A DNA stretch of 64,000 bases. It comes from Agromyces salentinus (GTDB lineage: Bacteria; Actinomycetota; Actinomycetes; Actinomycetales; Microbacteriaceae). Location: positions 1-64,000 of the forward strand of contig NZ_WBIR01000005.1 of the NCBI RefSeq assembly GCF_009749395.1, in the 5' to 3' direction. Below the pieces are notes generated by a model. It ran no database searches, was not told the DNA's origin, and saw nothing but the letters and a program-made list of their open reading frames with translations. Below, piece after piece: positions 1 to 64,000 of the stretch; the first letter of the stretch is position 1, and each line of letters starts with the position of its first letter. The position numbers and the translations under genes are program-made.

Positions 1-244
1 CGCCCCGCACGCGCGCCCCGCACACGCTCGCCCGCGCCGCGCACCCCGCGCCCACGCGCCCGCGCGCCCCGCACGCGCTCCGCCATCGCGCGCACGGGCG
101 GGCTCCTGCCGTTCCCACGACGGTTTCCCGGTTCGAGGACGCCCGTCAGCTTCCTCCACACCGCAAACCGTCGCCGGAACGATCACGCTTCGGCAGCCGG
201 CGGATGCGGCAGGCGGGACGAGAGGAGCCCGTCGCGCGGCGCGA
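1..244. other. GC-rich non-coding region with low-complexity start
   Basis: The first 75 bases are low-complexity C/G runs built from variants of cgccccgcacgcg, with no convincing reading frame. Bases 131-182 resemble a second intergenic site at 17771-17824 (see the repeat entry). No promoter or RNA gene is recognisable. It is the 3' flank of the M23 peptidase gene, which reads leftward into it. Confidence 0.5.
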
Positions 245-1723
245 CTAGTTCGTGTTGGCGTAGAGCCAGTCGAGCGGGTCGACCCACTCGCCGTCGATGC
301 CGCCGATGCGGATCTCGAAGTGCAGGTGCGGGCCCGTGGACATGCCCGTGTTGCCGGTCAGGCCGATGACGTCGCCGACCTTGATGACGTCGCCCACCTC
401 CATGCGGCGCGAGTCGTACTGCATGTGCGCGTAGACGCTCGTGACGGTCTCGCCGTCGATCTGGTGGTCGATCATCGTGACGACGCCGAGCGAGCCGCCC
501 TCGTCGGTCGACTCCGAGACGACGCCGTCGGCGATGGCCTGGATCTGCGCACCGAATCCGGGGTTGAAGTCCTGGCCGTGATGGTCCTCGGAGCAGCCGG
601 CGCAGTCCCGGTACCCGAACCGGTCGCCGATGTGGACGCCGACCGCGAAGGGCCATTGGATGGTGCCGCTCGGATTGTTCGTGAAGGTCGCCTCCGCGCG
701 GATGCCGGCGGCCTCGGCGTACTCCTCGATGGTCTGCGACGCATACCCCTCGCGACCCACCGAGGGCGCCGTGACGTCGCCGATGGCCAGCGACTGCCCG
801 TCGATGGAGTCGCCGCCGCCCTGCGAGAAGGCAAGCGCCTGGACGTCGTCTTCGCTGAGCAGCGACAGCGCGGGAATCGTCGTCGTGACGGCGAGCATCG
901 CGGCGAAGCTCATGGCGACGATGCTGGCGAGTCCGCGGGCCCGACGCCGAGCGCGCGGCGCCGCACCGGGACGCGGGTTGCCGGAACCGGCCGCGGGGGT
1001 CTGGCCGGCTGTCGCGCGGCTCCGGGTCGACGAGGCGGGCGTCGCTCGACGCGACGAGCGAGCGGATGCCGCGGGCTGGTCTCGCACGTCGCCGCGCTGC
1101 TCCCGCCGGCTGCGCAGCCCTGCGGTGGGTTCGTGCGCCGTGACCGAGTGACCCGCGCGGGCATCGGCCTCCTGCACGCCGAAGATGTCGAGTCCCTCTG
1201 CGCCGCCGAGGTTCAACTGCACCGGCGCGGCCGGGATCGAGAGCGGGCTTCCGGCGACCGGGACGACCGTGGGCTCGAACGACGAAGCGGCACGGCGTGC
1301 GCGGCGGCCGGGCACCTCGCCCGAGGGCTGTGGTGCTGCGGGCGACTCCGGCATCGGTGCCGGAATCGGAGGCAGGGCCGGCGTCGCGGCGGGGGAGGGC
1401 ATCGAACGCATGACCGGCGAGGCGGCAGGTGCCGAGGGCTGCGACGGCGTGCGAGGCGCCGCGCCGGGCGCTGCCCTGGCCGAGGCGGAACCGAAGAGGT
1501 CGTCGAAACTCGGGCGAACCGGGCTCGAATCCGCCGCCGCCGTACCGCCGGCAACGCTCGTGCGAGGCGTCTCACCGGACTCCCGCTCGCGAAGCTCCCG
1601 ACGGGTCAGGGGTCGCCCGGACCGCAGGGGATCCTGGGTGCCTGGCGTGGAATCGTCGGGCACGAGGGGGGACTCGAGCACGTAGTGAACCTTCGACGTA
1701 CGGACGGGGGAGGGAGATGGCAT
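245..1723 (-). CDS. M23 (LytM-type) peptidase with membrane anchor
   Basis: The product is 492 residues from the ATG at 1723. Residues 1-260 are a low-complexity Pro/Ala/Ser/Arg-rich, presumably cytoplasmic segment; 266-290 form one membrane helix; the C-terminal third is a LytM domain. Zinc ligands are visible as HxxxD at H381/D385 and HxH at H466/H468, with a further His at 433, so the metal site looks complete. The family cleaves peptidoglycan cross-links, and the topology places the domain outside the cell. The start is uncertain: the frame stays open upstream into the next gene, and a GTG about 14 codons further in has a better-spaced GAAGG ribosome site. Confidence 0.85.
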   Translation of the reverse strand: MPSPSPVRTSKVHYVLESPLVPDDSTPGTQDPLRSGRPLTRRELRERESGETPRTSVAGGTAAADSSPVRPSFDDLFGSASARAAPGAAPRTPSQPSAPAASPVMRSMPSPAATPALPPIPAPMPESPAAPQPSGEVPGRRARRAASSFEPTVVPVAGSPLSIPAAPVQLNLGGAEGLDIFGVQEADARAGHSVTAHEPTAGLRSRREQRGDVRDQPAASARSSRRATPASSTRSRATAGQTPAAGSGNPRPGAAPRARRRARGLASIVAMSFAAMLAVTTTIPALSLLSEDDVQALAFSQGGGDSIDGQSLAIGDVTAPSVGREGYASQTIEEYAEAAGIRAEATFTNNPSGTIQWPFAVGVHIGDRFGYRDCAGCSEDHHGQDFNPGFGAQIQAIADGVVSESTDEGGSLGVVTMIDHQIDGETVTSVYAHMQYDSRRMEVGDVIKVGDVIGLTGNTGMSTGPHLHFEIRIGGIDGEWVDPLDWLYANTN

Positions 1724-1994
1724 CCCGACTTCACCGCCGGGATTACGGATTGGTAAAGCGTATATCGAACGCGCCATTCGTGCCACGTGTCCAGCGGGTG
1801 GATCCGTCGTCCGTGGGCGTCTCGGCGACGCGATCCGCACGTTTCCAGCGCCTGCCCGTGCCGAGCTCGCCCGACCTGAGAGACTTCTCCGAATCGGATG
1901 TCCCGAGCAGGCGCGGCCCGCACCGCCGAGCGCCTGCCGAGGGATGGCGCCTCCGGGCCGGTAACGCTCCTCCAGGCGCCCCGAGTGAGGCGCC

Positions 1995-2816
1995 TCAGGC
2001 GTCGACGCCGGACGCCCTGAGCAGGGCCGCGAATGCGTCGTAGAGGTCTGGGGCGGTGGCCACCAGGAGCTCGACGTCCTCGCGCCCGCCGCGGACACCA
2101 CCGACCCGGGCACCGGCCTCGCGGGCGATGAGCCCGCCGGCGGCGTGGTCCCATGCGTTGAGCCCTCGCTCGTAGAGGGCGTCCACCCGGCCTCCGGCGA
2201 GGGAGGCGAGGTCGAGCGCGGCCGAGCCCATGCGCCGGATGTCGCGCACCTCGGGGAGCACGCCGAGCAGTACCTCGGCCTGCTCGCGCCGCACCTCGGA
2301 CGCGTACCCGAAGCCCGTCGCGACGAGCGCCTGCCCGAGCGGGACGCCCGTGTTGACGGCGAGGGGCCGGCCCGACGACCGCGCTCCGCCGCCGAGGCTC
2401 GCCTCGAACAGCTCACCGGTGACGGGGTTCACGACCACCCCGGCGAGCGTCGAGCCCTCGATGCGCCGGGGCCCCGCCTGCTCGGCCACCGCGATGCTGA
2501 CCGACCACGACGGGATCCCGTAGAGGAAGTTCACCGTGCCGTCGATCGGATCGACGACCCAGTCGAGCCCGGTCGTCCCGACCCGCGCCGCACCCTCCTC
2601 CCCCACGATGCCGTCGTCGGGGCGCGCCTCGAGGATCAGCGACCTGATGAACGCCTCGGTGTCACGATCGACCGCGGTCACGATGTCCGTCGGCGTCGAC
2701 TTCGTCGCGGCGACGCTCACCCCGGCGCGACGCGCCTCGAGGGCGAACTCCGAGGCGCGCACGGCGATATCCCGTGCGATGGCGAGCAGCTGAGCGGATG
2801 CCGCGTTCGAGGTCAT
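1995..2816 (-). CDS. inositol monophosphatase family protein
   Basis: 273 residues, the usual length for this Mg-dependent sugar-phosphatase family. Metal-binding motifs are intact: GEE at 72-74, the DPIDGT block with D89 and D92, and WDHAAG with D223. Members hydrolyse myo-inositol-1-phosphate, histidinol phosphate or related small phosphates; the exact substrate cannot be read here. The ATG has a TAGCGT box 7 nt upstream (2824-2829 on the reverse strand), which supports this start and suggests a leaderless mRNA. It reads away from the DUF7882 gene at 2888. Confidence 0.9.
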   Translation of the reverse strand: MTSNAASAQLLAIARDIAVRASEFALEARRAGVSVAATKSTPTDIVTAVDRDTEAFIRSLILEARPDDGIVGEEGAARVGTTGLDWVVDPIDGTVNFLYGIPSWSVSIAVAEQAGPRRIEGSTLAGVVVNPVTGELFEASLGGGARSSGRPLAVNTGVPLGQALVATGFGYASEVRREQAEVLLGVLPEVRDIRRMGSAALDLASLAGGRVDALYERGLNAWDHAAGGLIAREAGARVGGVRGGREDVELLVATAPDLYDAFAALLRASGVDA

Positions 2817-2887
2817 GCCCCCAACGCTAGCCCTGCCCGGTCCGCGACGATATGCACGCCCCCGTCCGGAACTGGCATGCTGATCCC

Positions 2888-3253
2888 GTGGGCATTCTGA
2901 CCTGGAACTTCACGCGGACCATCGAGCTGGAAGACCGCGCGCTCGCGCACGTCCGAAGCGTCGTGTTCACGAAGCTGCGGCGCGGCGAGTCGTTCGCGTA
3001 CTCGTGGGAGAACACCGTCGAACGCGGCAGCGGCCGCAACTCGGTCTGGTTCGGTCCCGACATCCCCGTGACGTTCGAGTTCTTCGGGGAGCGCGACATC
3101 CCGCTGAACCCCCGCTGGGTTCGCGCGCTCATGACGGCGGCGAACTCGCCAGGCGGCCTCGTGCTCGTCCCTGAGCCGGATCAGGAGCCATCCGATGCGC
3201 CGAGGGCGCCGGACGGACCCCAGGCTGCCGCACGCGGCCGTCAGGCCCCTTGA
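2888..3253 (+). CDS. DUF7882 family small protein, copy 1
   Basis: 121 residues from a GTG. It shares a pattern with the genes at 3241 and 4892: a short N-terminal strand, then D-R-x-LAH-x-x-x-V, KLRR-(G/K)-E-S/Y-F, a weakly conserved middle with W-(I/F)-x-P-x-I-P, and a C-terminal W-x-x-A-L-x-x-x-ANS-x-G-G/L-x-L-V-P-E-P. I know this as a Microbacteriaceae-restricted family, formerly mis-annotated as ATP-dependent DNA ligase; it has no ligase motif and no known function. This copy has an extended, variable Ala/Pro/Arg-rich tail. CATGCT lies 6 nt before the GTG, a possible leaderless start. Its end overlaps the end of the convergent copy 2 by 13 bp. Confidence 0.8.
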   Translation: MGILTWNFTRTIELEDRALAHVRSVVFTKLRRGESFAYSWENTVERGSGRNSVWFGPDIPVTFEFFGERDIPLNPRWVRALMTAANSPGGLVLVPEPDQEPSDAPRAPDGPQAAARGRQAP

Positions 3254-3567
3254 GCGGGTTGGCCGAGAGGATCGGCGGGTTCGGGCACCAGGATGAGGCC
3301 CGAAGCGGAGTTGGCCGCCTTGGTCAGCGCCTGCACCCACGCGCCGTTGAGGCGCGGCGGCCGCCCGCCGAAGTACTCGAAGGCGAGCGGAATGGACGGC
3401 GAGATCCAGACCGAGGTGCGCCCGAATCCGCTCGAGGAGGATTCGGTCCAGGTGAACGCGAAGTACTCGCCGCGGCGGAGCTTCGCCCAGATCACCGACT
3501 GCAGGTGTGCCAGGACGCGATCGTCGAACGAGACGACCAGCTTGGAATCGTAGGTGAGGGTGCCCAT
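3241..3567 (-). CDS. DUF7882 family small protein, copy 2
   Basis: 108 residues starting MGTLTYDSK, the typical N-terminus of this family. It contains DDRVLAH, AKLRRGEYFAF, a SVWISPSIP block and ANSASGLILVPEP near the end. It is convergent with copy 1, with the last 13 bp overlapping. A second ATG directly precedes the chosen one; the second is preferred because family members start M-G-x-L. No membrane segment or signal peptide. Function unknown. Confidence 0.82.
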   Translation of the reverse strand: MGTLTYDSKLVVSFDDRVLAHLQSVIWAKLRRGEYFAFTWTESSSSGFGRTSVWISPSIPLAFEYFGGRPPRLNGAWVQALTKAANSASGLILVPEPADPLGQPAQGA

Positions 3568-3697
3568 CATGGGCAGGATATCGGTCTCGGCCCCGTCGCG
3601 CAGCGACCCCACGAAACCGTCGATGGCGGAGTATAACCCCTCGGGGCCGATCGAGCGGTCTCTTGCCAGAGCAGGTATGGCGGGAGAGGCTGGTCGC

Positions 3698-4477
3698 GTG
3701 GCAACGAGTGAATGGACGCCCTCAGCCGCGGAGCTTTCCGCGGAACTTCGTCGAGCGCTCGCTGAGGAGGAACTGATCGCGTTCTTCCAGCCTCAGGTCG
3801 ACCTGCGCTCGGGCCGCGTCGTCGCGGTCGAGGCACTCTGTCGTTGGAATCATCCGCAGTACGGGGTCCTGATGCCCGACCGGTTCATCCAGGAGGCTGA
3901 GCGGTCGGGGTACATCGCGCGGCTCGACCGGCTGATGCTCGAGGAGGCCGCGAGGCGGGCAGTCGAGTGGCACGGTCGGGGCATCGAGGTCTCCTTCGCG
4001 GTGAACGTCTCGCCCACGGAACTGCACCCGGAGTTCGCCGACTCGACCCTGGAGCACCTCCAGGAGCTCCACCTTCCGCCTCGTGCGGTGACGGTCGAGA
4101 TCACCGAGTCACCCGCACTGCAGGAGTCGTGCGAGGAGTACCGCACCCTCCAGACTCTGCTCGAGGGCGGGGTGGGCGTCGCGGTCGACGACTTCGGCGC
4201 AGGGCACACGACGCTCGAGAGCCTCAGGCGGCTGCCCTTGAGCGAGATCAAGATCGACCGTTCGCTGATGCTCGACCAGCGCCCGGAGGCCGACTCTCTC
4301 GTCGCCGAGTGCATCGGCATCGCGCATGAGCGCGCCGCGATCGTGGTCGCCGAAGGCGTCGAGACCGACGAGCACCTCGCCCGCGCCGTGCGCTGGGGAT
4401 GCGATCGCGCCCAGGGCTTCTACTTCGCACCCGCCCTGTCGGCGGAGGAGATCGAACCGCTGCTCGTCGTCGCCTGA
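3698..4477 (+). CDS. EAL-domain c-di-GMP phosphodiesterase
   Basis: 259 residues, essentially a stand-alone EAL domain. The catalytic set is complete: EAL at 45-47, N103 in NVSP, E134 in EITES, D164-D165 in DDFGAG, K185 in IKID, E219 and E222 in EGVET and Q239. The protein is therefore predicted to hydrolyse cyclic di-GMP to pGpG. There is no sensor or membrane domain, so it is cytoplasmic. The GTG at 3698 has GGGAGAGG 8 nt upstream; an ATG at 3677 is the alternative but has no good ribosome site. It converges on the bacteriophytochrome-cyclase at 5241, with opposite activity. Confidence 0.9.
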   Translation: MATSEWTPSAAELSAELRRALAEEELIAFFQPQVDLRSGRVVAVEALCRWNHPQYGVLMPDRFIQEAERSGYIARLDRLMLEEAARRAVEWHGRGIEVSFAVNVSPTELHPEFADSTLEHLQELHLPPRAVTVEITESPALQESCEEYRTLQTLLEGGVGVAVDDFGAGHTTLESLRRLPLSEIKIDRSLMLDQRPEADSLVAECIGIAHERAAIVVAEGVETDEHLARAVRWGCDRAQGFYFAPALSAEEIEPLLVVA

Positions 4478-4592
4478 CGGCGAGGCGTCACCCACGACGT
4501 CGCCTGACGTGCGGCGTCACCGACGGCTGGGCGCGTGCCGCCCCGTCGGTCTCCCAGGCCTCGAGAAACAGCCCGGACGGGCCCGTGCGGCC

Positions 4593-4859
4593 CTAGAGGC
4601 CGAATTCGTCGTCGACGCCCGACCCGGAACGGTCGTCGGCACGGTCGGCCGTCTCGCCGCCCACGTCGATCTGCGACCAGGTCACGGGCATGCCGGGCGA
4701 GAAGAGGATGTCGATGCCGGGTCCCCCGCGCAGCGGTGGGATGTTCACGTACCCACCACCCGCCTTGATCGCCTCGAGGATGTTTCCCTTGAGGTCGGTC
4801 ACGGGGTCGGGCAGGAAGTAGTCGCGTCCGTCAACGGTCAGGCGGTGCACAATGCTCAC
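4593..4859 (-). CDS. hypothetical protein, 88 residues
   Basis: A small protein starting from a GTG, with an acidic Asp/Glu-rich tail and no signal peptide or membrane segment. I do not recognise the family. The start is supported by a TAGCCT box at 4866-4871 on the reverse strand, 6 nt upstream. It is divergent from DUF7882 copy 3, with only 32 bp between the two start codons, so the pair is probably co-regulated. The N-terminal half (V-D-G-R-D-Y-F-L-P-D) looks like a small beta-rich domain; no function can be assigned. Confidence 0.65.
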   Translation of the reverse strand: MSIVHRLTVDGRDYFLPDPVTDLKGNILEAIKAGGGYVNIPPLRGGPGIDILFSPGMPVTWSQIDVGGETADRADDRSGSGVDDEFGL

Positions 4860-4891
4860 AGGATCAGGCTACTCCCAGTAGGATCACGTCG
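4860..4891. promoter_or_regulatory. divergent leaderless promoter pair
   Basis: This 32-bp gap holds two opposed -10 boxes: TAGCCT on the reverse strand (4866-4871), 6 nt before the GTG at 4859, and TAGGAT on the forward strand (4879-4884), 7 nt before the ATG at 4892. The -35 region of each would lie inside the other gene. Confidence 0.5.
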
Positions 4892-5188
4892 ATGGGAAAC
4901 CTGCACTACGGCTCGCCTCCGGCGTCCTTCGACATGCCCGACCGCACGCTCGCGCACGTGGAATTCGTCGTGCTCGCGAAACTCCGCCGCAAGGAGAGCT
5001 TCGCGCTCTCGATCGAGAGCCCGACCGGCGGGCGTCAGCAGATCTGGATCAACGGCGCCGCCACGCTGCGATTCGAGTTCGACACGAACGTGACCGACAT
5101 CAATCGGGCATGGCTCGAAGTGCTCATCGACTCGGCGAACAGCGCCGGCGGCATGCGCCTGACCCCCGAGCCCGAGCGCGCCGGCTGA
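4892..5188 (+). CDS. DUF7882 family small protein, copy 3
   Basis: 98 residues, the most compact of the three copies. It shows DRTLAHVEFVV, AKLRRKESFAL, QIWINGAATL in place of the W-x-P-x-I-P block, and DSANSAGGMRLTPEP at the end. It is followed by a 9-bp terminator-like hairpin at 5187-5209 and is convergent with the bacteriophytochrome gene. Start fixed by the M-G-N-L motif and the TAGGAT box 7 nt upstream. Function unknown. Confidence 0.82.
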   Translation: MGNLHYGSPPASFDMPDRTLAHVEFVVLAKLRRKESFALSIESPTGGRQQIWINGAATLRFEFDTNVTDINRAWLEVLIDSANSAGGMRLTPEPERAG

Positions 5189-5209
5189 CGCCGGGCGCCG
5201 CCCGGCGTC
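5187..5209. terminator. hairpin between convergent genes
   Basis: A perfect 9-bp stem (gacgccggg with cccggcgtc) and a 5-nt loop begins at the stop codon of the DUF7882 gene and faces the end of the convergent cyclase gene. There is no T-tract, as is usual in high-GC actinobacteria. Confidence 0.5.
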
Positions 5210-5240
5210 ACGGCAGCCGACCGGGGTCGGCCGCCGCTCC

Positions 5241-7184
5241 TCAGAGCGAGACGCGGTTGCGCCCCGCCCGCTTCGCCCGGTACATCGCGGCGTCCGCGGC
5301 TTCGAGCAGGCCCGTCCGAGGCGTCCCGGGCTCGGCCACGACCACACCGCACGACGCCGTGACCGTGAGGGACACCCGTCCCCTGACGATGGGCGCCGCG
5401 ATCGCCTCGACCATCCGGTCTGCGATGGCCTGCACGTCCTCGCCGATGACGCCGTCGAGGAGCACGACGAACTCGTCGCCGCCGAGGCGCACGACCTCGT
5501 CCTGCTCACGAGAGTTCGCAGCGAGCCGCTCGGCGACCTCGAGGATGACCGCATCGCCGACATCGTGGCCGTAGCGGTCGTTGATGGACTTGAACTCGTC
5601 GAGGTCGACGAAGAGCACGGCCTTGCCGTCTGCGCCCACGGGCCCTCGCGTCTCCAGGCGCTCGACGAGGTATCGCCGGTTGTAGAGGCCGGTCAGGGCG
5701 TCGCGCATCGCGAGCTCAGCGAGTTGCGCCTCGGCGCGCCGCTGCAGGGCGACCTGGAGTTCGCTCCCGAGGTCGGCCGCCTCGTCGACGACCGTGCCCC
5801 AGGGCTCCGAGCGGCCGACGATGGTGCGCTGCCACGCCGAGAAGGACGTGCGCGGCGACAACTCGTCGGGACGGTCGACACCGCCGGGGTCGCCGAGCCA
5901 CGAGATCTCGCGAAGGACCTCGCCGCGGAAGAACACGAGCACGTCCCCGTCGCCGTCGAGCGACACGACGAGCATTCCCGCGACATCGGGCAGCAGGCTC
6001 GCGACATCCGGCCGGTCGTTGGCGAGCGCCTCGGAGACGAAGGACCCGCCCTCGAGCAGTTCGAGGGCCCTGGTGACGTCGGCGATGGGCGGGACGTCAC
6101 CGCCCACCCGGACGATCCCGCCGATGCGCACGAAGACGCCGTCTGCGGGAACCAGGTCGAGGACGGTCTGCGAGCCGCCGAGCAGGGCCTTCCGGATGTC
6201 GTCCGAGGCGTACAGCGGGGCGAGCAGGGCCGCCCGACGCTCGCGGACCTCGACCATGTGGCGCAGGCGCGTGATCTCGCGCATCGACGCGAACTGCATC
6301 GCGAGCTGTCCCGCGAGCACCTCGAGCGAGCGCCGCAGCAGCACCGGGAGCCGGCGCTCGGTTCGGTGGGCGCAGGTGATCATGCCCACGAGACGGCCGT
6401 CCTCGACGAGCGAGAGCGAGAACGTCGACGCCTGCCCCATGTTGCGCATGTACTCCAGGTGGTGGGGCGAGACGCTGCGCAACTCGGCGTTCGAGAGGTC
6501 GATGCTTCGGGCGTCGCCGGCCACCGACAGGAGCGGGATGCCCGGGTCGGTGGTGCTGGCGATCGCCCGTCCGAGCTTCGCCAGGTACAGGGCGCGCGCC
6601 TGCGCCGGGATGTCGGATGCCGGGAAGTGCAGCCCGATGTACGGCTCGAGCTCGTCGACGTGGTCGTCGGCGACCACCTCGCCATGGCCGTCGTCGTGGA
6701 AGTGGTAGATCATCACCCGGTCGAAGCCGGTGATGCGTCGGATCGCCGCCGCAGCCTCCGCGCGCAACTCCTCGATCGAGGTGAGTCCGGAGAGGCGGGT
6801 GATCGCCTCCACGACGGCGGTGCGCGCGTATTCGTTGCCCGGCGGCACGGGCTCGAGCTCGACCAGGGTCAGGCCGTCGAGCCGGTGGACGATCGCATCG
6901 GTCGGCACCCCCTGCCACTCGACCCGCACGGGGTCGATCGCGCGGCCGGTGCGCATCGCGAACTCGAGGTCGGCGTCATCGATCTCCACGACCGGCCGTC
7001 CGAGCCATTCGCGGGCGTTCTCGCTCGCGACGACGATCACCTGGGTGGCGTCGTCGATGCCGAGCAGGGTGCCATGACCTTGGATCGTGCCTGGCGTGCG
7101 AATGGGCTCCTTCGCGCATTCTGCAAGCCGCCGCAGTTCGTCCGGATCGATGGCGAGTTCCGCCGGGTCCACAGGCGACTCCAT
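5241..7184 (-). CDS. bacteriophytochrome-diguanylate cyclase (PAS-GAF-PHY-GGDEF)
   Basis: 647 residues. PAS (about 10-110) begins with C23 in a CAKEPIRTPGTIQGHG block, matching the N-terminal biliverdin-attachment cysteine of bacteriophytochromes. GAF (about 125-305) has PASDIP (D191), SPHHLEYMRNMG (H242, Y245) and CAH (H273), the usual chromophore contacts. The PHY domain has the tongue motif PRTSF at 444-448. The C-terminal GGDEF domain has GGDEF at 568-572 and an RxxD inhibitory site at 559-562. The protein should therefore be a red/far-red-sensing, product-inhibited synthase of cyclic di-GMP. No heme oxygenase is in the window. Start at ATG 7184 is the first that fits the PAS_2 N-terminus; an open frame continues 33 codons upstream. 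Confidence 0.92.
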   Translation of the reverse strand: MESPVDPAELAIDPDELRRLAECAKEPIRTPGTIQGHGTLLGIDDATQVIVVASENAREWLGRPVVEIDDADLEFAMRTGRAIDPVRVEWQGVPTDAIVHRLDGLTLVELEPVPPGNEYARTAVVEAITRLSGLTSIEELRAEAAAAIRRITGFDRVMIYHFHDDGHGEVVADDHVDELEPYIGLHFPASDIPAQARALYLAKLGRAIASTTDPGIPLLSVAGDARSIDLSNAELRSVSPHHLEYMRNMGQASTFSLSLVEDGRLVGMITCAHRTERRLPVLLRRSLEVLAGQLAMQFASMREITRLRHMVEVRERRAALLAPLYASDDIRKALLGGSQTVLDLVPADGVFVRIGGIVRVGGDVPPIADVTRALELLEGGSFVSEALANDRPDVASLLPDVAGMLVVSLDGDGDVLVFFRGEVLREISWLGDPGGVDRPDELSPRTSFSAWQRTIVGRSEPWGTVVDEAADLGSELQVALQRRAEAQLAELAMRDALTGLYNRRYLVERLETRGPVGADGKAVLFVDLDEFKSINDRYGHDVGDAVILEVAERLAANSREQDEVVRLGGDEFVVLLDGVIGEDVQAIADRMVEAIAAPIVRGRVSLTVTASCGVVVAEPGTPRTGLLEAADAAMYRAKRAGRNRVSL

Positions 7185-7334
7185 CCGCCGGCCATAAGAA
7201 GGGGAGCCGGTCGCGCCAACTGTATTCAGGGATACTGCCCTCAGGCAAGCGCCCAGACCCCCTTGACAAGATCCGATTGCCATGCAATGTCCAGCCGCGG
7301 CGACTCCCGCGGATGGGGCATCCGGAGACGCGGA

Positions 7335-7368
7335 AGCCCCGGTCGGGATCTGGGGATCCGCCGGGGCT
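7335..7368 (-). terminator. terminator of the original tRNA-Tyr gene
   Basis: The inverted repeat agccccgg / ccggggct (8 bp, 18-nt loop) lies just downstream, on the reverse strand, of the displaced tRNA 3' end. It was probably the terminator of the tRNA gene before the element separated them. Confidence 0.55.
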
Positions 7369-7371
7369 CAG

Positions 7372-7429
7372 GGTGGCGAGTGAGGGATTCGAACCCCCGA
7401 AGTCGATGACAGCTGATTTACAGTCAGAT
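7372..7429 (-). repeat. attL: displaced 3' part of tRNA-Tyr, 58-bp direct repeat
   Basis: These 58 bases are identical to 14776-14833, which form the 3' two-thirds (anticodon arm to acceptor stem) of an intact tRNA-Tyr gene. Here the 5' part is absent, so it is a tRNA fragment. The base corresponding to the last A of CCA is C here, so the ancestral chromosomal gene probably did not encode CCA. Confidence 0.9.
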
Positions 7430-7541
7430 ATTGCGTGGGCACACGTGTCGATCAATGTCCCTTCGTGCCCGCGTGTTTGCTGGGATTCGCACCGCCCGGT
7501 ATCTGATTGTGTACCCTCAGAGAAACTCGATTCGACTTCGT

Positions 7542-7561
7542 GGATTGCCCACGGATTGCCC
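7542..7561. repeat. left-arm direct repeats (candidate integrase arm sites)
   Basis: Two copies of ggattgccc, 11 bp apart. The same word occurs at the right end as gattgccc (14671-14678), ggattgccc (14681-14689) and inverted gggcaatcc (14701-14709). Their position at both ends fits arm-type sites for the recombinase. Confidence 0.5.
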
Positions 7562-7580
7562 GAAAGGTCCTAGCGCCCGC

Positions 7581-8783
7581 ATGTCAACACAGACCCGCCG
7601 AAAGTACGACGCCGCACGTGAAAGCTGGGGGGCAGTGCGTAAGCGGGCGAGTGGGCGCTACCAAGCGAGTTACGTCGGGCCCGATGGCACGCGTTATAAC
7701 GCTCCGCACACGTTCGACACCCTCGAAGATGCCCGCGGATGGCTTGCGGGCCAGCGCGTCGATATCCAGCGGAGCATGTGGAAGAGTCCCGCGGCTCTGG
7801 CAGCCGAGGCAGAAGCAGAGGCGAAGCGAGCCGACTCGGAGCGGTTCGGCGCGTACGCCTCGACCTGGGTTGAGCAACGAGCCAACGGAAAGGGACAGCC
7901 GTTGAGGCCGAAAACGCGGACCGGGTATGAGCGCCAGCTCGAGCGAGGACTCGCCCTCTTCGCGAACGATCGGCTAACCCACATCACTCCCGCGCGGGTT
8001 CGTGCATGGCACTCAGAGCGTGCGAAGTCTGCGAAGACGGCCGCTGGCGCGGAGGCCCGACTGCTGCGCGCGATCCTGAACACCGCCGTCGTAGACGGCA
8101 TCATCGAACGCAACCCAGTTCCGGCAAACCTCACGCGCAGCCTGACTGGAAAGTCGCACCGGCCGCCGACGATTGACGAGCTTGGCGTCCTTCTCGACAC
8201 GATGCCCGACAATCTTCGGCTGGCCGTCCTGCTGGCCGCGTACGGCGGCCTCCGACTCGGGGAATGGCGGGCCCTGCGCCGTTCGGATGTCACGGTCGTG
8301 GACGGCCGAGTCGCAGTCAGGGTTGAGCGCGCAGCCCAGTATGTGAATGGTCACGGCTGGCACGTCGGCCCACCGAAGTCCGATGAGGGAGTGCGACTGG
8401 TCACGCTGCCGTCTGCCTTGTCTGAAGAAGTAGAGGCACATCTGTCCGAGCATGTCGGGCCGTTCGCTGAGTCGCTGATCTTCGCCCCGACAGGTTCGAC
8501 TCCGTTTCTCACGGATAGCTCATGGAACCGGGCGTGGGATGTGGCACGAGATGCCGCGAGCATCCGGGGACAGGTACGAGAGCACGACCTCCGTGCGTTC
8601 GCTGCAACCATGCACGCACAGTCAGGTGCGACCCTCAGGGAGACAATGAAACTGCTCGGACACTCCACCACGATCGCTGCGATGGCGTACCAGCATGCCG
8701 CGGCCGACCGAATGGTGGAGCTCGCAGATCGGATGCCGATGCCGTCAGCCGCATCGAAGCGGGTCGCTCGCATAGGCGTCTGA
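7581..8783 (+). CDS. int: tyrosine recombinase (integrase)
   Basis: 400 residues from the ATG at 7581. The N-terminal part has the arm-binding fold of phage integrases, followed by a SAM-like core-binding domain and a catalytic domain with R in GGLRLGEW, the HDLRAF box, and LGHSTTIAAMAYQH carrying the final His and the nucleophile Tyr. All catalytic residues are visible, so it should be active. It is the gene next to attL and presumably drives integration into and excision from tRNA-Tyr. An upstream in-frame start at 7431 would run from the attachment repeat itself and is less likely; GAAAGG lies 13 nt before the chosen ATG. Confidence 0.93.
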   Translation: MSTQTRRKYDAARESWGAVRKRASGRYQASYVGPDGTRYNAPHTFDTLEDARGWLAGQRVDIQRSMWKSPAALAAEAEAEAKRADSERFGAYASTWVEQRANGKGQPLRPKTRTGYERQLERGLALFANDRLTHITPARVRAWHSERAKSAKTAAGAEARLLRAILNTAVVDGIIERNPVPANLTRSLTGKSHRPPTIDELGVLLDTMPDNLRLAVLLAAYGGLRLGEWRALRRSDVTVVDGRVAVRVERAAQYVNGHGWHVGPPKSDEGVRLVTLPSALSEEVEAHLSEHVGPFAESLIFAPTGSTPFLTDSSWNRAWDVARDAASIRGQVREHDLRAFAATMHAQSGATLRETMKLLGHSTTIAAMAYQHAAADRMVELADRMPMPSAASKRVARIGV

Positions 8784-9157
8784 GTCATCGGCAGGAATCC
8801 CAGCGACCTCTCCACAATTTCTCCACAGATTCCCGCACAAGGCAGAGCAGGATCGTCACGTGGCAGCAACGCGTGACCGCTCTGTGACTCACTCGTCAGT
8901 CACGCGTGGGTCACGCGTGACCTGCGCGAATCGGCCCCCGGATCGTGCGCTTTTGCTCGCATAACCTCATGTTGACCGAGTACAAACGCTCCGAATGCCG
9001 AGCACGAACCCGGCGAATATCGACCCGTGCTATCCACAGGCACCCTTCAAGAAATCCCGGCCAAGGGCACTTTCTTGTCCGCCAGCGGCCCCCATCCGTC
9101 TCCTAGCGTGGACACGTCGCCACTGAAAGCGACGCGAGATGACCGGGAGGTACAGAA
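8784..9157. other. non-coding region with DnaA-box-like and gcgtgac repeats
   Basis: No gene is supported. It contains ttctccaca (8819-8827) and ctatccaca (9030-9038), each one mismatch from the DnaA box ttatccaca, plus a cluster of gtcacg/cgtgac words between about 8854 and 8922, including cagtcacgcgtgggtcac. The layout, between the integrase and the xis/rep-like genes, fits a replication origin or an excision control region; this is inference. Confidence 0.35.
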
Positions 9158-9352
9158 ATGACAGCGACCGTCACTGAGTGGATGACCATTGCGGAGGTGG
9201 CACACGTTCATGGCGTACATGCCAAGACCATTCGCCGGATGATCGCGCGAGGCGACCTGGAGGCAGTGCGTCTCGGCCCGCGCCTCATCCGCGTCAATCG
9301 AGCGAGTCTCGACGCCTCTGGTGGGCCATATCGGGCCCTCACGGGGCGCTGA
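9158..9352 (+). CDS. xis: excisionase-like helix-turn-helix protein
   Basis: 64 residues, essentially one winged helix-turn-helix of the MerR/excisionase type: WMTIAEVAHVHGVHAKTIRRMIARGDLEAVRLG followed by an IRV strand. GGGAGG lies 8 nt before the ATG. Proteins of this size and position beside an integrase usually act as directionality factors or as repressors of the element; which one applies cannot be told. The next gene begins inside its 3' end. Confidence 0.8.
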   Translation: MTATVTEWMTIAEVAHVHGVHAKTIRRMIARGDLEAVRLGPRLIRVNRASLDASGGPYRALTGR

Positions 9353-10265
9353 GCTGTCCGCCTCACGGGAACCGAGACGCGCCTCCAGGCTCGTCGTCGA
9401 CGGCCCGCGGCCCGCCGTAGAAGCGGTGGCAGCGCTTCCGCGATCGTACCGGCTCAATCCAGCGGACCGGCTCGTCCTCTTCGCTCTCGCGTGCGATTCG
9501 TTCGATGGCATCGAGAGCGCGCCCGGCGCTGACGCACTCGCCGCATGGGCAGGCATGTTCCCGAGTTCGGTCTATGAGATTCTGAGCCGCCTCAGCGCCG
9601 CGACAGCAGATCGTCCTGCACTCGTCGAACGCTCCGAGACGCGGCGAGGTAGGCATCGGACGGTATACCGCCTGCTCGTCGATCAGTCCGGTATCGCCGG
9701 AGAGTTCGAAGAGCCGGCAGCCAGCGTGGTCGCGCAAGTGCGCGGCGCGAAGGCCGACGAACGCTCCGCCCATCCGACCGGCGAACCATCTGGGGAACGC
9801 TCCGGCGTGGCCGGAGAACTCCCTTCCCTTTCCCTTCCCTCTATCCCCCCTACCCCCCTGACTGAACCGATCGCCAGGGTGCTAACTCCGCAAAGCGAGG
9901 AGGGTTCGAGCCTCGAACAGGCCAGAGCCACCGACTACGACGCTGATGCACGAGATCGACTCAAAGACATCCCCCTCCACCTTTGGGCATGGGCGGAATC
10001 GCGTCGACCCATCGCCCACGAGCATGAAGGATTCGCGCGGCGGAAGCTCGCTCGAATGGGCCTCCCGCTCCCGCTGAACGAACTGCTCGAGCACGCGTAT
10101 CGGCTTGGGGCAGGCAATCCCTGGCCGGGCGCACAGATCATCGCCGCCCGCGCGGACAGGCGTCCACTCACTGGGGCGAGCGATCCGACCGCCGTACTTC
10201 GTTCACGACTGGCGCAGCCAGTTGAACGGAACGAACGCCCGGCCAGCATGGCCGGGCGTCAGTGA
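9321..10265 (+). CDS. putative replication or regulatory protein with helix-turn-helix domain
   Basis: 314 residues from a GTG at 9321, overlapping the xis-like gene by 32 bp; the exact start is uncertain because no ribosome site is visible. Residues about 45-120 form a helix-turn-helix region (RLNPADRLVLFALACDSF ... SSVYEILSRL) like those in element-encoded replication initiators. The middle (about 150-195) is a low-complexity linker ending in a Pro/Ser/Leu stretch encoded by a nearly pure pyrimidine tract. The C-terminal part is helical and ends over a hairpin at 10235-10259. Function is inferred only from fold and position. Confidence 0.6.
   Translation: MGHIGPSRGAELSASREPRRASRLVVDGPRPAVEAVAALPRSYRLNPADRLVLFALACDSFDGIESAPGADALAAWAGMFPSSVYEILSRLSAATADRPALVERSETRRGRHRTVYRLLVDQSGIAGEFEEPAASVVAQVRGAKADERSAHPTGEPSGERSGVAGELPSLSLPSIPPTPLTEPIARVLTPQSEEGSSLEQARATDYDADARDRLKDIPLHLWAWAESRRPIAHEHEGFARRKLARMGLPLPLNELLEHAYRLGAGNPWPGAQIIAARADRRPLTGASDPTAVLRSRLAQPVERNERPASMAGRQ
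9819..9858 (+). repeat. homopyrimidine tract inside coding sequence
   Basis: About 40 bases on the forward strand are almost only C and T, built from cccttccctt-like units and runs of C. It encodes the linker of the HTH protein. It could form triplex DNA, or simply reflect a Pro/Ser/Leu-rich linker. Confidence 0.6.
10235..10259 (+). terminator. hairpin over the end of the rep-like gene
   Basis: A perfect 11-bp stem (acgcccggcca / tggccgggcgt) with a 3-nt loop covers the last codons of the HTH gene, just before its TGA at 10263. It may be a terminator or attenuator limiting transcription into the following gene. Confidence 0.5.
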
Positions 10266-10298
10266 CCACACTGCAACACCCAACCCGAAAGGAAACAC

Positions 10299-10940
10299 AT
10301 GACCCTCGAACACACCATTTCCCAGCTGCGAGCACAGGCATCACAGCGCATCGTTACGTTCGCCCAGACCCTCGATAGCGTCCGTACGGACCGCATGCTG
10401 TCCGACGATGGCAAGCGCGACCGAATCGCGCGCGAGTACGTCGCTACGCGCATCCACATCGACAAGCTGCGCACGCGCGAGGCGGATGCCTTGCTTTCGC
10501 GCCGCGTCGAACTGGAGCGCCTGCTCTTCGGCTGGGAGCCCACCGACGATGCTGCGGTGCTCAGCGCACGTAGGGAATCCAACGAGCTGGCTGATGCTCT
10601 CGATGATCCGCGAGACGCGCTCCTGGCGTATCAGCGAGCCAAGCGACGCAGTGACGAGATGCATGTCCATGCGATCTTCGCGCGTGCTCTCGAGCTCGGA
10701 TGGTCGTCAATCATCGATGACTACCTCGTCGAACACCCAGAGCGTGCCGCTGGCTCAACCGAACTCGCCGCGATCCTCCGCGCGAACGATGACGTCGAGC
10801 TGCTGACCGCCGTGATGCACTATGCGATGAGTCAGCCGAGCGAGCTGTCTCACGTCGACCTCGCGCCGTACGAACACGAAGCGCGGGCGGGCGCAGCAGA
10901 TGTCGAAGCTGCGTTCGCGCGGCAGCTGAGCGCGGTGTAG
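10299..10940 (+). CDS. hypothetical element protein, helical
   Basis: 213 residues, start supported by AAAGGA 6 nt upstream of the ATG. The sequence is rich in Arg, Glu, Ala and Leu and predicted almost entirely helical, with a likely coiled coil in the first 100 residues (EHTISQLRAQASQRIV ... RTREADALLSRRVELERLL). No signal peptide or membrane segment and no family recognised. It lies between the rep-like gene and a strong hairpin terminator at 10946-10978, so it is the last gene of that transcription unit. Confidence 0.7.
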   Translation: MTLEHTISQLRAQASQRIVTFAQTLDSVRTDRMLSDDGKRDRIAREYVATRIHIDKLRTREADALLSRRVELERLLFGWEPTDDAAVLSARRESNELADALDDPRDALLAYQRAKRRSDEMHVHAIFARALELGWSSIIDDYLVEHPERAAGSTELAAILRANDDVELLTAVMHYAMSQPSELSHVDLAPYEHEARAGAADVEAAFARQLSAV

Positions 10941-10945
10941 CGAAA

Positions 10946-10978
10946 GGTGGAACGAGTCGTCCCGCGGCTCGTTCCACC
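10946..10978 (+). terminator. terminator after the helical element protein
   Basis: A perfect 11-bp inverted repeat (ggtggaacgag / ctcgttccacc) with an 11-nt loop starts 5 nt after the stop codon. Confidence 0.65.
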
Positions 10979-11125
10979 CTCTCCATCAACGAATGAGACG
11001 CTCCTCGAGACGGGCAGTCTCAACCTTCGAGGCCGAGCGTCCCGCGCCTGGGCTGTCCCGTGCGGATGCTGGGACAGTGCGCGTGTCCGCTCCTACGGCC
11101 CGCAGCCCATCGATAGCTTCACCGG

Positions 11126-11467
11126 ATGAGTCTCGACATTGAGCCCACTCTCCGGAGAATTGTCCGTGAAGAGATCGCCTCGGTAGTCGACGAGTTGGTC
11201 CGTGCGTCCGCTCCCACGGCTTCACCAAGCGAGCCAACGCCCAGCGATCACCCGGCAGCCTGGCTCACCGTTCATCAAGCTGCCGAGCTGGCACAAGTCT
11301 CAACTCGGACAGTCATGCGCGCGACGAGGGCGGGTGAGCTCCACGGGGTTCAGCGGAAGCCCGGCTCCATGTGGCGCGTCCAAAAGCATTGCGCCGACGC
11401 CTGGTTAGCGAACGAGCCGTGCGATCACCGATCCGCGAAGGTCACCCAGTTTCCACGGCAGAGGTGA
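11126..11467 (+). CDS. helix-turn-helix DNA-binding protein (excisionase family)
   Basis: 113 residues. The first 45 are an acidic and Ser/Pro-rich leader with a helix; the rest is a MerR/excisionase-type HTH (WLTVHQAAELAQVSTRTVMRATRAG, then GVQRKPGSMWRVQ). The ATG has TAGCTT 6 nt upstream (11114-11119), suggesting a leaderless transcript from its own promoter. It is a second such protein in the element and may be a regulator of the cargo genes or the true directionality factor. Confidence 0.7.
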   Translation: MSLDIEPTLRRIVREEIASVVDELVRASAPTASPSEPTPSDHPAAWLTVHQAAELAQVSTRTVMRATRAGELHGVQRKPGSMWRVQKHCADAWLANEPCDHRSAKVTQFPRQR

Positions 11468-12012
11468 CTGTCTCAGCACGGCCAATTCTGGCCACTCGGC
11501 CCAACGCGATCCTGTCCAGCATGCTGACGTGTGTGCCACGTCCTGCGGCCAGACACATGCGAGTCGTCTCGCGCGTCCCAACCCACCCGGCATACCCCTC
11601 CCCCGCGCATCGCCGCCCGCTACGCGTATAGCGGCTGACAATCTGTACGGGTTTCCAGGCTTTCGGAGCCGGCGAGTACAGAGCCTTCGACCATGAAGCG
11701 CCGAGCTGGGACCAACCGACCGACACCCCACCGCGTAAGCCCGCTGACTCCGCAGCATCATGATGGCCCCGCACGGATCGACCCGCACAAGCCGGTTGGT
11801 AGCGACTCCAACCTCACATCAGGTAATGGCGTCGGCAGCGGAGCAGTCGCCCGGAGATTACTGCGACCGGCGCGCGCTCTTGGCCAGAACCAGAATCCCC
11901 TCGTGGGCGGTCTCGGTCCGACGCAGTTGAAGGTTCAGGCTAGTCCCCCGGGGCGGCTGCGAAAGAAGGGTGCCGACACACGAGCACCCGACAGACGGAT
12001 AGTCTCGCCACC
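11468..12012. other. non-coding region in element
   Basis: 545 bases in which neither strand has a reading frame with convincing codon usage, ribosome site or recognisable product. It ends in a TAGTCT box (12000-12005), 7 nt before the next start codon. Function unknown; it may hold decayed sequence. Confidence 0.5.
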
Positions 12013-12561
12013 ATGGAATGGTGGGCGGAGGCATGGAACTCAGTCGCCCAGTTCTTTGGATATGACGAATGGGTATGGGGTAGCGCTGCTGACTGGTTCG
12101 CAGCGATCGGCACGATTGCGGCGGTCGGCGTCACCATCGCGGTGGTCTTCCGAGAGGCGAACCTTCGGAAACGGTCTCAAACAGATCAGGTGACGGTCCG
12201 GCTTGAGTATGCCGTGACCTGGTACTACGTCGTCGTGTCGAACCGAAGCAGCCATCCTTTCCCGTACGTGGAGGTGTATTGGCGAAAAAAGGGGGACCGC
12301 GGTCGGCCCAAATCGGCTGCGACCTATCCAGACACGAACGGCGATGACATCGACGCGGGGGAAACGATTCTGCTCGACGCGAGCATGCCACAGGGCATCG
12401 AATACACCGGCACGGTAATTGCCGTCATGTGCGACGCCCAAGGGCGCATGTGGCACCGCGTCGTAACGGGCGATAAGTACGTCTCTGCACGCCGCTCAGC
12501 GCAGTTCACGCGCGGAATCAAGTTCCCGTTCATCGAGAGGCGCTGGTTTCGCACTCCATAA
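12013..12561 (+). CDS. hypothetical membrane protein in element
   Basis: 182 residues. A Trp-rich N-terminus (MEWWAEAWNSVAQFFGYDEW) is followed by one membrane helix at about 28-46 and a basic stretch, so most of the protein is probably cytoplasmic. The rest looks beta-rich. The start is supported by TAGTCT 7 nt upstream. No family recognised. It lies two intergenic spaces before the DprA-like gene and may or may not belong with it. Confidence 0.65.
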   Translation: MEWWAEAWNSVAQFFGYDEWVWGSAADWFAAIGTIAAVGVTIAVVFREANLRKRSQTDQVTVRLEYAVTWYYVVVSNRSSHPFPYVEVYWRKKGDRGRPKSAATYPDTNGDDIDAGETILLDASMPQGIEYTGTVIAVMCDAQGRMWHRVVTGDKYVSARRSAQFTRGIKFPFIERRWFRTP

Positions 12562-12836
12562 TCAGGCGTTCCTCTTTAGCGGTGGCATCTGCGAACTCAG
12601 CAGCGATAAGTGTGCGGCCCCGACGAGTGAATTGCGGAATGATGCCTGGGTCCCATCACAGCAAGCTTCTGGACGGGACCCTGGTGCCGGGTGTGTTCAC
12701 GCTGGTCCGAGTGCGGACGGATAGGGATTGAAATATCTGCTGCCAAGGAGTCACGAAGTGGCGGGCAGAGCCCGTCAATCCGCCGACCGACGCATCACGA
12801 TCCGCACTGTCGGGGGGTTGGAAGTAGACTTGTTGC

Positions 12837-13742
12837 ATGTCCGACAGTGCCGAGCTCGAGCAGATCGCAGCACTCGTCGCACTGCGATTCCGAGCAGAGA
12901 ACGCTCTGGTTCCGTCTGTCCTTCGACGTGAGTTTGAGGATGGCCGGCTGCCACTGGAAATTTTGGAGCGCGCCGATCCCAGCGCACTCGTCGCTGAAGA
13001 TCGCACGACCGAGCTCGAATGGGCGATGGCCCAGATACGACAATGGTCAGAACAGAACATCGAAGTTCTGACTCCCTTCAGCGACCAGTACCCTGCACAG
13101 CTTCGGACCGTGTACGACTACCCCGTGATCCTGTTCGCTCGAGGTAGCGTTCGGCATGACACTCGGTCGGCAGCAATAGTCGGAAGCCGAGAAGTGAGTG
13201 ATTGGGGACTCCGTTTCGCCGCAAACCTTGGGGCTGCCCTCGCGGAAGACGGGGTGACGGTCGTGTCAGGGCTTGCCCGGGGCGTGGACGGCGCTGCCCA
13301 TACTGCCGCGCTGCAGGCCGGAGGGCGCACAGTTGCAGTGCTCGGCAATGGCCTCAACTACGTGTACCCGCGGGAGCATCGATCTCTACAGGGCGAAATC
13401 GAGCGAACTGGACTCGTGCTCTCGCAGTTCCTTCCTGATGAACGCCCTACTCGGCGGTCCTTCCCGGCGAGGAACATCACGATGAGTGCCTACAGCAGCA
13501 TCACAGTAATCGCGGAAGCCGCGGAGAAGTCGGGCACGAGGATTCAGGCGGATGCGGCCGTAAAGCACGCCCGCCCCCTGGTAATAACAACCCAGGTAGC
13601 TGCAGAGACTTCGTGGGGTCACCACTACGCTTCCGGACAATTCGATGTGACCGTTGTCGCCACTGCCGCTGAAGGTCGTCTGGCGATTCAACGCATCCTC
13701 AGTCGCCTACACAATCATGCCCCGATGGCGTTCCCCGCGTGA
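12837..13742 (+). CDS. DprA-like Rossmann (SLOG) protein, element cargo
   Basis: 301 residues. After an N-terminal helical domain (about 1-95) comes a DprA/Smf Rossmann fold: AIVGSREVSDWG (113-124), VVSGLARGVDGAAH (142-155), GGRTVAVLGNGLNYVYPREH (162-181), the FPARN block (209-213) and SGTRIQADAAVK (232-243). There is no C-terminal winged-helix domain. DprA normally binds single-stranded DNA and loads RecA during transformation; copies in mobile elements with a partner gene belong to the wider SLOG group linked to nucleotide-based conflict systems. TAGACT lies 6 nt before the ATG. The stop overlaps the start of the phosphoribosyltransferase gene, so the two are translationally coupled. Confidence 0.85.
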   Translation: MSDSAELEQIAALVALRFRAENALVPSVLRREFEDGRLPLEILERADPSALVAEDRTTELEWAMAQIRQWSEQNIEVLTPFSDQYPAQLRTVYDYPVILFARGSVRHDTRSAAIVGSREVSDWGLRFAANLGAALAEDGVTVVSGLARGVDGAAHTAALQAGGRTVAVLGNGLNYVYPREHRSLQGEIERTGLVLSQFLPDERPTRRSFPARNITMSAYSSITVIAEAAEKSGTRIQADAAVKHARPLVITTQVAAETSWGHHYASGQFDVTVVATAAEGRLAIQRILSRLHNHAPMAFPA

Positions 13743-14518
13743 CGGCCGCCGGAGTGCCGCCTGCACTGCAGCCGGTGGACGATCTTGCCACCCGAACACT
13801 GACGCCGCTCCTCGTTACGCCCGTTCGATTGCCGCTCATCACATGTGCTGTCTGTACAGAACCCACAGGGGGATCCGAGTACTGCGCGGCATGCCGCGCC
13901 GCACGCAACAGTTGGCCGACCAGCCTTGCGGACTGGGTGGTACCGCTAACGTATGCGTCGGACACTGCGACGCCGCAGATCCGGAACGCTCTACGGCAAT
14001 ACAAGGACGGGTGGGATGAACCAACCCGTGGAGCTGCGTTCTCGCCCCTGACATATCTTTTGTGGCAGTTCCTAACCCGACATAGCCACTGCCTCGAAGC
14101 TGCGGCCGGCGGTTCCATAGATGGCTACGTCATCGTTCCGTCTGGGCGCGCCACACCTCGTCAGGGCGGTCATCCAATCGAGGGCTTTGCCCCTTACTTC
14201 CCTTGGCCCCGAATGAATATTCAGCGCGTCACTGACGCGCCCTCGCGCTCGATCGCTCCGCTTTCTCTGTACGTGCCGGACGACGTCAGCGGCAAGCGAA
14301 TTCTGATCTTCGATGACACGTGGACAACCGGAGCGTCAGCCCAGGGTGTTAGCGCTGCGCTAAAGCGCGAGGGTGCGGCCAGCACGGTGATCCTCGTGCT
14401 TGGTAGATGGGTCAATTCCGGTTGGACCCCGACGCAAGCCTTTTTCTCGCAAAGGCCGCCTCGGACCTGGAGCCCTGCCACATGTCCGGTCACGGGCGGT
14501 ATCTGTCCTGGCGCATAA
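13739..14518 (+). CDS. ComF-like phosphoribosyltransferase, partner of DprA-like protein
   Basis: 259 residues from a GTG that overlaps the preceding TGA by 4 bp. CxxC at 36-39 and 49-52 form a zinc finger as in ComF. IRNALRQYKDG (81-91) and the PRPP-binding loop ILIFDDTWTTGAS (188-200), with its paired Asp residues, mark a type I phosphoribosyltransferase fold. The C-terminus carries CPVTGGICP (249-257), a second small Cys motif. In competent bacteria DprA and ComF both act on incoming single-stranded DNA, but here both are element cargo. Enzymatic activity on a base or nucleotide is possible; the true substrate is unknown. It is the last gene before the right end of the element. Confidence 0.82.
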   Translation: MTAAGVPPALQPVDDLATRTLTPLLVTPVRLPLITCAVCTEPTGGSEYCAACRAARNSWPTSLADWVVPLTYASDTATPQIRNALRQYKDGWDEPTRGAAFSPLTYLLWQFLTRHSHCLEAAAGGSIDGYVIVPSGRATPRQGGHPIEGFAPYFPWPRMNIQRVTDAPSRSIAPLSLYVPDDVSGKRILIFDDTWTTGASAQGVSAALKREGAASTVILVLGRWVNSGWTPTQAFFSQRPPRTWSPATCPVTGGICPGA

Positions 14519-14670
14519 AACGATGGGGCAGAGAGAGCGTGTCTGCCCAATTCGCCCGAGCCATCGCGAGTGGTCTACGCCTTCACGCCGTCTAACGGAT
14601 GACAGCGACCCGTGCTCGGCGGGGTCTCCCGATGGAGTCGGATTCCCAAATCCGCGGAAATGACGGCGTC

Positions 14671-14709
14671 GATTGCCCATGGATTGCCCGCGCTGAGGTT
14701 GGGCAATCC
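14671..14709. repeat. right-arm repeats (candidate integrase arm sites)
   Basis: gattgccc (14671-14678), ggattgccc (14681-14689) and the inverted gggcaatcc (14701-14709) repeat the word found at the left end of the element. Confidence 0.5.
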
Positions 14710-14774
14710 ATGAACCAACAGTCGAACGGCCCAGTTCGACGCAATTAACGCGTCTGACCGGGCCGTTTCTATCC

Positions 14775-14859
14775 TGGTGGCGAGTGAGGGATTCGAACCC
14801 CCGAAGTCGATGACAGCTGATTTACAGTCAGATCCCTTTGGCCGCTTGGGTAACTCGCC
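14775..14859 (-). tRNA. tRNA-Tyr (anticodon GTA)
   Basis: 85 nt including an encoded CCA at 14775-14777. The acceptor stem GGCGAGT pairs with ACTCGCC, the anticodon GTA is at 14823-14825 in loop CTGTAAA, a long variable arm is present and the T arm contains GGTTCGAAT. Its 3' 58 nt are supplied by the mobile element and duplicated at 7372-7429; the 5' part is original chromosome. The gene looks functional. Confidence 0.95.
14776..14833 (-). repeat. attR: 58-bp direct repeat inside tRNA-Tyr
   Basis: Identical to 7372-7429. It contains the tRNA from the anticodon arm to the CC of the 3' end. The crossover lies somewhere inside these 58 bp. Confidence 0.9.
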
Positions 14860-14995
14860 AGTCGCACCCGACCGCGTTCTGCACACGACCGGGGGCCTGT
14901 CAAGGATACCCGCCGGGTGGCGAGTCGTGAAATCGAGGCCGAGAGCGGATGCCGCGGCATCCGTCGACACGTCTCCGAGCCGACCGGAGCGGCCG

Positions 14996-15712
14996 CTACG
15001 ACGAGCGCCACCACGGCATCTCGGCCGTGGCGTTGTGATCCTCGAGCGGGAACTCGGCGGTGTCGCCGGTCTCGAACCGAGGGCCGGGAGGCGGCTGCAT
15101 CGCGGCGGTCTGCGCGGACTGCGCGGCCTGGGCTGCGGCCTGCGACTCCGCGGAACGGGCGATCGCCTCGCGCTCGCGGCGCTCGTCCTCCTGCCGCCAC
15201 GCCTGCGACGAGCCGCGGAGGCCGGCGCGCTGGATCACGCGCTGGATCGTGAGCCCGCGCTCGTTCGGCCTCGGCACGAAGCGGATGTCGCGCAGCCCCT
15301 GCTCCTGCGCCGCGGACTCGAACACGAAGTGCCCGTACCCGAGCACCCGGCCGATGAGGGGCCGGTGCACCGAGATGTCGAGGATTCGGGCGAGCGGCAT
15401 CGTCGCGATGTTCTGCGTGAGGATGCCGTGCACCCGGAACACGCGCATGTTCGTGATCACGAACCGGTCCATGCGCGCCCCGAGGATGCGCCACGACGCG
15501 TGCACCACGAGCCCGAGCGCGAGCAGGAGCGGCACCCAGTACATCTGGGACGGGATCCACGCGATGAGCAGGAGCACCGGGATGGCGGCGAGCGCCTCGA
15601 GGATCGCGCCGGCGACGGCCGCCCAGTGCTTGCGGACCTCATCGACGACGAACTCGCCCTCGTCGGAGATCAGGTGTCGCTCGACGCGAGGGTCGAGGCC
15701 GGGCACGGCCAT
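14996..15712 (-). CDS. PH-domain membrane protein
   Basis: 238 residues. Two membrane helices (about 27-63) are followed by a bacterial PH (bPH2/DUF304) domain with DRFVITNMRVFRVHGILTQNIATMPLARILDISV, the typical motif of this family. The last 70 residues are a Gln/Ala/Glu-rich helical tail. Members are membrane proteins of unknown precise role, often near stress or envelope genes. ATG at 15712 chosen because the domain and the first helix follow directly; the frame is open further upstream but would overlap the small gene at 15717. Confidence 0.8.
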   Translation of the reverse strand: MAVPGLDPRVERHLISDEGEFVVDEVRKHWAAVAGAILEALAAIPVLLLIAWIPSQMYWVPLLLALGLVVHASWRILGARMDRFVITNMRVFRVHGILTQNIATMPLARILDISVHRPLIGRVLGYGHFVFESAAQEQGLRDIRFVPRPNERGLTIQRVIQRAGLRGSSQAWRQEDERREREAIARSAESQAAAQAAQSAQTAAMQPPPGPRFETGDTAEFPLEDHNATAEMPWWRSS

Positions 15713-15716
15713 GGCC

Positions 15717-15881
15717 TTACGAGGCGAGGGAACTGAAGAACTGACCGATGGACTCGGTCGCGGTGAACACGGCGCCGAACGCGCCCTGCACGACGTTCGC
15801 GGCATCCTCGGGACGGGTGATCACGTAGAACGCGGCGAACACGACGACCAGGGCGAGGAGGATTCGTTTGACCCACTTCAC
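15717..15881 (-). CDS. small single-helix membrane protein, 54 residues
   Basis: A GTG start at 15881 with GAAGGG 10 nt upstream gives a 54-residue protein beginning VKWVKRILLALVVVFAAFYV: a basic N-terminus, one membrane helix, then an amphipathic tail. It ends 4 nt before the PH-domain gene and is surely co-transcribed with it. Similar small proteins beside PH-domain genes are common in Microbacteriaceae; function unknown. Confidence 0.7.
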   Translation of the reverse strand: MKWVKRILLALVVVFAAFYVITRPEDAANVVQGAFGAVFTATESIGQFFSSLAS

Positions 15882-16045
15882 GTGCGTGTATCCCTTCGAG
15901 AGCGGCGGCTGACGGACACCGCCCCTTCCCCCGAACGTGGGCCCGACCGTGCTTGTCTACCCTACGAAGGCGCGTCGGGCAACGCGCCACGCGCTGGCAC
16001 GCCGATAGGATGACCAGGTTCAGCGAAGCCCGGAAGGCAGGCGCG

Positions 16046-17065
16046 ATGGCCGGCATCGAAGAGGTCGCACGCCTTGCGGGCGTGTCCACCGCCACCGTTT
16101 CGCGCGCCCTGAGCGGTCGCGGGCACGTCTCCCCCGCGTCCAAGTCGAAGGTGCTCGAGGCCGCCGCGCAGCTCGGCTACGTCGTCAGCTCGAACGCATC
16201 GAGCCTCGCCTCCGGACGCACGCGCAACATCGGCGTCGTGATCCCGTTCCTCAACCGCTGGTTCTTCTCCTCGGTGCTCGAGGGGGCCCAGGGCGCGCTG
16301 CTCCGCAAGGGCTACGACCTCACGCTCTACAACCTGTCGGGCGACAGCGGCGAGCGCGCGAGCGTGTTCGAGCACTTCCTCCTCCGGCAGCGCGTCGACG
16401 CGGTCATCGCCGTGTCGCTCGAGCTCACCGGTTCCGAGGTCACGCGCCTGCACGAGCTCGGCAAGCCGCTCGTGGGCGTCGGCGGCCCCATCGAGGGCGT
16501 GCGCACCCTCACCATCGACGACGTCGCGGTCGCGCGGCTCGCCACCGAGCACCTCCTCGCGCTCGGACACCGACGTATCGCGCACATCGGCGGCGACGTC
16601 GAGAACGACCTCGACTTCCACCTCCCGACGAACCGCCGGCACGGCTACGAGAACGCGTTGACCGACGCCGGCATCGACGTCGACCCCCGCCTGTTCGCCC
16701 CGGCGGACTTCACCATCCGCGGCGGCTTCCATGCGGCGAAGCAACTGCTGGGCGTGCCGCACGACCGGCCGACCGCGATCTTCGCGGCCTCCGACGAGAT
16801 GGCCATCGGCTCGATCCTGGCGGCGCGCGAACTCGGCATGGTCGTGCCGCGCGACGTCTCGATCATCGGCATCGACGACCACGACCTCGCCGACTTCTTC
16901 GGCCTGTCGACGGTGTCGCAGTTCCCCCGCCTGCAGGGCGAGAAGGCGGTCGAGATCCTGATGGAGCAGCTCGAGCCCGGAACGGATGCCCCGGCTCCCG
17001 CCGCGACGCCCCTGCCGTTCGAGCTCCGCGTGCGCTCGAGCACGGCTCGGCCCGCCGAGGGGTAG
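16046..17065 (+). CDS. LacI family transcriptional regulator
   Basis: 339 residues. The N-terminal HTH (EVARLAGVSTATVSRALSGRGHVSP, 5-29) and hinge helix (SSNASSLASGRT) are followed by a periplasmic-binding-protein-like effector domain (from RNIGVVIPFLNRWF). The start is fixed by GGAAGG upstream of ATG 16046. Such regulators respond to a sugar and repress catabolic genes. No sugar operon is next to it, so the target is unknown; the operators near the amylase genes at 50.6 kb are a possibility but 34 kb away. Confidence 0.9.
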   Translation: MAGIEEVARLAGVSTATVSRALSGRGHVSPASKSKVLEAAAQLGYVVSSNASSLASGRTRNIGVVIPFLNRWFFSSVLEGAQGALLRKGYDLTLYNLSGDSGERASVFEHFLLRQRVDAVIAVSLELTGSEVTRLHELGKPLVGVGGPIEGVRTLTIDDVAVARLATEHLLALGHRRIAHIGGDVENDLDFHLPTNRRHGYENALTDAGIDVDPRLFAPADFTIRGGFHAAKQLLGVPHDRPTAIFAASDEMAIGSILAARELGMVVPRDVSIIGIDDHDLADFFGLSTVSQFPRLQGEKAVEILMEQLEPGTDAPAPAATPLPFELRVRSSTARPAEG

Positions 17066-17161
17066 GGGCGGCTCCGCCGAGCCGGGCGGCTCCCTGTTGC
17101 TTCCGCTCGGCTGCGGGATATCCCCTGCTGCGGCATCCGCTCGCTCGGTAGACTTGCGGAC

Positions 17162-17650
17162 ATGGCTGATTCCACGTTTGACATCGTCTCCAAGGTCGAC
17201 AAGATGGAGGCGGAGAACGCCGTCAACCAGGCGCGCAAAGAGGTCGAGCAGCGCTACGACTTCAAGAACGTCGGCGCCTCGGTCGAATGGAGCGGCGAGA
17301 AGGTCCTGCTGAAGGCCGCGACCGACGAGCGCGTCAAGGCCGTGCTCGAGGTCGTCGAGTCGAAGTTCATCAAGCGCGGCATCACCCTGCGCTCGCTCGA
17401 CACCGGAGAGCCCTACCCGTCGGGCAAGGAGTTCCGCATCGAGATCGCGCTGAAGAACGGCATCGACAGCGAGAACGCGAAGAAGGTCTCGAAGATCATC
17501 CGCGACGAGGCGCCGAAGTCGGTGAAGAGCCAGATCCAGGGCGACGAGCTGCGCGTCTCCTCCAAGAGCCGCGACGACCTGCAGGCCACCATGGCGCTGC
17601 TCAAGGGCAAGGACCTCGACGTCGCCCTGCAGTTCGTCAACTTCCGCTGA
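17162..17650 (+). CDS. yajQ: YajQ family nucleotide-binding protein
   Basis: 162 residues, full family length, beginning MADSTFDIVSKVDKMEAENAVNQA with the conserved RYDFKN, the GITLRSLDTGEP block and the end LQFVNFR. YajQ proteins have two ferredoxin-like folds; the Xanthomonas homologue binds cyclic di-GMP and regulates transcription, others bind RNA or nucleotides. With a cyclase and phosphodiesterase in this window, a link to c-di-GMP is attractive but unproven. TAGACT lies 7 nt before the ATG (17149-17154), suggesting a leaderless mRNA. Confidence 0.92.
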   Translation: MADSTFDIVSKVDKMEAENAVNQARKEVEQRYDFKNVGASVEWSGEKVLLKAATDERVKAVLEVVESKFIKRGITLRSLDTGEPYPSGKEFRIEIALKNGIDSENAKKVSKIIRDEAPKSVKSQIQGDELRVSSKSRDDLQATMALLKGKDLDVALQFVNFR

Positions 17651-17684
17651 CGGGCGGGGGCGCCTGCCGCCCATCGGCATGCTT

Positions 17685-17746
17685 CCGCGCCCGGCCGCTT
17701 CCGTCCGCGCCCGGCCGCTTCCGTCCGCGCCCGGCCGCTTCCGTCT
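17685..17746. repeat. 20-bp tandem repeat
   Basis: Three copies of the 20-bp unit ccgcgcccggccgcttccgt run from 17685 to 17744, followed by a decayed partial copy. The region is non-coding, downstream of yajQ. Confidence 0.8.
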
Positions 17747-17772
17747 GCGCTCCATCCCGCGACGCTTCACGT

Positions 17773-17824
17773 CTTGGAGGATGGCCTGCCGCATCCTCCA
17801 AGCGGCAAACCATCGCCGGAGCGA
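17773..17824. repeat. palindrome plus dispersed repeat shared with 131-182
   Basis: A perfect 11-bp inverted repeat, cttggaggatg / catcctccaag (17773-17783, 17792-17802), could end yajQ transcription. Bases 17793-17824 match 151-182 at 26 of 32 positions, and that site also has a short gagga/tcctc hairpin and sits beside low-complexity DNA. The two may be diverged copies of one intergenic repeat. Confidence 0.5.
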
Positions 17825-17872
17825 AGCTATGGCCGGCACGCGGTTGCTGCACCGCGCGCCACGCACGAGCCG

Positions 17873-18865
17873 TCAGAGGAGCCTCATCGGCCTCCTGACC
17901 TGCGGTAGGCCCGCCGCGACGAGACGGTCACGGACGGGGCGCCGAGCCCACATCTCCGACCAGTCCCACCTGTCGAATCCCCTGAGCCGGCGCCGAAGCC
18001 CGTTCTCACGTTCCTTCTCGCGGACGACGATCGATGCCGACGCGGTGGCCCCCTCGTTGCCGAGGTACTTGCCGTTGCCGTCCGCTTCTGCGCCGATGCC
18101 GTACTCCTCCCAGTAGAAGTCCAGGTACGCGTTCCGCCCGAGCTCGGGCAGCCAGATGGCCTGCTGCTGGGTCGGAGCGGGGAAGCCCCACTCCTCGATG
18201 ACCAGGCGACTGCAGGTCTCGAGTGGAGTGTCCGAAAGCGATGACGCACGCTGGAGGGCGGCGAGCGTCTTGCGACTCCCGGTGTAGCGCCCCATCATGC
18301 GGTGTTCGGCCCAGAGCCGGTCGAGCGTCGTCAACGGAGGATTCCTGCTCGCGGGCGTGGCCTGAAGGGCGGCGTCGATGGCGGTCAGGGCAGCTGCGAG
18401 GGACCCGTGGCGACAGACCTGGATCAGCGAATACTCGATCGACGTCACCTGGAACCCGTCGATGAATTCGAGGGCGGGGCTGTCGCCCGCCGACCTGCCG
18501 ACCGAGATGACGCCGAGACGCCGGTGCCCGTGCCGGTCCGGCGAGAGGACGATGACGTCTTCTGGCCATGACCCCACGATCGGTAGCCTCTGCAGGGCGA
18601 TCGCGGAGAACGACGTGAACACCGGCACCTGCAACGTCTGGGCAGCAGCGGCGACTCCGCGACGGTACGTCATGGCCGCCTGTTCCGGCCGACTCTTCTG
18701 CTGGAAGGCCGGGTCGTGGTGCAGGGGAACGGCATAGACGCCCCGGCGGACACGCTCGATCTCTCCGGCCTCCACCGCCGCTTCGAGCGCGCTTGCGCGC
18801 CCCGCGGCTCGCATGCCACGCGCGAGGATGAATCCGTCGTCACCCTCCAGCAGCCGTCCGCTCAT
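17873..18865 (-). CDS. AbiEi-like protein with nuclease-like C-terminus
   Basis: 330 residues. The N-terminus (about 8-45, ARGMRAAGRASALEAAVEAGEIERVRRGVYAVP) matches the wing-helix domain of AbiEi-type antitoxins and related regulators. The C-terminus has LDFYWEEYGIGAEADGNGKY (248-267), with D249, E260, D262 and K266 in the spacing of a PD-(D/E)XK or DUF559-type nuclease core. Proteins of this architecture are common in Microbacteriaceae and usually stand alone; no AbiEii nucleotidyltransferase toxin is adjacent. The ATG at 18865 directly follows GGAGG, a poor spacing, so the start may differ. Confidence 0.75.
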   Translation of the reverse strand: MSGRLLEGDDGFILARGMRAAGRASALEAAVEAGEIERVRRGVYAVPLHHDPAFQQKSRPEQAAMTYRRGVAAAAQTLQVPVFTSFSAIALQRLPIVGSWPEDVIVLSPDRHGHRRLGVISVGRSAGDSPALEFIDGFQVTSIEYSLIQVCRHGSLAAALTAIDAALQATPASRNPPLTTLDRLWAEHRMMGRYTGSRKTLAALQRASSLSDTPLETCSRLVIEEWGFPAPTQQQAIWLPELGRNAYLDFYWEEYGIGAEADGNGKYLGNEGATASASIVVREKERENGLRRRLRGFDRWDWSEMWARRPVRDRLVAAGLPQVRRPMRLL

Positions 18866-19047
18866 CCTCCGAGCATGTCTTCCGCGGCGGGCACGGATGC
18901 CCGCGCACGGGCGGAGCCGCTCGCACTGACGCCGGCTTCGCCCGTGGAGGACGAGTCGCTCGGTTCCCGCGATGCTTCGCGGGCTGGAGGGAGGTTCTCG
19001 AATGTCCTCCAGGCCGCGAACGGTCGCACGAGCGGCGCGGGCAGCGC

Positions 19048-20055
19048 TCAGCGGCGGGGGGCGTAGCCCCGAAGCCAGCGCGTGATCGCCGCGTAGGCGG
19101 CGGCCCGTGCGGGCGCGCGCGAGAGGAACACGTCGTGCAACGCCCGGTCGATGCGCGACACCGCGACATCCGGCCCGAGCCTCGTGGCACGCTCGGCGAT
19201 CTCGTCGACGACGAGCACGCTGTCGCTCTCGCGCATCGCCTCGTCCCACCTGGGCAGCAGCGTCGAGCGGGTGGAGAGCAGTGTGAGCGCGGGCGCCCCG
19301 ACGTCGATGCCCGCGGCGACCGCGGCGTGGCCGGCGAGCACGCCCGTCAGCCAGGCCGGGTGGGTCGTGAAGCCGCGCTCGGGCCGCCAGTCGAAGGAGT
19401 AGTCCCATTCGCCGCCGAACGACCTCGAGACCGATCGGGTGTAGAAGCCGAGGTCGACGTTCGGCATCGGCCCGAGCGGGTTGACGCGCGCGCCCCAGCC
19501 GATCACGGGCGCGAGGGCCTGGCGCCCGGCACGGCTCAGCTGGAACTCCAGCCACGGGCTGTTGAGGATCAGCGCGGCAGCCCGTCCCGGGTGCCGTGAA
19601 GCCCAGAGGCTCAGCGTGAGGCCGCCCGTCGAGTGCCCCATCAGGATCAGCGGGCGAGCGGATGCGGCATCCGTCGCCTCGCCGTGGCCCATGGCCTCGA
19701 GCGCCGCCGCGAGGTCGCCGTCGTAGGTGGCGAGGTCGGTGACGTATCCCGGTGTCTGGCCGGGCCGGAGGCTGCGCCCGTACTTGCGCAGGTCGAGCGC
19801 GAAGAACCGCGCGCCGGCATCGGCCCAGAATCGAGCGAGCTCGGTGTTGAAGAAGTAGTCGCTCCAACCGTGCACGTAGAGCACGTCGGCCCCGGATGCC
19901 GCGCCACGGCGTCTCGGCCACCGGAATCCGGGCGTGTACCGCACGAGCGTTGCGACGACCTCGCCCTCATCGTCGGTGCCGAGCGGCAGCGTGCGCTGCT
20001 CGAAGCCCTCGCCGAGGACGTCGGGCCGCCACTCCCCTGACTGCTGGTCGGACAC
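19048..20055 (-). CDS. alpha/beta hydrolase (monoacylglycerol-lipase-like)
   Basis: 335 residues. The oxyanion-side motif HGW is at 62-64, the nucleophile elbow GHSTGG has S142, and a late His (ALHDVFL) completes a plausible triad. The size and the GHSTGG elbow resemble serine aminopeptidase-type (Hydrolase_4) lipases. No signal peptide, so it acts in the cytoplasm. GGGGAGG lies 5 nt before the GTG start. Substrate unknown, probably an acylglycerol or other ester. Confidence 0.85.
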   Translation of the reverse strand: MSDQQSGEWRPDVLGEGFEQRTLPLGTDDEGEVVATLVRYTPGFRWPRRRGAASGADVLYVHGWSDYFFNTELARFWADAGARFFALDLRKYGRSLRPGQTPGYVTDLATYDGDLAAALEAMGHGEATDAASARPLILMGHSTGGLTLSLWASRHPGRAAALILNSPWLEFQLSRAGRQALAPVIGWGARVNPLGPMPNVDLGFYTRSVSRSFGGEWDYSFDWRPERGFTTHPAWLTGVLAGHAAVAAGIDVGAPALTLLSTRSTLLPRWDEAMRESDSVLVVDEIAERATRLGPDVAVSRIDRALHDVFLSRAPARAAAYAAITRWLRGYAPRR

Positions 20056-20182
20056 GGAACCTCCCCAGGGTCGCGTCCGCCCAGCCTATCGGCGACGATC
20101 GGAACTGGCAGAGACCCGCTCCGATGCCGCATCCGGGCGGATTGAGCGCCCCCATCGTCTTCGGTGTCGGGCGGCGCCTCGA

Positions 20183-20839
20183 CTATCCGGCGAGGAGCGC
20201 CGCGAGCAGGGCCCCGGCGAGCATCGAGGGCCCGAACGGGATCGATCCGCGCAGCGTCACGCGGCGAAGCGCGAGCGCGATCACGGCCACGACGCCGCCG
20301 ATCACGAAGGCCGCGAGCAACCCGATGAGCCAGGCGTTCACCCCGAACCACCCGAGCAGCAGTCCGAGCGGCAGCGCGAGCTTCACGTCGCCCATGCCCA
20401 TCGAGGACGGCGAGATGAGCGCGAGGAGGAAGTACACGGCGAACATCGCGACGGCGCCGAGGGCCGCCCACGCGAGCGCGATCCACTCGCCCGTCGCCCA
20501 CGTCGGCGGCACGAGCAGCAGCGCGATCGTGCCCGTGGCCGGGAAGATCACGGCGTTCGGCAGCCGCTTCTCGGCGAGGTCGACGAGGGTCAGCACGGTG
20601 GCGGATGCCGCGAACACGAGCAGCGCCGGCACGATCCACGCGAGCCCGAACCGCAGCACGACGGCGGCGAACGTCACCGCCGTGATGACCGCGGCCGCGA
20701 CGCGCAAGGTGCGCACCGGCACGCGGGCACCCTCGCGTGAGCGCAGGGACCGCACCGTCCAGGCGGCGAGCGGCCACCAACCGAGCCCAGCCCCGACGAG
20801 GAACGCCGCGATGGCGGCGGTCACGGTCGCGGGCGGCAT
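20183..20839 (-). CDS. A24 family prepilin peptidase
   Basis: 218 residues with about seven hydrophobic helices. Both catalytic aspartates of the type IV prepilin peptidase family are visible: D87 in VDLAEKRLPN and D151 in GMGD. It lacks the N-terminal methyltransferase domain with its Cys motif, as in many actinobacterial versions. It would cleave the leader of type IV or Flp/Tad pilins, but no pilus genes are in the window. TACGCT lies 7 nt before the ATG. Confidence 0.87.
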   Translation of the reverse strand: MPPATVTAAIAAFLVGAGLGWWPLAAWTVRSLRSREGARVPVRTLRVAAAVITAVTFAAVVLRFGLAWIVPALLVFAASATVLTLVDLAEKRLPNAVIFPATGTIALLLVPPTWATGEWIALAWAALGAVAMFAVYFLLALISPSSMGMGDVKLALPLGLLLGWFGVNAWLIGLLAAFVIGGVVAVIALALRRVTLRGSIPFGPSMLAGALLAALLAG

Positions 20840-20931
20840 GTGGTGAAGCGTAGCGTCAGCCGAGGCATCCGCTCATCGCCACTGCACAGGCCGAACCGGC
20901 CGGTGTCGGCGAAGGGCGGGGCAGGGTCCGG

Positions 20932-22770
20932 TCAGCCCTCCTCGAGCCGCGCGTACGCCTCGAGCAGCCCCTGCGCGTGCGCGGATCCCTCGGCCTCGAG
21001 CGCCGAGCGCATCTGCTCCAGCGCCTGCTCGCCCTGCGGGAACGGTGGCAGCATCGGCACGTCGCGGTCGCTGATCAACTGGATGACGGTCGGCCGATCG
21101 GCGGCGAGCGCCCGGGTCCACGCCTCGTCGACGTCGTCGGGCGTGTCCACGATGACACCCGACAGGCCGAGCAGTTCGGCGTAGCGCGCGAACGGGAACC
21201 CGGGCAGCGCCTGGCTGGTCTCGAAGCGCGGTGCGCCCTCGACCTCGCGCTGCTCCCAGCTCACCTCGGCGAGGTCGCCGTTGTCGAGCACGAGCACGAC
21301 GAAGCGCGGGTCGGCCCACGAGCGCCAGCGGTCGGCGACCGTCACGAGCTCCGCGATGCCGGCCATCTGCATCCCGCCGTCGCCCGCGAGCACGACGACG
21401 GGCCGGTCGGGCGCGTGCAGCTTGGCGGCCAGTCCGTACGGGATGCCGCAGCCCATGCTCGCGAGCGTGCTCGAGAAGTGCACGTCGACGCCCGCCGGGA
21501 CCCGCAGCTGCCTCGCGTACCAGTAGACGACGCTGCCGACGTCGAGGGCGACGAGCGCATCCTCGGGAAGATGCGCGTTCAGCGCGCGCACGGCGAACTC
21601 CGGGTTCACCGGGTCGGCCGCGGTGTCGGCCCGGGCGTCGCTGATGCGGTGCCAGTCGGCGACGACCTCCCGCACGCGCTCGCGCCACGGGGCGAGGTCG
21701 GCGCGGGGCATCCGCTCGCGCAGCATCCGCAGCGTCTCGCCCGCGTCGCCGACCAGCCCGACCTCGATCGGATAGCGGCGCCCGACGGCGCGGCCGTCGA
21801 GATCGACCTGCACGGCCCTGGCCTGCCCGGGCTTCGGGTAGAACTCCGTCCACGGGTCGCTCGACCCGACGATGAGCAGCGTGTCGCACTCGTCCATGAC
21901 CCGCGCGCTGGCGGTCGTGCCGAGATGCCCCATCGTGCCCGCCGCGAACGGCAGCGACTCGTCGACGTACGGCTTGCCGAGCAGGCTCGTGACGACCGCC
22001 GCGCCGAGGTGCTCGGCGAAGGCGACGACCTCGTCGGCGCAGCCGCGCGCGCCCTGGCCCATCAGCAGCACGGGCCTCGAACCGGCCCCCAGCACGGATG
22101 CCGCGGCGTCGACGTCCTCGGCCGCCGGAAGGACGCGCGGCGGCCGATACTCCGCCGCCGTGGAGACGTGTCCGTGCTCGCCGCTCGGCGCCGCCGCGGG
22201 CGCGGTCTGCACGTCGTGCGGCACGATGACGACCGTCGGCGTGCGCGTCGCGAGGGCCGTGCGGAAGGCCTGGTCGATCGCCGAGGGCACCTGCTCGGGC
22301 GCGACGACCGTGGTGGCGTACTGCGCCGCGACGTCGGCGAAGAGCCGCTCGAGGTTGACCTCCTGCTGGTACTCCGAGCCGAGCACCGAGCGCATCTGCT
22401 GGCCGACCAGGGCGACGACGGGCGCGCCGTCGAGCTTCGCGTCGTACAGGCCGTTCAACAGGTGGATCCCGCCGGGCCCCTGGGTCGCCGTGACGACGCC
22501 GACTCGGCCGGTGTACTTGGCATGGGCGACGGCCATGAAGGCGGCGTTCTCCTCGTGACGCGCCTGCACGAACGCCGGTGCATCGTCCGCCCGCCGCAGG
22601 GCGTCCATGACGCCGTTGATGCCGTCACCGCTGTAGCCGAAGACCCGGTCGACGCCCCACTCGCGCATGCGCGCGACGATGACGTCGGCGACGGTCTGCT
22701 GCCGGCCCTCGGATTCGCGGCCTTCGGATTCGCGGCTCTCGGACTCCTGGCCCTCGGATGATTCGCTCAT
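20932..22770 (-). CDS. thiamine-diphosphate enzyme, pyruvate oxidase-like
   Basis: 612 residues with the three domains of ThDP-dependent decarboxylases: N-terminal PYR domain with the activating Glu in QARHEENAAFMA, central domain, and C-terminal PP domain with GDGGMQM and the LDNGDLAEVSWEQ Mg/ThDP block. It resembles pyruvate oxidase/dehydrogenase (PoxB) and related acetolactate-synthase-like proteins; the true 2-keto acid is not certain. The first 24 residues are an odd Ser/Glu/Gly/Arg repeat (ESEGRESEGR). TAGCGT lies 6 nt before the ATG, which supports this start despite the tail. Confidence 0.85.
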   Translation of the reverse strand: MSESSEGQESESRESEGRESEGRQQTVADVIVARMREWGVDRVFGYSGDGINGVMDALRRADDAPAFVQARHEENAAFMAVAHAKYTGRVGVVTATQGPGGIHLLNGLYDAKLDGAPVVALVGQQMRSVLGSEYQQEVNLERLFADVAAQYATTVVAPEQVPSAIDQAFRTALATRTPTVVIVPHDVQTAPAAAPSGEHGHVSTAAEYRPPRVLPAAEDVDAAASVLGAGSRPVLLMGQGARGCADEVVAFAEHLGAAVVTSLLGKPYVDESLPFAAGTMGHLGTTASARVMDECDTLLIVGSSDPWTEFYPKPGQARAVQVDLDGRAVGRRYPIEVGLVGDAGETLRMLRERMPRADLAPWRERVREVVADWHRISDARADTAADPVNPEFAVRALNAHLPEDALVALDVGSVVYWYARQLRVPAGVDVHFSSTLASMGCGIPYGLAAKLHAPDRPVVVLAGDGGMQMAGIAELVTVADRWRSWADPRFVVLVLDNGDLAEVSWEQREVEGAPRFETSQALPGFPFARYAELLGLSGVIVDTPDDVDEAWTRALAADRPTVIQLISDRDVPMLPPFPQGEQALEQMRSALEAEGSAHAQGLLEAYARLEEG

Positions 22771-22893
22771 CCGGCCACGCTAGATGCGGGCCCCCGGTCG
22801 ACTGAAGGGCCTTGACAGGGCTCCCCGCCGGCACGAGCGTGTGCCCCGGGAGCGGATGCCGCGCCCGCGACATCCGCATCGTCGAACGACCGG

Positions 22894-24273
22894 CTACACC
22901 TCGCCGCGCGAGATCTGCACCATGTCGTCGCGGGGCACGACCTTGACGCGCACGCGCCCCTCGGCCTCGCCGAGCGCGAGCTCGTGCTGGTCGAGGCGGT
23001 GCCAACCGTCGAGGTCGGTGTAGGCGATGCCGCGGGATTCGAGCATCTCGACCACCGATTCCTCGGAGGGCGACTCGGGGGTCCACCAGTTGCCGAGGTC
23101 GTTGATGACGTGCTTGATCGTCTCCATCGCGTCGGACTTCGTGTGGCCGATGAGGCCGACCGGGCCGCGCTTGATCCAGCCCGTGGCGTAGACGCCGTAC
23201 ATCTGGCGGGCCTCGCCGGTCGCCTTGTCGCGCGTGAGCACCTGGCCCTCGTGGTTCGGGATCACGCCGAAGCGCTTGTCGAACGGGATGCCGGGCAGCG
23301 GCGACCCGAAGTAGCCCACGGCGCGGTAGACGGCCTGGACCTCGATCTCGCGGATCTCGCCCGTGCCGACCACGCCGCCCTCGCCGTCGGGCGCGGTGCG
23401 CTCGTAGCGGATGGCGCCCACCCGCCCGGTGCCGTCGTCGACGATCTCGAGCGGCTTGGCGAAGAAGTGCAGGTGCAGCCGCCGCGAGGCCTGCCCGACC
23501 TCGCGCGCACGCCACTGCTGGAGCACCTTGTCGATGACGAAGACCTGCTTGTTGCCGGCGACCGCGGCGCGCGCCGCATCGTCGTAGTCGAAGTCCTCGT
23601 CGGAGACGATCATGTCGACGTCGCGCAGCTCGCCGAGCTCGCGCAGCTCGAGCGGCGTGAACTTCACGGAGGTCGGTCCGCGGCGCCCGAAGACGTGCAC
23701 GTCGGTCACGGGCGACTCGGCGAGTCCGGCCGCGACGTTCGCGGGGATCTCGGTCACCATCAGGTCTTCGACGTGCTTGGCGAGGATGCGCGACACGTCG
23801 AGCGCCACGTTGCCGTTGCCGATGACCGCGACCGACTTCGCCTCGAGCGGCCAGGTGCGCGGCACGTCGGGGTGCCCGTCGAACCAGCTCACGAACTCGG
23901 CCGCGCCGTAGGAGCCCTCGAGCTCGATGCCCGGCAGGTTGAGCGAGGCGTCGCGCACCGCGCCCGTGGCGAAGATGACGGCGTTGTAGTGGTGCTTGAG
24001 GTCGTCGAGCGTGATGTCCTCGCCGAACCGCACGTTGCCGAAGATGCGGATGTCGCCCCGGTCGAGCACCTCGCGGAGCGCCGTGATGATGCCCTTGATG
24101 CGCGGGTGGTCGGGCGCGACGCCGTAGCGCACGAGCCCGTACGGTGCCGGGAGCTGGTCGAACAGGTCGATCGACACGTCGAAGTTGCGCTCGGACTTCA
24201 GCAGGATGTCGGCGGCGTAGATGCCGGCGGGGCCGGCTCCGACGATCGCGAGCCGCAACTTGTTCCTGGTCAC
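22894..24273 (-). CDS. fprA: FprA-type ferredoxin-NADP reductase
   Basis: 459 residues. An N-terminal FAD-binding GxGxxG (IVGAGPAGIYAADIL) is followed by LPAPYGLVRYGVAPDHPRIK, typical of the adrenodoxin-reductase family, and a second dinucleotide site (VAVIGNGNVALDVSRIL) for NADP. The C-terminal part has GYFGSPLPGIPFD and ATGWIKRGPVGLIGHTKSDA. It should shuttle electrons between NADPH and ferredoxin. GGAGG lies 7 nt before the GTG. It sits just downstream of the polyprenyl synthase gene on the same strand. Confidence 0.92.
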   Translation of the reverse strand: MTRNKLRLAIVGAGPAGIYAADILLKSERNFDVSIDLFDQLPAPYGLVRYGVAPDHPRIKGIITALREVLDRGDIRIFGNVRFGEDITLDDLKHHYNAVIFATGAVRDASLNLPGIELEGSYGAAEFVSWFDGHPDVPRTWPLEAKSVAVIGNGNVALDVSRILAKHVEDLMVTEIPANVAAGLAESPVTDVHVFGRRGPTSVKFTPLELRELGELRDVDMIVSDEDFDYDDAARAAVAGNKQVFVIDKVLQQWRAREVGQASRRLHLHFFAKPLEIVDDGTGRVGAIRYERTAPDGEGGVVGTGEIREIEVQAVYRAVGYFGSPLPGIPFDKRFGVIPNHEGQVLTRDKATGEARQMYGVYATGWIKRGPVGLIGHTKSDAMETIKHVINDLGNWWTPESPSEESVVEMLESRGIAYTDLDGWHRLDQHELALGEAEGRVRVKVVPRDDMVQISRGEV

Positions 24274-24326
24274 CGTCGGTCCTCCATCGTTGGGTTCGGG
24301 AATGCTCCGGATGCCGCGAGCCGCCG

Positions 24327-25442
24327 TCAGCTCGCGCGATCGACGACCGACTCGGCGAACCGGGTCAGCGCCTTCTTCACGGTGCCGTCGGGCAGCGGGT
24401 CGAGTGCGGCGACGGCCTCGCTCGCCCAGCGGCGCGCCTCGTCGTGCGTCGCGGTGGTGGCCTCGTGCTCGCGGAGCTCGGCGACGATGGCGTCGACCGT
24501 CTCGTTCGAGGGCACGATGCGCGAGGCGAGCGTGTTGGTGTCATGCGGATCGCCGGCATCGGCGAGCGACATGACGTCGCGCTCGATGCGGAGCAGCAGG
24601 TCGGCGGACGCCGGATCGGTCTTCGCGAGCTGCTGCAGTCGCAGCACGGGCAGGGTCACGACGCCCGCCCGCAGGTCGGTGCCAGGCACCTTGCCGGTCG
24701 TCTCGGGCTGGGGCGACAGGTCGATCACGTCGTCGATGAGCTGGAAGGCGATGCCGATCTTCTCGCCGAACTCGACGACCGGCGCCTCGTACGCGGGGTC
24801 GGCTCCGGAGAAGATGAGGCCCGACTGGGCGGCGGCGGCGATGAGCGAACCCGTCTTGTCGGCGAGCACCTGGATGTAGTGCTCGATCGGGTCGTCGCCC
24901 TCGACGGGCCCGACGGTCTCGTGCAACTGGCCGAGCACGAGGCGCTCGAACGTGCCCGCCTGCATGCGGATGGCGCGCTCGCCGAGCGTGGCCATGAGCT
25001 GGCTGGCCCGGGCGAACAGCAGGTCGCCGGTGAGGATCGCGACCGAGTTGCCCCACACCGTCTGCGCGCTCGGCACGCCGCGCCGACGCTCCGATTCGTC
25101 CATGACGTCGTCGTGGTAGAGGGACCCGAGGTGCGTGATCTCGATGGCCTCGGCCGCGGTCACGACGTCGTCGGTGATGCCCGCGCCGAGCTGCGCCGTG
25201 AGCAGCGTCAGCATGGGCCGCACGCGCTTGCCGCCCGCCTGGAGCAGGTACCGCGTCGAGGCGTCGGCGACGGTGTCGGCGAAGGTGACCTCTCGGATGA
25301 GGCCGGCCTCGACGCGCTCGATGCCGTCGTCGATGGCCTTCGCCATGGCCTTGTCGGCGGATGACGCGAAGAGGCGCTCGCTCAGACCGAGGTTCGCAGC
25401 GAGCGCTGAGCCGCGACGGGCGACCGGATGGCTCGGATTCAC
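24327..25442 (-). CDS. polyprenyl diphosphate synthase (menaquinone side chain)
   Basis: 371 residues from a GTG. Both Asp-rich motifs of trans-prenyltransferases are present: DDVMD after LGSLYH and DDVID in FQLIDDVIDL, and GGKRVRPML gives the diphosphate-binding basic residues. The neighbours are menaquinone genes, so it probably makes the long prenyl chain joined by MenA; the length is unknown. TAGACT lies 7 nt before the GTG at 25442 (25450-25455 reversed). A much longer open frame upstream runs into menG and is ignored. Confidence 0.9.
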   Translation of the reverse strand: MNPSHPVARRGSALAANLGLSERLFASSADKAMAKAIDDGIERVEAGLIREVTFADTVADASTRYLLQAGGKRVRPMLTLLTAQLGAGITDDVVTAAEAIEITHLGSLYHDDVMDESERRRGVPSAQTVWGNSVAILTGDLLFARASQLMATLGERAIRMQAGTFERLVLGQLHETVGPVEGDDPIEHYIQVLADKTGSLIAAAAQSGLIFSGADPAYEAPVVEFGEKIGIAFQLIDDVIDLSPQPETTGKVPGTDLRAGVVTLPVLRLQQLAKTDPASADLLLRIERDVMSLADAGDPHDTNTLASRIVPSNETVDAIVAELREHEATTATHDEARRWASEAVAALDPLPDGTVKKALTRFAESVVDRAS

Positions 25443-25542
25443 GTCTTCGAGTCTATCGGGGCGAACCTGCGAGCCACTCGCCGGACGGGCGTCGGCGCGC
25501 CCCGCCGATCGACACGGGGTCCATGGCGGCGCGCCCGCCGGC

Positions 25543-26250
25543 TCAGTCGAGGGGCTTTCGCCCCCGGTGCAGGGCGACGATGCCGCCGGTGAGGTTGCGC
25601 CACGCGACATCCGTGTAGCCGACCTCGCGGATCTTCGCGGCGAGCGTCGCCTGGTCGGGCCACGCGTCGATCGACTCGTTGAGGTACTCGTAGGCGTCGT
25701 CGTTCGAGCTCGAGAGGCGCACGAGCGTCGGCATCACGTAGCGCTGGTAGGCGTGGTAGCCCGTGCGGATGATCGGTGCCGGCGGCTCGGAGAACTCGCA
25801 GACCACGAGGCGCCCGCCGGGCCGGGTGACGCGCAGGAACTCGGCGAGTGCCCGCTCGGGCTGGTTGACGTTGCGCAGGCCGAACGAGATCGTGACGGCG
25901 TCGAACTCGTCGTCGCCGAACGGCAGCGCCGTGGCGTCGGCCTCGACGAAGACGATGTTCGGCACGTGGGCCTGACGACGTCGGCCGACCTCGATCATGC
26001 CGGGTGAGAAGTCGGCCGCGACGACCGAGGCGCCGGATGCCGCGAGGCTGGCGCTCGAGGTGCCGGTGCCCGCCGCGACGTCGAGGATGCGCTCCCCCGG
26101 CTTCGGGGCGACGGCCCGCGTCGTGGCCACCCGCCACAGCGGCGCGTTGCCCATCGAGAGCACGGTGTTGGTGCGGTCGTAGCGGGCGGCGACCCGGTCG
26201 AACATCGCCGACACCTGGCTGGGATCCTTGCCGAGGTCTGCTCGCGTCAT
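25543..26250 (-). CDS. menG: demethylmenaquinone methyltransferase
   Basis: 235 residues. The SAM-binding site is ILDVAAGTGTSSASLAASGASVVAADFSPGM, followed by family motifs such as FDAVTISFGLRNV and PGGRLVVCEFSEPP. It catalyses the final C-methylation in menaquinone synthesis. TAGAAT lies 6 nt before the ATG. It reads in the same direction as the polyprenyl synthase and is divergent from menF. Confidence 0.93.
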   Translation of the reverse strand: MTRADLGKDPSQVSAMFDRVAARYDRTNTVLSMGNAPLWRVATTRAVAPKPGERILDVAAGTGTSSASLAASGASVVAADFSPGMIEVGRRRQAHVPNIVFVEADATALPFGDDEFDAVTISFGLRNVNQPERALAEFLRVTRPGGRLVVCEFSEPPAPIIRTGYHAYQRYVMPTLVRLSSSNDDAYEYLNESIDAWPDQATLAAKIREVGYTDVAWRNLTGGIVALHRGRKPLD

Positions 26251-26414
26251 CCTCCGATTCTAGGACGCCGATGCCGCGTATGCGCTGGGAAGCATGCGGT
26301 CGGGGCGCCTGCCCGAGCGTTGCCTGGGCATGGCCACGGGCGTGGAATGCCGCGGTGGGGCATCGCGTTGGGTCGTGTGGGCCGGCACCTGGCCGCCCAC
26401 GAAGGAGAGCACGC

Positions 26415-26697
26415 ATGAAGGCCATCTGGAACGGCACGGTCATCGCCGAGTCCGACGACACCGTCATCGTCGAGGGCAACCACTACTTCCCGCGCGAGTC
26501 GATCGTCGACTCGCACTTCGCACCGAGCGACAACCGCAGCGTCTCACTGGAAGGGCACCGCGAGCTACTTCCACGTCGAGGTCGACGGGTCCCGCAACCC
26601 GAACGCGGCGTGGACCTACCCCACCCCGTCGGATGCCGCATCCGAGATCGCCGGGCACGTCGCGTTCTGGCACGGCGTCGAGGTCGTCGCGGCCTGA
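26415..26697 (+). pseudogene. DUF427 family gene with frameshift
   Basis: The ATG at 26415 has GAAGGAG upstream, and the first 43 codons read as a normal DUF427 N-terminus (MKAIWNGTVIAESDDT ... HYFPRESI). Near 26544 the frame shifts: the conserved continuation HWKGTASYFHVEVDG ... HVAFWHGVEV follows only in the next frame, ending at TGA 26695-26697. The pattern fits a loss of two bases around a V-C-H-W-K-G sequence, or one extra T. The two parts together have the full family length (about 93 residues). Either the gene is broken or this is a sequencing error. Confidence 0.75.
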
Positions 26698-26731
26698 CCG
26701 CACGCGCAGGCGCGAGACGTAGGCTGAACCG

Positions 26732-28024
26732 GTGACTGAGACGGATGCCGCCACCGCGCGCCCCAGCCCGCGCCTCGTGGTGCGGACCGAACCGGTCGAC
26801 GAGCTCGCGCCGCTGATCCCGCGCGCCGACCCGCGGCATCCGCTGCTCTGGATGCGACGCGGCGAGGGAATCGTCGGGCTCGGCGAGACGCTGCGCATCG
26901 AGACGTCCGGCGCCGACCGCGTCGAGGACGCGGCGGCCATCTGGACCGAGCTGTCGTCCGATGCCGACGTCGACGACCGGGTCGGGCTCCCCGGCACCGG
27001 CCTCGTCGCGTTCGGCGCGTTCGCCTTCGCCGACGAGTCGGCGTCGACGAGCGTGCTCGTGGTGCCCGAGCTCGTGCTCGGTCGCCGCGACGGTCGCGCC
27101 TGGGTCACCCGCATCGCACTCGCGGACCCCGACGCCTCGGATGCGGCGGATGCCGCGGCATCCGACCTGCTCGCGATCCCCGAGCCCGCGCCCCGCCGAC
27201 GCATCCCCCGGGTGACCTTCGAGCCCGGAGCCGTGACGCCCGGGCAGTACGAGGAGGCCGTCGCGGAGGCCGTGCGGCGCATCGACGGCGGCGAGCTCGC
27301 CAAGGTCGTGCTCGCACGCGAGCTCGTCGGCGAACTCCACGAGGAGGACGGGCTCCGAGCGACCATCGGGCGACTCGCCGAGGACTATCCCGACACGTGG
27401 GTCTTCGCCGTCGACGGCCTCATCGGCGCGAGCCCCGAGACCCTGGTGCGCGTCGACCACGGCACCGTGTCCGCCCGAGTCCTCGCGGGCACCTCCGCGC
27501 GCGGCGCGGGCGAGGCATCCGACCGCGAGCGAGCGACCGCGCTGACCGAGTCCGCGAAGGATCGAGCCGAGCACGCCCTCGCCGTCGCGAGCGCGGTGAA
27601 GCGCCTCGAGCCGCACACCGCACGCCTCGATGCGAGCCCCGAGCCGTTCACCCTCCAGCTGCCGAACCTCTGGCACCTCGCGACCGACCTCAAGGGCACC
27701 CTCGGCGACGGGTCGACGGCCCTCGACCTCGTGCGCGCCGTGCACCCGACGGCCGCGGTCGCCGGGACCCCGCGCCGGGTCGCGCTCCCCGTGCTCGCCG
27801 AGCTCGAGGGGTTCGATCGCGGACGCTACGCGGGCCCGGTGGGCTGGGTCGACGGCCACGGCGACGGCGAATGGGCGATCGCGCTGCGCTGCGCGCAGGT
27901 CGAGCCCGACGGCACGGTGCGGGCCTACGCGGGCTGCGGCATCGTGCACGACTCGGTGCCGGCCGACGAGCTCGCCGAGACCGTCATGAAGTTCCGGCCG
28001 ATCGTCGAGGCGTTCGGCGGCTGA
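26732..28024 (+). CDS. menF: isochorismate synthase
   Basis: 430 residues of the chorismate-utilising enzyme family. The motifs GGELAKVVLARELV (general base Lys), SPETLVRV, AGTSARG and HPTAAVAGTPRR are present, ending in a GCGIVHDS block for Mg binding. It converts chorismate to isochorismate, the first step towards menaquinone, consistent with menD, menA, menE, menB and menC nearby. GTG at 26732 has TAGGCT 6 nt upstream, a clear leaderless start. Confidence 0.92.
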   Translation: MTETDAATARPSPRLVVRTEPVDELAPLIPRADPRHPLLWMRRGEGIVGLGETLRIETSGADRVEDAAAIWTELSSDADVDDRVGLPGTGLVAFGAFAFADESASTSVLVVPELVLGRRDGRAWVTRIALADPDASDAADAAASDLLAIPEPAPRRRIPRVTFEPGAVTPGQYEEAVAEAVRRIDGGELAKVVLARELVGELHEEDGLRATIGRLAEDYPDTWVFAVDGLIGASPETLVRVDHGTVSARVLAGTSARGAGEASDRERATALTESAKDRAEHALAVASAVKRLEPHTARLDASPEPFTLQLPNLWHLATDLKGTLGDGSTALDLVRAVHPTAAVAGTPRRVALPVLAELEGFDRGRYAGPVGWVDGHGDGEWAIALRCAQVEPDGTVRAYAGCGIVHDSVPADELAETVMKFRPIVEAFGG

Positions 28025-28045
28025 GCCCGCGCCGCGTCGGCGCAC

Positions 28046-28903
28046 TCAACTCTTCGCGAGCCGCTTCCGCTGCTCCTCGACGTCGTAGTCGGCCTTGGGC
28101 CAGTCGAGCTCCATGCGCTCGAGCACGTCGAGCAGCAGGTGCTGCACCGCGAGCCGCGCGTACCACTTGTGGTCCGCGGGGATCACGAACCACGGGGCAT
28201 CCGGCGTCGTCGTGCGTTCGAAGACGCGCTGGTACGCCTCCTGGTACTTCGGCCGCAGTAGACGCTCGTCGATGTCGCCGGGGTTGAACTTCCAGTGCTT
28301 GTCGGCCCGCTCGAGACGTTTCTGCAGGCGCTCGCGCTGCTCCTCGCCCGAGATGTGCAGCATGACCTTGACGATCGTCGTGTTGCTCGCGACCTGGGCG
28401 CGCTCGAAGTCGTTGATCGCGTCGTAGCGGCGCTCGATCTCGGCGGGCGGGGCGAGTTCGCGAACCCTGGCGATGAGCACGTCCTCGTAGTGGGACCGGT
28501 CGAAGACGCCGATCATGCCGGGCCCCGGCACCTCCTTGTGGATGCGCCAGAGGAAGTCGTGCGAGAGCTCCGCCTCGGTCGGCTTCTTGAACGCCGCGAG
28601 CTGCACGCCCTGCGGATCGACCGAGCCCATGACGTGCTTGACGATGCCGCCCTTGCCCGCCGTGTCCATGGCCTGCAGCACGAGCAGGATGCGCCGCTGG
28701 TCGCCGCCCATGCGACTGCCGGCGAACAGCTGCTCCTGCAGGTCGGCGAGCCGGTCGGCGCCCTCGGCCAGCGCGAGCTCGCCGGCCTTCTTGTCGCCGT
28801 CGAAGCCCGGCGTGGACGCCGGATCGATGTCGGAGAGCCGGAACTGCTCACCCACCCGCAGCAGCTCGATCGGATCGGCGGTCCAGTGCGACGCGTGCTT
28901 CAT
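28046..28903 (-). CDS. PPK2 family polyphosphate kinase
   Basis: 285 residues. The P-loop region GGDQRRILLVLQAMDTAGKGG carries the Walker A of PPK2, followed by GVQLAAFKKPTEAELSHDFLWRIH and the Walker B stretch IGVFDRSHYEDVL, then the lid with KRLERADKHWKFNPGDIDE. These enzymes transfer phosphate between polyphosphate and nucleoside mono- or diphosphates. Start ATG 28903 preceded by GAGGGGAG. It is convergent with menF, separated by 21 bp. Confidence 0.9.
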   Translation of the reverse strand: MKHASHWTADPIELLRVGEQFRLSDIDPASTPGFDGDKKAGELALAEGADRLADLQEQLFAGSRMGGDQRRILLVLQAMDTAGKGGIVKHVMGSVDPQGVQLAAFKKPTEAELSHDFLWRIHKEVPGPGMIGVFDRSHYEDVLIARVRELAPPAEIERRYDAINDFERAQVASNTTIVKVMLHISGEEQRERLQKRLERADKHWKFNPGDIDERLLRPKYQEAYQRVFERTTTPDAPWFVIPADHKWYARLAVQHLLLDVLERMELDWPKADYDVEEQRKRLAKS

Positions 28904-29014
28904 GGGGCTCCCCTCGCGCGACGCGGCGTCGCGCAGGGTTCCATCCTGTCGAGCGAGCGGATGCCGCGGCAAGGGCTCGCCGCCCACCGGATGGGTCGTG
29001 TATGCAGACGCGGT

Positions 29015-30790
29015 TCAGCGCGGCAGCGGCACCTCGAGCAGGGTCGGCCCGTCGACGGGCGCACCCAGCGCGTCGCTGAGCTCGCCGCGGGTCGTGGCCC
29101 GCGTGTACGCCCAGCCGTAGGCGGTCGCCAGGGCCTGCAGGTCGACCGACTGCGGCGTGTACTGCACCCGGTCGAACGCCGTCTCCGCGGCAGAGCCGGC
29201 GACCTCGAGGGCGTCGAAGATCGTGCCGCCGCCGTCATTGCCGACGACGAGCTGCAGGCGCGGGCGCGTCTCTCCCGCACCGAGCAGGAGCGATCCGACG
29301 TCGTGCAGCAGGGTGAGGTCGCCGATGACGGCGCGGGTCACGGCGCCGCTCGCGACGGCCACGCCGAGCGCGGTCGCCACGGTCCCGTCGATGCCGGCGA
29401 GGCCGCGATTGGCATGCACGGTGATGCGCCGACCTGGCACGGCGCGGTCGGCGTCGCGGATGAGCCGCGACGCGCCGAACACCAGTCGGTCGTGGGGCCA
29501 GGTCGCCGCCCACACCGCGTCGACGAGCATGCGACGGGTGATCGGCGCGCGCACGGCGGCCAGCTGCGCGCGCATGTACTCGCGCTGGGCGGCGTAGTCG
29601 GAGACGTGCCCGGTCTCGTCGACCCCGCTCTGCAGTCCGACGGCCTGCGGCAGCCCGGCATCGACGAGCGATCGGCTCGCGTGCACCCATCGTCCGAGCC
29701 ACTCCCGGGACTCGGACGTCGGCGGCTGCGGCTCGGCGCGGACCGCGCGCTCGAAGCGACGCACCCGCCGTCCCGGGTTGAACCACTCGATGCCCCACGG
29801 GGCGACGACGATGGCCTCGACGCCGGAGCGCTGGACGAGTTCGGGCACCTCGCGGGACAGGGTCGGATGCCCGAAGACGACGACCCGCTCGACCCGGCCG
29901 CCGAAGTCGGGATCGCGGAGCAGCTCGCGGTACGCGACGACGAGGTTGGGCCCGAAGTGCGCGCCGCTCGTGACCTCGGCGATGAGCGGCCAGCCGCCGT
30001 CGCGCGCGAACTGCTCGGCGCCCGGGCCCGCTCCGGCCCCGGCGACGACGACGGTGCGCGGCCCACGCGCGATGACGGCGCCGTGCGGCGCTTCGGTCGT
30101 CGCAGTGCTCGTGCCGAGCATCGCCGCCACGACCGGATCGGCCCCGTCGACGACGGGCGCCTCCTCGAGCACGACCGCGGCGGAGAGGGGCTCCGTGAAC
30201 TGCAGGTTCAGGTGCACCGGTCCGGGGCCTGGATGCGCGGCGGCCTCGCCGCGGTCGTCGCGCCCCAGCGACACGGCGACGGCCGTGCGGGCGAGTCGCG
30301 CCGCGGCATCCGTCTCGGCCGGGTCGCCGACGGGCGCCGGCACGTCGCGTTCCATGCGCACCGCGCCGGCGAAGATGCCGGGCTGCAGGGTCGTCTGGTT
30401 CGCGCGGATGCCCCGCATCGTCGCGGGCCGATCGGCCGCGCACACGATGAGCGGGACACCGGAGTGGTGGGCCTCGAGCACCGCGGGATGGAGGTTGGCG
30501 ACGGCCGTGCCGGAGGTGACGACGACGACCGCTGGTCGCCCGGACTCGGCCGCGAGGCCGAGCGCGAGGAAGGCGGCACCGCGCTCGTCGATGCGCACGT
30601 GCAGGCGGATCGCGCCGACCCGCTCGAGCTCGGCGGCTGCGAGCGCGAGCGCCTGCGAGCGGGACCCGGGGGCGACGATGACGTCACGGACGCCGGCGCG
30701 CACGAACCCGCTGAGGAGCGCGAGTGCCGCCTCGGACGCAGGGCTGCGCCCCTCGAGCGACTCGGACGGGAGTCGGCCCGGGTCAGCCAT
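29015..30790 (-). CDS. menD: SEPHCHC synthase (MenD)
   Basis: 591 residues of the ThDP-dependent family: [17 protein letters not shown] near the N-terminus and [12 protein letters not shown] (catalytic Glu) are the family signatures, with [15 protein letters not shown] for ThDP/Mg binding. It condenses isochorismate with 2-oxoglutarate. The ATG at 30790 overlaps the end of the upstream membrane-protein gene by 8 bp, so the two are translated together. Confidence 0.9.
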
Positions 30791-31205
30791 TCGGCCGGCC
30801 GGATGCTCCAGCCTCGCCGGTGGCGTCGGGGCCGTCGTGGCGCTTCGAGTCGGGATGCGGCACATCGCCCTCTTCGGGCTCGGGCGCGGCGGAGTCGAGG
30901 TCGGCCAGCTCCTGCTCGAGGCGGCGGATGCGCTCGTCCTGCTCGGCGTCGTTGCGAAGGCCCCGGAGGAACTCGACGTCGTCGTCGGGTGCGATCGGCC
31001 CCTTGCCGCCCGCGCGGTACGCGCGACCACGGCCGATGAGGAACCAGAGGATGCCGCCGATGACCGGCAGCAGCACGACGATCGCCACCCACCAGCCGCG
31101 GCTCACTCCGCGGATGCGAGATCGATCGAAGAACGCGCAATCGGCGATCGCGTAGATCCAGAAGATCACGGCCGCGATGCCGATGACGAACCACACCCGT
31201 ACCAT
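30783..31205 (-). CDS. PLDc_N domain membrane protein
   Basis: 140 residues. Two membrane helices (about 3-20 and 38-58) with the motif [23 protein letters not shown] identify the phospholipase D N-terminal (PLDc_N) domain, here without any PLD catalytic domain. The C-terminal half is an acidic and polar coiled-coil-like tail ([13 protein letters not shown]). Such proteins lie beside menD in several actinobacteria; function unknown. TAGACT lies 6 nt before the ATG. Confidence 0.8.
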
Positions 31206-31274
31206 TCGCCCAGTCTAGGCGCGTCGGCCGTATTCCGGCTGAGAGAGCCCACAGGCTGTCCGACCTACACTTGC

Positions 31275-31604
31275 ATGGTGAAATCCGTGCCCGTCTGGAT
31301 CTGGTTCACCGCGTTGCGCATCCTGATGTTCGCGGTCCCGCTCGCCGTACTGCTCATCGCCGGCGTCCCCGGCTGGGTCGCGGCGCTGGTCGCCGCCGTG
31401 TTCGGCCTCAGCGCGTCGCTGATCTTCCTCCGCCGCCCCCGCGAGTCCATGGCCACCGACCTCTACGAGGCCCGCCACCGCGAGACGCCCGTGGTGCACG
31501 AGGACGACGCCGACGAGGACGCCGCCGTCGAGGCGGGCACCGCGCGCACGAACGGTGCGGCCAAGGGCACGTCGACCGTCGCGGACGACGCCGCACGCGA
31601 CTGA
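31275..31604 (+). CDS. DUF4229 family membrane protein
   Basis: 109 residues from ATG 31275, or 108 from GTG 31278, which lies exactly 6 nt after a TACACT box (31266-31271) and is the better leaderless start. Two hydrophobic helices (about 9-28 and 32-50) are followed by RRPRESMATDLYEARHRE and an acidic Ala-rich tail. DUF4229 proteins are typical neighbours of menA in actinobacteria, but their role is not known. Confidence 0.8.
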   Translation: MVKSVPVWIWFTALRILMFAVPLAVLLIAGVPGWVAALVAAVFGLSASLIFLRRPRESMATDLYEARHRETPVVHEDDADEDAAVEAGTARTNGAAKGTSTVADDAARD

Positions 31605-31630
31605 CCCCCGCCACCGCGCGCACGACGGCC

Positions 31631-31654
31631 GCGCATCCGCGCATCCGCGCATCC
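31631..31654. repeat. 8-bp tandem repeat
   Basis: Three perfect copies of gcgcatcc lie in the gap between the convergent DUF4229 and menA genes. Confidence 0.8.
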
Positions 31655-31683
31655 GCCCCGAGCCGGCTCGTGGCATCCGCCCG

Positions 31684-32670
31684 TCAGAGTGCGATCGCGA
31701 GCCCCAGGCCGATGCCGTAGGCCAGCGCCGTGAAGCTCGTGAGCTGCAGGGCGAGGATGAGCTCGCGCGGCGTCTTCGCCGTGAGCACGATCACGCAAGC
31801 GGGCAGCGCGAGGAGCAGCGCGAAGAAGACGAGCACCGCGGTCGGGTAGAAGAGCGCGATCACGCCGACGAGCGCGAACGGCGCCAGCGCGAACGCGACG
31901 AAGAGGATGCGGCCGACCAGCGGCCCGACGAGCACCGCGAGCGTGCGCTTGCCCGCGGCGCGATCCTGCACGACGTCGCGGAGGTTGTTGGCCATGAGCA
32001 CCGCACAGGCCAGCAGGCCGACCCCGATGCCGCCGAGCCACGCCTCGAGGTTCACGGTGAGCGCCTGCACGAATGCCGATCCCGCCGTGGCCACGAGCCC
32101 GAAGAACACGAACACGAAGACCTCGCCGAGGCCGTAATACCCGTACGGGTGCCGGCCGCCCGTGTAGAACCAGGCCGCGACGATCGCGACGGCGCCCACC
32201 GCGAGGAGCCACCACTGCTGCGTGATGATCGTGAGCGCGAGGCCCGCGAGCGCGGCGACGGCGAAGAAGGCGAGGGCCACGACGAGCACCGTGCGGGGCT
32301 TCACGAGCCCGGAGGCGGTGAGGCGGGCCGGGCCCACCCGGTGGTCGTCCGTGCCGCGGATGCCGTCGGAGTAGTCGTTGGCGTAGTTCACGCCGATCTG
32401 CAGGGCGAGCGCGACGATGAGCGCCAGTGCGAAGCGGGTCGGATGCCACGGGCCGTCGGCGATCGCGACGACGCCGGCGCCCGTGCCGAGCGCCACGGGG
32501 GCGATCGCGAGCGGGAGCGTGCGCAGGCGCGCACCGGAGATCCAGTCGGCGGCGGTGACGCGGGTGCGCGCGGCTTGCTGCGGTCCGGACTTCGCGGCCG
32601 CGGCCGCCTTCGCCGGGTTGCCGGATCGCCCGACCGGGGTCGGACGTCGCTTGGGGTCGGCCGGGTTCAT
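31684..32670 (-). CDS. menA: 1,4-dihydroxy-2-naphthoate polyprenyltransferase
   Basis: 328 residues. About 35 low-complexity N-terminal residues precede a UbiA-type membrane protein with eight or nine helices and the Asp-rich motif NYANDYSDGIRGTDDHRVGPARL. The second Asp motif is NLRDVVQDRAAGKRTLAV. It joins the polyprenyl chain to DHNA to give demethylmenaquinone. It is followed (downstream) by the convergent DUF4229 gene and lies just after menE on the same strand. Confidence 0.92.
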   Translation of the reverse strand: MNPADPKRRPTPVGRSGNPAKAAAAAKSGPQQAARTRVTAADWISGARLRTLPLAIAPVALGTGAGVVAIADGPWHPTRFALALIVALALQIGVNYANDYSDGIRGTDDHRVGPARLTASGLVKPRTVLVVALAFFAVAALAGLALTIITQQWWLLAVGAVAIVAAWFYTGGRHPYGYYGLGEVFVFVFFGLVATAGSAFVQALTVNLEAWLGGIGVGLLACAVLMANNLRDVVQDRAAGKRTLAVLVGPLVGRILFVAFALAPFALVGVIALFYPTAVLVFFALLLALPACVIVLTAKTPRELILALQLTSFTALAYGIGLGLAIAL

Positions 32671-32717
32671 GCGCTGGGGTCTCGGGCGTGCCACAGGAAC
32701 ATGGTAGTTCGCACCGC

Positions 32718-33929
32718 CTATGACCCCGCTCCGCGTTCGGCCGGTCGGCCCTCGTTCGCGAGCAGCGCGGCGAGGGCGCGACGGTCGGGCTTGCCCGACG
32801 CGAGGTGCGGCATCCGCTCGATGACGACCAGGCGCACCGGGCGCCCGGCGGGCGGAAGTCCCGCGCCGTCCGTCGCGGCGGCGAGGTCGTCGCGGATGAC
32901 GGATGCCGCGGCATCCGTTCGCTCGACGACGACGACCGCGCGTTCGCCCCACTCGGCGTCGGCGACGGGCAGCACGACCGCCTCCGCGAACCCGGCGACC
33001 GCGCGCACCGCGCGCTCGACCTCGCCGAGGGAGACCTTGACGCCGCCCGAGATGATGACGTCGTCGGCCCGGCCCGTGATGCGCAGGACGCCATCGGGCG
33101 AGAGGTCGCCCAGGTCGCCGGTGCGGTACCAGCGCCGTCCGCGCGCGTCGGTCGTGAAGGCGGCGGCCGTGCGCGCGGGGTCGTCGAGGTACCCGCTCGC
33201 GAGCATCGGCCCGGCGAGCTGCACCTCCCCGCGGCCGGTCTCGGGCGACGGGTCGACGATGCGCACGGCGACGCCGTCGAGGGGGCGGCCGTCGTAGACG
33301 CATCCGCCGGCCGTCTCGCTCGAGCCGTAGGTGCGCACGATCGCGAGCCCCGCGTCGGCGGCGCGCGCGGCGAGCGCTGGCGCGAGCGCCTGCCCGCCGA
33401 CGAGGATCGCGTCGAACGAGCGTGCCGCCGCTCCCACGAAGGCATCGCGCTCGGCGGCGTCGAGCAGGCGGGCGAGCTGGGCGGGCACGAGCGAGGTGTA
33501 CCTCGGCACCCGCGCATCGAGCCGGGCGGATGCCGCGGCGAATGCGGCCGGGTCGAACGAACCGGGCGACAGCACGACCGTCTCGGTGCCTGCGAGGATG
33601 CCGCGCACGAGCACCTGCGCCCCCGCGATGTAGTGGCCGGGCAGGGCGAGCAGCCATTGGCCGGTGCTGCCGAGCGCGTCGTGCGTGGCGTCGGCGCTCG
33701 CCTCGAGCGCATCGGCGGCGAGCAGCACGCGCTTCGGGGCATCCGTCGATCCGCTCGTCTCGACGACGAGCGCGATGTCGTCCTCGACCTCGCGCGCGAC
33801 GGCCGCCTCGGCCGTCGCCGGTTCGCCGTCGGGCACGGGCCAGACCGCGGGCCCTCCGGCCAGCGCGTCGGCGAGCGCCGGGCGCAGCGCCGCGGCATCC
33901 GTTGCTGAAACCCGGATGAGCGGTTTCAT
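32718..33929 (-). CDS. menE: o-succinylbenzoate-CoA ligase
   Basis: 403 residues, a short ANL-superfamily ligase typical of actinobacterial MenE. The P-loop is VVETSGSTDAPKRVLL, the A5 region TYGSSETAGGCVYDG and the hinge region YRTGDLGDLSPDGVLRITGRADDVIISGGVKVSLGEVE, with the catalytic Lys in LASGKPDRRAL near the C-terminus. It activates o-succinylbenzoate with CoA and ATP for MenB. It lies between menB and menA, same strand. Confidence 0.9.
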   Translation of the reverse strand: MKPLIRVSATDAAALRPALADALAGGPAVWPVPDGEPATAEAAVAREVEDDIALVVETSGSTDAPKRVLLAADALEASADATHDALGSTGQWLLALPGHYIAGAQVLVRGILAGTETVVLSPGSFDPAAFAAASARLDARVPRYTSLVPAQLARLLDAAERDAFVGAAARSFDAILVGGQALAPALAARAADAGLAIVRTYGSSETAGGCVYDGRPLDGVAVRIVDPSPETGRGEVQLAGPMLASGYLDDPARTAAAFTTDARGRRWYRTGDLGDLSPDGVLRITGRADDVIISGGVKVSLGEVERAVRAVAGFAEAVVLPVADAEWGERAVVVVERTDAAASVIRDDLAAATDGAGLPPAGRPVRLVVIERMPHLASGKPDRRALAALLANEGRPAERGAGS

Positions 33930-33972
33930 CGCGAGGTCGGCAACCGGCCGAGCCGGTTTCGCGTAACCGGCA

Positions 33973-34899
<927 letters not shown>

Positions 34900-34981
34900 C
34901 GTTCCAGACTACGGCCCGCTCCCCCGTACCCGCGGCGACACATGCGAGGCCGCGTGAGAGGCGGACGCCTACCCTTGGACG

Positions 34982-35530
34982 GTGACCACGACTCTGCGGA
35001 CCTTCGCCGCCACTGCCGCCGCCGCCCTCCTGCTGACCCTGACCGCCTGTACGAGCTCCGACCCGGCGCCGACCGAGCAGGCCTCCGCCTCGCCGTCGGC
35101 CGAGGCGGAAGCCGACTCCGGCCCCTGCGCCGGAGTCGAGGTCGTCGTCGAGCTCCCCGACCTCGACCTTCCCGAGTCCCCCGCGGGCGCCACCTGCGTC
35201 GAGGCCGACGGCCCGATCGCCGCGACGGACGCGCTCGCCGAGGCGGGCCTGACCACCGAGGGCACCGAGGAGTACGGCGACCAGGTCGTCTGCCGGGTCA
35301 ACGGCGTGCCCGCCGAGGACTTCGCCCTCACCGCCGAGGACGGTTCCGAGTACTTCGAGACCTGCGCCTCGATGCCCGCGGCGTTCGCCTACTGGTCGCT
35401 GTGGACGCAGCCCGCCGGCGGCGAGTGGGGCTACGCCGAGGAGGGCCTCGCGACCCTCGAGCTCGAGCCCGGCGAGCGCCTCGCGCTGCTCTTCACGGTG
35501 AACGGCGAGCCCGCCGCCCCGACCGCGTGA
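34982..35530 (+). CDS. secreted lipoprotein, possible ECF partner
   Basis: 182 residues. A signal peptide ends in the lipobox LTAC (Cys at about 23), followed by a Ser/Glu/Ala linker. The folded part has paired cysteines and a YWSLWTQPAGGEWGYAEEG block, resembling the DUF4430/transcobalamin-like domains found beside some ECF transporters. The GTG lies 6 nt behind TACCCT (34970-34975). The fused ECF transporter gene starts 16 bp downstream on the same strand, so it is probably an accessory binding protein of that transporter; this is inference. Confidence 0.75.
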   Translation: MTTTLRTFAATAAAALLLTLTACTSSDPAPTEQASASPSAEAEADSGPCAGVEVVVELPDLDLPESPAGATCVEADGPIAATDALAEAGLTTEGTEEYGDQVVCRVNGVPAEDFALTAEDGSEYFETCASMPAAFAYWSLWTQPAGGEWGYAEEGLATLELEPGERLALLFTVNGEPAAPTA

Positions 35531-35546
35531 CCCGCGCCCCCGGCCG

Positions 35547-38534
35547 ATGAGCATCCGACCCGCACCACTTCGCGCCGCGGCACTGGTCGCCGCGGGCTTC
35601 GTCGTGGTGCGGGTCCTCTACCGCGTCCTCTTCAACGGGGCGGATGCCGCGGGGCCGGTCGTGCTGCCCTTGCCCGAGTTCCCGCTCCCGCCGCCGTTCG
35701 CGCACGTCGTGCTGCTGGGGCCGGCGACCGCGGGCGGCCTGTGGGATGCCGCGGTCAGCGCGCTGCCCATCGCGCTCACGATCCTCGCGTTCGGCCTGCT
35801 CAACGCAGTGCTCGACGTGCCGCGGATCCTCGCACGCGGGGCACGTCGCGGCCCGCTGCGCGGCGTCGCCCGCACCCTCGCCGTCGCGTGGGCCGGGCTC
35901 CCGGCCCTCGCCGACGCCGTGCGCCGCGTGCGCTTCGCGCAGCGCCTGCGAGGTGAACGCGGCGGCCCGCGCCTGCTGGCCCCCGTGCTCGAGCGCACCC
36001 TCGAACGCGCGACCGCCGTCGCCGCCGCCTTCGAGCTGCGCGGCCTCGCCGGGCACCCGGTCGACGGGGCGTGCGAGCGGCCCGTCGAGCTCCGCGACCT
36101 CGCGCTCGGGCATCGCGGCGACGCGGCATCCGTGGTGCTGGTGGACGCGCTGGACCTCGGTCCGGGAACGCTCACCCTCCTGACGGGCGCCACCGGCAGC
36201 GGCAAGTCCACGCTGCTCCGCGCGCTCGCGGGGCTGCACACGCATCTCGACGGGGGCACCCTCTCGGGCCGGCTGTCCGTGGTCGGGCACGATCGCGTGG
36301 GCACGCCGCCGCGCGACACGGCGCGGCTCGTCGGCGTCGTACTCCAGGACCCGCGCGAGGGCTTCGCGACCGAGCGCGTGCGCGACGAGATCGGGCTCAC
36401 GCTGGAACTCCGGGGGGTCGATGCGACCATCGTGCGCGCGCGCGTCGAGGAGATCGCGCGCCGCATCGGCATCGAGGCGCTGCTCGGTCGCGAGCTCCAG
36501 GGGCTCTCGGCGGGCGAGGCGACGCTCGTCGCGATCGCCGCGGCGATCGCCGAGCACCCGATCGTGCTCCTCGTCGACGAGCCGCTCGCCGACCTCGACA
36601 CCGCGTTCAGGGCCCGCATCGTGGACCTGCTCGACGCGCTCGCGCACGACGCCGGCATCTGCGTGATCGTGGCCGAGCACCGCCGCGCCGAGTTCGCCGG
36701 CGTCGCCGACGCCCGCCTCGACCTCGTCGGCGGGGTCGCGCGGCCGGCCGACGTCGGCGCGGACGCGGGAGCGGTCACTACGGCCTCGGGCGCGGGCTCG
36801 GGCTCCGGCGCCGGCGCGGGCCCGGGCCCGGAGGAACTCATCGCGGATGCCGCAGCGGCTCCGACTCGCCCGCGCGCCTCGACGAAGCGCGACGAACCGG
36901 CCCTCCTGGCCGTCGACGTGACCGTCCGCCACGGCGACACGATCGCCGTCGACGGCGCGAGCCTCACGGTGCACGCCGGGGAGGTCGTGGCGCTCACCGG
37001 CCCGAACGGCGCCGGCAAGTCCAGCCTCCTGGTCGCGCTCGCCACGCGCGGCGACGACGGCGTCGCCCTCGTGCCCGATGCCTCCGACGACCTGTTCACG
37101 TGCACGAGCGTGGCGGCCGAATGCGCCCGCACCGACCGCCGGGCCCGGGTCGCCCACGGGGCCACCGCGGCGCGGTTGGCCGAGTTCCTCTCCCTCGACC
37201 CGGCGTCGCCCGCGTTCGGGGAACGGCTGCTGCGGCATCCGCGGGACCTCTCGCTCGGCGAGCGTCGGTGCCTCGCGATCGCGATCCAGTCGGCACGGGA
37301 GCCGCGCGTGCTCCTCGTGGACGAGCCGACCAGGGGCCTCGACCCGGCCGCCTGGGCGCTCGTCGCCTCGGCCATCGCCCGGACGGCCGAACGGGGTGCG
37401 GCGGTGCTCGTCGCGACGCACGACGCCGGCTTCGTGGCGGCCCTCGCCGACCGGGTCCTGCCGATGCGCGCCGGCGTCCTGGGCGAGCCGTTCGCGCCGG
37501 CGAGCACGGCCACCGACCCGACGGCCACGGCCGCGTTCGGTGCCGAAGGACGCGACCTGCACGTACCGGCGCCAGCACCGGCCCCGGCGGCGTCGTCGAG
37601 GCCGCAATCGGCTCCCGTGCAGCCCCCCACCGCCGATGGGGACGCAGCGGGCCCGCCGAAGCGTTCCACGCAGCCCGCCCGATCCGCCCGCGGCATCCGC
37701 CTCGGCCTGCTCGCCCTGGTCGTCGCCAACCTCGCCGCCCTCGCGGCCTTCACCTGGCCGCTCACGGCCCCGGCCCTGCCCGCGCAGGCCACGGCCGCCG
37801 CACCCGTGGCGGCGCTCGCCCTGGCCCCGCTGGCCGCACTCCTGGTGCTCGCCGCGCTCGACGGCACCGTGCGGAGCGCGCACACCCTCGCCCTGCTCGG
37901 CACGCTGGCCGCGATCGGCGCGGCCGTGCGCATCGTCGGCACGGGTGTCGGCGGGGTGGAGGCGGTCTTCATCCTCCTGATCCTCGCGGGGCGTGCGTTC
38001 GGCGCCCGCTTCGGGCTGCTGCTCGGCCTGCTCACGATCGCGCTCTCGACCATCGTGACGGGCACGTTCGGCCCGTGGACGCCGTTCCAGATGTTCGCCT
38101 GCGCGTGGGTCGGCGCTGGCGCCGGACTCCTCCCCCGCCGCTCACGACGGGTGCCGCGCTGGGGCGAGGCCGCGATGCTCAGCGTCTACGGCGTGCTCGC
38201 GTCGTACGCCTTCGGCCTCATCATGAACCTCTGGTTCTGGCCCTTCGCGATCGGGACCGGGTCGGGCATCTCCTACGAGCCCGGCGCGCCGATCGGGCAG
38301 AACCTCGCGAGCTTCCTGCTGTACTCCCTCGTGACGTCCTCGCTCACGTGGGACACCCTCCGTGCGATCACCACGGTGATCGGGGTGCTCACGGTGGGCA
38401 CCGCCGTGCTCGCCGCGTTCCGGCGCGCGAAGCCCGTGCCGGCGGGAGGGACGGACAACGGCGCACCGAACGGCGGCGCCGGCGGCGGCATCCGAACCCG
38501 ACGTCAGACCGAGAAGTACTTCGCCTCGGGGTGA
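35547..38534 (+). CDS. single-chain ECF transporter (T-A-A-S fusion)
   Basis: 995 residues containing all four ECF modules. Residues 1-175: a short EcfT-like domain with two or three helices and the coupling motif AAFELRG (160-166). 180-395: first ATPase, Walker A GATGSGKST (214-222), signature LSAGE (320-324), Walker B LLVDEP (341-346), His in AEH (376-378). 400-450: Gly/Ala linker. 450-650: second ATPase, Walker A GPNGAGKSS (485-493), LSLGE (568-572), LLVDEP (589-594), His in THD (624-626). 715-960: hydrophobic S component. Such transporters import vitamins; the next gene is the B12-dependent metH, suggesting cobalamin. The T module looks shortened. The end overlaps the convergent metH end by 31 bp. 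Confidence 0.82.
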   Translation: MSIRPAPLRAAALVAAGFVVVRVLYRVLFNGADAAGPVVLPLPEFPLPPPFAHVVLLGPATAGGLWDAAVSALPIALTILAFGLLNAVLDVPRILARGARRGPLRGVARTLAVAWAGLPALADAVRRVRFAQRLRGERGGPRLLAPVLERTLERATAVAAAFELRGLAGHPVDGACERPVELRDLALGHRGDAASVVLVDALDLGPGTLTLLTGATGSGKSTLLRALAGLHTHLDGGTLSGRLSVVGHDRVGTPPRDTARLVGVVLQDPREGFATERVRDEIGLTLELRGVDATIVRARVEEIARRIGIEALLGRELQGLSAGEATLVAIAAAIAEHPIVLLVDEPLADLDTAFRARIVDLLDALAHDAGICVIVAEHRRAEFAGVADARLDLVGGVARPADVGADAGAVTTASGAGSGSGAGAGPGPEELIADAAAAPTRPRASTKRDEPALLAVDVTVRHGDTIAVDGASLTVHAGEVVALTGPNGAGKSSLLVALATRGDDGVALVPDASDDLFTCTSVAAECARTDRRARVAHGATAARLAEFLSLDPASPAFGERLLRHPRDLSLGERRCLAIAIQSAREPRVLLVDEPTRGLDPAAWALVASAIARTAERGAAVLVATHDAGFVAALADRVLPMRAGVLGEPFAPASTATDPTATAAFGAEGRDLHVPAPAPAPAASSRPQSAPVQPPTADGDAAGPPKRSTQPARSARGIRLGLLALVVANLAALAAFTWPLTAPALPAQATAAAPVAALALAPLAALLVLAALDGTVRSAHTLALLGTLAAIGAAVRIVGTGVGGVEAVFILLILAGRAFGARFGLLLGLLTIALSTIVTGTFGPWTPFQMFACAWVGAGAGLLPRRSRRVPRWGEAAMLSVYGVLASYAFGLIMNLWFWPFAIGTGSGISYEPGAPIGQNLASFLLYSLVTSSLTWDTLRAITTVIGVLTVGTAVLAAFRRAKPVPAGGTDNGAPNGGAGGGIRTRRQTEKYFASG

Positions 38535-41500
38535 TGGAACACGAACGCGTCGGTCGACTGCTCGGGGTGCAGCTGCAGCTCCTCGCTGAGCTCGACGCCC
38601 ATGCGCTCGGGGCGGAGGAGCTCGACCACCTTGCGGCGGTCCTCCATGTCGGGACAGGCCGGGTAGCCGAGTGAGAAGCGCGCGCCGCGGTACTCGAGCT
38701 TGAAGAGCCCAGCCGTGTCGGTCGGGTCCTCGGCCGCGAAGCCGAGCTCGGCGCGGATGCGCGCGTGCCAGTACTCGGCGAGCGACTCGGTGAGCTGCAT
38801 GACGAGCCCGTTGAGCTCGTAGTAGTCGCGGTACCTGTCGGCGGCGAAGAGCTTCGCCGTGACCTGGTCGATGTGGGCTCCGGCGGTCACGAGCTGCACG
38901 GGCAGCACGTCGACCCGCCCGGACTCCCTCGAGGCGACGAAGTCCGCGAGGCAGAGGTGCCGGTCGCGACGCTGACGCGGGAAGTGGAAGCGCAGGCGCT
39001 CCTCGCCGACCACGCCGCCCGAGCCGCCGTCGGGTGCGAGCAGCCCGGCCCGCCCGAGCACGCCCGACGGGTCGTCACCGTGGTGCAGGACGATGAGGTC
39101 GTCGCCCTCGCTCACGACCGGGAAGTAGCCGTACGCGACGGAGGCGTCGAGCATCTGCTCGGCCAGGATGCGATCGAGCCAGTAGCGCAGGCGCGGCCGT
39201 CCCTCGGCCTCGACCAGCTGCTCGTACGAGAGTCCGTCATCGCCCCGGCCGGGCTTCAGCCCCCACTGCCCCATGAACGTCGCCCGCTCGTCGAGGAACG
39301 CCGCGTAGTCGGCGAGCGCGATGCCCTTGACGATGCGCGTGCCCCAGAACGGCGGCGCCGGGATCGGGTTGTCGGATGCCACGTCGGAGCGTCCGGGCAT
39401 CTCCTCGGGCTCGGTCAGGGTGAGCTTCGAGCCCGCGCTGTGGATGCGCTTCTTCAACGGCGGGAGCCCGACCGTGGCGGGGTCCTCGCCGCGTGCGACC
39501 TTGACGAGCGGCTCCATGAGGGTGAGCCCCTCGAACGCGTCCCTGGCGTAGCGCACCTCGCCGTCGAAGAGGCTCGCCAGGTCGTCCTCGACATAGGCGC
39601 GCGTGAGCGCCGCCCCGCCCAGGATGATCGGCCACTTCTTCGCGAGTCCACGCGCCTGCAGCTCCTGCAGGTTCTCCTTCATCACGACGGTGGACTTCAC
39701 GAGCAGGCCCGACATGCCGATGACGTCGGCGTCGTGCTCCTCGGCCGCCGCGATGATGTCGGCGATCGGCTGCTTGATGCCGAGGTTGATCACCTCGTAC
39801 CCGTTGTTGGACAGGATGATGTCGACGAGGTTCTTGCCGATGTCGTGCACGTCGCCGCGCACCGTGGCGATGACCATCTTGCCCTTGCCGCCCGACGAGG
39901 ACTTCTCCATGTGCGGCTCGAGCAGCGCGACGGCGCTCTTCATCACCTCGGCCGACTGGAGCACGAACGGCAGCTGCATCTCACCGGACCCGAAGCGCTC
40001 GCCGACGACCTTCATGCCCTCGAGGAGGTGGTCGTTGATGATCTGGAGCGCCGTGAGCCCGCCCGCGCGGGCGAGGTCGAGGTCGGCCTCGAGCCCCTTC
40101 GACGCCCCGTCGATGATGCGCCGCTCGAGTCGTTCGCCGACCGGGAGCGCCTCGAGCTCGGCTGCGCGCTGGTCGCGGAGTGCCGCGGTGTCGACGCCCG
40201 CGAAGAGGTCGAGCATGCTCGCGAGCGGGTCGTACGTGGTGTTGCCCTCGGCGTCGTACTCGCGACGGTCCCACACGAGGTCGAGCGCGACCTTGCGCTG
40301 CTCCTCCGAGAGCGAGGCGAGCGGCACGATCTTCGCCGCGTCGATGATGCCGGAGTCGAGGCCCGCCTCGACGGCCTCGTGCAGGAACACCGAGTTGAGC
40401 ACGCTGCGCGCCGCCGGGTTGAGCCCGAACGAGACGTTCGAGACGCCGAGCGTCGTGTGGATCCCGGGGTACTTCTCGTTCAGGCGACGGATCGCCTCGA
40501 TCGTCTCGATCGCGTCGCGCCTGGTCTCCTCCTGGCCCGTGGCGATCGGGAAGGTCAGGCAGTCGACGATGAGGTCCTCGACCCGCATGCCCCAGTCGGC
40601 GACGAGGGCGTCGACCAGGCGCGAGGCGATGCGCAGCTTGTGCTCGGCCGTGCGAGCCTGTCCTTCCTCGTCGATCGTGAGGGCGATGACCGCCGTGCCG
40701 TGTTCCTTCACGAGCGGCATGATGCGCCCGAACCGGCTCGTCGGGCCGTCGCCGTCCTCGTAGTTGACCGAGTTCACGACGGGGCGGCCGCCGATGAGCT
40801 CGAGCCCGGCCGCGATGACCGCCGGCTCCGTCGAGTCGATCACGAGCGGCAGGGTCGAGGCGCTCGCGAAGCGCGAGACCACCTCGCGGATGTCGGCGAC
40901 GCCGTCGCGCCCGACGTAGTCGACGCACACGTCGAGCAGGTGCGCGCCGACGCGGATCTGGTTGCGCGCGATCTCGACGCACTCGTCCCAGTTGCCGTCG
41001 AGCATGGCCTCGCGGAAGGCCTTGGATCCATTGGCGTTGGTGCGCTCGCCGATCGCGAGGTACGAGGCGTCCTGGTCGAACGACACGTGCTGGTAGAGGC
41101 TCGCGACGCCGGCCTCGGGCTGCGGATGCCGCACACCCGCGGCGCCCGCCGCCGCGCCGGCCTGAGATGGCGCGGCGAGCGACGCGCGCAGCGGACGCAG
41201 GCGCTCGACGACGGCCGACATGTGCTCGGGCGTCGTGCCGCAGCATCCGCCGATGAGGCCGAGTCCGAACTCGCGCACGAACTGCTCGTGCGCGGTCGCG
41301 AGCTCGACGGGCGAGAGGGGGTAGTGCGCGCCGTCCGCCCCGAGCACGGGCAGCCCGGCGTTCGGCATGCACGCGACGGGTACCCGCGAGTGCTTCGAGA
41401 GGTGGCGGAGGTGTTCGCTCATCTCGGTCGGGCCGGTGGCGCAGTTGAGGCCGATCGCGTCGACGCCGAGCGGTTCGAGCGCCGTGAGCGCGGCGCCGAT

Positions 41501-42175
41501 CTCGCTGCCCATGAGCATCGTGCCGGTGGTCTCGACCGTGACCTCGACGAAGATCGGCAGGCGGATGCCGCGACTGACGATCGCCTGCTTGCAGCCGTTG
41601 ACGGCGGCCTTGGTCTGCAGCAGGTCCTGCGAGGTCTCGATGAGGAACGCATCCGCACCGCCGTCGATGAGGCCCTCGGCCTGCAGCGCGAACGTCTGCT
41701 TGAGGTGGTCGTACGTGGTGTGCAGCAGGCTCGGCAGCTTCGTGCCCGGCCCCATCGACCCGAGCACCCAGCGCAGGCGGCCGTCGGATGCCTCGGCCGC
41801 CTCGACCCGCTCGCGCGCGATGCGCGCCCCCGCCTCGGCGAGCTCGTGGATGCGGTCGTCGATGCCGTAGTCGGACAGGTTCGACCAGTTCGCGCCGAAC
41901 GTGTTCGTCTCGACGGCGTCGATGCCGACGGCGAGGTACTCGTCGTGGATGTCGGCGATCATGTCGGGACGGCTGACGTTGAGGATCTCGTTGCAGCCCT
42001 CGAGCTGGCGGTAGTCGTCGAGGGTCGGCTCGTGCCGCTGGAGCATCGTGCCCATGGCACCGTCGGCGATGACCACGCCGGCGTTCACGGCATCGAGCAG
42101 CGCCTGCGAACGCGACGGCCGCGCGACGCCCTCGATGTCGAGGGGGAAGCGGGTTTCGTTCGACAGACCGGTCAC
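38504..42175 (-). CDS. metH: cobalamin-dependent methionine synthase
   Basis: 1223 residues with all MetH modules in order: homocysteine-binding domain (GAMGTMLQ ... GGCCGTTPEHM), methyltetrahydrofolate/pterin domain (GERTNANGSKAF), cobalamin cap and B12 domain (RGDVHDIGKNL with the cobalt-ligand His), and the C-terminal AdoMet reactivation domain (SLGYPACPDMEDR ... DAFVFHHPEAKYFSV). It methylates homocysteine to methionine. GTG at 42175 has TAGACT 7 nt upstream (42183-42188 reversed). The 48-bp gap to menC leaves no room for a cobalamin riboswitch. It is convergent with the ECF gene. Confidence 0.95.
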   Translation of the reverse strand: MTGLSNETRFPLDIEGVARPSRSQALLDAVNAGVVIADGAMGTMLQRHEPTLDDYRQLEGCNEILNVSRPDMIADIHDEYLAVGIDAVETNTFGANWSNLSDYGIDDRIHELAEAGARIARERVEAAEASDGRLRWVLGSMGPGTKLPSLLHTTYDHLKQTFALQAEGLIDGGADAFLIETSQDLLQTKAAVNGCKQAIVSRGIRLPIFVEVTVETTGTMLMGSEIGAALTALEPLGVDAIGLNCATGPTEMSEHLRHLSKHSRVPVACMPNAGLPVLGADGAHYPLSPVELATAHEQFVREFGLGLIGGCCGTTPEHMSAVVERLRPLRASLAAPSQAGAAAGAAGVRHPQPEAGVASLYQHVSFDQDASYLAIGERTNANGSKAFREAMLDGNWDECVEIARNQIRVGAHLLDVCVDYVGRDGVADIREVVSRFASASTLPLVIDSTEPAVIAAGLELIGGRPVVNSVNYEDGDGPTSRFGRIMPLVKEHGTAVIALTIDEEGQARTAEHKLRIASRLVDALVADWGMRVEDLIVDCLTFPIATGQEETRRDAIETIEAIRRLNEKYPGIHTTLGVSNVSFGLNPAARSVLNSVFLHEAVEAGLDSGIIDAAKIVPLASLSEEQRKVALDLVWDRREYDAEGNTTYDPLASMLDLFAGVDTAALRDQRAAELEALPVGERLERRIIDGASKGLEADLDLARAGGLTALQIINDHLLEGMKVVGERFGSGEMQLPFVLQSAEVMKSAVALLEPHMEKSSSGGKGKMVIATVRGDVHDIGKNLVDIILSNNGYEVINLGIKQPIADIIAAAEEHDADVIGMSGLLVKSTVVMKENLQELQARGLAKKWPIILGGAALTRAYVEDDLASLFDGEVRYARDAFEGLTLMEPLVKVARGEDPATVGLPPLKKRIHSAGSKLTLTEPEEMPGRSDVASDNPIPAPPFWGTRIVKGIALADYAAFLDERATFMGQWGLKPGRGDDGLSYEQLVEAEGRPRLRYWLDRILAEQMLDASVAYGYFPVVSEGDDLIVLHHGDDPSGVLGRAGLLAPDGGSGGVVGEERLRFHFPRQRRDRHLCLADFVASRESGRVDVLPVQLVTAGAHIDQVTAKLFAADRYRDYYELNGLVMQLTESLAEYWHARIRAELGFAAEDPTDTAGLFKLEYRGARFSLGYPACPDMEDRRKVVELLRPERMGVELSEELQLHPEQSTDAFVFHHPEAKYFSV

Positions 42176-42223
42176 TCGCGCGAGTCTAATCAGTGGCCGG
42201 GCGTCGTTTGCCATGATGAGCAC

Positions 42224-43246
42224 ATGATGACGCTGCCCCCGCTCGACGACCTGCTCGCGACGGCCCGCGTCGTCGCCCTCCCCCTGGTGACGCGGTTCCG
42301 CGGCATCGACGTGCGCGAGGCGCTCCTGCTCCGGGGGCCGGAGGGCTGGACGGAGTTCTCGCCGTTCGTCGAGTACGACGACCACGAGGCATCCGCGTGG
42401 CTCGCCGCAGCCGTCGACTACGGCTGGACGCCGACGCCGGCCGCCCTGCGCACCTCGATCCCGGTGAACGCGACCGTGCCCGCGGTCGACCCCGACAGCG
42501 TCGCCGCCGTGCTCGACCGCTTCCCCGGCTGCCGCACCGCGAAGGTCAAGGTCGCCGCGGGCGATCAGGACCTGGCCCAGGATGTCGCACGCGTGCGCGC
42601 CGTGCGCGCCGTGCTCGGCCCCGAGGGCCGCATCCGCCTCGACGCGAACGCCGGCTGGAACGTGGACGAAGCCGAGCATGCCATCCACGCCCTCGCGGAG
42701 TTCGACCTCGAGTACGTGGAGCAGCCGTGCGCCACGATCGAGGAGCTCGCGGAGATCCGGCGCCGCACGGCGTACATGGGCATCCCGATCGCCGCCGACG
42801 AGAGCGTGCGGCGGGCCGAGGATCCCCTCGCGGTCGCCCAGGCGGAGGCGGCCGACCTCCTCGTGATCAAGGCGCAGCCGCTCGGCGGCATCCGCCGGGC
42901 CCTCGCCGTCATCGAGGAGGCGGGCCTGCCCGTCGTGGTCTCGAGCGCCCTCGACACGAGCGTCGGCATCGCGATGGGTGCTGCGCTCGCGGCATCCGTC
43001 GCCGATCTCGAGTTCGACTGCGGGCTCGGCACGGCCTCGCTGCTCGCAGCGGATGTCACGGCGGCGCCGCTCCTGCCCGTCGACGGGGCGATCCCCGTCG
43101 GTCGCGTGGAGGTCGACCCCGACCTGCTCGACCGGTTCGCGGCATCCGAGGATCGCGTCGACTGGTGGCTCGAGCGCCTCGCGCGCTGCCATGCCGTCCT
43201 GGAGCGGGGCGCGAGTGCCGATCTCGCCGGGCCGGGCGAGGCCTGA
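42224..43246 (+). CDS. menC: o-succinylbenzoate synthase
   Basis: 340 residues of the enolase superfamily. The Lys pair in TAKVKVA, the metal ligands in RIRLDANAGWN, DLEYVEQPC and PIAADES, and the second Lys in LLVIKAQPLGG are all present. It dehydrates SHCHC to o-succinylbenzoate. ATG 42224 is followed by a second ATG at 42227; a CATGAT box lies 6 nt upstream of the first. It is divergent from metH and completes the menaquinone set of this region. Confidence 0.92.
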   Translation: MMTLPPLDDLLATARVVALPLVTRFRGIDVREALLLRGPEGWTEFSPFVEYDDHEASAWLAAAVDYGWTPTPAALRTSIPVNATVPAVDPDSVAAVLDRFPGCRTAKVKVAAGDQDLAQDVARVRAVRAVLGPEGRIRLDANAGWNVDEAEHAIHALAEFDLEYVEQPCATIEELAEIRRRTAYMGIPIAADESVRRAEDPLAVAQAEAADLLVIKAQPLGGIRRALAVIEEAGLPVVVSSALDTSVGIAMGAALAASVADLEFDCGLGTASLLAADVTAAPLLPVDGAIPVGRVEVDPDLLDRFAASEDRVDWWLERLARCHAVLERGASADLAGPGEA

Positions 43247-43373
43247 GCGCCCTCCCGGAGCGGGTCCGATGCGGGCACCGATCTGATTCGGGGTCGCGGA
43301 TGCGAGAATGCTCGCATCGTCCAGCGCGACCCGGCCCGTCGGGGCGCCGCCCTACGTCCACCTGGAGGGTTCC

Positions 43374-44030
43374 ATGCAGCCTCGCGCTCGCCTCGCACTG
43401 ACCGGCTCGATCCTGGCGCTCGCCGCGCTGACCCTCGCGGGATGCAGCGCCTCGCCCGAGGGCGGGTCCGCGAGCGACGCGGCGAGTTCGAGCCCGAGGC
43501 CGAGCGCCGACGCGAGCGCACCGGCGACCGACGCGGACGCGACCGCCGACCCCGACGCCGACGACGACGCAGCGTCGCCGTCGAACTGCCTCGTGGGCGA
43601 CTGGGTGCTCACCGACGAGCAGATGCAGCGCTACTACGACCAGATGAACGCCGACCTCGCCGAGTACGCCATCGTCTACGACCCGAGCGGCAGCTCGGGC
43701 CTGTCGTTCGCCGAGGACGGCACCTACGCGTACACGCCCGACCTCTCGATGAGCGTCGACATCGCCGGTCTTCCCGCGGAGGCGACGCTCGGCGGCACGC
43801 TATCGGGCCAGTACGCGGTCGACGGGTCGACGGTCAGCACGAGCAACGACACGAACGAGCTGTCGATGGACGTCACGGTCGACGGCGAGGCGATGGACGG
43901 CACGGCCGTGACCGAGCAGATCCTCGCGTCGCCGATCACCTCGGCGCCCTACGACTGCTCGGGCGAGACGCCGGTGATCCACTTCTCGACGGGCGCGAGC
44001 ACGGTGCCGCTGACCCTCTCGCGAGGCTAG
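43374..44030 (+). CDS. secreted lipoprotein
   Basis: 218 residues. Signal peptide with lipobox LAGC (Cys at about 24), then a Ser/Ala/Asp-rich low-complexity linker (about 25-75), then a compact domain with NCLVGDWVLTDEQMQRYYDQM and two cysteines (the second in APYDCSGETPVI). The fold looks beta-rich, lipocalin-like or META-like, but I cannot assign a family. GGAGGG precedes the ATG. Confidence 0.75.
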   Translation: MQPRARLALTGSILALAALTLAGCSASPEGGSASDAASSSPRPSADASAPATDADATADPDADDDAASPSNCLVGDWVLTDEQMQRYYDQMNADLAEYAIVYDPSGSSGLSFAEDGTYAYTPDLSMSVDIAGLPAEATLGGTLSGQYAVDGSTVSTSNDTNELSMDVTVDGEAMDGTAVTEQILASPITSAPYDCSGETPVIHFSTGASTVPLTLSRG

Positions 44031-44048
44031 CGGCGGCCGGGGCGGGCT

Positions 44049-44324
44049 TCAGGCGAGTTCGCCCTGCTCCGACGAGATGAGCTCGTCGATCGCGGCGAAG
44101 AAGCGCTCGATGCCCGGCAGGTTCGCGCCCTTGTCGCGGGATGCCGCGAAGTCGGCGTCACTCGCCCACTCGACGATGTCGAGCCACTCCCCGTCGGCGA
44201 GCTGCACGAGGCGCGCTCCGACGAAGCCGTCGCGGTCGGCCCGGAAGTCGGCCAGCATGCCGGGTCGAGCCGACAACAGCGCGAGCGCGTCGTTCGCCCG
44301 GAACCTGGTGAGTTCGATGGTCAT
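44049..44324 (-). CDS. antibiotic biosynthesis monooxygenase-fold protein
   Basis: 91 residues with the dimeric alpha-beta barrel pattern of ABM proteins (MTIELTRFRANDALALLSARPGML ... WLDIVEWASDADFAASRD). Such small proteins are cofactor-free monooxygenases or stress-related; the substrate is not predictable. No signal peptide. Confidence 0.75.
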   Translation of the reverse strand: MTIELTRFRANDALALLSARPGMLADFRADRDGFVGARLVQLADGEWLDIVEWASDADFAASRDKGANLPGIERFFAAIDELISSEQGELA

Positions 44325-44387
44325 GTCGCCCCTCTCGATCTGATCGCGACGCTACCGCCACCCACCGACGCGCGGAGGGACGGAGAG

Positions 44388-44429
44388 CGCCGCATCGGGG
44401 CCGGCCCGCAAGCCGGCCCCGATGCGGCG
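44388..44429. terminator. strong hairpin after the amylopullulanase gene
   Basis: A perfect 18-bp stem (44388-44405 with 44412-44429) and a 6-nt loop lies 30 bp past the stop codon of the reverse-strand gene at 44459. It can act in both directions. Confidence 0.75.
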
Positions 44430-44458
44430 ACGCCCGGCCTCCGCGGCCGGACCCGACG

Positions 44459-47400
44459 TCACCAGACGATCAGCGGGACCGGCACCGACCGGGAGTCGGC
44501 GAAGCCCTCGGCGCCGTCGAACGTCGTGCTAATCAGGTGCACGCCACGGCTCAACTTCGGCAGCTTCACCTGGAAGCGGCCGCGGTCCGAGGCGTCGACC
44601 TCGACCGTGGCGATCGCCTTCCCACCGTCGAGCACCGTGATGGTGCCCTCGGGCCGGTCGCCGTCCACGGCGAACGTCTGCCCGAAGACCTTCACCGCGG
44701 ACCCTGCCTTCGCGATCAGCTTGTTCGGCGCAGCCACGGTGAACGTCGCCACGGCCGGCGGAGGCTGCTCGTCCACGAGCACGGCGACGGACCGGGCGGG
44801 AACGGTGACCGTGCCGCTCGCGGCATCCCACGCCGTGGCCTTCACGACCGCGTCGGAGCCGTTCGCCTGCGCGTCGGTGAGCGCGAAGTCCCGGCCGGCG
44901 AGCCCGTCGACCTGCTCGGTGATCGCCTCGGGCGAGGCGTTGAACACCACGAGGGCGCCGTCGAGCTCGGGATCCGCGTCCTCGCCCACCAGGTCGTCGA
45001 TCTCCATGACGATGAGGCCGGGCGTGGCGTCGGAGCCGCTGTTCGGGAAGCTCACCTTCTGGTCGATGAGCTCCGCCGAGCCGAGCTGCAGCAGGTCGAC
45101 CTCGTTCCGCACGCGCAGGAGGTCGAGCGCGGATGCCTCGGCCGCCGCGATGTCGGCCGCTCCGGGCTTGAGCGCCGGGTTCTCGAGCAGCGGCCGCATG
45201 ACCGCCCAGTTGTCGCCGTTGTCGGCCTCGCCAGGCAGGCCGGACCCGAAGGTCGACCCCTGGCCGGTCCAGTCGATCCGGTTGAACCAGTCACCCGAGT
45301 TGTAGCTGTTGCGATCGAGAGACTTCGAACGCAGGAGCTCGGTGCCGGCGTGCCAGAACGAGGGCGTCTGCGAGAGGGTCACGGTCGCGAGCGACAGGGT
45401 GTTCATCCGCACGCGGTCGGCCATCGGCAGGTCGACGGGCAGCTTCAGCACGCCGAGGTCGTACAGCGTCTCGTTGTCGTGGGCGTCGACGTAGTTGATC
45501 ACCTCGTCGGGCTGGTCGGCGTAGCCCGCCGGCGCTCCGTTGTAGTCCACCTCCGCACCGCGCTTCACGACGCCGTCGTACCCCGTGAACTCGAAGTCGC
45601 GGAGGTTGCCGGCGAGGCCGACCTTGACGAGGTCGGTCTGCTGCCCGAGGGTGCGGATCTCGGACTCGTCGCGGGTGAGCGGCCGTCCGTTCGGGTCGCC
45701 CGCGAGCCCGGTGCCGAAGCCCTGCTCGAAGAGCGACTCGCCCACCACCGGGCTGCCGCCGTGCACGCCGTCGCGGAGCCGGTCGTTGAACGAGCCGATG
45801 CCGGTGCCGCCGAGCTGGCCCTGCGTGGCCTGCTCGAACAGCGCGTTGTCAGCGACCTCGCCGAAGTTCCAGCCCTCGCCGTAGAGGTACACGGCCTTGC
45901 CGTCGATGCCGTCCTCCGCGAGCGTGAGCTCGTCGAGGGAGGCCCGAACGGCGAGCATGTTCGCCTTGGAGTGGTGGCCCATCAGGTCGAAGCGGAATCC
46001 GTCGACCTTGTACTCCTTGGCCCAGAGGACGACGGAGTCGACCATGAGCTTCTCGGCGACCTCGTGCTCGGTGGCGACGTTCTGGCAGCAGGTCGAGGTC
46101 TCGACGTTGCCGGCCGCGTTGAGCCGCTGGTAGTAGCCGGGCACGATCCGGTCGAGCACCGACTTCGCGCCCTGGCCGGATGCCGCGGTGTGGTTGTAGA
46201 CCTCGTCGAGCACGACCTGCAGGCCCATGCCGTGCAGCGCCCCGACCATCTCGCGGAACTCGCCGACGCGCGCGCCGCCGTTCGGGTCCACCGCGTAGGA
46301 GCCCTCGGGCGCCTGGAAGTGGAACGGGTCGTACCCCCAGTTGAAGCCGTCGAGGTCGCGGACGTCGTCGATGCAGGCCTGCTGCTCCTCCGACGCGGGA
46401 CCGTAGGCGGCGAGGTCGCAGGCCGGGGTCGCCTGCGCTGCGCGGTCCTCCTCGATCGTCGCGATGTCGAAGGTCGGCAGCAGGTGCACGGTGTTGATGC
46501 CGGCGTCGGCGAGCTGCTCCAGCTGCGCCGTGCCCGCCGAGTCGCGCGTGAAGGCCCGGTAGGTGCCCCGTTCGGCCTCGGGCACGGTCTCGTCGGTGAT
46601 CGAGAAGTCGCGCACGTGCAGCTCGTAGATCGCCCGGTCGACGGGTCGCTCGACCACGGGAGCGGGCGTCTCGGCCCACTGCTCGGGCGCGAGCGACGCG
46701 TCGTCGAGGTCGACGACGACCGTCCTGGTCGAGTTCGTGGTGAGCGCGACGGAGTACGGATCGGTCACCGAGTTGGTCTCGATGGCGCCCGTCGTCGGTG
46801 CGTACACCCGCACCGACCAGCGGTACTCGTCGCCGGCGGCGAGGCCGTCGACGCTCCAGGTGCCGTTCGCATCGTCGAAGCTCGCCTCGACGACCTCCGG
46901 GTCGGCGGATGCCCCGGCATCCCAGCGCTCGAGCGACACCGCCTGCGCGGTGGGCGCCCAGAGGGTCGCGGTCGCCTCGTCGCCGCTCCATCCGACGCCG
47001 AGCGGCACGGAGGCCACGGCGTCGGCGTAGAGGTCGTCGAGCACGCCGGGGACCTGCACGCCCGTGAGCGCGGTCAGGCTGCCGTCGAGTCGCTGCGCGA
47101 CCTGCAGCTGCTGGGTGAGCAGGTCCGCCACCTCGGCGCGGTCGAGTCCTTCGGGTCGCAGCACGGTGTACTCGGCCAGATGCGGGAACTTCGCCGCCTG
47201 GGCCTCGCTGAGGCCGGACGGGTCGAAGGCGAGCTCGACCGCGTCGCCGCCGCCGGTCACCTCGCCGTCCTCGACGCCGAGCGTCGCCTCGGGCGAGTGC
47301 TCCAGCGTGTACGCCAGGTCGCTCGGGTCCTCGGCGCCCGCGAACGTCGGCGGCACGGCGAGGGTGTCCTCGCCCAGCCAGTAGGCGTTGGACTGGCCGG

Positions 47401-50400
47401 CACCGGGCAGCGGCGGGTTCGAGACCTCGATCACGAGCACGTGCGTGTCGATCGTGTACCGGAAGGTGACGAGCTCGCCGTCCTTCGTGGTGAAGGCGTA
47501 GTTCGCGCCACCGGGAGCCCCGCCGACGCCGTAGTTCTCGTCCCAGCTGCGGCCGTGCGCGACCTTCCCCTCGTAGGAGCCGGCGGGGATCGCCGCGGTC
47601 GAGAACTCGTACACGCCGTCCTTGTCGCCGTCCTGCATGAGGGAGGCGAGGCACTCGGGCTGCCAGTCCCCGGAGCATCCGATCTCGGACTGGAAGCTGC
47701 CGGGCACGGTGACGACGGGCCCTTCGGCCGTCGAGGAGACGACCTTGGTGTCGGGGTTCCAGAAGAAGGTGATCGATCCGCCCTCGTGCGTGTACAGGAC
47801 GTTGCCGCCGCCGGGCTCGCCGTTCGCGCCGTAGTTCAGGTCCCAGCTGCCATTGAGCGCGACCTTGTACTCGTGGTCGCCGGCGGGCAGGTCGAACGTG
47901 CCCTCGTAGATGCCGTCGGCGCGCAGCGTGAGCTTCGCGGCCTCGCAGCCGGGGGCCCAGTCGCCCGCGCAGCCCATCTCGGAGTTGTGGCTGCCCGGCA
48001 CGGTCACGAGGTCGATCGGCTGCTCGGGCTCCTCCTCCTCGACGAGGTTGACGGCGTTGCCCACGCTCGCGTAGGTGCTCGCCGCGGCGCGATTGCCCGC
48101 GGCATCCGTGGACACCGCCCGGTACTCGACGAGCGTGCCCTCCTCGAGGCCCGCGGTGTCGTGGAAGACGCGCGGACTCGTGTCCTCGGCGGTGCCGAGG
48201 GCGTGCCAGGCATCGTCGCCGGTCGCGCCCGCGACGCGCCAGGCGAAGCTCGTCTCCTGCCAGGTGGCGTCGTCGACGTCGGCGACCACCGGGGTGATGC
48301 CCGTGACGCCCGCGCCGGCCGCAGGAGTCGACACGCTGATGGCGGATGCCGCGTCGCCGGCGCTGACCGTGCGGTCGGCCTTCCAGACCACGGTGCCGAG
48401 CGCCGGCACGCTGACGGATGCCACGCCGTCGGCGTCGGCCGTCACGGCCTGGCCGTCGCCCGAGAGCACCGAGAACGCGCCGTCCTTCGTGAGCGTCGGC
48501 ACCTGCACGGTGCGCTCCTCGTTCGCGTTGTTCGCTGCGACGAGGTATTCGACCTTCTCGGTGCGGTCGACGCGGCTGAAGGCGTACACGCCGGCGCCGT
48601 TGTCGACGTAGCGCTCGACCTGCGCTCCGGTGGCGAGCGCCGGATGCGCCTGCCGCAGTTCGGAGAGCGCGGCGATGTGCTCGTAGAGCGGCGCATCCGT
48701 GGCGTAGCGGTCGACGCTGCCGGCGGTCTCGCCCGTGACGAGCTCCTGGTTCTCGTACTCGTCGACCTGGCTCGCGAAGAGCGTCTGCCTCGCGCTCTGG
48801 TCGCCGCCGATGCCGGCGAAGCCCTGCTCGTCGCCGTAGTAGACGACCGGCTGGCCGCGCGTGAGGAAGAGCAGCTCGTGCGCGAGCTCGTCACGCTGGA
48901 GCGGGGCATCCGTCGACTGCAGGAACATGCCGACACGGCCCATGTCGTGGTTGCCGAGGAAGGTCGGCAGGGCCGTCGCCGAGGAGTCGGGGGTCGTGTA
49001 GTAGTCGTCGCCCGCGAAGAGGGACTGCAGGTTCTTCGCCGAGTTGCCCGCCGCGAAGCTCACCGCCTGCGACTGGAACGTGAAGTCGAGCACCGAGTTC
49101 ATGTCGGTCCTGCGCACGTACGGCGAGAGCTTCTGCGGGTCGGCGTCGTAGACCTCGCCGAACATGAAGAAGTCGGGCTTGCCCTGCTCGTGCGCGTAGT
49201 CGAGCACCTGCGTGGACCACTGCTCCCAGAACTCGAAGTTCACGTGCTTGGCCGTGTCGATGCGGAACCCGTCGATGCCGAGGTCGATCCACTGGTCGTA
49301 CACGTCGACGAAGCCGTTCACCACGGTCGGGTGCTCGGTCATGAGGTCGTCGAGGCCGACGAAGTCGCCGTACGTGACCGACTCGCCCTCCCACGTGGAG
49401 TCGCCGCGGTTGTGGTAGATCGTCGGGTCGTTGAGCCAGGCCGGCACCTTCAGGTCGGCGTCCTCGGGGCGCACGACCGGCGTGTACGGGAAGCTCGTCG
49501 CGGCGTCGAGCGTCGGGAACGGCGTCTGCCCGTCGGCGTAGTCGCCGAGGTCGATCTCGTTGCCCTCGGCGTCGAGGTAGGGGCTCGCCGCCTGGTCGAT
49601 GTACGAGTACTGCTGCTCCTCGTAGTCGATGACGTCGGCCGTGTGGTTGGTGATGATGTCGAAGTAGACCTTGATGCCGCGGTCGTGCGCGTCGGCGATG
49701 AGGGCCTCGAGCTCGGCGTTCGTGCCGAGGTGCGGGTCGATCTGGGTGAAGTCGGTGACCCAGTACCCGTGGTAGCCGGCGCTCGCCTCGGCGCCCTCGC
49801 CCTGCACGGGGCGGTTCTTGAAGCTCGGCGTGAGCCAGATGGCCGTCGTGCCGAGTCCGTCGATGTAGTCCAGGCGGTCGCGCAGGCCCTGCAGGTCGCC
49901 GCCGTTGTAGAAGCCCTTGTGGGTCGGGTCGAACCCGGTGGCGAGCGCGTCGCCGGTGAGGCCGCCCTGGTCGTTGGCCGGGTCGCCGTTCGCGAAGCGG
50001 TCGGTCATGACGAAGTAGAAGGTCTCGTCGCTGCCCGGCTGGCGCACGGGAGCCGACGCCAGCGCCGCGTCATCCGCCTCGGTGTAGGCGCCGCGGAGAC
50101 CGGTCGCCTCGAGGCCCACGCGCTTCAGCGTGTCGTCGAAGACCACGCGCACGGGGGTGTCGCCCGCGACGGTCAACGGGATGTTGTCGCCGCCGCCGTT
50201 CACGCCGTAGGACTCGTCCCAGGCGTCGTTCACGGCGACCTTGTACTCGTACGTGCCCGCGGGGATCGTGAAGTCCGCGGCATACACGCCGGGCGTGTCG
50301 GTGGCGAGCAGTTCGGTCTCGGGGCACGCGGGCTCCCAGTCGCCGCCGGCGCCGGCACCGAGGTCGGCGCAGCCGAGCTCGGACTGCAGCGAGCCGACGA

Positions 50401-50524
50401 GGGCGAACGTGCGGGGTTCCTCCGCCGATGCCGCGAGGCCCGGGACGACGGCCAGCGCGGATGCCGCGAGCCCTCCGGCGACCACGAGGGCGAACCAACT
50501 GCGAGCGCGAGCGCGTTGCGTCAT
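44459..50524 (-). CDS. secreted amylopullulanase (tandem GH13 domains)
   Basis: 2021 residues from ATG 50524, with AGGAG about 7 nt upstream. Signal peptide 1-33. Modules in order: X25-type starch-binding domain (38-120); alpha-amylase GH13 (165-720) with nucleophile D423 (GFRIDTAKH), acid E457 (GEVYD) and D527 (GNHD); Ig-like region (735-825); two more X25 modules (838-920, 938-1025); pullulanase N-terminal and CBM48 region (1045-1280); a second GH13 (1290-1880) with D1513 (GFRFDLMGH) and E1550 (YGEGW); C-terminal pullulanase beta domain and Ig-like tail. It should cut both alpha-1,4 and alpha-1,6 bonds in starch outside the cell. No LPxTG anchor. A LacI-type operator lies over its promoter. 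Confidence 0.92.
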   Translation of the reverse strand: MTQRARARSWFALVVAGGLAASALAVVPGLAASAEEPRTFALVGSLQSELGCADLGAGAGGDWEPACPETELLATDTPGVYAADFTIPAGTYEYKVAVNDAWDESYGVNGGGDNIPLTVAGDTPVRVVFDDTLKRVGLEATGLRGAYTEADDAALASAPVRQPGSDETFYFVMTDRFANGDPANDQGGLTGDALATGFDPTHKGFYNGGDLQGLRDRLDYIDGLGTTAIWLTPSFKNRPVQGEGAEASAGYHGYWVTDFTQIDPHLGTNAELEALIADAHDRGIKVYFDIITNHTADVIDYEEQQYSYIDQAASPYLDAEGNEIDLGDYADGQTPFPTLDAATSFPYTPVVRPEDADLKVPAWLNDPTIYHNRGDSTWEGESVTYGDFVGLDDLMTEHPTVVNGFVDVYDQWIDLGIDGFRIDTAKHVNFEFWEQWSTQVLDYAHEQGKPDFFMFGEVYDADPQKLSPYVRRTDMNSVLDFTFQSQAVSFAAGNSAKNLQSLFAGDDYYTTPDSSATALPTFLGNHDMGRVGMFLQSTDAPLQRDELAHELLFLTRGQPVVYYGDEQGFAGIGGDQSARQTLFASQVDEYENQELVTGETAGSVDRYATDAPLYEHIAALSELRQAHPALATGAQVERYVDNGAGVYAFSRVDRTEKVEYLVAANNANEERTVQVPTLTKDGAFSVLSGDGQAVTADADGVASVSVPALGTVVWKADRTVSAGDAASAISVSTPAAGAGVTGITPVVADVDDATWQETSFAWRVAGATGDDAWHALGTAEDTSPRVFHDTAGLEEGTLVEYRAVSTDAAGNRAAASTYASVGNAVNLVEEEEPEQPIDLVTVPGSHNSEMGCAGDWAPGCEAAKLTLRADGIYEGTFDLPAGDHEYKVALNGSWDLNYGANGEPGGGNVLYTHEGGSITFFWNPDTKVVSSTAEGPVVTVPGSFQSEIGCSGDWQPECLASLMQDGDKDGVYEFSTAAIPAGSYEGKVAHGRSWDENYGVGGAPGGANYAFTTKDGELVTFRYTIDTHVLVIEVSNPPLPGAGQSNAYWLGEDTLAVPPTFAGAEDPSDLAYTLEHSPEATLGVEDGEVTGGGDAVELAFDPSGLSEAQAAKFPHLAEYTVLRPEGLDRAEVADLLTQQLQVAQRLDGSLTALTGVQVPGVLDDLYADAVASVPLGVGWSGDEATATLWAPTAQAVSLERWDAGASADPEVVEASFDDANGTWSVDGLAAGDEYRWSVRVYAPTTGAIETNSVTDPYSVALTTNSTRTVVVDLDDASLAPEQWAETPAPVVERPVDRAIYELHVRDFSITDETVPEAERGTYRAFTRDSAGTAQLEQLADAGINTVHLLPTFDIATIEEDRAAQATPACDLAAYGPASEEQQACIDDVRDLDGFNWGYDPFHFQAPEGSYAVDPNGGARVGEFREMVGALHGMGLQVVLDEVYNHTAASGQGAKSVLDRIVPGYYQRLNAAGNVETSTCCQNVATEHEVAEKLMVDSVVLWAKEYKVDGFRFDLMGHHSKANMLAVRASLDELTLAEDGIDGKAVYLYGEGWNFGEVADNALFEQATQGQLGGTGIGSFNDRLRDGVHGGSPVVGESLFEQGFGTGLAGDPNGRPLTRDESEIRTLGQQTDLVKVGLAGNLRDFEFTGYDGVVKRGAEVDYNGAPAGYADQPDEVINYVDAHDNETLYDLGVLKLPVDLPMADRVRMNTLSLATVTLSQTPSFWHAGTELLRSKSLDRNSYNSGDWFNRIDWTGQGSTFGSGLPGEADNGDNWAVMRPLLENPALKPGAADIAAAEASALDLLRVRNEVDLLQLGSAELIDQKVSFPNSGSDATPGLIVMEIDDLVGEDADPELDGALVVFNASPEAITEQVDGLAGRDFALTDAQANGSDAVVKATAWDAASGTVTVPARSVAVLVDEQPPPAVATFTVAAPNKLIAKAGSAVKVFGQTFAVDGDRPEGTITVLDGGKAIATVEVDASDRGRFQVKLPKLSRGVHLISTTFDGAEGFADSRSVPVPLIVW

Positions 50525-50573
50525 CCTTGACTCCTGTTTTCCCGGCACGACGACGTGCCACCGACTTGGAGCG

Positions 50574-50611
50574 AAGCTAGCAGCGCGGAGCCGGTTAATG
50601 CAAGCGCTTAC
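50574..50611 (-). promoter_or_regulatory. amylopullulanase promoter with LacI-type operator
   Basis: Reverse-strand TTGCAT (50598-50603), 18 bp, TAGCTT (50574-50579). The near-palindrome tgcaagcgcttac (50599-50611), a typical LacI/MalR-family operator, overlaps the -35 box, as expected for repression. Confidence 0.6.
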
Positions 50612-50623
50612 AGATTTGCGGTC

Positions 50624-50660
50624 CGATCGCTTGCGGCCTCGTCGCCCCTGTGCCTATCTT
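50624..50660 (+). promoter_or_regulatory. alpha-amylase promoter
   Basis: TTGCGG (50631-50636), 18 bp, TATCTT (50655-50660). The sequence cgatcgcttgcgg over the -35 box resembles half of the operator found at 50599 and 50812. Confidence 0.5.
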
Positions 50661-50766
50661 TGGGGACAGTCGTCGTCGTGACGCGGCTGCCGCAGTGACG
50701 CGGCAGCGGCGCGATCACCCGGACTCCCGGCCGGAGAATCGCCGATCTGCAAAGGATCTCGTTCCC

Positions 50767-52890
50767 ATGTCAGACCATCCGCCCGTCATCGCCCCTGCCG
50801 GCGACGCCATTCGCAAGCGCTTGCGGTTCACGGCGACATTTCTCCTCGGAGCGCTCCTCGCCACGCTCCTGGCAGCGACCCCGTTGCCAACCGCCGACCG
50901 GGCCGACGCAGCCGCGCCGGGTCCGAAGGACACCACCGCCGTCCTCTTCTCGTGGACCTGGAACGCCATCGCCCGGGAGTGCACCGGGAACCTCGGACCT
51001 GCCGGCTACGGCTTCGTCCAGACCTCGCCGCCGCAGGAGCACGTGCAGGGCCCCGAGTGGTGGACGTACTACCAACCCGTGAGCTACAAGGTCGAGTCGC
51101 GGCTCGGCACGCGCGCCGAGTTCAAGGCCATGGTGGACACCTGCCACGCGGCCGGCGTCAAGGTCATCGCCGACGCCGTCATCAACCACATGAGCGGCAA
51201 GAGCGCCGGCGGCGTCGGCTGGGCCGGCTCGTCGTTCGCGCACTACGACTACCCGGGCATCTACCAGTCCCAGGACTTCCACTCGTGCCGGCGCGACATC
51301 GCGAACTACCAGAACCGCACCGAGGTGCAGGAGTGCAACCTCGTGAACCTCTCCGACCTGAACACGTCGTCCTCGTACGTGCAGGGCCGCATCGCCGGCT
51401 ACCTGAACGACCTCGCTTCGCTCGGCGTCGACGGATTCCGCATCGACGCGGTCAAGCACATCTCGGCGGCCGACATGCAGGGCATCCTCGGCAAGGTGAA
51501 CGACCGGGCCCGGCTCTACCTCGTGCAGGAGGTCATCCGCGCGAACGAGCCGATCCAGCCCGAGGAGTACCTCGCCAACGGCGACATCCACGAGTTCGCC
51601 TTCGCACGCAAGCTGAAGGAGGCCTTCGGCGGCGGCACGATCAACTGGCTCACCACGGGCACCGGCATCGGCTCGAGCTGGGCGGGGTTCCTGCAGAACG
51701 CCAACGCGGCCGTCTTCGTCGACAACCACGACACCGAACGGAACGGCGAGACGCTGAGCTACAGGGACGGGGCCGCCTACGACCTCGCGCAGGTCTTCAC
51801 GCTCGCCTGGAACTACGGCTCGCCCTCGATCCACTCGGGGTACGAGTTCTCGAACAAGGAGGCCGGCCCGGCCCTCGCCGGGAACGGCGAGGTGATCGAC
51901 CCGGTCTGCGGGCAGAACGGCTGGACGTGCAAGCACGCCCAGACCTCGATCGAGAACATGGTCGGCTTCCGCACGGCCACCTACGGCACCGCGATCACGA
52001 ACCGGTGGGACAACGGCTCGAACGCGATCGCGTTCGGTCGCGGCGACAAGGGCTTCGTGGCCATCAACCGCGGCGGCGGCTCGGTCGATCGCACCTGGCA
52101 GACCTCGCTGCCGGCCGGGCAGTACTGCAACGTGATCGTCGGGCAGCCCACGAGCGGCGGATGCAGCGCCGGCGGCGTCATCACCGTCGGCGGCGACGGT
52201 CGCTTCACGGCGCCCGTCGGCGGCAACGCGGCCCTCGCGCTGCATGTCGGCGCGAAGGCCGGCGGTTCGGGCGGCAACCCCGACCCCGAGCCGCAGCCCG
52301 GCTCGTCGATGACGGTCTACTACTCGACCTCGAAGGGATGGACGAACCACAACATCCACTACCGGGTGGGCACCGGGTCATGGACGACGGCGCCGGGCGT
52401 CGGCATGGCGCCGGCCTGCGCCGGCTGGGTGTCGAAGACGGTCGAGCTCGGCTCCGCGACCTCCGTCACCGCCGCCTTCAACAACGGCTCGGGCACGTGG
52501 GACAACAACGGCGGCCGCGACTACGCGCTGACCGGGAGCGTGGCCGCCGTCGCGAACGGAGCCGTGACCTCGGCGAACCCGTGCAGCACGACGCCGACGA
52601 ACCCGGCGACGTCGACCACCGTCTACTACGCGACCGGCTGGGCCACGGCGAACATCCACTACCGGGTCGGCACCGGTTCGTGGACGGCCGCTCCCGGCGT
52701 TGGCATGGCGCCCGCCTGCGCCGGCTGGAAGGTGAAGACGATCGAGCTCGGCGGCGCGAGCGGCATCACGGCCGCCTTCAACAACGGGTCCGGCTCGTGG
52801 GACAGCAACGGCGGCGCCGACTACGCGATCGCGTCCGGCCCGGTGAAGGTGTCCAACGGCACCGTCACCGCGGGCGACCCGTGTAGCTGA
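50767..52890 (+). CDS. secreted alpha-amylase with two CBM25-like modules
   Basis: 707 residues. A basic N-terminus and hydrophobic core (15-48) form the signal peptide. The GH13 domain (about 55-500, Streptomyces-type) has ADAVINH (I), GFRIDAVKH with nucleophile D227, acid E255 in VQEVIR, and D322 in FVDNHDTE. After a Pro/Gly linker, two nearly identical starch-binding modules of about 85 residues follow (about 515-600 and 618-705), each with NIHYRVGTGSW, GVGMAPACAGW and AAFNNGSG. It would cut internal alpha-1,4 bonds in starch. Divergent from the amylopullulanase gene. AAAGGA lies 12 nt before the ATG. A perfect operator palindrome lies inside codons 16-20. Confidence 0.93.
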   Translation: MSDHPPVIAPAGDAIRKRLRFTATFLLGALLATLLAATPLPTADRADAAAPGPKDTTAVLFSWTWNAIARECTGNLGPAGYGFVQTSPPQEHVQGPEWWTYYQPVSYKVESRLGTRAEFKAMVDTCHAAGVKVIADAVINHMSGKSAGGVGWAGSSFAHYDYPGIYQSQDFHSCRRDIANYQNRTEVQECNLVNLSDLNTSSSYVQGRIAGYLNDLASLGVDGFRIDAVKHISAADMQGILGKVNDRARLYLVQEVIRANEPIQPEEYLANGDIHEFAFARKLKEAFGGGTINWLTTGTGIGSSWAGFLQNANAAVFVDNHDTERNGETLSYRDGAAYDLAQVFTLAWNYGSPSIHSGYEFSNKEAGPALAGNGEVIDPVCGQNGWTCKHAQTSIENMVGFRTATYGTAITNRWDNGSNAIAFGRGDKGFVAINRGGGSVDRTWQTSLPAGQYCNVIVGQPTSGGCSAGGVITVGGDGRFTAPVGGNAALALHVGAKAGGSGGNPDPEPQPGSSMTVYYSTSKGWTNHNIHYRVGTGSWTTAPGVGMAPACAGWVSKTVELGSATSVTAAFNNGSGTWDNNGGRDYALTGSVAAVANGAVTSANPCSTTPTNPATSTTVYYATGWATANIHYRVGTGSWTAAPGVGMAPACAGWKVKTIELGGASGITAAFNNGSGSWDSNGGADYAIASGPVKVSNGTVTAGDPCS
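50812..50825. promoter_or_regulatory. perfect LacI-type operator inside coding sequence
   Basis: The 14-bp palindrome cgcaagcgcttgcg lies within the codons for the basic part of the amylase signal peptide (R-K-R-L-R). It matches the operator core at 50599 and could act as a downstream roadblock or looping site. Confidence 0.6.
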
Positions 52891-52895
52891 GAGAC

Positions 52896-52927
52896 CTCAC
52901 GGCTGCCGAGACCTTCGGCGCCGTGAG
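52896..52927 (+). terminator. terminator after the alpha-amylase gene
   Basis: Outer stem ctcacggc / gccgtgag with an inner gccga / tcggc hairpin, starting 5 nt past the stop codon. Confidence 0.6.
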
Positions 52928-52980
52928 CCGGGAACGGGGCGGCATCGGAGCGATCCGGTGCCGCCCTGTGCTCGTTCGCA

Positions 52981-53217
52981 TCACATCAGGCGACCGACGG
53001 CGACCGCCTGGAAGCGCTCCTCGCGCAGCCGCTCCGCCACCAGGCGGTACTCGTGCAGTTCGGCGAGTTCGTCGCGGCTCGGGGCCCGGCGGCGGCCGGC
53101 CACCCCCGCCCACGCCATCAGGGCGAGCCAGGTGCGCCGCGGCATCCGCCGGAGCGCGCTGCGGAGGCCGATGCTGCCGACGGGCGCCTGCCCGGTTCCG
53201 ACGAGTGCGGTGTGCAT
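52981..53217 (-). CDS. hypothetical protein, 78 residues
   Basis: A short basic protein (many Arg) with a possible amphipathic or membrane-associated helix (RTWLALMAWAGVAG) and a helical C-terminus (DELAELHEYRLVAERLREERFQ). GAGGA lies just before the ATG. No family recognised. It is the gene immediately downstream of the LuxR-type regulator on the same strand, and paired GAGATCTC motifs lie in front of it, so it may be that regulator's target. Confidence 0.6.
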   Translation of the reverse strand: MHTALVGTGQAPVGSIGLRSALRRMPRRTWLALMAWAGVAGRRRAPSRDELAELHEYRLVAERLREERFQAVAVGRLM

Positions 53218-53300
53218 GATGTCCTCGATTCCTCGGTGCGCCCGTTCGATGGGCGCATTCCAGTTCTACGGCGCAGCGCAGGAGCCCTCATCGGGGACGG

Positions 53301-53334
53301 CTACCGAGATCTCGCGCCGGACTACCGAGATCTC
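53301..53334. promoter_or_regulatory. paired 13-bp direct repeats (candidate operator)
   Basis: ctaccgagatctc occurs at 53301-53313 and again at 53322-53334, a 21-bp period, each containing the palindrome gagatctc. Two helical turns of spacing, in front of a gene and behind a regulator gene, fit a two-dimer binding site. Confidence 0.5.
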
Positions 53335-53341
53335 CCGGCGC

Positions 53342-55912
53342 TCACGCCGAGAACACGCCGCGGCGCTGCGCCTCGCGCACTGCGTCCTGCCGCGACGCGG
53401 CACCGAGCTTCGCGAGGATCGCGGCGACGTGGCTGTCCACCGTGCGCACCGAGACCACGAGCCGGGCGGCGATCTCGGCGTTGGTCATGCCGGTGGCCAG
53501 CAGTTCGAGCACGCCGACCTGGCGGTCGGTGAGCCCCTCCGGGTTGGCGCGGGTCGGCCGCGACGGCCCACGCGGCACAGCGCGCACACCACTGGCACGC
53601 AGGCCCGCCCGCACCGACCGGGCGAGCGGCACGGCCCCGATGCGGTCGAGGATCGCGAGCGCCTCGAGCCGGTCGGCGTCGTGCGGACTCCCGGCGAGCG
53701 CGGCCGCCTGGTGGTACGGCGCGCCGGCGGCGCGCCATGCCGCGGCGGCACGTCGCCAGTCGCCGCTCGCCTCGACGGCGAAGGGATGCTCGACCTCGGG
53801 CACCGCGACCTCGGCCCCCGCGCGCCGCAGCAGCGCCGCGAACTCGGCGAGCTGGTTTCGGGCGTCCCGACGCACGGCCTCGTCGTACGCCGGGGCGAGG
53901 ATGGCGACCGCCTCGTCCCGGGCACCGCGGAGCAGGGCGGCCTCGCCCCGGGCGGCCGCGACCGGACCGGTCCGCTGGAGCTCTCCTAGCCGGGTCGCCA
54001 CGGCGGCGGCCTCGACGAGCGTCTCCTCCCCTTCGGGATCGCCCCGCCGGACCTGGACGAGGCCGATGACCGTCAGCGCGACGCAGTGCGCGTGCGGAAG
54101 CGCCTCGCGGCCGTGGGAGGCCGCAGCGAGCGCGTCGTCCCACTCCGCCCTGGCGAGGTGGAGTCGGGCGCGCTCGACCTGCTGGTAGGTCCAGAGGCCC
54201 ATCACCTCCGCGCGCGAGGAGAACTCCAGCGCGGCGCCGAGATGTCGCTCGGCCAGCTCCAGCCGGTACTGGTCGAGCAGGCTCCACACCAGGTTCACGT
54301 GCGCGCGGGCCGCGTCGTCCATCAGGTTGCCCGCGGCCGCCACCTCGGCGGCCTCGGTGAGTTCCGCGATGCCCTCGTCGCGGTTCAGGAGCAGGTGCGC
54401 CGTGCCGAGGTTGTTGAGCGCGTGCGAGAGCGCCCGGCGATCGCCCGTCTCACGCGCGATCGCGACCGCGCGAGGCGCGAGCTCGAGCGTGCGGGACAGG
54501 TCGTGCGCGAGCATGGCGAGCTGGGCCTCATTGCTGAGCGCGAGCGCGTACAGCGCACGATCCGTCGAGGTCGAGAGGCGGTCGGATGCCTCGCGCGCGG
54601 CGATCTCCGCCTCGCGCCGCTGCCCGGCGAGCCAATGGAACCGCGACGACCAGCGCAGGCTCGCTCCGAGTGCGGTGGAATCTCCCGCCTCCCGTCGAGA
54701 ACGCAGGACGTCCTCCTGCACCGCCACCGCCTCGCGGTCGGATCCCAGCGTGTAGAGCTCGATCGCGTAGGCCTGCATGAGGTCGATGCGTTCGCCCGGA
54801 TCGATCGTCGCGGCTCGCTCGAGTGCCGACCGGTAGTGCTCGGCGGCCTGTCGATGGGCACCGCTCACGGCGGCGTCACGTGCTGCACGCGGCGCCCAGG
54901 CGGCGACGATTCCGTCCCGACCCGCTTCGAGTGCGTGCGACACGATGCGGGCGGGGTCCGCGTCGAGGTCGAGCAGCACGGCGAGGACCCGGGCGTTCAG
55001 GTCGATGCGCCGCGCAGTCGGCATCGCGTCCACGATCGCCCGCCGGGTGAGCTCGTGCCGGAACGCCACCCCCTCCGGCCGGACGACGAGCAGGCCGCGC
55101 TCCTCGGCCTCGCCGAGGGCGACAGCCCCGCCGGGCACGAGACGGCCCAGCTCGACCGACGGGACCGCCGACGGGATGACGGCGAGCTGCTCGACCTGAT
55201 GCCGCGCCTCGCCGGCGAGCCGGTGCAGCCGTCCCGTGACGGCGTCCACGACGGTCCGCGGCACCTGCGTCGAATCAGCGGATGCCACCAGCTCGCCGAC
55301 GAAGTACGGATTGCCCTGGGTCAGGTCGAACACCTGCTGCGGGTCGAGCCCGCGTTCATCCGCGATCGCCGCCACCGCCGGCAACGACAGATGCGGCACC
55401 GCGAGGTGCCGCACGTTCGCGTGCAGGTCGCCGAGCACCCTCGCGAGCGGATGGCTCCCGTCCACCTCGTCGTCTCGGTACGTGAGCACGAGCAGGACCG
55501 GCAGGGTCGCGATGCGGCGGGCCAGGAAGCTCAGCGCGTCGAGCGTGGCCTCATCGGCCCAGTGCACGTCCTCGATGACGAGCACGGTGCCCGGCGAACC
55601 ACCGAGCTCGTCCAGCAGCCCGTCGAACACCTCCTCGCGGTCACCGGCACGAAGGGCGGAGGCGAGACGCGGACCGACGAACGAGGTCAGGTCGCGCAGC
55701 GGGCCCAGGGTGCGAGGCGTGGTCAGTGCGTCGCACGCGCCGACCAGCACGCGGCATCCGCCGGGCGGATGCTCCCGCAGCGCTGACACGAGCGAGGACT
55801 TGCCGATGCCGGCCTCGCCGTGCACGAGCAGCACCTCGCCCCGGCCCTCGGCCCCGGCGAGCGCAGCGGACGCGAGTTCCTCGAGTTGAGGACCGCGCTC
55901 GAGCAGCTGCAT
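53342..55912 (-). CDS. LuxR family regulator with N-terminal ATPase (LAL type)
   Basis: 856 residues. An AAA/STAND ATPase begins with GEAGIGKSS (32-40) and has the Walker B LVIEDVHWADEATL. Helical repeats of the TPR kind fill the middle, and a LuxR HTH lies at the C-terminus (793-845; GLTDRQVGVLELLATGMTNAEIAARLVVSVRTVDSHV). Large LuxR regulators of this build include MalT, the maltose-system activator, and the position beside starch-degrading genes invites that comparison; the effector here is unknown. ATG at 55912 gives the standard N-terminus LLERGPQLEEL. Confidence 0.9.
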   Translation of the reverse strand: MQLLERGPQLEELASAALAGAEGRGEVLLVHGEAGIGKSSLVSALREHPPGGCRVLVGACDALTTPRTLGPLRDLTSFVGPRLASALRAGDREEVFDGLLDELGGSPGTVLVIEDVHWADEATLDALSFLARRIATLPVLLVLTYRDDEVDGSHPLARVLGDLHANVRHLAVPHLSLPAVAAIADERGLDPQQVFDLTQGNPYFVGELVASADSTQVPRTVVDAVTGRLHRLAGEARHQVEQLAVIPSAVPSVELGRLVPGGAVALGEAEERGLLVVRPEGVAFRHELTRRAIVDAMPTARRIDLNARVLAVLLDLDADPARIVSHALEAGRDGIVAAWAPRAARDAAVSGAHRQAAEHYRSALERAATIDPGERIDLMQAYAIELYTLGSDREAVAVQEDVLRSRREAGDSTALGASLRWSSRFHWLAGQRREAEIAAREASDRLSTSTDRALYALALSNEAQLAMLAHDLSRTLELAPRAVAIARETGDRRALSHALNNLGTAHLLLNRDEGIAELTEAAEVAAAGNLMDDAARAHVNLVWSLLDQYRLELAERHLGAALEFSSRAEVMGLWTYQQVERARLHLARAEWDDALAAASHGREALPHAHCVALTVIGLVQVRRGDPEGEETLVEAAAVATRLGELQRTGPVAAARGEAALLRGARDEAVAILAPAYDEAVRRDARNQLAEFAALLRRAGAEVAVPEVEHPFAVEASGDWRRAAAAWRAAGAPYHQAAALAGSPHDADRLEALAILDRIGAVPLARSVRAGLRASGVRAVPRGPSRPTRANPEGLTDRQVGVLELLATGMTNAEIAARLVVSVRTVDSHVAAILAKLGAASRQDAVREAQRRGVFSA

Positions 55913-55986
55913 ACAGCGATCGTGCTCCCGGGGCGCCGAACCCGCAATGCCCCGACGGCACTCCGGGGACGAGCTGACCGCCGGGG

Positions 55987-57027
55987 TCAGAGCCCCGAGT
56001 ACGCGTGCAGCCCCTTGAAGAACAGGTTGACGACGGTGAAGTTGAAGAGCACGGTCGAGAAGCCGATGATGGCGAGCCATGCCGACCGCGAGCCGCGCCA
56101 GCCGCGCGTTGCGCGAGCGTGGATGTACCCGGCGTAGACCACCCAGATGATGAAGGTCCACACCTCCTTGGTGTCCCAGCCCCAGTAGCGACCCCAGGCC
56201 GCCTCGGCCCAGATCGCGCCGGCCATGAGCGTGAAGGTCCAGAGGATGAACCCGATGATGATGACCCGGTAGGCCAGGTTCTCGAGCGTCGCCGAGTCGG
56301 GCAGCGTCGCCAGGAACGACCGCTTCACGGCCTTGGCGCTCGCGACCATGGACTCGCGGCGGGCCTGCATGAGCTGCACGACCGACAGGGCGAAGCCCAG
56401 TGCGAGGAAGCCCGTGGCCGAGGTCGCGACGAACACGTGGATGATGAGCCAGGCCGACTGCAGCGCCGGCGGCAGCGGCACGACGCTGACGTAGAAGTTC
56501 ACGGTCGCGATGCCGAGCAGCACGAGCACGAGGCCCGTGATGAACGTGCCGAGGAAGCGCAGGTCGTGCTTGGAGACCACGAGCACGAGCAGGTACACGG
56601 TCGTGATGACGAGCGTGCCCGTGAGCGCGAACTCGTACATGTTGGCCCACGGCACCCGGCCGGCGGCGAGTCCACGGGTGATGTCGGCCGCGAGGTGCAG
56701 CGCCCAGGCGATCACCGTCATGGCGACGCCGACCCGCAGCGAGGGCGAGCGCCCGTAGGCGACCGCGGCACCGTCGTTGCCGCGAGCGAAGGCCGCGACC
56801 GGCGGCATGACCCCGGCCGACGTCGTCGACGCCGAGGCGCCGCGCGTCGACGCGGCGACCGGCACCGCCGAGGCGCCGACGGTCGCCGGCACGGCTGCTG
56901 CGGCATCCGCTGCCGCAGTCGCGGCCGCCGAGCGACGCGCGAGGTCGATCGCGTAGGCGATGAACGCGATCGCGTAGACGGCCATGGCCGAGTACACGAG
57001 CGTGATGGAGATGTCGTCGAGCGTCAC
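55987..57027 (-). CDS. ccsB: cytochrome c biogenesis protein CcsB (ResC)
   Basis: 346 residues with about eight membrane helices and the haem-handling motif WGWDTKEVW, after an Ala-rich loop (about 35-75). Together with ResB it forms the system II synthase that attaches haem to apocytochrome c outside the membrane. GTG start with TAAGGT 6 nt upstream. Last gene of the resB-ccdA-TlpA-phosphatase cluster. Confidence 0.93.
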   Translation of the reverse strand: MTLDDISITLVYSAMAVYAIAFIAYAIDLARRSAAATAAADAAAAVPATVGASAVPVAASTRGASASTTSAGVMPPVAAFARGNDGAAVAYGRSPSLRVGVAMTVIAWALHLAADITRGLAAGRVPWANMYEFALTGTLVITTVYLLVLVVSKHDLRFLGTFITGLVLVLLGIATVNFYVSVVPLPPALQSAWLIIHVFVATSATGFLALGFALSVVQLMQARRESMVASAKAVKRSFLATLPDSATLENLAYRVIIIGFILWTFTLMAGAIWAEAAWGRYWGWDTKEVWTFIIWVVYAGYIHARATRGWRGSRSAWLAIIGFSTVLFNFTVVNLFFKGLHAYSGL

Positions 57028-57036
57028 GCTACAACC

Positions 57037-58761
57037 TTACGTCGTCGGTTTCGCCGGATCAGCGGCGGTTTCTGGAGCATCGGTGGGGGCCGGGCCGCCG
57101 TGGCGGTCGGCGAAGGACGCCACGGCGTCGTCGAGTCCGGGGTCCTCACCGCGCGCGAGGCCGGCGTACTCGAGCACGACGGCGCCGTCGGGGCGCCTCG
57201 CGGCCTTCACCCACATGCGGCGACGCGGGATGAACAGCGACACGAGCAGTCCCGCGAGGATGAGGATCGCGAAGACGAGCACCCAGCCCTGCGAGGGATC
57301 GCGGTGGATGTCGAAGCTCGCGAACCGGTCGACGCTCTGCGAGTAGTCGCCGGCCGCGGCATCCGGCTGCCCATCGGGCGTGACGTCCTCGAAGGTGACG
57401 GTGCCGAGCCCGTTCGGGAGGTCCTGCGTCTCCCCCGGCATGAGCTCGATCGAGTCGACGCCCGTCTTGCCGCCCGTGAGCTGCTCCATGGTCGACGGGT
57501 CGAGGGTGTAGACCGAGGTCGGCGTGCCGCCGTCGATGCCGAGGTCGCCCGAGTAGACGTTGAGCGTCAGCACCGGGTAGACGAGGTCGGGGTAGGTCGA
57601 GGCGTAGGCCCCCGAGTCGAGCGTGGTCTGCGTCGGGTAGAGGAAGCCGATCATGCCGAGCTGCTCGGGCATGCCGTCGGGCACCTTCACGACGCCGATC
57701 GAGGTGAGGTTCGCGTCCTGCGGGAGGAACGGGATGGCGTCGGTGAAGACGACCTCGCCCTCGGCGTCGCGCACCGTGATGGTCGGCGCGTAGCCGTTGC
57801 CGAGCAGGTAGACGTCGGTGCCGTGCACCCGCAGCGGGTGGTTGACCTTGACCTGGCCGTCGACGACCTCCTCGCCGTCGCGCCCCTTGATGTCGACCTC
57901 GGCCGTGAAGTCGACGGGCTGGCCCAGCGCCTCCTGGTTCTCGGTCTCGTAGACGGCGTCGAGGTCGGTGAGGGTGAGCTTGTAGGGGTCGAGGTTCGCG
58001 TCGTTGAAGAAGCGCCCCGGGTTGAAGGAGTCGTAGGCCGCGAGCGTGTTCACGAACGACTGACCCTCGACGACCACGCGCTGGCCGGCGAAGCCGAACC
58101 CGCCGCCGATGCCGACCGTGACGAGCACGCCGAGCAGCGCCGTGTGGAACACGAGGTTCCCGGTCTCGCGGAGGTAGCCGCGCTCGGCCGAGACCGACGG
58201 CTCGCCCCGCAGCTCGTACCGTTCGACGCGATAGCCGGCGCGCTTGAGGTCGGCCGCGGCGCGCTCGATCGCCGCATCCGCCGTCTCCCCCTCGGCGAGG
58301 GGCCGCTCGGTGTAGCCGCCGAGCCGGGCCAGGCGCACCGGCGTGCGCGGCGGACGGGCCCGCAGGGCGTCGAAGTGGTGCTTCGTGCGCGGGATGATGC
58401 AGCCGATGAGCGACACGAACAGCAGCAGGTAGACCGCCGAGAACCAGGCCGACGTGTAGACGTCGAACATCTGGAAGCCGTCGAGCACCGGGGCGAGGTC
58501 GGGATTGTCCGAGAAGTACTGCGTGACGCCGTTCGGGTCGCTCGAGCGCTGCGGCACGAGCGAGCCGGGCACGGCCGCGATCGCGAGCAGCAGCAGGAGC
58601 AGCAGCGCGGTGCGCATGCTGGTGAGCTGGCGCCACGCGAACCGGATCCAGCCGACGAACCCGAGCCTCGGCTGCGTCACGGATGCGTCGCCGGAGGGCT
58701 GGGGCGAGTCGATGTGGTCGTCGGGGCGCGAGAGCGCGCCGGGGTCAGATCGCGGGGACAA
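57037..58761 (-). CDS. resB: cytochrome c biogenesis protein ResB
   Basis: 574 residues. Four membrane helices (three near the N-terminus, one near the C-terminus) flank a large external domain; the motif QRSSDPNGVTQYFSDNPDLAPVLDGFQMFDVYTSAWF is typical of ResB/Ccs1. It works with CcsB in cytochrome c haem attachment. The start is a TTG at 58761 that overlaps the end of ccdA by 17 bp; a GTG at 58680 is a possible alternative. Confidence 0.9.
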   Translation of the reverse strand: MSPRSDPGALSRPDDHIDSPQPSGDASVTQPRLGFVGWIRFAWRQLTSMRTALLLLLLLAIAAVPGSLVPQRSSDPNGVTQYFSDNPDLAPVLDGFQMFDVYTSAWFSAVYLLLFVSLIGCIIPRTKHHFDALRARPPRTPVRLARLGGYTERPLAEGETADAAIERAAADLKRAGYRVERYELRGEPSVSAERGYLRETGNLVFHTALLGVLVTVGIGGGFGFAGQRVVVEGQSFVNTLAAYDSFNPGRFFNDANLDPYKLTLTDLDAVYETENQEALGQPVDFTAEVDIKGRDGEEVVDGQVKVNHPLRVHGTDVYLLGNGYAPTITVRDAEGEVVFTDAIPFLPQDANLTSIGVVKVPDGMPEQLGMIGFLYPTQTTLDSGAYASTYPDLVYPVLTLNVYSGDLGIDGGTPTSVYTLDPSTMEQLTGGKTGVDSIELMPGETQDLPNGLGTVTFEDVTPDGQPDAAAGDYSQSVDRFASFDIHRDPSQGWVLVFAILILAGLLVSLFIPRRRMWVKAARRPDGAVVLEYAGLARGEDPGLDDAVASFADRHGGPAPTDAPETAADPAKPTT

Positions 58762-59500
58762 AGCCGGAGATCACCGCCTGCAGTTCGTACATCCAGATGG
58801 TCCAGAGACCCGAGAGCATGAGCAGGCCGATCGCGATGAGCAGCGACCCGCCGATGATGTTGATCGTGCGGATGTGGCGACGCACGAACGCCAGCGAGCC
58901 GGTGACCCAGCCGAAGCCGAGGGCGACGAGCAGGAACGGGATGCCGAGGCCGACGCAGTACGCGAGGCCGAGCAGCACCGACCGCCAGACCGACCCCGAA
59001 TCGGCGCTGAGCGTGAGCACGACCGCGAGGGTCGGGCCGATGCACGGGGTCCAGCCGAGGCCGAAGACCACGCCGAGCAGCGGGGCGCCGGCGAGGCCCG
59101 TCGCGGGCCGCCAGGAGGGCTTGATGGTGCGCTGGAGGAACGTGAACTGGCCGATGAACACGAGGCCCATCACGATGAGCACGACCCCCAGGAACCGCGT
59201 GATCACGTCGCCGTACGCGTTGAACCAGGCGCCGGCGACGCCCGCGAGCAGGTTGAACGTGACGAACACGACCGTGAACCCGGCGATGAACAGCAGCACG
59301 CCGAGGACGAGCCGGCGCCGGTACCGGCGCTCCTCCGCGGCATCCGCCGACGCCTCGACGAAGCCGCCGATGTACCCGAGGTAGCCCGGCACGAGCGGCA
59401 GCACGCACGGCGAGAGGAACGAGACGATGCCCGCGGCGAGGGCGATGGGGATCGCGGCGAGCAACTGCCCGTTGAGGACGATCTCGCCGATGCCGCCCAC
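58745..59500 (-). CDS. ccdA: CcdA-type thiol-disulfide transporter
   Basis: 251 residues with six membrane helices. The paired redox cysteines are visible in FLSPCVLPLVPGY and GLGWTPCIGPTLA. It passes reducing power across the membrane to keep apocytochrome c cysteines reduced. GTG at 59500 follows the stop of the TlpA gene after one base, so the two are coupled. Confidence 0.92.
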   Translation of the reverse strand: MGGIGEIVLNGQLLAAIPIALAAGIVSFLSPCVLPLVPGYLGYIGGFVEASADAAEERRYRRRLVLGVLLFIAGFTVVFVTFNLLAGVAGAWFNAYGDVITRFLGVVLIVMGLVFIGQFTFLQRTIKPSWRPATGLAGAPLLGVVFGLGWTPCIGPTLAVVLTLSADSGSVWRSVLLGLAYCVGLGIPFLLVALGFGWVTGSLAFVRRHIRTINIIGGSLLIAIGLLMLSGLWTIWMYELQAVISGFVPAI

Positions 59501-59501
59501 G

Positions 59502-60119
59502 CTAGGCCTGCTCGTCGAGCACGCGGTCGACGAGCGACGACAGGATCGAGGCATCGGTGACCTGGCCGAGCACGCGTGCGGCGACCCGGCCCTCCTGGTC
59601 GAGCACGATGGTCGTCGGCACGGCGGCCGGGGGCACCGGGCCCGCGAACGCGAGCTGCGCCTCGCCGGACTCGACGTCGAGGATCGACGGATAGGTGACG
59701 CCGTAGGTCTCCTCGAAGGATGCGGCGGTGCCGGCCTGGTCGCGCACGTTCACGCCGACGAAGGCGACGTCGGCCTCGCCGTAGTCCTGGTGCACCTCCT
59801 CGAGGATGGGCGACTCGACCCGGCACGGGGCGCACCCGGCGTACCAGAAGTTCACGACCGTGACCTCGCCGAGCGTGTCGGCGGAGTCGAACGCCTCGCC
59901 CTCGACGGTCTCGCCCGAGAACGCGATCGGCTCGCCCCGGTCGGCGGCCTCGTACTCGGAGATGCTGCCGTCGCCGGCGATGTAGTTCTTGCCGCTGCCC
60001 TCGCGGAACTGGTCGGCCAGCGGGTCGCTCGTGCAGCCGGTGAGGAGCAGGGCGGATGCCGCGACCAGCGCGGCGACGGCGGCTGCGGGCGCTCGCCCGC
60101 GAGTGGTTCTGCGCATCAC
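59502..60119 (-). CDS. TlpA/ResA-like thioredoxin lipoprotein
   Basis: 205 residues from GTG-ATG at 60119. Signal peptide with lipobox LTGC, then a thioredoxin fold with active site YAGCAPCRVESP and the cis-Pro region VPTTIVLD. It takes electrons from CcdA and reduces cytochrome c haem-binding cysteines. The GTG overlaps the TGA of the upstream phosphatase gene (4 bp), making this a tightly packed operon. Confidence 0.9.
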   Translation of the reverse strand: MMRRTTRGRAPAAAVAALVAASALLLTGCTSDPLADQFREGSGKNYIAGDGSISEYEAADRGEPIAFSGETVEGEAFDSADTLGEVTVVNFWYAGCAPCRVESPILEEVHQDYGEADVAFVGVNVRDQAGTAASFEETYGVTYPSILDVESGEAQLAFAGPVPPAAVPTTIVLDQEGRVAARVLGQVTDASILSSLVDRVLDEQA

Positions 60120-60760
60120 ACGGCTCCCACGTCGGTGGCGTGCGCGGCGAGGCCGGCAGCCGGGTCACGGTAGTCGACCTCGACGAAGCGGTCGCCGCGG
60201 CGCTCGAGCGTCGTGATGCTCGAGAGACCGCACCGGCGGCGGCGCGGGTCGTGCGCGAGCGAGAGGCCCGCGAGTCGGCGGTGCACCATCCAGATCGGGA
60301 GCTGGTGACTGACGACGACCACGTCTCCGGTGTCGACGCTTCGCCAGGCGTCGCCGATCGCGTCGAGCATGCGCGCGGCGATCGAGCCGAACGGCTCGCC
60401 CCAGCTCGGCTCCCACGGGTTGATGAGGAAGCGCCAGTTGCGCGCATCGCCGAGCGCACCGCCGCGTCCGCTCATGCGCTTGCCCTCGAAGCGGTTCTCG
60501 GGCTCGATGACGCGCTCGTCGAGGAACGGCTCGAGGCCGAACGCCTCGGACACCGGCTCCGCCGACTGCTGCGTCCGCTGCAGCGGCGAAGCGACCAGCG
60601 CCGTCACCGGTCGTTCGGTCGCCACGAGCAGGTCGGCGGCGGACTGCGCCATCCGGCGGCCCAGGTCGGAGAGGCCGTAGCCCGGGAGTCGCCCGTAGAG
60701 CACGCCCTGGGGGTTGAACACCTCGCCATGGCGCACGAGGTGGATCTGCTCGGCCGGCAC
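60116..60760 (-). CDS. histidine phosphatase family protein
   Basis: 214 residues. The catalytic RHG motif (LVRHGEV) is near the N-terminus, a second His in VVVSHQLPIW completes the phosphoglycerate-mutase-like site. Substrate unknown. GTG at 60760 has TAGACT 7 nt upstream (60768-60773 reversed). It leads the cytochrome c maturation operon. Confidence 0.88.
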   Translation of the reverse strand: MPAEQIHLVRHGEVFNPQGVLYGRLPGYGLSDLGRRMAQSAADLLVATERPVTALVASPLQRTQQSAEPVSEAFGLEPFLDERVIEPENRFEGKRMSGRGGALGDARNWRFLINPWEPSWGEPFGSIAARMLDAIGDAWRSVDTGDVVVVSHQLPIWMVHRRLAGLSLAHDPRRRRCGLSSITTLERRGDRFVEVDYRDPAAGLAAHATDVGAV

Positions 60761-60886
60761 GGTCTCCAGTCTAAGGAGCGCGATCCTTTGAAAGCGCCGT
60801 GCGTTCGGGCGCCGGTACGGGCGCTGGGCACCGCATTGACCGGTTAGCCCATGCGGGGCATGGCCACCCCAGTAGGATTGACCCTC

Positions 60887-62233
60887 GTGAACGAACGCAC
60901 CCTGGTCAAGAACCTCGCCGCCCTCCCCGCCGGCCCCGTCACGATCGCCGGATGGGTCGAGACCGTCCGAGACCAGAAGAAGGTGCAGTTCGTCATCCTC
61001 CGCGATGAGTCCGGCGCCGTGCAGGTCGTGAACCCCGCGACCCGCGAGCTCGACCCCGAGGGCGTCAGCGTCGGCGCCGCCGAGGCGCTTGCGACGACCG
61101 AGGCTATCTCGGCGCTGTCGCACGGCTCCTTCATCCGGGTCACCGGCGAGCTCAAGCACGACGAGCGCGTGAAGCTCGGCGGCCTCGAGGTCAAGCTCAC
61201 CTCGCTCGAGGTCGTCTCCGAAGCGAACCCCGAGACCCCGATCGCGGCCGACTCCAGCCTCGACAAGCGCATGGACTGGCGCTTCCTCGACCTGCGCAAC
61301 CCGAAGCAGGCCCTCATCTTCCGCATCCAGACGACCTTCCTGCACGCGCTGCGCGGCGTCTGGGTCGAGAAGGGCCTCATCGAGATCCAGACGCCCAAGC
61401 TCATGGCCTCGGCCTCCGAGTCGCGCGCCGAGCTCTTCGAGGTCGACTACTTCGAGGGCAAGGCGTACCTCGCGCAGAGCCCCCAGTTCTTCAAGCAGAT
61501 GGCACAGGCCGCCGGCTTCGGCGGCATCTTCGAGGTCGGTCCCGCGTTCCGCGCCGACCCCTCGTTCACCTCGCGCCACGCGACGGAGTTCACCTCGGTC
61601 GACACCGAGATCAGCTGGATCGACTCGCACGAAGACGTCATGGCCCTGCACGAGGAGCTCATGGTCGCCGGGTTCCAGGCCGTCGTCGACGCCCACGGTG
61701 CCGCGATCGCGGAGCACTTCGGCATCGAGCTCCAGGTTCCCTCGCGCCCGTTCCCACGCATCCCGCTCGCCGAGGCCAAGCAGATCGTGGCCGACCGCGG
61801 CTACGTCGTGCCCCGCGCCGACGCCGACATGGACCCCGAGGGCGAGCGCCAGATCTCGGCGTACGTGAAGGAGGCCTTCGGCCACGACTTCGTCTTCCTG
61901 ACCGACTACGCCTCGAGCATCCGGCCGTTCTACCACATGCGCCACGAGGGCGACCCGAGCCTCACGAACTCCTACGACCTCATCTACAACGGCGTCGAGA
62001 TCTCCACCGGCGCGCAGCGCGAGCACCGCGTCGACGTGCTCGTCGAGCAGGCGCGCGAGAAGGGCATGGACCCCGAGGAGCTCGAGTTCTACCTCGACTT
62101 CTTCCGCTACGGCGTGCCGCCGCACGGCGGCTTCGGCATGGGCCTGGCCCGCGTGCTGATGCTCATGCTCGGCGAGTCCTCGATCCGCGAGACCACGTAC
62201 CTCTTCCGCGGCCCGACGCGCCTGCTGCCCTAG
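60887..62233 (+). CDS. aspS: aspartate-tRNA ligase, archaeal-type
   Basis: 448 residues, far shorter than the usual bacterial enzyme (about 590), because the bacterial GAD insertion is missing. The OB-fold anticodon domain (TIAGWVETVRDQKKVQFVILRD) is followed by the class II core: motif 2 (EVGPAFRADPSFTSRHATEFTSVD) and motif 3 (GFGMGLARVLM). Archaeal-type enzymes in bacteria are often non-discriminating, charging tRNA-Asn as well for a GatCAB pathway; I cannot decide this here. The GTG at 60887 follows TAGGAT by 8 nt; an upstream ATG at 60851 lacks support. Confidence 0.9.
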   Translation: MNERTLVKNLAALPAGPVTIAGWVETVRDQKKVQFVILRDESGAVQVVNPATRELDPEGVSVGAAEALATTEAISALSHGSFIRVTGELKHDERVKLGGLEVKLTSLEVVSEANPETPIAADSSLDKRMDWRFLDLRNPKQALIFRIQTTFLHALRGVWVEKGLIEIQTPKLMASASESRAELFEVDYFEGKAYLAQSPQFFKQMAQAAGFGGIFEVGPAFRADPSFTSRHATEFTSVDTEISWIDSHEDVMALHEELMVAGFQAVVDAHGAAIAEHFGIELQVPSRPFPRIPLAEAKQIVADRGYVVPRADADMDPEGERQISAYVKEAFGHDFVFLTDYASSIRPFYHMRHEGDPSLTNSYDLIYNGVEISTGAQREHRVDVLVEQAREKGMDPEELEFYLDFFRYGVPPHGGFGMGLARVLMLMLGESSIRETTYLFRGPTRLLP

Positions 62234-62245
62234 CCCCGGCCATCG

Positions 62246-62310
62246 GAGTGCCGAATCGGCGCCCGAGTGCATGAACGGCATGGCCGATTCGGCACTCGGG
62301 CGCCGATTCG
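62246..62310. terminator. overlapping alternative hairpins between aspS and sulP
   Basis: cgaatcggcgcccgagtgc (62252-62270) pairs perfectly with 62292-62310 (19 bp), while gagtgccgaatcggc (62246-62260) pairs perfectly with 62283-62297 (15 bp). The two exclude each other. Position between convergent genes fits a bidirectional terminator. Confidence 0.65.
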
Positions 62311-62347
62311 CGTCAGACGGCGGGCGCCGACTCGCGTCAGCCGGCGG
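62300..62347. repeat. 24-bp tandem repeat at the sulP end
   Basis: Two copies of a 24-bp unit beginning gcgccga(t/c)tcgcgtcag differ at two positions; the second contains the stop codon of the SulP gene. Confidence 0.7.
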
Positions 62348-63995
62348 GCGCGGCCGGCGGGCGCGGCGGCGGCGCCGGAGCCGCGAGCGCGGCCTCGACG
62401 GTCGTGAACGTGCGCCCCTCGGCCTTCATGCGCCGGAACACGTCGGTGCGGTCGACGACCACCTCGACGGCCGGGTCGATCCGCGCGATGCGCAGCTGCA
62501 GGCCCGATGCGGTCAGCTCGCGGCCGAGGTCCTCGAACATCTCGATGACCGTCACGGAGATGTCGTCGATGCGCGCGCCGTCGAGCACGACGATGCGCGC
62601 GCCCTCCTCGTGCGCCACGGCCTCGAGGATCGCCTGCTCGGTGGTCTGCGCGTTCGCGGTGTACAGGGGCCCGAGCAGCGTCACCAGGACGGCGTCGGAC
62701 GAGGGCCGCTCGACCCGGATGCGCACCTTCGACAGTGCCATCAGCACGAGCACGAGCGTGATGACGACCCCCGCGGCGACGGCGGTGAGCAGTCCAGCGC
62801 TGAGCCCGATGAGGGCCGTGACGAGGGCGATCCAGAAGTCACGCCGCGAGATCCTCCACATCATCACGAGCGCGCGGATGTCGATGAGCCCGAAGACGGC
62901 GACGAACACCAGCGCGGCGAGCGTCGCCTGCGGGAGCAGTGAGAGCACCGGTCCGAGGAACAGGCCGACGAGCAGCGCGAGGGCGACGGTCACGAGCGTC
63001 GAGAGCTGCGAGCGCGCTCCCGCGTTCTGGTTGACGGCGCTCTGCGAGAAGCCGCCGGCGGCCGGCAGCGTCGAGAAGAACGAGCCGAGCACGTTCGCGG
63101 CCGAGGTCGCGAAGAGCTCCTGATTGCTGTCGATGGCCGGCTCGCCGGGCTTCCGGATGCCGCGCGCCACCGCCTCCGACTCGAGGAACGCCATGACGGC
63201 GATCGCCGCCGCGCCCGGAAGGAGCGCCGCGACATCCGTGAAACTCGGCAGTCCCGGAAGGGGGAAGCCCTGCGGCACCGGCGCGATGAGCTCGACGCCC
63301 GCCGGCTGCAGCACGCCGATTGCGGCCAGCGCGATGCCCGCGCCCACGACGATGAGCGGCGCCGGCACGCGCGGGAGGAACCGCTTGAACAGGAACAGGG
63401 TGGCGACGGATGCCGCGGACAGGACGACGGTGGCCGGGTTGGCGCTGCCCAGCGCGGCGAGCACGGCGTTGAAGGAGTGCACGAATCCGTGGCCGGTCGG
63501 ATCGTCGGTCTCGCCGAGGAGCTTCGGCAACTGGCCGACGGCGACGGTGGCGCCGACGCCGATCTGGATGCCGACGACCGTGGGCCGGTTGATGATCTCC
63601 ACGAGCGATCCGAGCCGCAGCAGGCGCGCCGCCAGGAGGATCACGCCGACGAGCAGCGTCAGGGTGATCAGGTCTCGCGGGATGTCGCTGCTCGATGCTG
63701 CGACGCCGGCCGAGACGAGGGTGGTCGCGGTCAGCGTCGCGATCGTCGACGTCGTCGACACGCTCATCGCGCGGGAACCCCCGAGCAGCGCGTAGACGAG
63801 CATCGGCACCATGCACGTGTAGAGACCGGCCTGCACGGGCAGGTTCGCGATGGTCGCGTACGCCATCGCCTGCGGAATGACGACCGCGCCCGCCGACAGT
63901 CCGGCGAGGATGTCGGCGCCGAGCCAGGCGCGACGGTATCCCCGCAGCGTCGGCAGCAGCATCCGTCGCCCGGCAACCGCCGTCTCGGGACTCAC
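62337..63995 (-). CDS. SulP (SLC26) family anion transporter
   Basis: 552 residues from a GTG at 63995, five bases from the window edge, so a start further upstream is possible. About 12 membrane segments (PQAMAYATIANLPVQAGLYT is the family signature) are followed by a STAS domain (about 440-540: VLVTLLGPLYTANAQTTEQAILEAV ... RIVVLDGARIDDISVTVIEMFEDL) and a Pro/Ala tail. Family members move sulfate, bicarbonate or other anions; the substrate is not readable. Confidence 0.9.
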   Translation of the reverse strand: MSPETAVAGRRMLLPTLRGYRRAWLGADILAGLSAGAVVIPQAMAYATIANLPVQAGLYTCMVPMLVYALLGGSRAMSVSTTSTIATLTATTLVSAGVAASSSDIPRDLITLTLLVGVILLAARLLRLGSLVEIINRPTVVGIQIGVGATVAVGQLPKLLGETDDPTGHGFVHSFNAVLAALGSANPATVVLSAASVATLFLFKRFLPRVPAPLIVVGAGIALAAIGVLQPAGVELIAPVPQGFPLPGLPSFTDVAALLPGAAAIAVMAFLESEAVARGIRKPGEPAIDSNQELFATSAANVLGSFFSTLPAAGGFSQSAVNQNAGARSQLSTLVTVALALLVGLFLGPVLSLLPQATLAALVFVAVFGLIDIRALVMMWRISRRDFWIALVTALIGLSAGLLTAVAAGVVITLVLVLMALSKVRIRVERPSSDAVLVTLLGPLYTANAQTTEQAILEAVAHEEGARIVVLDGARIDDISVTVIEMFEDLGRELTASGLQLRIARIDPAVEVVVDRTDVFRRMKAEGRTFTTVEAALAAPAPPPRPPAAPAG

Positions 63996-64000
63996 CCCGC

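What the first reader, a model, noticed from the sequence alone, without database searches (positions are those of the whole stretch)
12837..14518. Coupled DprA-like plus ComF-like phosphoribosyltransferase cassette as mobile-element cargo
Seen: a DprA-type Rossmann protein without winged helix and a phosphoribosyltransferase with a ComF zinc finger and a second C-terminal Cys motif overlap by 4 bp and are the last genes before attR. Known: DprA and ComF belong to natural transformation, and SLOG-fold proteins recur in nucleotide-based conflict systems. Inference: since both sit as cargo on an element with no competence genes, they may form a defence or inter-element exclusion system that senses single-stranded DNA or modifies a nucleotide.
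Basis: partly seen in the sequence, partly recalled or inferred. Interest (0 to 1): 0.72.

Follow-up and report, generated by a model that had tools for sequence, protein, structure and literature searches.

The report
DprA plus phosphoribosyltransferase defence-like pair
A small mobile element parked in a bacterial tRNA gene carries a two-gene module, a DNA-uptake-like protein plus a sugar-phosphate-transferring enzyme, that looks like a relative of the known ShosTA toxin-antitoxin phage defence but uses its own lineage of enzyme.

Summary
At 12837-14518 a 301-aa DprA (SLOG) protein without winged helix and a 259-aa phosphoribosyltransferase (PRTase) with a four-Cys zinc ribbon overlap by 4 bp, at the end of a 7.4-kb element bounded by a perfect 58-bp repeat in tRNA-Tyr; two relatives show the empty site. 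The host has its own dprA and a comF-like gene elsewhere. The defence idea is sound but not new: DprA+PRTase pairs are the published ShosTA/PsyrTA/RqlHI toxin-antitoxin kind, and one from a P2-like phage blocks T7 and lambda. Added here: (1) the pair recurs on actinobacterial plasmids (10 of 10 PRTase-bearing records) and in two Gordonia phages; (2) 12 of 17 genome loci with this PRTase have the DprA next door, against 0 of 41 ComF-like loci; (3) PADLOC's ShosT and ShosA scores here are no better than those of three housekeeping ComFs and close to those of three DprAs, so the label ShosTA is not earned by sequence; (4) the PRTase forms its own clade, with a DDTW loop, a conserved second His/Cys set and no HAD domain. 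Best reading: a HAD-less ShosTA-like toxin-antitoxin/abortive-infection cargo. New variant of a known kind; activity untested.

The parts
7372..7429 (.). attL: 58-nt perfect copy of the 3' part of tRNA-Tyr
   Evidence: the repeat finder
7431..8783 (+). tyrosine integrase
   Evidence: PF00589 E 2.2e-12; phrog_1 integrase E 9.6e-52; start codon uncertain
9158..9352 (+). AlpA/excisionase-like HTH protein
   Evidence: TIGR01764 E 8.1e-12
9321..10265 (+). possible replication-initiation (O-like) protein
   Evidence: weak phrog_8540 E 0.013; no match at E 1e-8 in 397 other family genomes, none at E 1e-3 in the phage collection
10299..10940 (+). 213-aa protein of unknown family
   Evidence: no significant match in Pfam, PADLOC, NCBIfam or PHROGs (one Pfam hit of E 0.15)
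11126..11467 (+). HTH_17/excisionase-type DNA-binding protein
   Evidence: PF12728 E 2.5e-9, TIGR01764 E 5.4e-7
12013..12561 (+). 182-aa protein, likely N-terminal transmembrane helix by eye, unknown family
   Evidence: sequence read; no family
12837..13742 (+). DprA-like (SLOG) protein, candidate antitoxin/sensor (ShosA-like)
13739..13742 (+). 4-bp overlap of the two genes (translational coupling likely)
   Evidence: sequence
13739..14518 (+). phosphoribosyltransferase, candidate toxin/effector (ShosT-like, ComF-like architecture, no HAD domain)
13844..13894 (+). N-terminal zinc ribbon C36-C39-C49-C52
   Evidence: all four Cys in 36 of 41 family members; also in 9 of 9 ComFs
14081..14092 (+). 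H115-x2-C118, proposed half of a second metal site
   Evidence: H115 in 41 of 41, C118 in 39 of 41; in 0 of 9 ComFs
14306..14335 (+). PRPP-binding loop IFDDTWTTGA
   Evidence: D192/D193 in 40 of 41, W195 in 39 of 41
14483..14506 (+). C-terminal CPVTGGIC, proposed other half of the second metal site
   Evidence: C249 in 39 of 41, a further Cys behind it in 32 of 41
14776..14833 (.). attR: 58-nt repeat, 3' end of the intact tRNA
14775..14859 (-). tRNA-Tyr (gta), integration site
   Evidence: ARAGORN

Best explanation
A ShosTA-like toxin-antitoxin module carried as defensive cargo by a 7.4-kb tRNA-Tyr-integrated element. The PRTase is the toxic effector: it keeps the PRPP-binding acidic pair and PRTase fold and, once released, would use PRPP to disturb the nucleotide pool or nucleic acid and stop growth. 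The DprA-like protein, translated first and coupled to the toxin, would hold the PRTase in check and bind DNA; when an incoming phage disturbs DNA or host transcription the restraint is lost and the infected cell stops before the phage is made. Shown here: gene pair, overlap, folds (predicted), motifs, mobility, recurrence of the pair, separation from host dprA/comF. Inferred from the published relatives: toxicity, restraint, trigger, phage protection.
For: The PRTase occurs with the DprA in 10 of 10 plasmid records (eight regions fetched; the other two by coordinates) and in Gordonia phages Vasanti and Bosnia. Genome loci with the PRTase (A1 score 70 bits or more): 7 of 9 in the family sample and 6 of 9 in the phylum sample, both counting the window, so 12 of 17 distinct; ComF-like loci (46 bits or less) 0 of 41. 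Host dprA and comF-like gene lie elsewhere. In the DprA tree the window protein sits in a starred mobile clade (96/95) apart from the clade of the host's order (100/98). 40 of 41 family members hit PADLOC's ShosT at E 1e-3 or better. Published: a P2-hotspot DprA+PRTase protects against T7 and lambda (PMC9122126, passage); RqlI binds RqlH through its PRTase domain and a PRPP-pocket Asp mutation largely removes toxicity (PMC4670107, passages); ShosT is summarised as PRTase and pyrophosphatase, ShosA as DNA-binding antitoxin, T7 Gp0.7 as trigger (review PMC12593503, passage).
Against: No experiment on this lineage. PADLOC's ShosT model gives the window PRTase 27.2 bits, but three housekeeping ComFs 25.2, 31.0 and 33.9; ShosA gives 221 bits against 198, 200 and 216 for three housekeeping DprAs. 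The PRTase profile is nearer to ComF (hhalign E 1.9e-22, 186 columns) than to seven short PRTases from other DprA pairs (E 1.1e-9, 41 columns). The HAD domain of the Pf and (weakly) P2 ShosT is absent. The PRTase domain of RqlH alone was not toxic. Five of 17 PRTase loci have no DprA found beside them. Plasmids L046 and L047 have the DprA with only a PRTase remnant.
Confidence: 0.6

Rival explanations
1. Plain addiction module: the same toxin-antitoxin pair keeps the element in the cell and has no antiviral role.
For: Overlapping genes at the edge of a small integrated element; DprA relatives act as antitoxins.
Against: The pair also sits in phages Vasanti and Bosnia, close to their integrase genes, which have their own means of staying in the cell; a related pair was measured to block phages.
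Confidence: 0.17
2. DNA-handling aid: DprA protects or delivers incoming single strands and the ComF-like PRTase helps, so the pair promotes transformation or the element's own transfer or replication.
For: Both folds are those of competence proteins; ComF is the structural tie of the PRTase and its nearer profile.
Against: No other competence family among the eight element proteins searched; the host has its own dprA and comF-like gene; the PRTase is sporadic (9 of 398 family genomes) and its pair is found on plasmids and phages.
Confidence: 0.1
3. Nucleotide-signal system: the SLOG domain binds or makes a nucleotide messenger that switches the PRTase.
For: SLOG fold shared with ThsA and LOG proteins; distant relatives of this PRTase stand beside SIR2-STALD genes in L085 and L086.
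Confidence: 0.08

Closest known systems
ShosTA (DprA-like antitoxin + PRTase toxin; E. coli APEC O1 ShosA 8zva, ShosT 8zvb-d; the P2-hotspot DprA/PRTase system of PMC9122126)
   Same: Two adjacent genes, DprA without winged helix plus PRTase; mobile-element cargo; Foldseek first hits are ShosA and ShosT.
   Different: Window PRTase has no HAD domain, has a ComF-type zinc ribbon and a second His/Cys set, lies in its own clade, and is not picked out by PADLOC's ShosT model above three ComFs.
PsyrTA / RqlHI
   Same: DprA-like antitoxin controlling a toxic PRTase domain.
   Different: There the PRTase is fused to a RecQ-like helicase; no helicase here.
ComF (competence) and housekeeping DprA
   Different: Paired in one operon on mobile DNA; separate clades; loop DDTW and H115/C118 set absent from 9 of 9 ComFs compared.
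DprA-HAD + PRTase pairs of Microbispora/Actinomadura (L034-L036)
   Same: Same PRTase family beside a DprA.
   Different: Gene order reversed and a HAD hydrolase domain fused to the DprA.

Membership tests
ShosTA | DprA/SLOG gene adjacent to and co-directional with a PRTase gene | tested here: met
   4-bp overlap
ShosTA | PRTase matches the ShosT profile better than ComF does | tested here: not met
   27.2 bits against 25.2-33.9 for three ComFs; four short ShosTs score 61.2-164.6, the one of Escherichia phage 10W (P2-like) 973 on PDLC03012
ShosTA | DprA matches the ShosA profile better than housekeeping DprA does | tested here: inconclusive
   221 bits against 198-216 for three housekeeping DprAs and 323-340 for L044, L120
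ShosTA | Fold of ShosA and ShosT | tested here: inconclusive
ShosTA | One mobile DprA clade with ShosA, apart from housekeeping DprA | tested here: inconclusive
   Joined with four proteobacterial ShosA-type rows at 97/51, not starred; all mobile rows incl. P2/Pf as one side not rejected, p-AU 0.403
ShosTA | PRTase toxic alone and neutralised by DprA; phage protection | not testable with these tools
   needs expression and plaque assays
PsyrTA/RqlHI | RecQ-like helicase fused to the PRTase | tested here: not met
   Pfam scan of eight element proteins shows no helicase
ComF | NCBIfam comF model (TIGR00201) | tested here: inconclusive
   22.3 bits, cut-off 233.55; but the host's own comF-like gene reaches only 55.9 bits and only 2 of 14 control genomes pass the cut-off
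ComF | Groups with chromosomal comF of the same family | tested here: inconclusive
   Window in a starred clade of 13 (99/100); 9 ComFs in their own starred clade (100/98); deep nodes weak
housekeeping DprA | Is the host's dprA, grouping with its order | tested here: not met
   Host dprA at G000:C40 groups with relatives (100/98); the window copy lies elsewhere

The most novel reading that the evidence does not exclude
The actinobacterial pair is a separate, ComF-derived lineage of DprA-guarded toxin: a PRTase with two metal sites (zinc ribbon plus HxxC/CPVTGGxC) and no HAD domain, recruited to defence independently of ShosT, which would show that a bare PRTase is sufficient as a phage-triggered toxin and that competence proteins were turned into immunity more than once.
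Probability: 0.3. Interest if true: 0.55.

Novelty: new variant of a known kind. Interest (0 to 1): 0.38.

Why it matters
ShosTA-type systems turn two competence folds into a toxin-antitoxin defence, and how the PRTase poisons the cell is still thinly understood. A compact version without HAD domain, with conserved metal-binding residues and a clear PRPP loop, is a good minimal test of which activity is toxic. It also shows that PADLOC's models score this lineage much as they score ordinary ComF and DprA, so a call by name alone is unsafe either way.

Tried and rejected
Filing it as ShosTA on PADLOC names alone: rejected after the housekeeping controls (three ComFs, three DprAs, the DprAs being records of other phyla from the plasmid and phage collections, not the host's). 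Host dprA/comF reading: rejected. I first took a weak match at G000:C36 (E 0.02) for the host comF; one search puts the comF-like gene at G000:C33. PsyrTA: no helicase. Testing 'cargo' by finding the same backbone with other cargo failed: the replication-like gene has no match in 397 other family genomes or the phage collection. Direct repeats around other copies: L084 has a 71-nt pair beside tRNA-Leu, L083 none. Cut between PRTase and ComF: the A3 E-values of the phylum search show no gap (9.4e-23, then 1.9e-22), so I cut on the A1 score, 70.7 against 46.1 bits and 76.0 against 46.3. Of 42 loci below the cut (21 of 25 such places, 21 of 62, i.e. those returned as loci; L110, L115 and L116 cut short by contig ends) one, L059, shows the W loop and Cys tail of this PRTase: it is a short frame, probably a remnant, has no DprA within 1.5 kb and was taken out of the ComF count, leaving 41. 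Above the cut, the loop [DE]D-[TSA]-[WF] is in 14 of 17 distinct loci; L056 and L057 have DDVY and no Cys tail, and no loop was found in L095. DprA was sought with one sequence at E 1e-3 in frames of 100 aa or more, so distant DprAs could be missed. PRTase tree: six of 41 A3 rows left out (P0013, P0140, P0153-P0156). DprA tree: nine of 82 prepared rows left out, all housekeeping, and only 20 of the 120 listed P proteins used. Second metal site: only conservation was tested; no coordinates were available. That the pair of Escherichia phage 10W (L041) is the system tested in PMC9122126 was not checked. Literature: Kimelman 2012 (PMC3317161), Sberro 2013 (PMC3644417) and Pu 2025 (PMC11961720) are not held and are cited only through other papers. 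Paper searches.

Full report

THE ELEMENT. A perfect 58-nt direct repeat (7372-7429, 14776-14833) bounds 7.4 kb; the right copy is the 3' end of an intact tRNA-Tyr. An integrase starts beside the left repeat, followed by an AlpA-like protein, a protein weakly like phage O initiators, an unknown, a second HTH protein, a small likely membrane protein and the pair. No capsid, tail or relaxase family appeared among those eight proteins; the AlpA-like protein has a weak match to a terminase-small-subunit family (E 0.022), shared HTH most likely. In relatives G015 and G008 the flanks meet directly at this tRNA: the left flank matches from 7317 or 7323 to 7429 and the right flank from 14776/14777. 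Window 2845-7317 (G015) or 2829-7323 (G008) is also missing there, so that stretch is itself strain-specific. The element is GC-poor (63.2% against 70.9 and 71.9%), and the pair has lower third-position GC (63.5, 64.9%) than the six other element genes (68.8-74.6%), as expected of late-acquired cargo.

NOT THE HOST'S COMPETENCE GENES. The host has another dprA (G000:C40, 36% identical) and a comF-like gene at G000:C33 (TIGR00201 E 1.1e-14, positions 1-178 of 190). Of 24 genomes (this one and 23 relatives), 23 had at least one dprA and five, this one included, had two. In a tree of 73 DprA domains the window copy lies in a starred clade of mobile actinobacterial DprAs (36 rows, 96/95), apart from the dprA of the host and its order (starred, 100/98). 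Four proteobacterial ShosA-type rows join the mobile side at 97/51, which is not starred; a single mobile side including the long-branched P2 and Pf ShosA is not rejected (p-AU 0.403).

THE PAIR RECURS. tblastn with the PRTase finds 10 plasmid records, all actinobacterial; all 10 have a DprA match beside it, one across the record's origin (eight regions fetched, two judged by coordinates). Among phages it finds Gordonia phage Vasanti (deposited twice), and the DprA search adds Gordonia phage Bosnia; both carry the pair. In whole genomes I separated this PRTase from ComF by the score of the A1 profile (70 bits or more against 46 or less). Family sample, 398 genomes: 33 with a match, 9 of them this PRTase, 7 of 9 with DprA within 1.5 kb. 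Phylum sample, 396 genomes: 71 with a match, 9 this PRTase, 6 of 9 with DprA. The window counts in both, so 12 of 17 distinct loci are paired. Of 42 loci below the cut none has a DprA; 41 have an ordinary loop without the aromatic residue, and one (L059) is probably a remnant of this PRTase, so the ComF control is 0 of 41. Of the five unpaired, three (L089, L090, L094) have no DprA within about 5 kb, and two (L085, L086, the same places as L056, L057) have instead a convergent SIR2-STALD gene followed by an AEP-like gene; those two also differ in loop and tail. On the DprA side specificity is low: 256 plasmid records match, two of those I opened being ordinary dprA. Two plasmids (L046, L047) have the DprA with only a PRTase remnant.

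IS IT SHOSTA? It looks like one in anatomy; membership by sequence fails a control. PADLOC names the pair ShosA (221.1 bits) and ShosT (27.2 bits), and 40 of 41 members of the PRTase family hit ShosT at E 1e-3 or better, best 7.5e-10. But three housekeeping DprAs score 198-216 and three chromosomal ComFs 25-34 on the same models, whereas pairs that these models fit score 323-340 (ShosA, L044 and L120) and 61-165 (four short ShosTs), and the P2-like phage 10W pair 765 and 973 on its own models. The Gordonia phage DprA of the same lineage scores 213. Profile-profile comparison puts this PRTase family nearer to ComF (E 1.9e-22, 186 columns, zinc ribbon included; one of the ten A6 rows is L059) than to seven short PRTases from other DprA pairs (E 1.1e-9, 41 columns). 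In a PRTase tree of 54 rows the window is in a starred clade of 13 (99/100), nine ComFs are in another (100/98) and four ShosTs in a third (98/95); L041, L125 and L059 are long branches placed elsewhere, and deep nodes are weak. So I call it ShosTA-like, a lineage of its own.

DISTINCTIVE FEATURES. Of 41 family members: the four zinc-ribbon Cys in 36; H115 in 41, C118 in 39, C249 in 39, a further Cys behind C249 in 32; W195 of the DDTW loop in 39; acidic D192/D193 in 40. Nine ComFs have the zinc ribbon but neither H115/C118 nor the W loop nor a Cys tail; the tenth row of that set, L059, has W loop and Cys tail and is not a typical ComF. In the wider genome loci the loop residue is W or F (14 of 17). 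I propose a second metal site (H115, C118, C249 and a C-terminal Cys); distances could not be measured. HAD domains travel with this kind of system in three ways: fused to the PRTase in the Pf phage (HAD_2 E 3.9e-23) and, below Pfam's cut-off, in the P2-like phage 10W and a Streptomyces plasmid; fused to the DprA in Microbispora and Actinomadura, gene order reversed; or not detected, as here and in an Enterobacter plasmid pair.

HOW IT PROBABLY WORKS. Published relatives give the model. A P2-hotspot DprA+PRTase protects E. [quoted passage not shown] RqlH's PRTase domain is genotoxic without RqlI, RqlI does not co-precipitate an RqlH lacking that domain, and a PRPP-pocket Asp mutation largely removes toxicity, although the isolated domain was not toxic (PMC4670107, passages). 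A review summarises Pu et al. 2025: ShosT is PRTase and pyrophosphatase, disturbs purine metabolism and ends in cell death, ShosA binds DNA, T7 Gp0.7 is a trigger (PMC12593503, passage; the paper itself is not held). Another paper lists ShosTA among systems tied to phage single-stranded-DNA-binding protein (PMC10732053, passages). By analogy the window's DprA restrains the PRTase until phage infection. That step, the toxicity and the trigger are inference. Surveys already report ShosTA calls on actinobacterial plasmids and prophages (PMC10482375 and PMC10023795, passages), so the ecological setting is known too.

VERDICT.

Noticed in passing
L085:8631-11632 and L086:7944-10816: In two genera of the same family a distant relative of this PRTase (loop DDVY, no Cys tail) has no DprA but overlaps tail-to-tail with a SIR2_2 + STALD (SLOG) gene, which is followed by an AEP-like (PF24387) gene: a possible different PRTase-SLOG conflict module.
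   Followed up: partly
L034, L035, L036 (about 5800-8280): PRTase followed by a DprA-HAD fusion, reversed gene order, in Microbispora and Actinomadura.
   Followed up: partly
L045:1309-4445: Streptomyces plasmid with three genes in a row: HAD-PRTase (weak matches), DprA, ComF-like PRTase.
   Followed up: partly
L084:5836-12117: Another copy of the pair lies 3' of a tRNA-Leu between 71-nt direct repeats 6.1 kb apart, followed by a protein-kinase gene.
   Followed up: no
L082:9654-11426: A SIR2_2 gene lies next to a copy of the pair.
   Followed up: no
L059 (G271:C1:660812-661174): Short frame with this PRTase's W loop (DDSW) and a Cys tail, no DprA within 1.5 kb: probably a remnant.
   Followed up: partly
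window 2845-7317: The stretch left of the element, with a GGDEF/phytochrome-type gene, an EAL-type gene and three short paralogues of about 100-130 aa (all read by eye from the ORF translations), is absent from the same place in G015 and G008 (about 70-75 bp there).
   Followed up: no
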